From positions 1 to 41,926 of the forward strand of contig JAKPSJ010000060.1 in assembly GCA_029555345.1 (NCBI GenBank): a stretch of 41,926 nucleotides of DNA. The letters are read 5' to 3'. The translations under genes and the position numbers were made by a program. The notes under the pieces were generated by a model. It worked only from the letters and a program-made list of their open reading frames with translations, had not been told where the DNA came from and did not search any database. The DNA is from Methanobacteriota archaeon. GTDB lineage: Archaea > Halobacteriota > Methanomicrobia > Methanomicrobiales > Methanospirillaceae. This document shows positions 1 through 41,926 of this stretch, in pieces (the first letter of the stretch is position 1; the number at the start of each line of letters is the position of its first letter).

Positions 1-161
1 CGGTACTCGTTCTCGAGCACGACGAGGAGGGAATGGCCTCCATCCCGGGTGTAGCAGTAATAGTCGCGGACGCCTTCCGGCAGGACCCCGGGATACTTCC
101 TTTCCGGAAGCACCCAGTTCGCCAGTCCCGCCGCATCGATGATGTGGGATGCATCAGGCAT
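1..161 (-). CDS. Partial hypothetical protein (5' end of gene only, runs off left edge): MPDASHIIDAAGLANWVLPERKYPGVLPEGVRDYYCYTRDGGHSLLVVLENEY...
   Basis: Open reading frame on minus strand from ATG at 161 to window edge with no stop; missing from the ORF track because truncated. Confidence 0.6.
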   Translation of the reverse strand, partial: MPDASHIIDAAGLANWVLPERKYPGVLPEGVRDYYCYTRDGGHSLLVVLENEY

Positions 162-514
162 AAGTTAAGCCTCGGTTTCCGCAGCAGATATACCTGGCTT
201 TCCAGGAAGATTGGGGGATACACTATGCAGAGAAATGGTTCTGCCCATATAGTCCTGCAGGTTGCCAGGCAAGGACAGCCGATTGCAAATCCCGTGGAGA
301 GCAGTTTTTGACCAGGCACAAAATATCGTGGGTGCATGGCCTGCTCTTCGTTCAATCACCTACCAGGAAAACCAGAGCATTCCGCGGTGGATTGGATTTG
401 CTAAAAAATTAAAAATATATCACACTATAAATTATTATAAAAGATAAATTTCACATTTTCATTGTTTGTAACAATTAGTTATATTGAAATAATTAGAACA
501 ATGAAACAATATGT

Positions 515-1684
515 ATGAATAAATTGATTTGTAAAGTTTCCTGCTATCTCTTTATCATCGGTCTTTCATTCTTGTCCGGCTGCACAGACCTCACTGGACA
601 GGATACAGTTAAAACCCCGGGGGCTTCTGTGCAAGCAGAGACCCTCACCCTCAAGGACGGGTTCTCGCGGGAAGTCACTATCCCCTTCCCGCCGGAGAAG
701 GTAGTCTGCTCGGGTGCGGGGTGCCTCCGCTACGCCGTATACCTCGGTGGGCAGGACCTCGTGGCCGGTGTCGATGATATCGAGAAGAAAAACCAGGCAA
801 TCGAGGGAAGACCTTACGCCCTCGCGCACGGTGCGCAGTTCAAGGACCTTCCCCTCATTGGCGAGTTCCGTGGCAAAGACGACCCTGAAAAGATAATCCT
901 CATCCAACCTGACGTTATCTTCAAGGCCAGTACAACCGGGCAGCCGCCAGCGACAAGTGCCGCGGATGCTGAGAAGCTCCAGGAGAAGACTGGCATCCCC
1001 GTCATCGCATTCCCATACGGGTCACTCCGGGACGAAAAGGAAAAGGGCGAGATGTTCGATGCCCTCCGGATTATGGGAAATGCCATTGGAAAGGATGCCC
1101 GGGCCGAGGAGATCATAACTTATATCGATGCAACGATGGCCGACCTGGAGAGGCGGACTGCAGATATCCCTGAATCGCAGCAGAAGAACGTTTACATCGG
1201 CGGGGTCTCTTCCGCCGGGGCCCATGGAATCATCTCAACCGAGCCGGCATACCCGCCGTTCCTCTGGGTGCATGCAAAGAACATGGCAGCAGGCATGGGG
1301 ACCGCCCACGCAGACATCGCCAAGGAGGCCCTGATCGCATGGGATCCAGAGGTCATCTTCATCGACGTGGGGACATTGCAGTTGGAGAACAAGGGGGCGA
1401 TAGGGGAGCTCGAGAGCGACCCAACATTAAAGGGTCTCGATGCCGTGAAGAATGACAGGATCTATGGTCTCTTGCCGTACAATTTCTACAGCACAAACTA
1501 CGAGACCGTTCTTGCCAATGCATACTTCGTGGGCAAGATCCTCTATCCCGACCGGTTCGCGGATATCGAGCCTGCACGGAAGGCCGACGAGATATACACT
1601 TTCTTCCTCGGGAAGCCCGTTTTCTCCCAATTGAACAGCCAGTACGAAAACCTGGGCTTTTCAAGGATTCCGCTGCAGGAGTGA
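515..1684 (+). CDS. Iron/cobalamin/metal-type ABC transporter substrate-binding lipoprotein (BtuF/FepB-like)
   Basis: Signal peptide with lipobox LSGC, periplasmic-binding-protein sequence, followed by FecCD permease and ATPase. Confidence 0.9.
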   Translation: MNKLICKVSCYLFIIGLSFLSGCTDLTGQDTVKTPGASVQAETLTLKDGFSREVTIPFPPEKVVCSGAGCLRYAVYLGGQDLVAGVDDIEKKNQAIEGRPYALAHGAQFKDLPLIGEFRGKDDPEKIILIQPDVIFKASTTGQPPATSAADAEKLQEKTGIPVIAFPYGSLRDEKEKGEMFDALRIMGNAIGKDARAEEIITYIDATMADLERRTADIPESQQKNVYIGGVSSAGAHGIISTEPAYPPFLWVHAKNMAAGMGTAHADIAKEALIAWDPEVIFIDVGTLQLENKGAIGELESDPTLKGLDAVKNDRIYGLLPYNFYSTNYETVLANAYFVGKILYPDRFADIEPARKADEIYTFFLGKPVFSQLNSQYENLGFSRIPLQE

Positions 1685-1724
1685 TCCGGGGCAACCGCAA
1701 CCGTGCAGGAAGAGGTGTAGGATC

Positions 1725-2795
1725 ATGCACTTTGCCGACGGGGAGGTACCAGGAGAATACCTGGGGTATGTCCACAAAAAGGTCCTCTGGTTAGCTGGGG
1801 GAATGGGAGTCCTCCTTATTCTTCTCGTTTACTCCATATCGGTCGGGGCCGTGGCTATACCGCTCACTGACGTTTTCATGACGATCACAGGCCAGAACGT
1901 GTCGCACAAGTGGGACGCTATCATATGGAACATCCGCCTCCCCCAGGCCCTCGCTGCGATCGTCGCAGGCTGCGGTCTCGCTGTCGCAGGGGTGACGATG
2001 CAGTCGATCCTGAGAAACCCGCTTGGCTCACCGTTCACCCTCGGGATATCGAATGCCGGGGCCTTCGGCGCTGCGGTCTCTGTCATCGTTCTCGGGACCG
2101 GGACGATGCAGTCGCGTGTCGCGGATGCAGTCACCATCAACAACCCGTATATCACCACGATGATGGCATTCCTCTTCTGCCTCCTTGCGACTGCCGTCAT
2201 CCTCCTCATCTCGCGGATCCGGAACGCATCCCCCGAGGTCATGGTCCTCGCGGGCGTCGCCCTCTCGTCGCTCTTTACCGCCGGGACGATGTTCCTGCAG
2301 TATTTCTCCAACGATGCACAGCTCGCTGCCGTTGTCTTCTGGACATTCGGAGATGTTGGACGGGCGAACTGGCCGGAACTCGCATTCATGTCCCTCATCG
2401 TCGCCGCAGCGACCGTCTATTTCGTAGTCAACAGGTGGAACTACAATGCCATCGATGCCGGTGACGAGACTGCGAAGAGCCTCGGAGTGAACGTCGAGCG
2501 GGTCCGCCTGTTCGGGATGGTGGCATCTGCACTTGTCACTGCCGTGATCGTTTCATTCCTGGGTGTCATCGGTTTCGTGGGGCTCGTCTGTCCCCACATG
2601 GTAAGGCGGATTATCGGTGACGACCAGCGGTACCTCGTCCCCGGGTCATGCATCATGGGCGGCATCCTCCTGCTCGCCTCGGATACTGTCGCACGGGTAA
2701 TCATCGCCCCCTATGTCCTGCCTGTCGCCGTCCTGACCGCGTTCATGGGAGCGCCGATCTTCATCTACCTCCTCTTGCGGGGGAACAGGATATGA
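1725..2795 (+). CDS. FecCD/BtuC family ABC transporter permease
   Basis: Multi-TM protein with typical FecCD motifs (GVTMQSILRNPLGSPFTLGISNAGAFGAA, GFVGLVCPHMVRRIIGDDQRYLVP). Confidence 0.95.
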   Translation: MHFADGEVPGEYLGYVHKKVLWLAGGMGVLLILLVYSISVGAVAIPLTDVFMTITGQNVSHKWDAIIWNIRLPQALAAIVAGCGLAVAGVTMQSILRNPLGSPFTLGISNAGAFGAAVSVIVLGTGTMQSRVADAVTINNPYITTMMAFLFCLLATAVILLISRIRNASPEVMVLAGVALSSLFTAGTMFLQYFSNDAQLAAVVFWTFGDVGRANWPELAFMSLIVAAATVYFVVNRWNYNAIDAGDETAKSLGVNVERVRLFGMVASALVTAVIVSFLGVIGFVGLVCPHMVRRIIGDDQRYLVPGSCIMGGILLLASDTVARVIIAPYVLPVAVLTAFMGAPIFIYLLLRGNRI

Positions 2796-3568
2796 TACTC
2801 ACAGTCGAAGACCTCAACTTCTTCTATCGCAACCGGGAAGTGCTCAACGATATCGCGTTTTCGATCGGAAAGAGCGAGATCGTTGCAATCCTCGGGCCGA
2901 ACGGCGTGGGAAAGACCACGCTCCTGAAGTGCTTGAACCGGATACTAAGGCCCAGGGAGGGCGTCGTCTACCTCGACGGGCAGGACATTTTCCGGCTGAA
3001 CGGAAACGAGATCGCCCGGAGTATCGGGTACGTCCCCCAACGGGTCGAGACCGGGAAGCTAACTGCCTTCGATGCCGTGCTGCTGGGCAGGAAACCTCAC
3101 ATCGGGTGGGAACTCAAGGAAAAAGACTTGAAAATTGTCGACGCGGTCTTCCGGCAGCTCTCCATGGACCACCTGCGACTTGCATCGATCGACGAGATGA
3201 GCGGGGGGGAGCTCCAGAAGGTGGCAATCGCCCGCGCCCTGGTCCAGGAGCCCCAAATCCTCCTGCTCGACGAGCCGACAAGCAACCTCGACCTGAAGAA
3301 CCAGGTCGGCATCCTCACGACCATTGCCCGGGTAGTGCGCGAGCATGACATTGCAGCCGTGATGACGATGCATGACCTCAACCATGCACTCCGGTATGCC
3401 GACCGTTTCATCTTCCTCAAGTGCGGACGTATCTATGCGCACGGAGGTCCCGAGGTCATCTCCCCGCGAACCATCGAGGAGGTCTACGGCCTGCCGGTCA
3501 TCATCGGGGAACTCGGCGGGGTGACCTGCGTCGTCCCGGTGAATCCCCCTGCCGCGACCGATGCATGA
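2792..3568 (+). CDS. ABC transporter ATP-binding protein (FepC/BtuD type)
   Basis: Walker A GPNGVGKTT, signature MSGGELQKVAIARALVQEP, Walker B ILLLDEPTSNLD; start ATG 2792 overlaps the permease stop. Confidence 0.95.
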   Translation: MILTVEDLNFFYRNREVLNDIAFSIGKSEIVAILGPNGVGKTTLLKCLNRILRPREGVVYLDGQDIFRLNGNEIARSIGYVPQRVETGKLTAFDAVLLGRKPHIGWELKEKDLKIVDAVFRQLSMDHLRLASIDEMSGGELQKVAIARALVQEPQILLLDEPTSNLDLKNQVGILTTIARVVREHDIAAVMTMHDLNHALRYADRFIFLKCGRIYAHGGPEVISPRTIEEVYGLPVIIGELGGVTCVVPVNPPAATDA

Positions 3569-3602
3569 ATGCCCGGGCAGTGCTTTCATAGAAGGAGTGA
3601 AC

Positions 3603-4238
3603 ATGTGCGAAAACCATGAAATAGCCCGCAACTGGTCTGCGTACCCCGCGTTCGACGAGTGTGTCAGGTTCCACGGGCACGCATGCCCCGGCCTCGCGAC
3701 CGGGTACCGCGTTGCGACAGCCGCGATGAGGACTCTGGGGGTTTCCCGGCCCAACGACGAGGAACTCGTCTGCATCGCGGAGACAGATGCCTGCGGCGTA
3801 GACGCCGTCCAGGTGGTGACGGGCTGCACGGCGGGAAAGGGAAACCTAATCATTGAAGACTACGGCAAACACGCTTTCTCCTTCTTCTCGAGGGATAGTG
3901 GGAAGGCAATCCGAGTCCTGATCAGGAATTCCGGCAAGCAGGTGAGGTCGGCAATGGACACTCTCCGGAAGAAGGTCTTTTCCGGGACTGCGACCCCTGC
4001 AGAGATATCCCGTTTCCAGGAGATGATGCAGGCTGCAACACGTTCCCTCCTGGACGCACCCGAGGAGGATCTCCTCGAAATCCGCGAGATCCACGAAAAA
4101 CCCCCTGGAAAGGCGCGTATCTTTGCGTCCGTCCTGTGCGACCTCTGCGGGGAACCGGTCGCAGAGTCGAAGACGAGGGTTGTCGAAGGGAAGCGGCTCT
4201 GCATCCCCTGTGCCAATGCGCAAAGAGATGAGAGATGA
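3603..4238 (+). CDS. fmdE: FmdE family protein (formylmethanofuran dehydrogenase subunit E-like) with C-terminal Cys zinc ribbon
   Basis: FHGHACPGLATGYRVA motif, ETDACGVDAVQVVTGCTAGKGNL, C-terminal CDLCGEPV...CIPC. Confidence 0.88.
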   Translation: MCENHEIARNWSAYPAFDECVRFHGHACPGLATGYRVATAAMRTLGVSRPNDEELVCIAETDACGVDAVQVVTGCTAGKGNLIIEDYGKHAFSFFSRDSGKAIRVLIRNSGKQVRSAMDTLRKKVFSGTATPAEISRFQEMMQAATRSLLDAPEEDLLEIREIHEKPPGKARIFASVLCDLCGEPVAESKTRVVEGKRLCIPCANAQRDER

Positions 4239-4657
4239 CGATGAACCGGAAATCCATGGATCTTGTCCCTATCGGGTACGTGCGATCCCCCTACCGGGAG
4301 AGGGGAGACGCCCCGCACCAGGGGAGGTTAGCGCCTGCAATCTCAGAGATCGTCATAAAACCTGAGTACAGTCCAGGCCTTTTCAAAATCGCGAAGAAGA
4401 AGCATATCTTCGTCCTCTGCTGGTTCGATCGGGCCGACAGGAGCAGGCTCTCCGCCACTCCACCCCACGACCGCGTGGAACGCGGGGTCTTCGCGACCCG
4501 GTCTCCGGACAGGCCCAACCCAGTCTCCCTCTCCCTCGTCGATCTCGAAAGCGTCAAAGGGTGCGTCCTCACTGTCCGGGGGCTCGATGCACTGGACGGG
4601 ACTCCCGTGATCGACATCAAGCCCTATTCGGAAGCGATCGATACACCAGGGGCGTAA
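4235..4657 (+). CDS. trmO: TrmO/TsaA (YaeB) family tRNA methyltransferase domain protein
   Basis: PIGYVRSPYRERGDAPHQG, GVFATRSPDRPNPVSLSLV, LDALDGTPVIDIKPY motifs; ATGA overlap with fmdE. Confidence 0.9.
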   Translation: MTMNRKSMDLVPIGYVRSPYRERGDAPHQGRLAPAISEIVIKPEYSPGLFKIAKKKHIFVLCWFDRADRSRLSATPPHDRVERGVFATRSPDRPNPVSLSLVDLESVKGCVLTVRGLDALDGTPVIDIKPYSEAIDTPGA

Positions 4658-4771
4658 AAATAAATGGACTGCAGCAATCCTATCCCTCCCTCCTTCTGTG
4701 CCAGGAAAAGATCGGTCCTCCAAACCTGTTCCCATACCTGCATCAGGTCTGGCGGGATATATCCCTCTTAA

Positions 4772-5254
4772 ATGACATTCTTCTGCCAGCAGTGCGGGGA
4801 GTGCTGCAGCGTGATGGGCCGGGTCTTTGCAATCGGATTGGCCCGCGATGGGTACCGGTTTGAACTAGAGAACCTCTATACGGGAGAGAAGACCGAAGTC
4901 GGGGTCTCTCCTGCCATGCAGGAACTCTATCTGTCAGGGGAAACTGTTTCGGACTGGCAGGACCCCTGCCCCTTCCTCCGCTATGATACCAAGAAGAAAA
5001 AGGCATTCTGCACGGTCCACGAGACGAGGCCTGGAATATGCAGGGATTACGGGTGCTGGAGGATCCTCGTCGTCGACGGATCGGGGCGGCGGGCCGGGCG
5101 CATCATGGAATGGAGGTATTTCCACTCCGAGGACCGGCGTCTTGCACAGGCATGGGAGGAGTTCAGGGACGGGATAGACAGTCTCCCGGACCCCGATTGG
5201 GACAACGCTGCCGCAAGGTTCTTCAGGGAGCGAGGGTATTCCGTTTTTCTTTGA
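4772..5254 (+). CDS. YkgJ family cysteine-cluster protein
   Basis: MTFFCQQCGECCSVMG N-terminal CxxCxxCC, CPFL and CTVHETRPGICRDYGC motifs. Confidence 0.85.
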   Translation: MTFFCQQCGECCSVMGRVFAIGLARDGYRFELENLYTGEKTEVGVSPAMQELYLSGETVSDWQDPCPFLRYDTKKKKAFCTVHETRPGICRDYGCWRILVVDGSGRRAGRIMEWRYFHSEDRRLAQAWEEFRDGIDSLPDPDWDNAAARFFRERGYSVFL

Positions 5255-5433
5255 AAGGGGACCGAAAGACCAAAAAGGGCATTTTTCCGCCAGGATCCCT
5301 GCCGGGGATTCCATCCTGCATCATTCGCAGCCCCTCCCTGCTGGAAATGGTTCCCCGATGCAGTATCCGCCGGTCACCCGTCTTTTTATGTTCACAGAGT
5401 GACGAGCTATAGGATAAAGGAGAGCGTGATTGT

Positions 5434-5973
5434 ATGGTCCAGGAGGATGAGAGCCAGAACATTCCCCGGCAGGGGAATGGTGACCCGTGCAAAGGGGATA
5501 CGGGAGCAGGAACGTCCCTGGTCGGGCGAGGGAGCAGGATCGTTTTTCTCCTTGCAGTGATCGGTTCGACTTTTCTTGCCGTCGCCCTCTTCATATACGG
5601 CTTTGCCATCACGATCTCCAGCCTCCTCTTTTCGTTCACCCATTTTTCCCTCGAAATCGAGGCCATGAAGGGGGCGATGGCAGTTGCCGTGGAGATCATC
5701 GACCTTTTCCTCGTCGCTACGGTCTTCTACATCATATCCCTCGGGCTGTACGAACTCTTCATTGCCAAGGCGCCGCTTCCCGGCTGGCTCAAGATCTGCG
5801 ACCTGGACGATCTGAAGGAGAAGCTCCTCAGTCTCGTCGTCATCGCGCTTGCCGTGCTCTTCCTGGGCGAGTCCCTCGTCTGGCCGAATAGTACGGGGGA
5901 TCTCCTCGTCTACGGCCTCGCCAACGCTGCTGTCATTGGTGCCATATCACTGTACCTCTGGGCACAACACTGA
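5434..5973 (+). CDS. YqhA/UPF0114 family membrane protein
   Basis: Hydrophobic helices with pattern typical of UPF0114 (FYIISLGLYELFI, LVVIALAVLFLGE). Confidence 0.75.
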   Translation: MVQEDESQNIPRQGNGDPCKGDTGAGTSLVGRGSRIVFLLAVIGSTFLAVALFIYGFAITISSLLFSFTHFSLEIEAMKGAMAVAVEIIDLFLVATVFYIISLGLYELFIAKAPLPGWLKICDLDDLKEKLLSLVVIALAVLFLGESLVWPNSTGDLLVYGLANAAVIGAISLYLWAQH

Positions 5974-6039
5974 CCAGTCCTCTCCTCCCCCTGCAAGGAA
6001 GAACGACTTTTATCACATTGGAAGGCCACAACACAGATC

Positions 6040-6615
6040 ATGCAAGTCGTTGCATTCAACGGGAGCCCAAGAAAAGGCGGAAACACGGAGAGACTGTTGA
6101 AACGCGTTCTTTTAACCCTCGGGGAGGAAGGCGTGGAGACCGAGCTGGTCCAGGTCGGCGGGGAGAGAGTCCATGGCTGCACGGCATGCGGAAAGTGCTT
6201 TACGAACCAGGACTGCCGGTGCGTCTTTGATGACGATATCATCAACGAGTGCATCGAGAAGATGGCTGCCTCCGATGGCATCCTGATCGGGTCACCGACG
6301 TACTTCGCCGATGTCTCCCCGGAGACCAAGTCGCTGATCGACCGTGCAGGGTTTGTTGCGATGGCCAACGGCAATCTTTTTTCCCGCAAGGTGGGTGCTG
6401 CCGTGGTCGCTGCACGGCGAGCGGGAGGTATCCATGTTTTCGATACCATCAACCACTTCTTTGGCATCAGCAACATGTACACCGTCGGCTCGACCTACTG
6501 GAACATCGGCCTGGGGTTGAACCCGGGTGAGGTGGAAGGGGATACCGAAGGAATGAAGACCATGGAGATGCTTGGCAGAAACATGGCCTGGATTATCAAA
6601 AAGATACAGTCCTGA
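6040..6615 (+). CDS. Flavodoxin-fold NADPH-dependent FMN reductase / iron-sulfur flavoprotein family
   Basis: [19 protein letters not shown]-binding motif, CTACGKCF Cys motif, [19 protein letters not shown]. Confidence 0.92.
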
Positions 6616-6640
6616 TATACCGTGGAATCCGTCCAGGAGG

Positions 6641-6949
6641 CTACCCCTCCCTGCTCCCAAGACTCTCCCGCAGCATCCTGAAATCCTCGTCGCTTGCGTC
6701 AGCTTCGACAAGGACTGGTCCAAAACAGGGCTTGACAAAGGGGATCAGGAGTTTCTTCTTCTTCACTTTGAAACCAAGCGGCATCGGTCTCTTGAGGAGG
6801 AGTGCAATTCCCCGGATCGTGAAGCCTGGCGGCACGTCGTACCACTCGGAACTGTTTTCCTTGACATAAGCCTCGATTGCCTCTTCAGTCGTGTCCTTGA
6901 GGAGGATCTTTCCCTTTATCCTGTTGACGCAGTGCGGTTCCGGGACCAT
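6641..6949 (-). CDS. Small conserved methanogen protein (DUF1894-like)
   Basis: MVPEPHCVNRIKGKILLKDTTEEAIEAYVKENSSEWYDVPPGFTIRGIALLLKR...; start chosen at internal Met inside a longer ORF; family name is from memory. Confidence 0.55.
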   Translation of the reverse strand: MVPEPHCVNRIKGKILLKDTTEEAIEAYVKENSSEWYDVPPGFTIRGIALLLKRPMPLGFKVKKKKLLIPFVKPCFGPVLVEADASDEDFRMLRESLGSREG

Positions 6950-7073
6950 GCTATGTGTGATAGGTACGTTCCACAAATAAGAGGTGTGGTCAGGGCACGG
7001 GGAGGTCGAAGCCTCCTGCATGGAGCCGGCCTGCATTTCTCCCGTGCAATGGTTCCCTCCCAATCGATCGAAA

Positions 7074-8138
7074 TCAAATGGAGACGAGGGGGATGCCGAA
7101 GAGAACAATCTCGAGTGCAATCAAGGCGATGATGATCCACTCGAGGAAATTCGCGTGCTGGACATTCACCTCGTCCGAAAGCATCCTGTACGTCTCCCGG
7201 ATGGTCGAGAGCCTGTGGTTGACGCTCTGGCTCCAGGAGTCGCTCCGGAGAGCCTGGAGCGCAGCGGCATAAACCCGGGCATAGTAGATGTCGTCAGTGA
7301 CCTTGATCAGGTTGTTGATATCCTCGACTATCTCCGAGACTTCAGCCTGTTCGCTCATCAATTCCCTCATCAGCTTACGGTAATGGAGGGACCTGATGAT
7401 CCACCATTGGCGGTCTGCGTTATCGATGTCGTCGTACATCCTGTCCATCTGGCGGGAAAGTTCCCTGTCGTAAAAGCGGAGCTCGAATACCTGGACCGCG
7501 GCAAATTCGATCAACTCGATCAGGTCCATGGGGGGTTCGGGCGAGAAGATGAGAGCTCCACCCCACGAGATGATCGCCCTCTCGTCTGGATAGTAGGAAA
7601 AGGAGTACTGGAGGGTCTCCCTCCGGATCTCCGGGGAGAACATGGCTTTCTCCCCTAGCAGCACGGCGACGGGGTCGATTGATGAGTCCTGCCGATCGGC
7701 GAGGTAGATGGTGTAGTCATCGTAGAACTCCGCGTCGACCGGGCGAAAACCGATGTGAACGGAGAGAATACTCCGAAGATCTGCGAGTGCCGCATCGAAA
7801 GAGGCGGAGAGCTCCCCCTGCCCGTAAAATGCGAGTGCCATCTCCTCGAGGGTTGCAGCCGGTGCATCCATCTCCTCGATATAGAGGCAGAGCGAGAATG
7901 CACCGAACTCGTATATCCGGGCCATCACTGCGAGGGGGAGGAGGCCTCGCACCGTCTCGATCATCATACCAGGGAGCCGGATCAGGAGCGGGGGCTGGTC
8001 AATGGAAATCGACGTTGGGCGGACCCGCTGGAACCGAAAACGCGACGTCGCCATGTTTGCTGCGAGCCCCTGCTCAAGCTTTCCGAGGTCGATCTCCTCG
8101 CCGATGTCAAAAATCCTGTAGAACCGGATGCCATACAT
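7074..8138 (-). CDS. RMD1/DUF155-like protein with C-terminal transmembrane helix
   Basis: C-terminal coiled region plus hydrophobic tail FLEWIIIALIALEIVLFGIPLVSI resembling the DUF155 C-terminus. Confidence 0.6.
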   Translation of the reverse strand: MYGIRFYRIFDIGEEIDLGKLEQGLAANMATSRFRFQRVRPTSISIDQPPLLIRLPGMMIETVRGLLPLAVMARIYEFGAFSLCLYIEEMDAPAATLEEMALAFYGQGELSASFDAALADLRSILSVHIGFRPVDAEFYDDYTIYLADRQDSSIDPVAVLLGEKAMFSPEIRRETLQYSFSYYPDERAIISWGGALIFSPEPPMDLIELIEFAAVQVFELRFYDRELSRQMDRMYDDIDNADRQWWIIRSLHYRKLMRELMSEQAEVSEIVEDINNLIKVTDDIYYARVYAAALQALRSDSWSQSVNHRLSTIRETYRMLSDEVNVQHANFLEWIIIALIALEIVLFGIPLVSI

Positions 8139-8404
8139 CGAAGGTCAGGCCCCTTTTTCTGAAGAGTATGGGCAGCAGGAGACGATAAGCCTTCCAGCAG
8201 GTCTCAAATGCCGCGTATACTATCTTCTGGCCCCTTCAACTCCCAGGCTGATATAGAAAAATAGCCCTCGTTTCATGCATCTTTTGGGAGAATTTTCCAA
8301 CGCTCCCCACCCAATCGTTTGCTGCATGGCAGGCCGCACGTGCTCTCCCGTTACACTACCAGGGAAATCGTTCTCTGCCTTCCGTGCGGTTTTTCTCTTC
8401 CGGA

Positions 8405-9007
8405 ATGGATATATCTGGCATGGCAGCATTCTTCTGCACCATATCACCCCGATCGTGGCCCTATTGCCTTGCCGCGGGTATCATCGTCACCTTCCTTGGC
8501 CTGCTCCTCCTCCTCGAGCCCGGTGTTTCACTCCGCCTGGCCCTCTACTCGCTTGGAGCTCTTGCAGTTGTCGTTGCCGCGATCTTCCTGGCCATCACCG
8601 CATTGCTCTCCCGCAGCGGTGGCTTGCCCTTCTTCCTGCCGCTCGTAATCGGTGTCATGATGATCGGTGTCGCACTTGCCGCTTTTTTCTGGCCCGGTGT
8701 CTTCGGCGGGATCCTGACAACGATAGCCGGTGCTGTGCTCATCGTGGGCGGGCTCGGCACTGCGCTGTCCGGCCTCTTTTCTCCAAGCCCGGCCAGCCGG
8801 AAGGTGCTCTTCGTCCTTTCCGGGACAATCATCCTCGCCTTCGGGCTCCTCGTCGTGCTGCGGTCTGAACTGGTTGCCTTAGTTATCACCCGGATCGTGG
8901 GTGCCATACTCCTCTGCCTGGGATTGCTCCTCCTCGCCCAGGCCCTTTACACGTGGTTGGCGGAGAGGCGGGCAACCCCGGAATGGACAGGCATCACCCT
9001 GCGGTAA
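8405..9007 (+). CDS. HdeD/DUF308-like membrane protein
   Basis: Repeated TM hairpins (AAGIIVTFLGLLLLLEPGVSLRLALYSLGALAVVVAAIFL). Confidence 0.7.
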   Translation: MDISGMAAFFCTISPRSWPYCLAAGIIVTFLGLLLLLEPGVSLRLALYSLGALAVVVAAIFLAITALLSRSGGLPFFLPLVIGVMMIGVALAAFFWPGVFGGILTTIAGAVLIVGGLGTALSGLFSPSPASRKVLFVLSGTIILAFGLLVVLRSELVALVITRIVGAILLCLGLLLLAQALYTWLAERRATPEWTGITLR

Positions 9008-9174
9008 CAGGTCCATTTTTTACCTGTTCCCCTGCCAATGGGTAAATGAATGGAGAATGGAGGTGACGGTTTTGTCCTGTCTTTCCTTGTACCTGCTTTC
9101 ATGCCTCCTCCCTTTCACCGGTTACCGGCGACCTTATCGTCCAGAGGCGACACAATATAGAGAAAAACATTTCT

Positions 9175-9259
9175 GCGAGGGTGTCTGAGCCTGGCCAAAA
9201 GAGCGGGACTTAAGATCCCGTCACGAAGGTGTTCGTGGGTTCGAATCCCACCCCTCGCA
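9175..9259 (+). tRNA. tRNA-Leu (anticodon UAA)
   Basis: Acceptor GCGAGGG pairs with CCCTCGC, anticodon loop CTTAAGA, long variable arm, T-arm GTGGGTTCGAATCCCAC; CCA not encoded. Confidence 0.95.
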
Positions 9260-9323
9260 CTTTCGATAACCATTTTTGGAGAGTCAAATTATTTTATTTC
9301 ATCTAACACTGGCGGTGTAAAAA

Positions 9324-9527
9324 GGCTCTTCGCTATTTTCAGTGGGTAAGTAAGTGAGTGCACGTGGGGGGTTACCGTCCCCACGCCTCCGTTTCAAGGG
9401 ACCCCGCCGCTCCCAAAAAGGCGCCCCGGCGGCGGTTCAACAACAAGCAAAATCAGGGACATCACCATTATCTATAGCAAGTGCGATCAGCTCAAATTCA
9501 ATTTACCCATTTGAAATGACGAAGAGG
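9324..9527 (+). repeat. MITE-like dispersed repeat, copy A
   Basis: Left end GGCTCTTCGCTATTTTCAGTGGGTAA and right end TTACCCATTTGAAATGACGAAGAGG form an imperfect inverted repeat; core shared with other copies. Confidence 0.8.
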
Positions 9528-9784
9528 GGGGATCTTTTTGCAGAACGGCGATTGATCATCGTTGCTGACGAGGAGAAAGTATATTCCGCTCCCATTCATG
9601 GGAATATGGCTATTCGTCTCTAATATCCAGGAAGAAGACGATTCGCATCAGTAATGAACGCATGTAAAGTGGATGTTCCGGGTTCACCGAAATATCCCTT
9701 TTTCCCGGATCTTTATTAGAAACCCAATTTTCTTTTACACCTCACTCAATACATGAGCCGGTCCAGAGGATACAAAACAGAGGT

Positions 9785-12010
9785 TCATTTATCAAGTCGA
9801 GGATTCCCGCCAGGGATGCGGAAGCATTCCCGTGGCACAACTATCTCGAACCGCGCACCTTTCCCGGGTTCCCCGTTTTCCCGGATCGCTATCCCAGTGA
9901 TTGCGAGGATCTCCTTCGCCAGGAACAAACCCAGACCAGTGTGTCTCCCGAATCCCCGATTAAAGAGGTGTGATTTATCCTCAGGTGTTATCCCCTCACC
10001 ATCGTCCTCGCAGATGATGGTGAGACTCTCTTCACTAACCTGCGACGTGATCTTAATTGCATGTAAGGTGGAACCCCCGTACCGGAGCGCATTATCAAGA
10101 AGGTTAAAGAAAACCTTCTCCAGGAGTTGATCGGCAAAGACCTCGATGTCAGACAGGTCTACAGATATGCTGACATCGGTACGGGGCAATTGAGGTATCA
10201 CCTGGGTGATCATGGCGTTCACGTTCTGCCACGATGGTTCCTTCACCCCCATCTCCTGGTAGTCCCGCGTGAAGAGTATCTCTTCCTCGATGATCCCGGC
10301 GATCTTCTCCTCCTTATCAAAGATCTCGATCAGGGCAGGTGTGTTTTCAAGGAGGGTCCGCGAGACCTGGTTATATCCTTTAAGGGCCATCAGCTGGTTC
10401 AGGATATCGTGACGCGTAATGCTAGAGAGCAGGTTCAACCGCTTGTTGGCCTGTATGAGTGCCTCTTCCGCCAGTTTCCTGTCAGTGATATCGTTGTAGA
10501 TCGCGATGATCTCCCCAGTGGGAAGCCTGTATACCCAGTTTTCCCGCCAGGTTCCAGGATCGCGTGCATCTCTGTATATTGCACTTGGATAATACTCGGG
10601 CGTTCCTGTCCTCCAAACTCTCTGGAAGACAGAGAAGAGCCCGAAGTCTCTCACTCCTGGAAATACTTCGCTTACACGCCTGCCGACTATCTCGTCCTTT
10701 CTGACGTGTTCAATGGCTTCGGCCATAGTATTGAAATCTTTGAATACGAAGTCTCCGCCATTGTCAACTGCCTCGTATATTGCAACCCCGCTTGGCATTC
10801 TCGAGAAAAGCTGCCTGAACCTCTCCTCGCTCTCCAGCAAGGCCTCCTGAGTTTTTTTCCATCCGGATATGTCCTGTAGAGATGCAATGCTTTTCATCGT
10901 CCCTGGAATCATGTCAATGGAAAGGTAAATATCACGGATTTCACCGGACTTCCTGATGAACCGAAACTCGTAATGGGTCAGTGCTTTGTCATGGTTCTGC
11001 CTTCGCAACCGGTGCTGTTCAACCATCCACTCCCGGTCTTCAGAGACCACGAACTCCGTCCAGCGCTTCTTCCCTTCGATCTCATCCCTGGAATACCCGC
11101 TCAGATTTGAAAATTCATCGTTGGCGAGGCTGATGATCTGGTCTTCCTCAAGGGTGACCATTGCGGTCCCGGTATTCTCAAACACAGCCCTGTATTTCTC
11201 CTCGCTCTCACGAAGAGCCTGCTCGGCGATTTTCAGTTCCGTGATATCCCTGCCAACTGACTGGAATTCCTTCAGGCGCCCATCGGCGAGAAAGATCGCA
11301 CGGTCCACCCAGTGCTGCCAGCGAAAGGTTCCGTCCTGCATGACGATTCTATGGTCGATGGTGCCGAGTGGATGATCCGGGGTGAGAGATTCTATGAGAC
11401 GGGTCACTGCTTCCCGGTCGTCGCGGGGTAACTTCGGCCTGAACCGGCTGCCGATGATCTCGTCCCGGCTGATTCCGAAGTAACGGCAATATGCTTCGTT
11501 CACAAAAACGTGAGTCCCATCGGGGAGAAACCGGCAGATCAGTTCCGTCTGGTCCTCGACTACATTCCGATAGCGCTCTTCGCTCTCCCGCAAATCCAGC
11601 TCAATACGCCTGCGGGATACCGCGTACTGAATTTTATTGGAAAGCTCGGTGTACTGTGACTTAATATCGCCGCCTTTCTGGAGATAGAAATCCGCACCGT
11701 TGTTCATGGCATCGATGACGACCTCTTCGCGGCCTTTTCCAGTGAACAGGATAAAGGGGATGTCGCCAAACTGGTGCCTGACTGCCTTCAGGAATTCGAT
11801 CCCGTCCATCCCCGGCATCTGGTAATCGGATACGATGGCATCATAGTGGTGGAAGGTAAGCAGTCGGAGTGCATCAGTGGCATCCTCTGTCGTCGTAACG
11901 GTGAAACGTCCCGACCGTTCGAGGACGGTCTTCATGATATCGAGGAACGCGGATTCATCATCGACGTAGAGCACCGAGATGCGTGTCTCTTTTCCGGAGA
12001 GGGACTCCAT
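9785..12010 (-). CDS. Response-regulator receiver / triple PAS / histidine kinase hybrid sensor
   Basis: N-terminal receiver (VLYVDDESAFLDIMK, VSDYQMPGMDGIEFL), three PAS repeats, RLNLLSSITRHDILNQL H-box, HATPase DNALRYGG, DDGEGI, GLGLFLAKEI. Confidence 0.93.
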   Translation of the reverse strand: MESLSGKETRISVLYVDDESAFLDIMKTVLERSGRFTVTTTEDATDALRLLTFHHYDAIVSDYQMPGMDGIEFLKAVRHQFGDIPFILFTGKGREEVVIDAMNNGADFYLQKGGDIKSQYTELSNKIQYAVSRRRIELDLRESEERYRNVVEDQTELICRFLPDGTHVFVNEAYCRYFGISRDEIIGSRFRPKLPRDDREAVTRLIESLTPDHPLGTIDHRIVMQDGTFRWQHWVDRAIFLADGRLKEFQSVGRDITELKIAEQALRESEEKYRAVFENTGTAMVTLEEDQIISLANDEFSNLSGYSRDEIEGKKRWTEFVVSEDREWMVEQHRLRRQNHDKALTHYEFRFIRKSGEIRDIYLSIDMIPGTMKSIASLQDISGWKKTQEALLESEERFRQLFSRMPSGVAIYEAVDNGGDFVFKDFNTMAEAIEHVRKDEIVGRRVSEVFPGVRDFGLFSVFQRVWRTGTPEYYPSAIYRDARDPGTWRENWVYRLPTGEIIAIYNDITDRKLAEEALIQANKRLNLLSSITRHDILNQLMALKGYNQVSRTLLENTPALIEIFDKEEKIAGIIEEEILFTRDYQEMGVKEPSWQNVNAMITQVIPQLPRTDVSISVDLSDIEVFADQLLEKVFFNLLDNALRYGGSTLHAIKITSQVSEESLTIICEDDGEGITPEDKSHLFNRGFGRHTGLGLFLAKEILAITGIAIRENGEPGKGARFEIVVPRECFRIPGGNPRLDK

Positions 12011-12318
12011 TCTACTTAATCCCTATCGGTGGAACCCTTATTAAGGCTCGCTCTTTGGTTCAATGGGGGAACTCTGGGTGGAACCAATATCCAGGAGAGC
12101 AGGGCTGAACAGGGCAAAAAGTGGAAACACTATGGAGAGATCGGATGGAAGTGTCGAAAAGGTTCGATCCAGGGAAACTGTCAGCATTGTTTATGGACCG
12201 GTAACCGCAGGATCATCCAACCAGGAAAAGCAGGATCGAGGTATCCGGCACCCGTGCCAGGCTGTGGAGGGTCCGGGGTAGAATAGGGACACGTGTCAAC
12301 ACCATGAATGAAATTTGA

Positions 12319-12633
12319 TACTCTGTGGATAAATGAGCCATATGCAACCTTCTGTTTAAAATCCCATCCCCCGCACCCCCGGGCAGGAGAGGCCACGCCG
12401 CCCCCAAAAAGGCGCCCCGGTGGCGCTCCAGGAACTTGAAAACCAGGAACGGCACAACAGTCGTATTGGCACAAGGAGATCCGGAGTCAATCGTTCAAAC
12501 CAGGCAATGAACCTCCAGGAGCCTTGAAAAGTATTGTAAGAGGTTACGGGAACCCCAATAACTTCACCGCCAGACTCTCTTCTAGGCATGGTCAGATGGA
12601 GTTCAATTTACCCACTCGAAATGATGGAGAGGG
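12319..12633 (+). repeat. MITE-like dispersed repeat, copy B (left end uncertain, contains extra sequence)
   Basis: Core CCCCCAAAAAGGCGCCCCGGTGGCG...CAGGAAC and right terminus TTCAATTTACCCACTCGAAATGATGGAGAGGG match copy A. Confidence 0.65.
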
Positions 12634-12676
12634 ACAATTTAAGATACAGAGCAGCAGAAAGGAATACAACGGGGAT

Positions 12677-13552
12677 ATGTTCCGCAGAATATTATTTGCA
12701 ACCGACCTTTCAGAGTACGCAAAGAAAGCTCTCGATTATATCGCAGGTTTTCCCGATGCCCGGGAAGTACTGCTGCTCTACGTTCTCCAGGCAGCCCGGT
12801 CTCCGCGTGGCGGTGGAGAGGTAGTCGAGTCATTCACCGGGAGGGAAAGATCGCTTCTCAGGGAAGAGAAACGCCATCTCGAATCTCTCAACAAAGATCT
12901 CAGAGTGACAACGATGGTGAAAACAGCCACCGATATTCCCGGGGCCATCATTGAGACAGCAGAAGAAGAGGGGGTTTCATTGATCGCTGTCGGGGCCCGG
13001 GGGAACAGTGTCGTTGAGGGGATACTCCTCGGAAGCGTATCGATGGCGATAATCCGGCGGAGCAGGACGAACGTCCTCGTTCTTCGCCATGAGATCATCG
13101 AAGACATGGCGGAAAAGAGGCATGGAATGCCATGCCCGATGATCCTCGCGAAGGTGCTTTGCCCGACCGACTTCTCCTCCTTCTCGGATCGTGCACTATC
13201 TCTTGTCAGCACCACGAAAGGAATCGGTGAGATCATCCTCCTCACTGTCGTGTCCCACGGCGAGACCGAGTCCGACATACAAAACGCCGTCGAGGAGGCA
13301 AAGGAACGGATCGAAAAGATACGCGGTGACCTTTCTGCCCAGGGCATCGGAGCGAGGTCGATAGTGAGAATAGGGAACCCGGCCTCGGAGATCATCGAGG
13401 TTGCGGATGAAGAGGACGTCTCGTTGATCTGGATCGGTTCACATGGGAAAGGATGGTTCAGGGAACTCCTGATTGGAAGTACGGCCTACGACGTTGCAAT
13501 GAACGCCAGAAAGCCGGTTATTATCATCCGTGAAGCGGAATCGAAGGCATAG
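12677..13552 (+). CDS. Tandem UspA-domain universal stress protein
   Basis: Two Usp domains (RRILFATDLSEYAKKALDYI...GARGNSVVEGILLGSVS and KVLCPTDFSSFSDRALSLV...GSHGKGWFRELLIGSTA); start moved to Met 12677 because upstream frame translates the repeat end. Confidence 0.9.
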   Translation: MFRRILFATDLSEYAKKALDYIAGFPDAREVLLLYVLQAARSPRGGGEVVESFTGRERSLLREEKRHLESLNKDLRVTTMVKTATDIPGAIIETAEEEGVSLIAVGARGNSVVEGILLGSVSMAIIRRSRTNVLVLRHEIIEDMAEKRHGMPCPMILAKVLCPTDFSSFSDRALSLVSTTKGIGEIILLTVVSHGETESDIQNAVEEAKERIEKIRGDLSAQGIGARSIVRIGNPASEIIEVADEEDVSLIWIGSHGKGWFRELLIGSTAYDVAMNARKPVIIIREAESKA

Positions 13553-13694
13553 CGCCAGGAAAAACCTGGATACAACCTGCATCCGGGCGGCGCTGCCTGG
13601 CTGGAGCATTCCTTGGCCTTTCTTCCATCGAAAAGGAATATGTGCCCGTTCTTTTGAAAAAAAAGTAGAAATGCCTGCCAAAAGCGGGAGATAA

Positions 13695-14138
13695 TTACGC
13701 CCCTGCGAGTCTGCCCAGGATGCCCAATGTGAAAGCCATGACCAGCAGCGCGACCGTTTCAGTCATCCCGAGTATTATCATGTAATTCCCAAACCCCTTG
13801 CCGGTCTCTTCCATGGCGTCGCAGGCACAGGCTGCACATTTTCCCTGGAAGTAAGACGAAAGGCCCATTGCCATGCCGCAGAAGGCACCGATGCCAACGA
13901 AAGACTGGCCCTGGAAAACGAGGTCGTACATCCTGTTCATCACGATCATGCCATAGATCGTTTGTGTGAGTGGTGCGCCGACAAACGCAATGAGCATGAA
14001 CGTCGCTGGTTTATTCTGGATATATTTCTTCTTCCATGCCCCTATGGCAGCCATTCCGGCAACACCAGCGCCGGCGGCGGAACCGCATGCTGACAGGCCG
14101 AGAATCAACCCCAATCCCAGGTCGCTGAATTGAATCAT
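13695..14138 (-). CDS. atpK: V/A-type ATP synthase subunit K (rotor proteolipid, two hairpins)
   Basis: Duplicated TM hairpin, GAPLTQTIYG and GMTETVALLVM motifs, operon context. Confidence 0.92.
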   Translation of the reverse strand: MIQFSDLGLGLILGLSACGSAAGAGVAGMAAIGAWKKKYIQNKPATFMLIAFVGAPLTQTIYGMIVMNRMYDLVFQGQSFVGIGAFCGMAMGLSSYFQGKCAACACDAMEETGKGFGNYMIILGMTETVALLVMAFTLGILGRLAGA

Positions 14139-14168
14139 TTTATGTCCTCACTTCCCCGAGGTCCCCGT

Positions 14169-15935
14169 TCATTCTTTGAATGGTTTGAATGCCACACCGC
14201 TCCAACTCACGTTTGCATGCCCTGAGAATTCAAGCACGTTCAGCCTGATGCCATGAACGAGAACGGACAGCGGTCCCAAAAGAATGTTTAGGCAATGTCC
14301 GATGATAAGGATTGCTCCACCAACTGCAAGGGCGAGAATGCCATCGCCGAATCCATGACCCAGGGTATTCGTTGTTTCAGCAATCGCAAGGCCTGCAAGG
14401 CCAACAGCATAAAGTCGTATGTAGGAGATCACGTCGGTGATATTGTTCACGAAGCTCATGGCGATCGTCCCCAGCCCTTCCCCTATGGCTCTCAGGACCG
14501 GGGCATGCGGGTTCGTGAATACGATGACCAGGATAACCCCCGCAATGACAAGGTATAGCCCGAAAGTAGGGAATGGCTCATCCAGGATCAATGTCCGGGC
14601 AAGGAGGAAGGCAGTCCAGAGTATGCAGATATACCCGGCATCAACAAGTGCTGTCAGCGATGGAAGCTTCACATAACCCCGCCAGGCATGTGCAATGGAC
14701 ATGTGAAGAGCTCCGATAAAGAAGCAGAAGGTCTGCATGAAACCGGCATCGTTCAGCTGCGGTACGAGGGGCCTGAACCCCAGGGATAAAAGCCACTCCT
14801 GGCCGAAGAAGGTGCAGCTCAGGACACCCCATACGACTGCGCATGAGCTCAAAACATAAAAGAGCGAGATTACCGGCCTTATCTCGGGATTCGAACCCAT
14901 CTTTTTCTGCAGCAGGAATGTCAACAGTATATAGAGAAGGCCGTACCCGGCATCCCCGATGAGAATGCCGAAAAAAATGCAGAGGAATATGAGAAAGGGA
15001 ATGCTGACGTCGAGCTCGCGGTATCCCGGGGTGAGTCCCAGGAATTCCAGGACGGGCTGTATCATCGTGACCCATCGGGGATTCCGCATGAGGGTGGGCA
15101 CCTCGTCTTCGGGAGAGGGATCGGAGATCACGATCCCCCACCTTTTCTTTTTTGCCTCGGATACGAGGCGCTCTTCGATGTCGAATGGGATAAACCCTGT
15201 CAGGTACTGTATCGGCCCGCCTTTCCCCATGCCATGCAGTACGCGTCGAAACTCGATCTCTTTCTCAAGTTGTCTCCTTGTCTCTGCAAGAAAGCGATAC
15301 GAGCGGGCGAGTGACTCGATCTCCCCTCGAACCTGCTGGATTGACTGATCGATCTCTTCGTACCGCTTTTTCAGAACCGACACACGTTCTCTTGGCGGAG
15401 CGATCTCACGGTATGGGCATTCGAACTTCCTGCGTGATATCGCAATGCAATGGACAGCATCCCTGGTCACGTATGCCGTCTTCACGATTACATCATCGGG
15501 GAAAGATCCCGTCTCTTTGGCCGGTATCTCGTACAATCCCAGGTATATACCGTGCCGGGAAAGGTCCTGGACCTGGTCGAGATCGATATCCCCCCACGGG
15601 CCCCACTCGCTGATCTGATTGAGTATGTCCTGGGATTCGGTTTCCAGTTCTTCCTGGCGCTTTCCCAGGTCGACGATACGATGGGCATGGGCACTCCAGT
15701 CGCCGACGATCCTCTCCTGCGGCGGCAGGTCTCTCTCTTCGCCAATTACCCGGAGGATGACCTCGAGCGAAGTGTCGATGAGGGCCACATTCTCCTGGAG
15801 CGTGGTGAGATCGCTCCCCTCGGGGAGGTCCTGGTGCTCGATGTGAAGGACGCCGAGGTGACGGATGTACCTGGCCGTAGCTTCGGCATCCTCCTTTTCG
15901 AACAGGATCGTGGCTTTCTTCATCGGGACAATCAT
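14169..15935 (-). CDS. atpI: V/A-type ATP synthase subunit I
   Basis: Cytoplasmic N-terminal half plus multi-TM C-terminal half; GDAGYGLLYI, SFVNNITDVISYIRLYAVGLAG. Confidence 0.95.
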   Translation of the reverse strand: MIVPMKKATILFEKEDAEATARYIRHLGVLHIEHQDLPEGSDLTTLQENVALIDTSLEVILRVIGEERDLPPQERIVGDWSAHAHRIVDLGKRQEELETESQDILNQISEWGPWGDIDLDQVQDLSRHGIYLGLYEIPAKETGSFPDDVIVKTAYVTRDAVHCIAISRRKFECPYREIAPPRERVSVLKKRYEEIDQSIQQVRGEIESLARSYRFLAETRRQLEKEIEFRRVLHGMGKGGPIQYLTGFIPFDIEERLVSEAKKKRWGIVISDPSPEDEVPTLMRNPRWVTMIQPVLEFLGLTPGYRELDVSIPFLIFLCIFFGILIGDAGYGLLYILLTFLLQKKMGSNPEIRPVISLFYVLSSCAVVWGVLSCTFFGQEWLLSLGFRPLVPQLNDAGFMQTFCFFIGALHMSIAHAWRGYVKLPSLTALVDAGYICILWTAFLLARTLILDEPFPTFGLYLVIAGVILVIVFTNPHAPVLRAIGEGLGTIAMSFVNNITDVISYIRLYAVGLAGLAIAETTNTLGHGFGDGILALAVGGAILIIGHCLNILLGPLSVLVHGIRLNVLEFSGHANVSWSGVAFKPFKE

Positions 15936-16540
15936 GCCTGCACGCCGCTATCTGCCTTTTCGATTTTCATTTTTGCAATTTTGCTGCGGCACACGGCATT
16001 CGTCATCTGGTCCCCGAGGTAGATCACGATCCTTCGGATCGCCTCTTTCGTCTCGGGAATCTTCACCTTTTCGAAGAGGTTGACCCGCTGCGTGGTGATG
16101 CGCAGTTCGTGTTTCAGGACCGATATTCCGGATTCCAGGACGCGGATCTCTTCACGGAGAGAGACGATCTCTCTCAGCGTGTCAATGCCCGCATCGAGCC
16201 AAAGGGGTGCCAGGAACAGATCGTATTCCTCCGGGGGGAATTCGACATGCCCGAATACCGGCACATCGATCCCTGCAACATTCTTCTTGCCCGTGGCTAT
16301 GTTTTTCGGGGTGAGCCACTCTCCAATTTCCGGTGCCTCGGCCAGGAGACCGGACCAGCTCTCCGCAGAAGATTCGCGTGCCGCGAGGGAGTTCACCCTC
16401 TCTCCCAGTACCCCCTGCTGCCTGATGATCTCGATCTGCAGCTGCTGCTTCCGGAGCTGCAGCGTCGGCAGGTACCTCTCGTACTGCCTCAGGGCATCTC
16501 TCTGCCGCTTGAGTTCTCCCTGCGAGAACTTGATCTTCAT
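15932..16540 (-). CDS. atpD: V/A-type ATP synthase subunit D
   Basis: Coiled-coil subunit D pattern, operon position; ATGA overlaps both sides. Confidence 0.9.
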
Positions 16541-17835
16541 ACTCCCTTCGGCCAGTATTTTTCGATCAGGGACTTTTTTATCCCCGTCTCTTCAGGCGAG
16601 AAGCATTCGTGCAGGATCTCCCACCCGAGGTCCAGGGCCTGTTCCAGCGGGATATTGACCTTCAACGACATCATCCTGTCTTCGAAGAGTCTTCCGTACT
16701 TGAGAAGCTTCCTGTCCCAGGCGCTCATCTGGAACCCCATTGCCTGCTTTTCAAGCGTTTCGCGGTACTCGGCGAACAGCTGGATCATTGTGTCCATTAT
16801 CGTCCTGTGGTCGTCGCGGGTTTTGGCATTGACCTGCTGTTTCAGCCGGCTCAAAGAACCGAACGGCTCTATCACACCGTTCTTCAGGTAGAACTGCCCC
16901 TCGGTGATGTAGCCGGTATTGTCAGGTATCGGGTGCGTCACGTCGTCCCCTGGCATCGTCGTGGCGGCGAGGATCGTGATGGAGCCGGCGGTATCGAAAT
17001 CGACTGCCTTTTCGTAGCGTGCAGCCAGCTGGCTGTACAGGTCGCCCGGATACCCCCTGTTCGAGGGGATCTGCTCCATGGTGATGGAGATCACTTTCAG
17101 GGCATCGCAGAAATTGCTCATGTCTGTCAACAATACAAGCACCCGCCTTCCCTGGAGGGCGCAATTCTCTGCCACCGCGAGGCAGATGTCTGGAACGAGC
17201 AGGCACTCCACGATCGGGTCCGCCGCGGTGTGCATGAACACGATCGAGTGCGTGAGTGCCCCGTGTTCTTCGAGAGTGTCCCTGAAGAAGAGGAAATCGT
17301 CATATTTCAACCCCATCCCACCGAGGATGATGACATCGACTTCCGCCTGGATCGCGATCCTCGCCAGCAGCTCGTTGTAAGGTTCGCCGGGGATGGAGAA
17401 GACGGGGAGTTTCTGTGACTCGACGAGAGAGTTGAACATATCGATCATCGGTATGCCGGTCCGAATCATCTTGTCCGGGATTATGCGTTTCACCGGGTTC
17501 ACCGGTGGTGTACCGACCTCCACCAGGTTGTCTGCAAGCTCCGGGCCGTTGTCCAGGGGCTTTCCGCTCCCGTTGAAAATGCGGCCCAGAAGGGCATCCC
17601 CGGTGGCGATACGCATGGGATGTCCCAGGAACCTGACTCTATCCCCTGTCGAGATACCGCGGCTCCCGGAAAATACCTGCAGGAAGACTTTCTTTCCATC
17701 GAGACGGATAACCTGGGCAAGAGATGTCCCTCTCCGGGTCGTCACCTGGGCAAGTTCCGAGTTTCCGATGTCATCTGCCTCGACCGTGATGACGTCGCCG
17801 GCGATCTGGGTGATGTGAGAGTAGACCTTCTGCAT
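16537..17835 (-). CDS. atpB: V/A-type ATP synthase subunit B
   Basis: [54 protein letters not shown]. Confidence 0.97.
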
Positions 17836-17836
17836 A

Positions 17837-19573
17837 TTACCCCCTCTTCACCCGCTCGAGAAGCAGTTCCCGGATCTCGCGCTCGGTCCTTTCGAACTCC
17901 TCGCTCTTCCACCGGGCGGAATTCCACCCCCTGAAGAGCTGCCGCAACTGCTGGAAGAAATGGCGAGCGGTATCCTTATCTTCGAAATCGAATTCTGATT
18001 CGAAGATCTGGCTGATGAAATCGTAGATATACTCCTGTCGTTCCCTCGGCGTGGCCTCGTCGACAGGATCAAAAGCGTTCTGCTGCAGGTAGACGGAATC
18101 GAAGAATTCCGCCTCGAGGTATTCGATGTAATCGGGCAGCGCTGTCCCCTCTTCTCCAACGACTTTCATCATCTGTGCCACGTCGTTGCCCTTGCGAAGG
18201 ATCATGAGCCCCCGTTCCCTCTGTTTCTCATCGATGAAACTGGAGTACTTGCTCCAGCTTATCAGCGGGTCGATGGCCGGGTAGCGGCGGGCATCGGAAC
18301 GGCTGCGCGAGAGTCCGTGGAACGCACCCACCACTTTCAGTGTCGCCTGCGTGACGGGCTCTTCGAAATTGCCGCCGGCAGGGCTGACCGCTCCGCCAAT
18401 TGTGATCGATCCGGTCGAGCCATCGTTCAACCGCACGACACCGGCCCTTTCGTAGAACGAGGCGATGTGCGATTCCAGATACGCGGGAAAAGCTTCTTCA
18501 CCGGGTATCTCTTCCAGCCGCCCGGACATCTCCCGTATGGCCTGCGCCCACCGGGAGGTGGAGTCGGCGAGCAGCAGAACGTGGAGGCCCATCTGCCTGT
18601 AATATTCGGCTATGGTCACTGCCGTGTAAACACTCGACTCCCTCGCCGCAACAGGCATGGAGCTCGTATTGCTTATGATCACAGTCCGGTCGCTCAACGG
18701 GCGGTTGGTCCTGGGATCGATGATGTTCGGGAAGGTTTTCAGCGTTTCGACCACTTCCCCGGCACGCTCCCCGCATGCCGCGATGACCACCACGTCCACC
18801 TCGGCATGCCGGCTTATGAGTTGCTGCAGCACAGTTTTGCCAGATCCGAACGGGCCGGGTATGCAGTACGTCCCGCCCAGTGCCACGGGAAAGAGGGTGT
18901 CGATGATCCGCATCTTCGTGACCAGCGGCTCCCCGGACCGCAATTTTTCGCGGTACGCCCGGATCGGGATCTTGACCGGCCATTCCTGGGTGAGGGAGAC
19001 GGGGTGGGTCTTTCCATTCGTATCGCGCAAGCGGGCGATCTCCTGGTGCGGGGTGCAATCACCGGGATCTCGAATCGATGCGACCTCTAAATTTCCCTGG
19101 AAAGAGAAGGGGACCATGCAATAGTGCTTGAATATCTTTTCTACCACGAACCCGATCTTGTCCCCGGGGCGTACCCACGCACCGGGTTCGACGATGGGGG
19201 TGAAGTACCAGGTGGCACCAGCTGGGAGGGGCTCGATATACCTGCCGCGCTGCAGGAAATAGCCGCACTGCTCGGCGAGTTCGGGCAGGGGGTTCTGCAG
19301 CCCGTCGAATATCTGCCCCAGCAACCCCGGCCCGAGTTCGGCGGAGAGCAGTTCTCCGGTGAACTCGACCTCTTCTCCGATCTTCAGGCCACCTGTCGTT
19401 TCGTAGACCTGCATTTCCGCGACGTTCCCGCGGACACGTATGACTTCGGATTTCAACCGCTCGGGGCCATGCAGGACATACGCCACCTCATTCTGCATGA
19501 CCGCCGAATCGAAACTGGCAGTGACCATGTTGCCGATGATCTTCGTGATGCGTCCCGTTCTTGGTGCTGTCAT
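17837..19573 (-). CDS. atpA: V/A-type ATP synthase catalytic subunit A
   Basis: Walker [44 protein letters not shown]. Confidence 0.98.
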
Positions 19574-19574
19574 C

Positions 19575-20120
19575 TTACCGGTTTTCCTTTAAATGAGCCA
19601 ATGCCTGTTCGAGCGCGAGTTTCCGGTCAGCATTGCGAATCCTTTCCCAGCGCTGGAGAATCATCAACTTATAAGAATAAACTATCAAAGCCCCCAGGTC
19701 GAAATAATGCCCGGTGGCAAGATCGTCCAGGAACTTCCAGCGCTTTTCGTCCAGGAACTCTTCCGCACTGACAATGGATGGGTTCGCGTTTGCAGCCATC
19801 GCGACCGGTGCAAGGGAGGGGCCGCTGTACCGTTCGGGCCTCAGGTATGCTGCCGGCGCCACGTGCCTTCTATCGGCGCGGATTCTCACCAGCTCGTTTC
19901 TCAATGCAGTATCGAATTCGATCCACTTTCGAATGACGGGGTGATGATCGCCTTCCTCCGAATACTGGGGAGGGAGAGGCAGCGTATGCAGCGCTTCGAA
20001 GTCCTTTCCGGGAATGAACCGGTGGGCCATTTCGCAAAACTGCTCGAAGGTGAATGGAGGCTTCATCCCGAAATGGAGCGTCGGGAGGCTCGCAACCAGG
20101 TAGGGGTAAAGATCCGTCAT
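19575..20120 (-). CDS. DUF2764-like V-ATPase operon protein between E and A
   Basis: MTDLYPYLVASLPTLHFGMKPPFTFEQF start; position between subunits E and A as in bacterial V-ATPase operons. Confidence 0.75.
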   Translation of the reverse strand: MTDLYPYLVASLPTLHFGMKPPFTFEQFCEMAHRFIPGKDFEALHTLPLPPQYSEEGDHHPVIRKWIEFDTALRNELVRIRADRRHVAPAAYLRPERYSGPSLAPVAMAANANPSIVSAEEFLDEKRWKFLDDLATGHYFDLGALIVYSYKLMILQRWERIRNADRKLALEQALAHLKENR

Positions 20121-20126
20121 GCGGGC

Positions 20127-20738
20127 TCACTTCTGGATTGCTTCCTGGAGGATCCCATTGAGTTTCGGCTTGAGATACCCCCCGATGTACTCGGCAAGGC
20201 CCTGGTCGGTAAAATCGTATGCCGATCGTCCGCGGTCGAAGCTGATGAGAAATCCCCCGGATATCTCACCCGAAGGCTTCAAGACGATGCCGCTTTTTGC
20301 CGCTTCACCCAGCTTGCCAAGAAAATGCTTCTCGAGGAGATCGAGATCCTCTGGCTTCAGGATGATCGTTATGTCGCCCTCCCCGCCAGGCTTGTAATTC
20401 TTCACTATCTCGACGATGAGTCCCGCAAGGGCTTCTGGTGCCAGGGCATGCTGGATATCTGCGACGACGATCCTCTCGAGCATTGCATTTATCTCGCTTC
20501 TCAGAGAAAGAAGAAAATCCCGCCCAGCCTGGGCCAGCAATGCCCTTGCTTTTTCATCTTCCAGGCGGATATTCTCCCGGGCGGCGGCGACGATCTTTTC
20601 GGCCTCGAGCCTCGCCTGGGCAAGGATCGCCTCCGCTTCCTGCCTTGCTGCAGACTCTATCTTTTGAGCCTGTTCTTCTGCGGCATTGATCCCTTCCTGT
20701 TTTATTTTTTCGATCAAATCCCCGATATCTTCCGCCAT
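20127..20738 (-). CDS. atpE: V/A-type ATP synthase subunit E
   Basis: Long N-terminal Ala/Glu-rich helix and globular C-terminus (ISGGFLISFDRGRSAYDFTDQGLAEYI). Confidence 0.85.
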   Translation of the reverse strand: MAEDIGDLIEKIKQEGINAAEEQAQKIESAARQEAEAILAQARLEAEKIVAAARENIRLEDEKARALLAQAGRDFLLSLRSEINAMLERIVVADIQHALAPEALAGLIVEIVKNYKPGGEGDITIILKPEDLDLLEKHFLGKLGEAAKSGIVLKPSGEISGGFLISFDRGRSAYDFTDQGLAEYIGGYLKPKLNGILQEAIQK

Positions 20739-20790
20739 AGAAAATGCCGTTTCTTTTATTGTTGGTCAGACTGGAATACAAATACTTATG

Positions 20791-20900
20791 CCCTCTTCGT
20801 CATCTCAAGGGGGTAAATGAAAATCGGGACGATCTCGCCTGGTGAGATGGGGGCGGCACCCCCTACTCACACTCAATGGCCCACTCAGGAAAGGGGAATG
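20791..20900 (-). repeat. MITE-like dispersed repeat, copy C (short, internally deleted)
   Basis: CCTCTTCGTCATCTCAAGGGGGTAAATGA terminus, GGGGGCGGCACCCCC hairpin, CTCACACTCAATGGCCCACT opposite end. Confidence 0.7.
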
Positions 20901-21020
20901 CCAATAATCTCCTTATCGAAGATAATTGTACTCGAAGGGACCCCTGAGAGAATCCTTTATTGCCTCACTCGGTCTTCAATTTTATGTTGCACCGAGCAAC
21001 AGAAAACCTGGTGAACTGAT

Positions 21021-21377
21021 ATGAAAAAGATGAAGCCTTACAGGTGTGAAGTCTGCGGTTATATTTATGATCCGGTAAGGGGAGAACCGAAGAATGGTAT
21101 TCCCCCGGGAACTGCTTTTGAAGATCTCCCAAAGGACTATACCTGTCCCGTCTGTGGAAAAGCAAAGATAGGAAAGACTGCATTCACCGCGCTGGAAGCC
21201 CCATCAGGACGGTATCGCTGCATCGCGTGCGGGTACATGTACGACCCCGAGCGGGGAGAGCCAAAGAACGGGATTAAACCTGGAACAGCATTCGAAGATT
21301 TGCCGGACAGCTATGTCTGTCCTGTCTGCGGAGTCTATGCAAAGGTTGGAAAGAGCGCCTTTGTACCAACAGAATAA
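21021..21377 (+). CDS. Tandem two-domain rubredoxin
   Basis: Two rubredoxin modules: [38 protein letters not shown] and [38 protein letters not shown]. Confidence 0.95.
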
Positions 21378-21383
21378 CTCTCG

Positions 21384-21407
21384 TTTTTTTTCAACGTTGA
21401 GAAAAAA
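21384..21407 (+). terminator. Poly-T / CAACGTTG / poly-A palindrome after rubredoxin gene
   Basis: TTTTTTTTCAACGTTGAGAAAAAAA near-perfect inverted repeat just after stop. Confidence 0.5.
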
Positions 21408-21600
21408 ATTCTGTTGATAAATTATGGAGAGTGGGAATTAGTTTGGCCGATTTTCAGTGCGATATTAGTCTATTCCCCAACCAATCTCCCGGCCATCTAT
21501 CTCTCTTCTCGTGACAGGTTTGCGCCCGTCATCGCGGCCACGACCGATCGGGATGGGGACTGGAATTCCATAGCCCTTTCACCCGCGTTCTCCCAGGAGA

Positions 21601-21987
21601 TCAGACGAGGTTCCCGTACTTGGAGGCGCAGGCATCCCTGTACGCGCCCTCGACATCGGACTCCGGCGGGTCGTACGCCTTCGGGACGAAACTTAGGATC
21701 TTTCGGATCCTTTCCGAGACCTCCCTCTCCCTCCCCCTGGCGAGCAACTGCTGGTCGCGGAGAGTTGCCCCGGCCGAATGGAGCGACTCGTGGCACCGGG
21801 AGCACAGGACGAGGAGAAACTCTTCCAACTCCCCGGGAGCCAGGCGGGACTCCTGGTCTGGGTCGCAGAAGCAATGGACCTCGAGCGAGTCCTCCTCTCC
21901 GGGGCTTCCGCATATCTCGCATCGCGACCCGACTGCACGCCTGATACCGCCTGCCTTTTCAGGGTGCGACAGCAGTAACCGGGACAT
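21601..21987 (-). CDS. HNH-endonuclease-like zinc-binding protein
   Basis: CEICGSPGEEDSLEVHCFCDP...LVLCSRCHESLH Cys/His pattern. Confidence 0.6.
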   Translation of the reverse strand: MSRLLLSHPEKAGGIRRAVGSRCEICGSPGEEDSLEVHCFCDPDQESRLAPGELEEFLLVLCSRCHESLHSAGATLRDQQLLARGREREVSERIRKILSFVPKAYDPPESDVEGAYRDACASKYGNLV

Positions 21988-22251
21988 TGACACGATATCG
22001 ACCTCCCTTACTGGACAGGATAGGCCCACTCACGATAAATGTTGGCCTCCCGGATGGACTATGCCGGCCTTGCGATTGGTCAAGAACACGAAGGGCATTC
22101 TTCCCGGCGTTGCGGGTCACAGCTCGTGGAATCTTTTCCGCTGGATGTGATCTGAGCAGGCCTGGTGCAGCCCCCCGGGGCCCCGACCTCCTCTTGTCAC
22201 GGGATTCACCTGTACCTCCCAGCGGGGAAGGGATTCGAAGGAGAATGGGAG

Positions 22252-22419
22252 ATGCATCTCGTCCACGCTCCAATGGAATCAAAAGCGATATCGCTCGAGG
22301 GGGATGAGTATGGTGATGGTATCATGACGGCGAAGGGTCTCACCATCGGGAAGTGGGAGTGGGCTGGGGCCGACGTTATGGTGGTCCCGCATCCTGATAC
22401 GAGTAAGAGGGAGCCATGA
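22252..22419 (+). CDS. Small hypothetical protein translationally coupled to downstream MBL gene
   Basis: 55-aa frame MHLVHAPMESKAISLEGDEYGDGIMTAKGLTIGKWEWAGADVMVVPHPDTSKREP with ATGA overlap to 22416; frame is open further upstream. Confidence 0.5.
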   Translation: MHLVHAPMESKAISLEGDEYGDGIMTAKGLTIGKWEWAGADVMVVPHPDTSKREP

Positions 22420-23975
22420 CCTCGATCACTATCTATGACGGAGCGCAGGGGATCGGGGGGAACAAGATACTCGTCGGTGGGGAGGAGGGGAACCTCCTCC
22501 TCGACTTCGGGAAGAATTTCGGGAAGTACGGAGTATTCTACGAGGAGTTCCTCAGGAACCGGGACTCGCGGGGCATCCACGACCTCGTCCACCTGGACCT
22601 TATCCCGAAACTGAACATCTACCGGGCCGACCTCGTCCCCGCCGACCTCCCGATGTCCTCGTACCCCTCACCGGGGATCGCCGCTGTCCTCGTCAGCCAC
22701 GCACATGTCGACCACACGGGAAACATCGGTCTCCTCGATCTTGGCATCCCCCTCGTCGCATCGCCGCTCACGCTCGCCATCATGAAGGGGATCCAGGACT
22801 CAGGCAGCTCGTCGGCGGAGACCGACGCGTTCTACGCCTCGCCGAAAATGCCCATCAGCGAGTCGGGGCTCCTGCTGGAATCCGACAGGAAGATCCCCTA
22901 TACCTGCAGGACGAGCATCTGCACCGCCTGCCCCAGAGAAGCTCTCGTCGACTTCCTTTCGCATCGGCCTGGTCAGGACAGCCCGCGGGCAAAGAAGTAC
23001 CAACCGGCGGAGTGCCTTCCGCTCGACGGTTCGGCACTCCCTTTCAGGGTCACGCCCTACGAAGTGGACCACTCCATCTTCGGGGCGACCGCGTACCTGC
23101 TGGAGGGCGACCAGGTCATTGCCTACACCGGGGACATGCGGCTCCACGGGAAGCTCGGCGACAGGACCCGGGACTTCGTCCACCATGCAAAGGATGCATC
23201 GGTCCTCATCACCGAGGGGACACGGGCGGGCCGCGCGACCGGGCCGGAGGGGGAGCAGGAAGGCGGGGGCGCGACAAGCGAGAAGGTAGTGTACGACACA
23301 TGCAGGGCGGCATGCGACGGCGCACGCGGGATCATCATCGCGGACTTCTCGCCCCGGAACTTCGAGCGCCTGGAGACGTTTTCCCGGGTCGCATCGGAGA
23401 CTGGCCGCACGCTGGTCGTGACAGCAAGGGACCTCTACCTCCTCGACGCCATGCAATGCGCTGACGGCGTATGCCGCTATGAGTCGGTAGGAGTTTATGG
23501 GGAGCTCGTCAACATGGCGAAGAGGAAGTGGGAGACAGAGGTCGTCATGGACCGGGCATACGACCAGTATGTCTCCCACGGGGAACTCCATGACGACCCG
23601 GACGGCTATATCCTCTGCTTCTCCCTCTACGACATGAAGCACCTGCTGGACATCAAGCCCGACAGGGGTACCTACATCTATTCGTCCTGCGAGGCGTTCA
23701 ACGAGGAGATGGAGATCGATTTCCGGAGACTCTGGCAGTGGATCCGGAGGTTCGGGCTGGAGGCCAGGGGGTTCTCGCTCGACGGGAATGGGAAGCCCGT
23801 CTTCGACTCCCGGTACCATGCCTCGGGCCATGCGTCCTGCGAAGACCTTGCATGGGTCATCGATCAGGTCGATCCCGACATCCTCATCCCGGTCCACACC
23901 GACAATCACCAGTGGTTTGCCGACACCTTCGAGAACGTGCGGGTCATGCAGGACGGCGAACGCCTTGACCTCTGA
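22416..23975 (+). CDS. MBL-fold beta-CASP ribonuclease (RNase J-like)
   Basis: SHAHVDHTG, AYTGDMRLHG, ARGIIIADFSPRNFERL, YHASGHAS, ILIPVHTDN motifs. Confidence 0.88.
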   Translation: MTSITIYDGAQGIGGNKILVGGEEGNLLLDFGKNFGKYGVFYEEFLRNRDSRGIHDLVHLDLIPKLNIYRADLVPADLPMSSYPSPGIAAVLVSHAHVDHTGNIGLLDLGIPLVASPLTLAIMKGIQDSGSSSAETDAFYASPKMPISESGLLLESDRKIPYTCRTSICTACPREALVDFLSHRPGQDSPRAKKYQPAECLPLDGSALPFRVTPYEVDHSIFGATAYLLEGDQVIAYTGDMRLHGKLGDRTRDFVHHAKDASVLITEGTRAGRATGPEGEQEGGGATSEKVVYDTCRAACDGARGIIIADFSPRNFERLETFSRVASETGRTLVVTARDLYLLDAMQCADGVCRYESVGVYGELVNMAKRKWETEVVMDRAYDQYVSHGELHDDPDGYILCFSLYDMKHLLDIKPDRGTYIYSSCEAFNEEMEIDFRRLWQWIRRFGLEARGFSLDGNGKPVFDSRYHASGHASCEDLAWVIDQVDPDILIPVHTDNHQWFADTFENVRVMQDGERLDL

Positions 23976-24150
23976 AGCGGAGGTGCCCGATCTCCTCCCC
24001 CGGTTGTCATGGACCACCTGCTCGGGCTGTATGCATGAGCGTTTCTGAACACGTACTGGTGCCATAGCCTGGGAGAGTCGGGGCTTCCCAGATATGTTCT
24101 TCACCATGCATGTCCAGGGTCTAGGCTTCGTATCTGGAGGAATCTGAATG

Positions 24151-24330
24151 GCCTCTTCGCTATTTCGAATGGATAATGAATTATGAGTGGGGGCTGCCGT
24201 CACCATGCCCCTGGTGCGATGCACTCTGCCGCATCCGAAAGGCGCCCCGGCAGCGGTTCAGAAACTGGCAAAACCAGGGACATCGCAATAATCTCGAATC
24301 GAATTTACCCGCGTGGAACGACGAAGAGGG
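24151..24330 (+). repeat. MITE-like dispersed repeat, copy D
   Basis: GCCTCTTCGCTATTTCGAATGGATAA left end, GAATTTACCCGCGTGGAACGACGAAGAGG right end, core GGCGCCCCGGCAGCGGTTCAG...CAAAACCAGGGACATCGC. Confidence 0.8.
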
Positions 24331-24441
24331 AAAAATATTGTATATCCTGTGAGTACTCCGGGAAAGGGACCTAGTCAGCCTGGTCCCGGCGGCTTTTCAA
24401 AAAAAAGAGTGGTACCGGTCGCACCCGGGCCCGGCTGGAGA

Positions 24442-26061
<1,620 letters not shown>

Positions 26062-26349
26062 TCACCCCTGGACGATCCTTGCGACGATGTCCTTGAACGG
26101 GACAAATACGTATGTCTCTCTGTCGATCTCGAATGTCTCGGCACTGTACCCACCGTAGAGGATGTGGTCTCCGGGCTTCAAAGGCAGTGGAGACCCATCT
26201 TCGCGGGTGCCGACGGATACGACGGACCCCTGCTTTTTCTGTTCCCGTGCGGTTTCCGGGATGAAAATGCCGCTCTTCGTTCTTTCTTCCATCTGGATCG
26301 GTTTGACGAGAACCCTTTCACCGATAGGAATTATCTCCATCGTTTTCAT
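26062..26349 (-). CDS. groES: Co-chaperonin GroES
   Basis: IIPIGERVLVKPIQMEERTKSGIFIPETA, GDHILYGGYS; immediately upstream of groEL. Confidence 0.96.
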   Translation of the reverse strand: MKTMEIIPIGERVLVKPIQMEERTKSGIFIPETAREQKKQGSVVSVGTREDGSPLPLKPGDHILYGGYSAETFEIDRETYVFVPFKDIVARIVQG

Positions 26350-26380
26350 GCACCTCCGGAAAACAGGTACATATCTGTCT

Positions 26381-26450
26381 CGAAAATATTTAAGAATTAT
26401 CTAAAATATAAAAATGAATTAGACAAAATACAATATGTTTAAATATTATT
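26381..26450. promoter_or_regulatory. Divergent promoter region between groES and HTH gene, with two opposed TATA-like boxes and an internal inverted repeat
   Basis: AATATTTAA (26385-26393) and its exact reverse complement TTAAATATT (26439-26447); TCTAA-N14-TTAGA (26400-26423). Confidence 0.6.
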
Positions 26451-26473
26451 GAACAAAACCATTATCATGGGAA

Positions 26474-26887
26474 TTGCACGTGGTACGCGAGATCATCCTT
26501 CGCCAGGAGGACAGGCCGGTCCCGAGTAGCGGAGAGGACGAAGTGATCTGGTTCTGCCGGTGCCTCGGCATGGAGGAGGGGCGGGATACCGAGCGGATAT
26601 CTTCGCGTATCATCATCGTACTCCTTTCCCTGAAGGCATCGGAGGCAGGACTCTCCGTAGAGGAGATAAGCCGCGAGCTCGGAGTATCGCCGTCGCGCAT
26701 CTACCATCACATCCGAAAACTTTCTTCTGCAGGTATCGTCTACCGGCAGAAAAAGAGGATCTACATCAGGGGCAGGAGCATGAGAGCCCTCGTCCAGGAG
26801 ATCAGGAAGGACGCTCTCCGGATCCTCGATGACTTGGAGACAGCTGCAGGGAAAATCGACCAGAAGTACGGAATACCGCATCGTTGA
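26474..26887 (+). CDS. Winged-helix (ArsR/MarR-like) transcriptional regulator
   Basis: LSVEEISRELGVSPSRIYHHIRKLSSAGIVYRQKKRIYIRG; start uncertain (TTG 26474, GTG 26480 or ATG 26570). Confidence 0.8.
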   Translation: MHVVREIILRQEDRPVPSSGEDEVIWFCRCLGMEEGRDTERISSRIIIVLLSLKASEAGLSVEEISRELGVSPSRIYHHIRKLSSAGIVYRQKKRIYIRGRSMRALVQEIRKDALRILDDLETAAGKIDQKYGIPHR

Positions 26888-26914
26888 ACTGCAAGAACCG
26901 GGGGTCGTCTGTTT

Positions 26915-27391
26915 ATGGCAGACCTGTACTACCACAGCATTCACGACCTGTTCAGGAGACTGCTCGAGAACATCCAGGACATCATCGTGATCGTCATCTG
27001 CATCCTCCTGTTTGCGTTGATGACCAGGATCCTCTACGGTCTCTTCGAGAGCTTTTCCGGGCCGCTGAACTTCCAGTACATCGCGTCTGAATTGATTTAC
27101 ATCCTCGTGCTCGTGGAGATCTACCGGCTCCTCATCATCTACCTGCGCGAGCACCGCATCGCCGTCGACATCATGATAGAAGTCGGCATCGTCTCCGTGA
27201 TCCGCGAGATCATTCTCCACGGCATCCTGGGCATCGAACCCTTCACCATCTTTGCACTATCGTTCTTCCTCCTTTCACTGATGCTCCTCCTTCGTTACGG
27301 GGCAGTCAGGAAGGAAGAAGTCGAGAGAACTTCCCGCGACGATTTCCTCACCGAGCTAATGCGGACCCTGAAGAAGAAAGACTCTGCATAA
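26915..27391 (+). CDS. PsiE family membrane protein
   Basis: Four-TM protein with ELIYILVLVEIYRLLIIYLREHRIAVDIMIEVGIVSVIREII. Confidence 0.8.
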   Translation: MADLYYHSIHDLFRRLLENIQDIIVIVICILLFALMTRILYGLFESFSGPLNFQYIASELIYILVLVEIYRLLIIYLREHRIAVDIMIEVGIVSVIREIILHGILGIEPFTIFALSFFLLSLMLLLRYGAVRKEEVERTSRDDFLTELMRTLKKKDSA

Positions 27392-27502
27392 AAACACCCC
27401 CTTCCTGGACAGTACGGTATGGGCGATCGCGAGTTTTCTTCGCCCGGGCTCCTTTCCCCTGGCCACTTTAACTTAATGAGGAAAAAGGGGCCACACTCTC
27501 CC

Positions 27503-28252
27503 ATGCACATCGAAGTGGAGGGCATACGGGGGCTCCCGATGGTCCGGGAAGGAGACGACCTCCCGGCCCTCATCTCCCGGAAGGCGACATTCTCGGACGG
27601 GGACATCCTCTGTATCGCATCATCGGTCTACTCCAAGGCGAAAGGGCATACCCGCCCGCTCCGGGACATCACTCCCTCGGTGAGGGCCGAAAAGATCGCG
27701 GAGAAGACGGGGGAGGACCCCCGTTTCATCCAGGCGGTCCTCGAAACCTCCACCGACATCCTTCTCGAGTACCCCTTCGTCCTCTCGGAGGTCGCCTGCG
27801 GCCATATCGGGGTCCGGGCAGGTGTCGACCAGAGCAATATCGAGGATGGAATGCTCATCCTGCTGCCGCCGGACCCGATGGCCGCCGCTGCCGAGGTCCG
27901 GGAATCATTGAGAGTCCTGACAGGGAAATCCGTTGCCGTCATCATCACAGACACCTGCGGGAGGGCGTTTCGCCGGGGACAGACTGGTCACGCGATTGGA
28001 TGGAGCGGAGTTGTGGCTATCCGCGATTTCCGCGGGGATACCGACCTCTTCGGCCGCGTGCTCAAGATCACCGAAGAGGCCGTGGTGGACGAGATCGCAG
28101 GGTTCGCCAACTTCGTGATGGGGGAGAGCAACAATGGCGTACCCGCGGTAATCTTCCGGGGGTGCGGGACGTGGAATGGCCATGACAACCTCTACTTTGA
28201 CAGGAACGAGGACATCTTCCGGGCTGTCCTGAAACGTGCACCACAGGGATAA
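27503..28252 (+). CDS. cofE: Coenzyme F420-0:L-glutamate ligase
   Basis: GDILCIASSVYSKAKG, VIITDTCGRAFRRGQTGHAIGWSGV, GESNNGVPAVIFRG. Confidence 0.95.
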   Translation: MHIEVEGIRGLPMVREGDDLPALISRKATFSDGDILCIASSVYSKAKGHTRPLRDITPSVRAEKIAEKTGEDPRFIQAVLETSTDILLEYPFVLSEVACGHIGVRAGVDQSNIEDGMLILLPPDPMAAAAEVRESLRVLTGKSVAVIITDTCGRAFRRGQTGHAIGWSGVVAIRDFRGDTDLFGRVLKITEEAVVDEIAGFANFVMGESNNGVPAVIFRGCGTWNGHDNLYFDRNEDIFRAVLKRAPQG

Positions 28253-28564
28253 CTGCCCTCCTCATAAGAGAGATTCCCCAGTTCCCATCCCATTTCAAGG
28301 TGCCGGGGGATGATCTCGCAGCTGGACTCATCTCTGTCAGTCCCTGGGTTTTTCCCGCCAATCTGCTTTTCATCGAGGAACACGCCCCGGTCGGAAAGGA
28401 AGACATCGCGTATACGAGACTGAAATGATCGATTGGCTCTGGGGCGAACAATTGGTTTTACGCCTCCCGAAGAGAAAAGGCTCTTTCCCTGGTGACCTGG
28501 AGGCCTTCGACTCCATGAGAGCCGGGGACCCGGCTGCCGACTTCCCCGATGAACCGGATTTTTT

Positions 28565-28832
28565 CCCTCTTTGTCATTTCAAGTGGGTAAATGGAATTTG
28601 AGCTGACCGCACCTGCTATAACTCGTGGTGATGTTCCTGGTTTGCTTGTTGTTGAACCGCCGCCGCGCTCCATCTCATTACTCTATCCAGGATTGTTCAA
28701 CATTTACTGAAGAAATGGAGGTGACCGCAGGTCGCCCCGGGTCGAGGGCGGAAGCCCCTCGCAATGGGGGTGTAGGGGCGGCAGCCCCGACTCGCACTCA
28801 CTTTCTTACACACTCGAAAAAGCGGAGAGCTC
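28565..28832 (-). repeat. MITE-like dispersed repeat, copy E
   Basis: CCTCTTTGTCATTTCAAGTGGGTAAATGGAATTTGAGCTGACCGCACCTGCTATA...GATGTTCCTGGTTTGCTTGTTGTTGAACCGCCGCCG aligns closely to reverse complement of copy A; far end CACTCACTTTCTTACACACTCGAAAAAGCGGAGAGCTC. Confidence 0.85.
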
Positions 28833-28856
28833 TTTTTTGGAAATTCGTTTGCGCCT

Positions 28857-29450
28857 CTACCGTGAAGAGTGGATTATCCGTGCCAGTTTCTGGAAATCCG
28901 ATTCGAGGTCCCACCGGGCCGGGGGATTGTGAGTGGCGACTGCCGGGTGGAGGACCGGGACGATGATCCTCTCCTGCCGGCTCTCTCCCTCGCGCACGAC
29001 GTGTTCCCTGCCGCGGACATCTCCAAACGAAGGGAATGGGAGCATGTACATCCCGAAAAGGGCCATCGTCGCATGTCTTCCCATCGGGACGATGAACCGG
29101 GGTGAGAGAAGAGATACCTGTTCTTCGAGGTAGGGCAAGCAGGAATTGATCTCTTCTCTTCGGGGTGCCCTGTTGCCGGGGGGCCGGCACTTCACGACGC
29201 TCGTGATGAAGACCTCGTCCCGCGAGAGAGAGCACGAAGCGAGCAGGTCCGAGAGGATCTTTCCGGCTCTTCCCACGAAGGGCCTCCCCGTCTCGTCCTC
29301 CGTCCTCCCCGGGGCCTCCCCTACGAAAAGGTAGGCAGAAGGGACTGGCCCCTCCCCGGGAACGGTGCGTATCCGCGAGAGGGCGAGGGGGCAGAGGGTG
29401 CATGCAGCTATCCTCTGCCCGAGCTGGTCCATTGAAACCGTGGAGGACAT
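28857..29450 (-). CDS. Type-4-like uracil-DNA glycosylase (Fe-S)
   Basis: CTLCPL, VGEAPGRTEDETGRPFVGRAGKIL, VVKCRPPGNRAPRREEINSC, HPA motif. Confidence 0.92.
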   Translation of the reverse strand: MSSTVSMDQLGQRIAACTLCPLALSRIRTVPGEGPVPSAYLFVGEAPGRTEDETGRPFVGRAGKILSDLLASCSLSRDEVFITSVVKCRPPGNRAPRREEINSCLPYLEEQVSLLSPRFIVPMGRHATMALFGMYMLPFPSFGDVRGREHVVREGESRQERIIVPVLHPAVATHNPPARWDLESDFQKLARIIHSSR

Positions 29451-29539
29451 GTCGGCCCCTTCATCCCGGTCGCCAGTCCCGTCCATGGATTTCCCGATGG
29501 TACCTTTAGAATGGAAGGGGAGACCTTCTCTTCCTTGTT

Positions 29540-29992
29540 TCACCGCTCGAGCTTCCGGATATGGTCCGGTACTGCGGCGGAGAGCCTGGATAGGTTCTCG
29601 AGCCGGGCGATGTCCGCGACAGCCTCGAGGACATGGACGGAGTCTTCCAGGAAGGAGAGGACGTCTGCAGGGTAGATATCGATCCCATACTCCTCGAGGA
29701 GGTACTGGCTGATCTGGCGGTGGTCGAGGCCGTTCTCCCTCAGTTCGAGGATCTCCCGGGAAAACTTCCTCTCCGGGCAGCCGCACAGGGGAGAGTCCCG
29801 GCAGTTGCAGCGGAGGAACGCGTGCACGAACCTCACGAGCTGGTCATGGAGGGTGTGGTCGAGCCGGTCGAAGTTGAGGTGGGACGATATGGTTTCGAGA
29901 GTTGCTCCATGAAACGCCTGGTTGGGGATGTGGAAGCCGGCCGCCCTCTCCAGTCTCCGGGCGTGCCGGAACCGCGCTTTCTCGGCTATCAC
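29540..29992 (-). CDS. Conserved archaeal protein with CNCRDSPLCGC cysteine cluster (DUF5814-like)
   Basis: Intact ORF overlapping the stop of the upstream DUF2150 gene; family name tentative. Confidence 0.6.
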   Translation of the reverse strand: MIAEKARFRHARRLERAAGFHIPNQAFHGATLETISSHLNFDRLDHTLHDQLVRFVHAFLRCNCRDSPLCGCPERKFSREILELRENGLDHRQISQYLLEEYGIDIYPADVLSFLEDSVHVLEAVADIARLENLSRLSAAVPDHIRKLER

Positions 29993-30627
29993 ACCTCTCC
30001 TGCCTCTTCATCGAAGTTCTTGAGAGAGGCGACGGCATCGGCGATGCTCTCGATCTCGATGAGCCACTCGTCGAAGAGCGTCGGCTGTTCGATATCGTCC
30101 TTGATGTACCTGCTGCAGCAGGGCGCCCCGCCAATCACGTTCGCTGCAATCTCCGCAGCGATATCGAGGGCCTTTTCCATGTCCGCCTCGACGATCTTCC
30201 TCCCCTCTTTTACCAGGGTCTTGATGTCCTTTTCGTACTCTCCCGAAAGGAATTTCCGGCATCCTGCAAAGAGGACGAGGAGGGAGATCTGGAGAGACTC
30301 CACGTAGTCTTCCAGGTCGTCTTCCGGTGCCTCGCACATCACGATTGCCTCGACCTCTTTGAGTTTTTCGGTTGCCTCCTCCTTCGTGTACCGGCCGTTC
30401 TGGTAGAGCTTGATGATCTTGAGAACCGAGAGGGTGATGTCCATTGCAAAGTTATAGAGGACGGTGTATCCCTCCGGCATCTCCTCGTTCCCGGGTTCTG
30501 CATCGAAATGCGACTCCTGGAGCGTTTTTATCCAGTTGTCCCACCGCTCTTTGTTATAGAATATGTAGAACAATTTGGGCTGTTCTTCCGGGCTCGCTGC
30601 CTTTTCCTTCTTTTTTGCCATTGCCAT
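29989..30627 (-). CDS. DUF2150 family protein
   Basis: LFYIFYNKERWDNWIKTLQESHF...FAGCRKFLSGEYEKDIKTLVKEGRKIVEADMEKALDIAAEIAANVIGGAPCCSRY. Confidence 0.75.
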   Translation of the reverse strand: MAMAKKKEKAASPEEQPKLFYIFYNKERWDNWIKTLQESHFDAEPGNEEMPEGYTVLYNFAMDITLSVLKIIKLYQNGRYTKEEATEKLKEVEAIVMCEAPEDDLEDYVESLQISLLVLFAGCRKFLSGEYEKDIKTLVKEGRKIVEADMEKALDIAAEIAANVIGGAPCCSRYIKDDIEQPTLFDEWLIEIESIADAVASLKNFDEEAGEV

Positions 30628-30998
30628 ACAGGTATTCTCCTGTATGTTAAAGGTGTATCGGAATGGTGCACGAAAACGCCTCTGTTTGTCCCGAGAAAAG
30701 CGAACGCGAAGGAAGGAACCGTGTGCAGGGACCGTTTTGCAATGGCGAAAAGTGATCCGCACATCTCTCGCCTCCAACGGACCTGCAAAATGGTATGGCC
30801 AGGGGACCCGGCATCCCTATCGGTGAGGTGCAGGACCCACAAAAAAACAGTGTGTGCAGGCCGCACATTTTCGGGTTATTCTTCCCGGGAGGTCCCGGGG
30901 ATATCTCCTGGAGGGGACTATGGCGCCTCGTCTCCCCTTTCCGCCTCACGGTTCTCTTTATCCATGTGCGTGGAGAATGATATCTGAAAAGCGTACCC

Positions 30999-32210
30999 AT
31001 GAAAGTGCTACCGCCGGGACCTGCCGTGATGCTCCGGTACGGTGAGGTCTTCCTGAAGAGCGAACCGGTCAGGAATGAATTCATAAAAACCCTTGTCCGG
31101 AATTGCCGGGAAGCCCTCCGGTCGAGAGGCCTCTTTCCGGACGTCGAGACTGTCAGGGGGCGCATCTTCTTTGTCGGGGACTCCCCGGAAAAGGTGGCGG
31201 GGGTCCTCTCCCGCATCTTCGGTGTCGTCGACGTGGCAGTCTGTACATTGACCCCACCGGATCCCGGGGCAGTCACGCAGGCTGCCGTTGCACTTGCATT
31301 GAGGTCGGTGGCGGGACCGGGTGCCCGGTTCGCAGTCAGGGCCAGGCGCGAGGGGATCGAAGGGATAACGAGCAGGGAGCTCGCCGCAGCTATCGGGTCC
31401 GCTATCCTCGCAGCGTGTCCCGGCACCTCTGTGGACCTGGACAATCCGGACTACGAGTTGCATGCCGAGCTCCGGGAGACCGGTGGCGTTGTCTATGACC
31501 GGAGGGTACCTGCACCCGGCGGGTTGCCGTGGGGGACGCAGGGCAGGGTCCTCGCCCTCCTTTCACCTGGTATAGACTCACCGGTCGCTGCATGGATGAT
31601 GATGAAGCGTGGGTGCGAGGTTGCAGCACTCCACGTGAGCCTTGGAGAAGAGGCAGGGAGCAGCACCCTCCCGGCGACACTCCGGAATTTCTCCATCCTC
31701 TCTGACTGGTGCAGGGGTTTTTCGATCCGGCTCTTCGTAGTCGATGCAGGACCTTTTTTCGAGAGGATGGCCGGACGGGTGAACCCGAAGTTCCGGTGCG
31801 TCCTCTGCAAGAGGTTCATGATGCGCCTCGGGAGCCACCTCGCCGTGCGTGAGGGCATTCCCGCTCTCTGCACCGGGGACAGCCTCGGGCAGGTGGCATC
31901 CCAAACGCTTGCGAACATGGCCGTAATCACCGCCGCATCGACCGTCCTGGTCCTGCGGCCCCTCGTTTCGTTCGACAAGCAGGAGATCGTGGCCCTTGCA
32001 AGGAAGATCGGCACGTTCGACGAGAGGCCGGGCGACCTCTCCTGCCCCCATGTACCGAGGACTCCTGCGACGGCGTCCAGGGAAGAGAGTATCCTCGCCC
32101 TCGAATCAGGGCTGGATGCCGATGCGCTCGCCCGGGAGCTCATCGATCACGCCACGGAATATACTGCCCTGAATGGAGAGATCGTCCGGGAGAAGCCCGG
32201 GCCGGACTGA
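30999..32210 (+). CDS. thiI: ThiI-type tRNA 4-thiouridine sulfurtransferase
   Basis: THUMP region, PP-loop LLSPGIDSPVAAWMMMKRGCEV, CVLCKRFMMR, ALCTGDSLGQVASQTL. Confidence 0.95.
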   Translation: MKVLPPGPAVMLRYGEVFLKSEPVRNEFIKTLVRNCREALRSRGLFPDVETVRGRIFFVGDSPEKVAGVLSRIFGVVDVAVCTLTPPDPGAVTQAAVALALRSVAGPGARFAVRARREGIEGITSRELAAAIGSAILAACPGTSVDLDNPDYELHAELRETGGVVYDRRVPAPGGLPWGTQGRVLALLSPGIDSPVAAWMMMKRGCEVAALHVSLGEEAGSSTLPATLRNFSILSDWCRGFSIRLFVVDAGPFFERMAGRVNPKFRCVLCKRFMMRLGSHLAVREGIPALCTGDSLGQVASQTLANMAVITAASTVLVLRPLVSFDKQEIVALARKIGTFDERPGDLSCPHVPRTPATASREESILALESGLDADALARELIDHATEYTALNGEIVREKPGPD

Positions 32211-32219
32211 CAGGATCAC

Positions 32220-33479
32220 TCACGGTGCAGCCTGGTCCGCTGTGATGTTTCCCGCGGGAGCGGCAGGTGTGCTCTCCGGGGTGACCGGCCTGATGCCGAT
32301 GTAGGAACAGTAACCCTTGTAGCATGCGACTGCACCTGCTGTCTGGTTGAAGAAGAGGCGCTGCCTGTTCCCGGTATCCATCATCCAGGAATCTATCGCC
32401 TGGGTCTCTATTCCCGGGACGTAGGCTGTCCACTGCCCGTAGAGGGTCTCGATCAGGAACTCGTTTGGAGAAAATCCGTAACTCCTTTTGAGTGCAAGGG
32501 CAGACGAACCGGTCTTTGGGTTGGTATAGTTCAGGTACTTGTACCCGGCCATGTCCTCCGCCCTCGCGAGAGCGAGATTGTATGCACGCTCATCGAAGAG
32601 GAGGGGGGTTTCACCCTCGGCGGCGCGGAGCCGGTTCAGGTAGAGGACTGCCTGCCTGCTCTCGTCGACAGTCGTGTTCACCTTGAAGGTGCCCCGCGCG
32701 AGCACCTGGAACCAGCCCCCCACGACCGCTACCACGCCCTGGAAGGCATTGCCGGCAGCGACCCTCACTCCCGGGACAGTGACCACGACGAGGACTGCAA
32801 CGAGGAAGATTGCGAGGATGGCGACGAGGAGGGTCAGGGCCCGGCGGGAGAGGAGCGGCTCCCTCTTCTGCCTGGCTGCGGGGATGAGCGGGCTCTCCTT
32901 CTCGAAAGAGTACTCCTCGAGGTGGAGTCCCTGCACGATGGCGTCCATGTCCTGGATCCGGAGCGTGTACCCCGAATCGACGAAGTGCAGCCTCTCGACG
33001 AGGTCGTCGGCGGTGACGATCCTGAACCACTTGACCTTCCGGAAGTCTATCTGCCCCTCCGGGTATGTGCTCCCCCTGCAGAGATAGAGCCATGACGCGG
33101 TCTTTCGCAGGTTCCGCTCCCCGATGTGTGGGATATTTTCGCGGCAGATGGGGATCAACCTGTCGATGAAGTCCTGCCTGTGGATCTTTGCCTGTATGAA
33201 AAGGTTCGGGAGCGTGATCGGGCCGTCCTTTGTCTCCACCACCCAGTTCCCGTTCTCGAGCCCCCGTACCTCCCCCTGGAACGCCTTCAACTCCAGGAGG
33301 ACGGGCCCGTTCCGTGTCAAGATGATGCAGTCGATCTGGCTGTTGGCAACCAGCACGCCGGTGAGGACGTACACAGGCTCCCGGGGGTATTCCTTCCGCA
33401 GGATACTGACGATCTCCTGGAGCTGGCGGAACTCGTGCTCCAGCTTTATTTTCTCTCCCCTGAAAAACCGGATCCCCAT
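32220..33479 (-). CDS. NERD nuclease-like domain - TM - CAP/SCP-like domain fusion protein
   Basis: N-term IDCIILTRNGPVLLELKAFQGEV (NERD), TM ALTLLVAILAIFLVAVLVVVTV, C-term YLNRLRAAEGETPLLFDERAYNLALARAEDMAGYKYLNYTNP...SWMMDTGNRQRLFF (CAP-like). Confidence 0.85.
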   Translation of the reverse strand: MGIRFFRGEKIKLEHEFRQLQEIVSILRKEYPREPVYVLTGVLVANSQIDCIILTRNGPVLLELKAFQGEVRGLENGNWVVETKDGPITLPNLFIQAKIHRQDFIDRLIPICRENIPHIGERNLRKTASWLYLCRGSTYPEGQIDFRKVKWFRIVTADDLVERLHFVDSGYTLRIQDMDAIVQGLHLEEYSFEKESPLIPAARQKREPLLSRRALTLLVAILAIFLVAVLVVVTVPGVRVAAGNAFQGVVAVVGGWFQVLARGTFKVNTTVDESRQAVLYLNRLRAAEGETPLLFDERAYNLALARAEDMAGYKYLNYTNPKTGSSALALKRSYGFSPNEFLIETLYGQWTAYVPGIETQAIDSWMMDTGNRQRLFFNQTAGAVACYKGYCSYIGIRPVTPESTPAAPAGNITADQAAP

Positions 33480-33616
33480 TACCCGTCCCTTGCAGCGGTG
33501 TGTCTTTCCACCATTATTCTGTACTGTTCATTTTTGATATAACTTGCCAAAACAGGGCTCCCTGTGCCGCCGGTTTTTTCCTTGCCGGCGCTATACAAGG
33601 TACATCGTGGTGAAAG

Positions 33617-34669
33617 GTGCCGACAGCGGGGCGTGCAGGGTTCAGGGGATGGGAACGGTTGGCCATTCGCGACGATAGCGGCAGGGAGAGGCAGGCAGTC
33701 GCTCCTGTCATCGTTTCCGCCAGCCGTTCCACAGATATCCCTGCGTTCTATGGAGACTGGTTTGTCAGGAGGCTTTCGCTCGGGCACGCAGCGTGGGTCA
33801 ACCCGTGGAACGGTCGTGCCAGCTACGTCTCGTTTGCAAAGACAAGGGCAATCGTCTTCTGGTCCAAGGACCCCAGACCGTTTCTCGGGTACATCCCAGA
33901 GGTCGAAAAGATGGGGTACTCGTTCTCCTTCCTCTACACTCTCAATGATTACCGGAACGAAAACCTCGAACCGAACCTCCCCACCCTCGCTGCACGGGAG
34001 AGGACGTTCATCGATCTCTCCTCCAGGCTCGGTCCATCTGGGGTCTCGTGGAGGTTCGACCCCCTCCTCCTCTCAGACTCGCTCTCGGTCGAAGACCTCC
34101 TCTCGCGGATAGGGTCGATAGGGTCGCGCCTGCACAGGTACACCCGGAGGCTCATCGTCAGTTTCGTGGATATCGCCAGGTATGCAAAAGTCCGGCATTC
34201 GCTCGCTGCCGCCGGGCACCCCGACGTGCGGGAGTTCTCGCCGCCGGAGGTCGACGAGTTCTGTGCAGGGCTCTCGGACCTCGCTTCCGGCTGGGGACTC
34301 AGGGTCTATGCCTGCGGCGAAAAAGAAGACCTCTCGGGATATGGAATCCTGAAAGGAGAATGCATAAGCGCAGAACAGTTGAGAATGGCGTTTCCCGGGG
34401 ACCGGGACCTCTTCCAGTTCCTCTCGCCTCCGCCCGGTATGATGGGGGGAGGAGGCCGGTGGTCCCTCAAGGACCCGGGGCAGAGGAAGGAGTGCGGATG
34501 TATCGCGAGCAGGGACATCGGGCGCTACTCGACATGCATGCACCTGTGCGCTTACTGCTACGCGAACTCGTCCCGCGCAGCCGTGGAGGAGAATTGGGCG
34601 AGGCACCGCTCGATGATGGAGGCCGGGCTGGTGCCGGAAGCCATCGGCTGGACCGGGGAAGAGATATAA
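33617..34669 (+). CDS. DUF1848 family protein with C-terminal Cys cluster
   Basis: VIVSASRSTDIPAFYGDWFVRRL, FWSKDPRPFL, ECGCIASRDIGRYSTCMHLCAYCYAN; start uncertain. Confidence 0.88.
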   Translation: MPTAGRAGFRGWERLAIRDDSGRERQAVAPVIVSASRSTDIPAFYGDWFVRRLSLGHAAWVNPWNGRASYVSFAKTRAIVFWSKDPRPFLGYIPEVEKMGYSFSFLYTLNDYRNENLEPNLPTLAARERTFIDLSSRLGPSGVSWRFDPLLLSDSLSVEDLLSRIGSIGSRLHRYTRRLIVSFVDIARYAKVRHSLAAAGHPDVREFSPPEVDEFCAGLSDLASGWGLRVYACGEKEDLSGYGILKGECISAEQLRMAFPGDRDLFQFLSPPPGMMGGGGRWSLKDPGQRKECGCIASRDIGRYSTCMHLCAYCYANSSRAAVEENWARHRSMMEAGLVPEAIGWTGEEI

Positions 34670-34691
34670 ACCGGTGAGGCGACAGCAGAGT

Positions 34692-35210
34692 ATGTCACGA
34701 CGTGACCACCTTTCCCCGGAGCAGAAGTGGCAGGCCGTCACACGATTCGCGACAGCTCTCCCTGTCCTCTATGACATCATGTTCAGGGAAAGGGTGGGTG
34801 AAGAGTACGACGCCCTGGAACAGCAGGTTTGGGTCCATCTCGCAGGCATGGCGCAGGACTTCGCATCAGGGTCCGGACTTCAATCCGGCGACGCGGGGGA
34901 GATCATGGAGACGCTCGGGGCCATCCTCCTCGCCTTCTTCGGACCGGAATTCCGGATGGAGGATATCCCAATCGACCAGGGAAGAGCCGTGCTCATGATC
35001 AAGCGCTGCCCTTTCGTCATCCGCGGAGCCGAGTCGAGGGCAGGGCCCGAGAACCTCTTCCCGCGGTGCCTCGCCTTCTCGATCACGACAGTCGAGTCCC
35101 TGAACCCGGCGTTCACCCTCCGGTTCGTGCGGAGCATGTGCATGGGCGACAGGACATGCGAACTCAAGGTCATGAGGCGCGAGGACGCAGAACGGGACGA
35201 TGCGAAGTGA
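34692..35210 (+). CDS. Conserved hypothetical protein with C-terminal cysteine motif
   Basis: CPFVIRG...RCLAFSITTVESLNPAFTLRFVRSMCMGDRTCELKV. Confidence 0.7.
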   Translation: MSRRDHLSPEQKWQAVTRFATALPVLYDIMFRERVGEEYDALEQQVWVHLAGMAQDFASGSGLQSGDAGEIMETLGAILLAFFGPEFRMEDIPIDQGRAVLMIKRCPFVIRGAESRAGPENLFPRCLAFSITTVESLNPAFTLRFVRSMCMGDRTCELKVMRREDAERDDAK

Positions 35211-35247
35211 TGCCGGGGGCGGCAGCAGCAAGCGATATTTGACATGG

Positions 35248-35265
35248 AAACCGCATTCGCGGTTT
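35248..35265 (+). terminator. Short hairpin AAACCGC-ATTC-GCGGTTT
   Basis: Perfect 7-bp stem, 4-nt loop, 38 bp after the preceding stop. Confidence 0.4.
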
Positions 35266-35485
35266 TCGTTAGAAGGGCCTGTGAGCGCAACGCACCATGT
35301 GACTCCTTCGGATGGGCGAGGGCAGGCAACACTTTCGAATCCCCTTTCCCCTTTTCCTGCTCTCTTGCCCGGTCGGGAAATCCAGGAGAATTGACGACGC
35401 CTGGCTTTCCGCGGGGGCAACCCTGGAGGGTATTTCTCCTCTCCTGCCCTTCTCTTTACAGGCCGATACAGCGGGTGCGTGAAAG

Positions 35486-36166
35486 ATGAGGGTTGGAGTG
35501 CTCTGTTCCGGCGGGAAAGACTCGCTGTTTGCGTGCTTTTGCGCCATGCAGGAAGAGGAGATCTCCTGTCTCATCACGGTGTTCCCGGAAAACCCGGAGA
35601 GCTACATGTTCCACACGCCCAACCTGCACGTAGTAGCGCTCCAGGCGAAAGCATCAGGCATCCCTCTCGTGGCGAGGCAGAGCAGCGGCAGGGAGGATGA
35701 GGAACTGCAGGACCTTGCCCTGGCCATCCGGGAAGCGAGGGAGAAGTACCGCATCGACGGCGTCGTGACGGGTGCGCTCCAGTCGGTCTACCAGTCCTCG
35801 CGGGTCCAGCGCACCTGCCGGGATCTCGGCCTCTGGTGCTTCAACCCCCTCTGGTACGCAGACCCGGGCTCCTACATGGAGACGCTTATCTCTTCGGGTT
35901 TCCGTGCCATCGTCTCAGCTGTCGGATCCGAGCCCTTCGATCCGAGCTGGCTCGGGCGCTCACTGGACCTCTCCGCGCTCCTGGACCTCCGCGAATACGC
36001 GGAGAAGTACGGCACTTCCCTGACAGGCGAGGGGGGTGAATACGAGACCCTCGTCCTCGATGCCCCCTTTTTCCGGCAGAGCATCGTGATCGAGGAGGCG
36101 GAGACCTGCTGGCGGAACTACCGAGGGGTCCTCCGCGTGGCCAGGGCCCGCCTGGAGGAGAAATGA
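35486..36166 (+). CDS. dph6: Diphthine--ammonia ligase (Dph6-type PP-loop ATPase)
   Basis: LCSGGKDSLFACF, VVTGALQSVYQSSRVQRTCRDLGLWCFNPLW, GEGGEYETLVLDAP. Confidence 0.93.
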   Translation: MRVGVLCSGGKDSLFACFCAMQEEEISCLITVFPENPESYMFHTPNLHVVALQAKASGIPLVARQSSGREDEELQDLALAIREAREKYRIDGVVTGALQSVYQSSRVQRTCRDLGLWCFNPLWYADPGSYMETLISSGFRAIVSAVGSEPFDPSWLGRSLDLSALLDLREYAEKYGTSLTGEGGEYETLVLDAPFFRQSIVIEEAETCWRNYRGVLRVARARLEEK

Positions 36167-36732
36167 TCCTCCTCGCGGGACTCGGGTACCGGGACTCGGC
36201 ACTCCTATCGAATGAATTCGTCCGCCCTGTGGGCCGGGTTGTGAAGCGCTTCGGGGATGCATGGATGTACCGCCATTTCACCGATCTTTCGGGGGATCAG
36301 GCAGGGGACTATGACGCCGTCATCCTGTGTGGGACCGCCCTGAAGGATACCCGGTGCCTGGGAGAGACCGAACGGTTCTCATGGCTCCGGGTGGCGCGGG
36401 TCCCCGTCCTCGGGATAAGTGCAGGCATGCAGGTCCTTTCCCTTGCCTTTGGCGGGTCGCTCCTCCCGTGCTGCGAGATCGGGATGGAAGAGGTCCGTGT
36501 CCTCTCCCCGCACCCCCTTCTCCCCCCCTCCCCTTCGTTCATGGCCTATGAACTCCACGCGCACTCGACAGTCCCGCCCGCGGACTGGATCTCTCTTGCG
36601 GTCTCGAAAAACTGCATCCAGGCGATTTCCCACCCGGAGCTCCCCCTCTTCGGGGTCCTATTCCATCCCGAGGTGAGAAACGAGGGGGTCATCGGGGGGT
36701 TCCTTTCGATCGCGCATTCCTGGAAACAATGA
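36163..36732 (+). CDS. Class I glutamine amidotransferase-like protein with Ser at nucleophile position
   Basis: DAVILCGTALKD, VPVLGISAGMQVL (Cys to Ser), VLFHPEVRNEG; ATGA overlap with dph6. Confidence 0.88.
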   Translation: MILLAGLGYRDSALLSNEFVRPVGRVVKRFGDAWMYRHFTDLSGDQAGDYDAVILCGTALKDTRCLGETERFSWLRVARVPVLGISAGMQVLSLAFGGSLLPCCEIGMEEVRVLSPHPLLPPSPSFMAYELHAHSTVPPADWISLAVSKNCIQAISHPELPLFGVLFHPEVRNEGVIGGFLSIAHSWKQ

Positions 36733-36761
36733 CCAGGAGAAGGAGGGGCAGTCGCCTCCGA

Positions 36762-37940
36762 TCAGGAGACGGGGATCCCGTTCTCCCGGGCGATCGCAAG
36801 AAAAGACTCTGCGACGTACTCTGCCTGGGCGCGGGTTATCCCGTAACAGTTGAACTTCCACACCCTGGTCGCGCCCGGGATTATCCCGGCGATTCCCCGG
36901 GATTTGAGGGCGCTCGTGAAAAAGAACCCTTTCTTCCTGTGCGCCGCGGCCACGCGATCGAACGACTGCGTGGTGTCGACACGCGTCAGCGTGTGCTGCC
37001 TCGGGTACTGGCTCACGATGACCGTCCCGCTGATCCGCCGGAGGGCGTCGACCACGAGGCCCGTGTTGCCGAGCTCGGCATCCCACGTCCCGACGCGCTC
37101 TTTCACGGCAGGAAACGAGGCCATCATCGCGACGAGGGTCACTCCCATGAGGGTGCACCCCATCATCTCCACCTCCTTGATCCCGAACGTCCGCGAAGTG
37201 ACGTCCGTCCGGGTGGTAGTCGTCCTGAAGACCTCGGAGGCCCGCTCGCTCCTTGCTGCAAGGACACCCGAAGGGGCGGGTGCCGCCATGCTCTTGTGGC
37301 CGGAGCCAACGACGAAATCGACCCCGAGGTCCTTTCCGTCCACGGGCATGACCCCGACGGTGTAGGCCCCGTTGAGCAGGACAGGGATGTCGTACTGGTG
37401 AGCGACCCGCGCAATCTCCCTGGCGGGGTGGAGGTTTCCGTAGCTGTAATCCACGTGGTCGAGGAAGAGGAGCGGCGGGGTCTTTCCCGTCTCCCTGACG
37501 ACTGCCTCTATCTTGTCTGCTGCTGCATCGGGGGTGATGATGTTTCCGGGCGACCGGGGGATCTCCCTCGGGACGCCGCCGCGGGCCTCGATCGCGAGGA
37601 CTTCCGTGTAGTGGGAGAGCGCAGTTATCAGGACAGGGTCCCCCTTCTCCACGTACGTATCTGCAACCGCCTGGAAACCCCGGCGGGCTCCCGGCACGAC
37701 CCTTGCCGCGTCCATCCCGACAAATTCGGCAAGTTCCCGGTGGAACCGGTCGATCGGTGGTTTCTGTATGTAGTCCAGCCTGTTGGGCTTCCTGCAGTTA
37801 TCGCACACCGAGTACCCGTCGCAGTACGCGATCAGCGCCTTCATCGCCCCGGGTGTGAGTCGGCCCCCTGCCTGGATGGGGTCGATGTTGATGTACGCCT
37901 CCTCGACGTCCCGCACGTCGATGTCTCCTGCACACTTCAT
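36762..37940 (-). CDS. pscS: O-phospho-L-seryl-tRNA:Cys-tRNA synthase (SepCysS)
   Basis: YINIDPIQAGGRLTPGAMKALIAYCDGYSVCDNCRKPNRLDYIQKPPIDRFH, VVGSGHKSMAAPAPSGVL. Confidence 0.97.
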   Translation of the reverse strand: MKCAGDIDVRDVEEAYINIDPIQAGGRLTPGAMKALIAYCDGYSVCDNCRKPNRLDYIQKPPIDRFHRELAEFVGMDAARVVPGARRGFQAVADTYVEKGDPVLITALSHYTEVLAIEARGGVPREIPRSPGNIITPDAAADKIEAVVRETGKTPPLLFLDHVDYSYGNLHPAREIARVAHQYDIPVLLNGAYTVGVMPVDGKDLGVDFVVGSGHKSMAAPAPSGVLAARSERASEVFRTTTTRTDVTSRTFGIKEVEMMGCTLMGVTLVAMMASFPAVKERVGTWDAELGNTGLVVDALRRISGTVIVSQYPRQHTLTRVDTTQSFDRVAAAHRKKGFFFTSALKSRGIAGIIPGATRVWKFNCYGITRAQAEYVAESFLAIARENGIPVS

Positions 37941-38119
37941 GCAAGGAGCTCCCTTTTCAGCAGGTCGACCTGCTTCTCCAGGTTGGAAAGGAGGATCTCG
38001 ACCTCTTTCCTCTCGCCCGGTCCCAGCCTGTGGTGCGGTGCGGTCTTCCGGAGTATGGCACGGATGTCTGTGAGGAGGAACATCGCTTCGAAAAGGGCGT
38101 CGATCGCGGTTTTGGACAC
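37937..38119 (-). CDS. 60-aa helical protein translationally coupled to SepCysS
   Basis: GTG-start ORF MSKTAIDALFEAMFLLTDIRAILRKTAPHHRLGPGERKEVEILLSNLEKQVDLLKRELLA, ATGA overlap with pscS. Confidence 0.75.
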   Translation of the reverse strand: MSKTAIDALFEAMFLLTDIRAILRKTAPHHRLGPGERKEVEILLSNLEKQVDLLKRELLA

Positions 38120-38238
38120 CAGATCACCATACTAATATGCGGAGCAGGACTATAAGATACCGGATGGACAAGGGCATGCACATTCACCCTGCACGGTCAT
38201 TCCTTTATGTGAGCGGGCGCCGGGTACCGTGGTGACCG

Positions 38239-39387
38239 ATGAAGCTCGTCCACATCGCTGATTCGCACCTCGGCTTGGCGCAGTTCCAGAAAGTGGACCC
38301 GGATACGGGCATGAACCTCCGGGAGAGGCTGATCTACACCAATTTCCTTGACGCCGTCGACCGGATCGTATCCCTCCGGCCGGACGTCGTCGTGCACGCA
38401 GGCGACCTATTCGACCAGGTCAGGCCCAAGACGATGGCATACACGACTGCCCTCGAAGCCCTGGGGAAGCTCTCTGCGGCAGGTATCCCCCTCGTTCTCA
38501 TCTCGGGGAACCACAGCATGCCAAAGACCCGGTATACCCCGTCCCCTTTCCGGGTCCTCGAGTTCCACCCCGGCGACCTGCATGCAGCATACTCGTACCG
38601 GTACGAGCGCGTCGAGATAGGCGAGGCAGTCTTCCACCTCATCCCGAACATGCTCCGGCCGGAGCATTACCGGCAGGCCTACGACAGCATAACTCCTGAC
38701 AAGGGGCGGTACAACGTCCTTGTCACGCACGGCCTCGCGTCGACCCTGAGGGAGAAGAGGTTGAACACGGTCGCCGAGCACGAGATCGATGCGACGATGG
38801 TCTCGGGCGGCGGCATGTTCGATTACATAGCCCTCGGGCACTACCACGGGCAGGCCAGGGTCGGGGAGCGGGCATGGTACCCGGGTTCGTGCGAATACCT
38901 GACGTACGGAGAGGCCGGGGACACCAAGGGCGGGCTCTGCGTCGACCCCGGGAAAGGGACTGTCGAGCATGTCCCGCTCCCGCACACACCCATGGCCGAC
39001 CTGGGCCTCGTCGATGCACGGGGAGAGTCCCCCCCCGACGTCCCCGGGCTCATCCGCGAGAGGCTGGAAGAGAAGCATGTCGCCCCCCTCTCCATGGCGA
39101 AGGTGGCCATCTGTTTCTCCGACAGGGAGCACCAGCGGCGCCTGGCGGAAAAGGAACTTGCAGACCTGCAGCGGGGGCTGCTCGACCTGAAAGTCCAGGT
39201 CCGGGTCCCGGGCGAGTACAGGAGGGGGGAAGAGAGCAGGGATATCCGCTCGATCGACTACCTTGCGGAGTTCAGGCGGTACGTTTCCGGGAAGAACCTG
39301 GGCCAGTACGACGCGGATTTTGTCAGGGAATACGGTTCGCGGGCGATAACCCTCGCACTGGAGGAGGAGGGCCAGGATGCTGATTGA
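38239..39387 (+). CDS. mre11: DNA double-strand break repair nuclease Mre11
   Basis: KLVHIADSHLGLAQF, VVVHAGDLFD, ISGNHSMP, ALGHYHG. Confidence 0.96.
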   Translation: MKLVHIADSHLGLAQFQKVDPDTGMNLRERLIYTNFLDAVDRIVSLRPDVVVHAGDLFDQVRPKTMAYTTALEALGKLSAAGIPLVLISGNHSMPKTRYTPSPFRVLEFHPGDLHAAYSYRYERVEIGEAVFHLIPNMLRPEHYRQAYDSITPDKGRYNVLVTHGLASTLREKRLNTVAEHEIDATMVSGGGMFDYIALGHYHGQARVGERAWYPGSCEYLTYGEAGDTKGGLCVDPGKGTVEHVPLPHTPMADLGLVDARGESPPDVPGLIRERLEEKHVAPLSMAKVAICFSDREHQRRLAEKELADLQRGLLDLKVQVRVPGEYRRGEESRDIRSIDYLAEFRRYVSGKNLGQYDADFVREYGSRAITLALEEEGQDAD

Positions 39388-41926
39388 GAGGCTCGTCCTG
39401 CGGAACTTCAAGCGTTTCGGGGACGCGGAGATCCGTTTCCGGGACGGGATCAACGGGATCATCGGGAACAACGGGACGGGGAAGAGCAGCATCGTGGAGG
39501 CCATCCTCTTTGCATTATTCGGGGTCCAGGGGACCGGCGTGCAATCCGATTTCATCGTCTCGTCCTTCGCCGGAGAGAGGGCGAAGTGCGAGGTGAGGCT
39601 CGACTTCCAGGTACAGGGGGTCCGGTACGCCATCACGCGGACGTTCCGGAAAGGGGGGCAGACAGTTCACGAAGCGAGGCTGAACATGGGGGAGAAACTG
39701 CTCGCTTCCGGGGTCTCCGAAGTCGCAGGAGAGGTCGGGAGACTCTGCGGCATGGGGCCAACCGACTTCAAGAACACGGTGTACGCTGCACAAAAAGACC
39801 TTCCTGCCCTCCTCGAGAGCCGCCCCGGCGCCCGGAAAGAGTGGTTCATGCAGGTCCTCGGCATCGAGAGGCTTCGGCTCGGGAGCGATGGCAGGATGAA
39901 GGAATGGATCGACGAGGCAGAGAAGGCTGTCGAGCGGGAGAAGAACAGGCTCGCGGTCTTGTCGGGCCAGGGAGACGTCGCGGAGATCCCCGCGCTCGAA
40001 GAGGAACTCGGTGAGATCGGGCGGGCCCTCGCAGGGAGGGAGCGGGAAAAGAGGCGCCTGGGGGAGGTCGATAGTCTCCTCCGGGAATCTGCATCCCTGG
40101 CCCAGTCGGATGCCGCACTTGCCGAGAGGCTGCAGCAGGCAGAAACCGAACTCCTGCGCCTTTCCGCAGCGAGAGCGAGGCTGGAAGAACTGTCGCCCGC
40201 CCTCCGGCGGTTCGGGGAGCTCGGGGAGGAACTCGCCCGGCTGAAGGAGAAAGAGGAGCGGTTCGGGGAGCTGCGTGAACGGAGGGGGAGGGCGGACGCT
40301 GCGATCCAGGCAGGAAAAAAGAGGCTGCTCGACCTCGCCGACACGATCGATGCATACTCCGGCGAGGCCCGGGAGCTCGCAGCCCTGCAGGGCGCACCAG
40401 AACTCCTCGCGCAGGCACGGAAGGCAGTTGCAGAATTCGACAGGGCCTCTTTCATCTGGAAGTCGCTCTCCGGCCTGACTTCCTCGGAGGAGAGGCTTGC
40501 ACTTTCGCTACGCGAATACGAAGAGAAAAAGCGGGAACTCCTCGGGAAACAGGCAGAGGGGCGAGCCCTGTCGGAGAGGAAGCTCGAACTCGAGGCCAGG
40601 GGCAGGTCGCTTGGGAAAGAATACGACGGGCTGGCCCTCCGTGCAGAGGCCCTCGAGAAGGAGAGAGCAGGCCTGTCTGCTGACTGGGAGCGAATCCGCA
40701 CCTCCGGCAGGCAGGGTGCCTGTCCCCTCTGCCACCAGACCATCGGGGACTTCTACCCCCACATCGAGCAGGAGTATTCGGACCGCATTGCCCGGGCAAG
40801 CGAGGAACTTGCATCTCTCTCCCGCGCACTCGCTGCCTGCCGGGAGGAGGCGGGGCGCATAGAGCGTGAACTCGCCGCGGTGGAACGCGGGCTCGAAGAG
40901 ATCTCACGTATCGAGCACGAGTTACAGGAGGTGATGGCGACAGAAAAGAGCCTCTCCGGCCGGCTCGCCGAGATAGAGAGGGACCGCACCGCCCTCGAAG
41001 AGCAACTCGCCCTCCTCGGGGCGGGAGGGTACAGCGAGGAGGCCCACGAGGCGGCACGGAAGGGGGCGGAAGCCCTCGAAAGGCAGGTGGATCGCCTGCG
41101 GGAACTCCGGTTCCACCAGGAGAGCCTCGCTTCCCTGGCCCGGGAGAGAGACAGACTCCTGGAAGCGATGGAGGAGGAGATGGCGGCTTTCCGCTCCCTC
41201 GGGGAGGCGATCGAGTCCCTCGGCTACGACCCTGCGCTCAAGGCGAGTATCGAAGAGGAGAGGAGGGCGCTCCAGCCATTGCGGGACGAGGCGCTCGTCC
41301 TGCAGGAGAGGCTTGCGCGGGAAACGGAGATCGATGGAGAGAGGGAGAGGCTGAAGGGAGAGAGGGAAAGGATCCGGGGTCTCCTTGCATCGTGCAAGGA
41401 AAGGATTGCCGGGTTGGGTTTCCCGGATGCGGATACCTCGTCTGTCAGCTCCCGGCTGCAGGAACTCGCGCAGGAGGTGTCCCTCCTGAACACGAAGCAC
41501 GGGGCCCTCCAGGAGAGGCTCGCCCGCCTCCGGGCAATCGCTGCCGAAGAGGAGAGAGCCAGGGCTGATCTAGCCGCCCTCGAAAAGAAACTCGTCCTGC
41601 TCCGCATCACGAGGAAGACCGTCAGCGAGTTCATCCTTTACCTGGCAGGGGTGATCAGGGCTGACATCGAGGACGAGGTGAGCCGCATCCTCTCCGGGAT
41701 AACCTCGGGAAGGTACGACCGGGTCGTCGTGGACGAGGACTTCACCATCCTGGTCCGCGACATCGACGGGGACTTCCCGGTCCAGAGGTACTCGGGCGGT
41801 GAGCAGGACGATATCGCGGTCGCCCTTCGGATCGCTCTCTCGCGGTACTTAGCCGGGCTGCATGGAGTCAGGGAGAACACCTTCCTAGTGTTCGACGAGA
41901 TCTTCGGGAGTCAGGACGAGGAGCGG
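39377..41926 (+). CDS. rad50: DNA double-strand break repair ATPase Rad50 (3' end cut by window edge)
   Basis: MLIERLVLRNFKRFGDAEIRFRDGINGIIGNNGTGKSSIVEAI, zinc hook CPLC at 40721, FLVFDEIFG near the end; checked in frame with ATG 39377; 11-bp overlap with mre11; absent from ORF track because no stop in window. Confidence 0.95.
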   Translation, partial: MLIERLVLRNFKRFGDAEIRFRDGINGIIGNNGTGKSSIVEAILFALFGVQGTGVQSDFIVSSFAGERAKCEVRLDFQVQGVRYAITRTFRKGGQTVHEARLNMGEKLLASGVSEVAGEVGRLCGMGPTDFKNTVYAAQKDLPALLESRPGARKEWFMQVLGIERLRLGSDGRMKEWIDEAEKAVEREKNRLAVLSGQGDVAEIPALEEELGEIGRALAGREREKRRLGEVDSLLRESASLAQSDAALAERLQQAETELLRLSAARARLEELSPALRRFGELGEELARLKEKEERFGELRERRGRADAAIQAGKKRLLDLADTIDAYSGEARELAALQGAPELLAQARKAVAEFDRASFIWKSLSGLTSSEERLALSLREYEEKKRELLGKQAEGRALSERKLELEARGRSLGKEYDGLALRAEALEKERAGLSADWERIRTSGRQGACPLCHQTIGDFYPHIEQEYSDRIARASEELASLSRALAACREEAGRIERELAAVERGLEEISRIEHELQEVMATEKSLSGRLAEIERDRTALEEQLALLGAGGYSEEAHEAARKGAEALERQVDRLRELRFHQESLASLARERDRLLEAMEEEMAAFRSLGEAIESLGYDPALKASIEEERRALQPLRDEALVLQERLARETEIDGERERLKGERERIRGLLASCKERIAGLGFPDADTSSVSSRLQELAQEVSLLNTKHGALQERLARLRAIAAEEERARADLAALEKKLVLLRITRKTVSEFILYLAGVIRADIEDEVSRILSGITSGRYDRVVVDEDFTILVRDIDGDFPVQRYSGGEQDDIAVALRIALSRYLAGLHGVRENTFLVFDEIFGSQDEER

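Follow-up and report, generated by a model that had tools for sequence, protein, structure and literature searches.

In the window, by which we mean the whole stretch of 41,926 nucleotides of archaeal DNA analysed here, a gene encoding a homologue of the class-I glutamine amidotransferases (GATases) overlaps the end of a dph6 gene. Dph6 is the enzyme that completes the diphthamide modification of elongation factor 2 (EF-2). The features of this gene pair are given below.

35486-36166, + strand: dph6, archaeal diphthine--ammonia ligase (PP-loop ATP pyrophosphatase) of the GATase-coupled lineage; TIGR03679, PF01902, EGGEYE motif, paired clade
36163-36166, + strand: ATGA in which the dph6 stop and the GATase start codon overlap; read from the sequence, with 155 of 180 loci showing the same -4 overlap
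36163-36732, + strand: class-I GATase-like subunit, predicted to be glutaminase-dead; PF00117, AlphaFold2, Foldseek
36331-36336, + strand: Gly57-Thr58; unchanged across 132 aligned members in the counts of changes per column
36418-36420, + strand: AGT codon for Ser86 at the position of the catalytic Cys; L004 and L006, which are near relatives, have TGT here
36664-36681, + strand: His168-Pro-Glu170-Val-Arg-Asn173, the remaining triad residues and the family-specific PEVRN motif, kept; sequence and alignment

The GATase gene encodes a protein of 189 residues, whose translation reads VPVLGISAGMQ in the nucleophile region (ATA AGT GCA GGC ATG CAG) and FHPEVRNEG further on, with His168 and Glu170 intact; the Ser at the nucleophile position and the retained His-Pro-Glu motif reported in the original prediction are thus both present. 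The membership of the class-I family is indicated by a match to PF00117 (E-value 5.8e-14, 52.6 bits against a cut-off of 22.8) and by the fold, since the AlphaFold2 model built with 57 relatives (pLDDT 94.3, pTM 0.92) has GMP-synthase subunit A (2a9v, TM 0.83) as its best PDB match in Foldseek. The catalytic triad of Cys-His-Glu is represented by Ser86-His168-Glu170. Judged by its sequence, the protein is a class-I GATase homologue and not a catalytically complete member. The F-x-PEV-(R/L)-N motif and the invariant residues E18, G57, T58, D62, G88 and G107 are all present, of which Gly57-Thr58 would, from the position in the fold, probably form the oxyanion-hole side.

Archaeal GMP synthase subunit A, GuaA-A (2a9v, 1wl8 and 7d97 of M. 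jannaschii), shares with the window protein the class-I GATase fold and is likewise a small separate subunit that supplies a PP-loop ATP pyrophosphatase with ammonia. The two differ, however, in sequence (about 21-24% identity), in the PEVRN motif of the window GATase and in its partner, which is Dph6. No NCBIfam equivalog has been reached by the window GATase, the nearest being GMP synthase subunit A, and both models of that subunit score far under their cut-offs (NF001975, 51.5 of 198 bits; TIGR00888, 43.2 of 172.15 bits). Besides, the window genome encodes two other class-I GATases, L002 (GICLGL, GuaA-A-like) and L003 (GVCLGH), and its separate GuaA-A-like and TrpG/PabA-like proteins both retain the Cys.

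The identification of the upstream gene as dph6 holds, with 257 bits to the TIGR03679 equivalog against a cut-off of 197.3, a further match to PF01902 and the sequence EGGEYE, an instance of the EGG(D/E)xE motif that distinguishes true Dph6 from other DUF71 proteins (PMC3585130). The overlap is real as well, for dph6 ends at 36166 and the ATG of the GATase gene lies at 36163. The window assembly is a draft, 76% complete, in which the archaeal Dph2 family has been found. The search of this incomplete assembly for dph5 and for a full-length EF-2 has found neither; as EF-2 is essential, these are probably assembly gaps.

Linkage to dph6 and to one Dph6 lineage

Relatives of the GATase have been identified at 72 named loci and in 116 of the 232 genomes of the order, with more in other families of the phylum; the order-wide search, at its cut-off, misses Methanomicrobium mobile among the matches listed in spite of its fusion described below, and counts of absence are therefore approximate. 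The hosts include Methanomicrobiales, Methanotrichaceae-like genomes, Marine Group III and DPANN archaea, and among the named hosts of the Dph6-linked GATase are Methanolinea, Methanoculleus, Methanospirillum and Methanomicrobium. NCBIfam has no separate model for this family.

The query patterns used for the GATase had no dph6 content, and dph6 adjoins the GATase gene in 71 of the 72 named loci. In the remaining locus (L076) the GATase match begins 30 bases from the contig end. Every other neighbour from the window that was tested lies near the GATase in at most 14 of the 72 named loci, some of which are short. The conservation of the linkage in other genomes, on which the original prediction depended, is thus nearly universal, and the ATGA overlap is not due to chance, because the -4 arrangement recurs so widely.

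In some genomes the two proteins are encoded in a single open reading frame. Such Dph6-GATase fusions are found in a Methanomicrobium mobile isolate (476 residues) and in a related goat-gut genome (L093, 464 residues), and a second family, f21, has at least eight loci fused in frame that contain no runs of N (L241, L243, L247, L250, L251, L252, L254 and L257). Another candidate fusion, L014, has been rejected, since its join spans a run of N that appears as XX in the translation. The halves of the L093 fusion match separately in Foldseek to the Dph6 PF0828 and to GATases of the GMP-synthase type. The AlphaFold2 model of this fusion, for which only two alignment rows were themselves fused, has a pTM of 0.89 and a pLDDT of 90.8. 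Two domains free to move against each other would not be expected to reach such a pTM, which suggests a defined placement of the Dph6 and GATase domains.

Dph6 is present in 131 of the 136 genomes of the order searched at 90% completeness or more. In a Dph6 tree of sampled genomes, in which sampling is partial, one fully supported branch parts 71 rows paired with the GATase from 19 that stand alone. The window Dph6 groups in the paired clade, so that the window GATase joins the Dph6-coupled family by this placement as well as by the ATGA overlap. One genome, G038, carries both types of Dph6. The sampled genomes without the GATase carry the separate, solo Dph6 clade, so that the GATase goes with one lineage of Dph6 and not merely with a chromosomal place. 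Simple gene loss as the account of its absence has been rejected, as the Dph6 tree of the sampled genomes ties absence to a different Dph6. The proposed coupling to Dph6 is backed by the conservation of that overlap, by fusions in two families and by the tracking of one Dph6 lineage.

Replacement of the nucleophile and selection on the GATase

A first set of 133 distinct members comprises 99 with Cys-His-Glu, 32 with Ser and 2 with Gly at the nucleophile position. Ser, the commonest replacement, is carried by the window protein and by all Methanoculleus-type sequences examined (about 30 Methanoculleus sequences), and Gly by Methanomicrobium mobile and one further methanogen. In a Methanothrix-like genus of family f21 (g68) the gene has been kept, but its nucleophile is Ser or, in one species, Ala, and the His site is occupied by Asn, Asp or Ser; at five loci of this genus (L213, L216, L217, L220 and L222) the overlap with dph6 has given way to a gap of about 4-21 bases. 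One Methanoculleus-type member, L117, has Tyr at His168. Ser is not a trait of the family, for most homologues keep the full triad, and the window copy is a derived and probably inactive version. The possibility named in the original prediction that all homologues might carry Cys is answered by Ser, Gly or Ala having been fixed independently elsewhere.

The window Ser is encoded by AGT and that of Methanoculleus by TCC or TCT, the Cys members having TGT or TGC. Since these Ser codons differ, the replacement arose separately in the two. The trees were computed in the 'quick' mode. The Cys/non-Cys label requires 4 changes on the tree of the smaller set, which was built without the nucleophile column, and 5 on the extended tree that includes other families, all of them forced by well-supported (starred) branches. 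The nucleophile has been lost independently at least five times: in the window, in Methanoculleus, in M. mobile, in the further methanogen and in the Methanothrix-like genus. Within the window's own genus, the 11 other genomes that have the gene all encode Cys, and Ser is private to the window lineage. Because most members keep Cys, the ancestral job of the protein was very likely the production of ammonia from glutamine for Dph6. In a separate member, L223, the Cys is kept and the catalytic His is replaced by Tyr (FYPEVLN), the dyad being lost from the other side.

For the GATase, pairwise dN/dS has a median of 0.33 within the Ser members and 0.36 within the Cys members, the pairs being not independent. 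When the window is compared with L004, dN/dS is 0.23 in the GATase gene and 0.25 in dph6. The median dN of the GATase relative to that of Dph6 is 2.0 in the Ser clade against 1.6 for Cys members, a rise that allows mild relaxation. Nine columns never change (E18, G57, T58, D62, G88, G107, F167, P169 and E170). Column 86 changes six times and column 168 five times, and a few other well-conserved columns change about equally often. Apart from the nucleophile, the protein stays under purifying selection. Cys86 aside, the loss lineages show shifts at few of the columns that are at least 85% conserved among Cys members. This pattern is that of a protein kept for a non-chemical role, in the simplest case its place in the complex. 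Shared compensating changes of Dph6 in the loss lineages have also been sought, with nothing consistent found.

Candidate role and alternative explanations

We consider it fairly probable that the archaeal diphthamide synthetase of this lineage has two subunits, a Dph6 working with free ammonia and a glutaminase-dead GATase, the window protein, which has been kept alongside it. The ancestral GATase would hydrolyse glutamine at Cys86-His168-Glu170, and the ammonia would pass to the diphthine carboxylate activated by ATP in Dph6. The change of Cys86 to Ser in the window lineage is expected to abolish the hydrolysis of glutamine, after which Dph6 may take free ammonia as the eukaryotic enzyme does; yeast Dph6 uses ammonium (PMC5354562). 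The GATase fold would have been kept for the needs of this Dph6 lineage, as structural support, ammonia conduit or regulator, and the two proteins would form a physical complex. The other Ser, Gly or Ala members may likewise rely on free ammonia with the fold still supporting Dph6. This division, with the Cys members supplying ammonia, is drawn by analogy with yeast Dph6 and human CPS1, in which a class-I GATase domain is kept with Ser294 in place of Cys and external ammonia is used (PMC4655335). CPS1 offers a natural Cys-to-Ser loss in a retained domain of the same class; unlike the Dph6-linked family, with its several independent losses in one microbial family, it is a multidomain carbamoyl phosphate synthetase. 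Of the roles named in the original prediction, that of an ammonia-handling subunit is the one that the comparisons favour. A broader proposal is more doubtful, though possible: that the whole archaeal Dph6 lineage is a glutamine-dependent two-subunit enzyme, whose glutaminase subunit became a pseudoenzyme independently in at least five lineages and, beyond mere survival, took on a newly selected role, controlling Dph6 and hence EF-2 modification allosterically or as a scaffold.

A glutamine sensor, binding glutamine without hydrolysing it and tuning Dph6 to nitrogen status, is an unlikely reading of the Ser protein. The window keeps His168, Glu170, Gly57-Thr58, Gly88 and Gln90, and the Ser lineages show no change at most of the pocket columns, but the Methanothrix-like genus keeps the gene after losing His too, with the nucleophile Ala in one species, and the Tyr of L117 would be unexpected if an intact glutamine pocket were selected in all lineages. 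The occurrence of Gly twice and Ala once at the nucleophile and the loss of His in one genus argue against Ser being a working nucleophile of a glutaminase or a different hydrolase. The otherwise intact triad in the window and nearly all Methanoculleus and the frequency of Ser among the replacements would suit such an enzyme, which we nevertheless find very improbable, as the change from Cys to Ser is the explanation given for the lost use of glutamine in human CPS1 (PMC4655335).

The catalytic Cys might also have drifted off in a gene on its way out, and the solo-Dph6 relatives that manage without any GATase and the slightly raised relative dN in the Ser clade are in line with early decay. 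Such decay is improbable, however, with the reading frame and overlap intact, a dN/dS that is well below 1 and not raised between the window and L004, and Ser held across the Methanoculleus sequences. The slightest chance is given to an error of assembly or base calling that conceals a Cys. The Ser of the window is known from a single draft genome, its congeners with the gene all have Cys, and a single T-to-A difference separates TGT from AGT; yet the reading frame is otherwise clean, the other GATases of the genome keep their Cys, and similar losses occur in other lineages, including genomes of a single contig. A link of Ser to ammonia-rich habitats was considered separately, Methanoculleus bourgensis being ammonia tolerant (PMC12776343), and is at most a tentative idea, for no simple rule of habitat accommodates the close Cys relatives and a loss lineage that is Methanothrix-like.

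Amidotransferases of the GAT-II type have an N-terminal nucleophile and a fold unrelated to class I. GAT-II/AsnB and RidA fusions have been listed as possible ammonia sources by De Crecy-Lagard et al. 2012 (PMC3541065). The archaeal AsnB/GAT-II-DUF71 fusions of Methanohalophilus and others also place a glutamine amidotransferase on Dph6/DUF71 as a proposed ammonia source (PMC3541065), but contain an extra PP-loop domain, whereas the partner of the window type belongs to class I and usually has its own gene, which overlaps dph6. The RidA (YjgF) domains of yeast and plant Dph6 have similarly been suggested to supply ammonia (PMC3585130), and are unrelated to class-I GATases in fold and chemistry. 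A search of the open-access literature has found no class-I GATase partner of Dph6. Where earlier work looked to GAT-II or RidA domains as the ammonia source in certain organisms, the conserved class-I partner offers a direct candidate. Because nature provides Cys, Ser, Gly, Ala and His-less members next to the same synthetase, the return of a glutamine-dependent enzyme to free ammonia can be tested on them, as can the origin and maintenance of pseudoenzymes. The automatic label 'glutamine amidotransferase' is probably wrong for the Ser, Gly and Ala members.

Other genes at these loci

The solo Dph6 lineage of Methanomicrobiales (L263-L280 and L282) is never beside a GATase in the sample, and at many of its loci Dph6 is followed by an open frame of about 500-600 codons resembling a membrane protein. 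In the window, the gene at 36762-37940 (- strand) encodes a PLP-dependent protein of the SepSecS / aminotransferase class V type, possibly Sep-tRNA:Cys-tRNA synthase, which lies near the pair in 14 of the 72 named loci. A protein of 178 residues (34674-35210, + strand), with no Pfam family above the cut-off, lies near the pair in 9 of the 72. The gene at 32220-33479 (- strand) encodes an unusual pairing of an N-terminal NERD domain with a C-terminal CAP/SCP domain.
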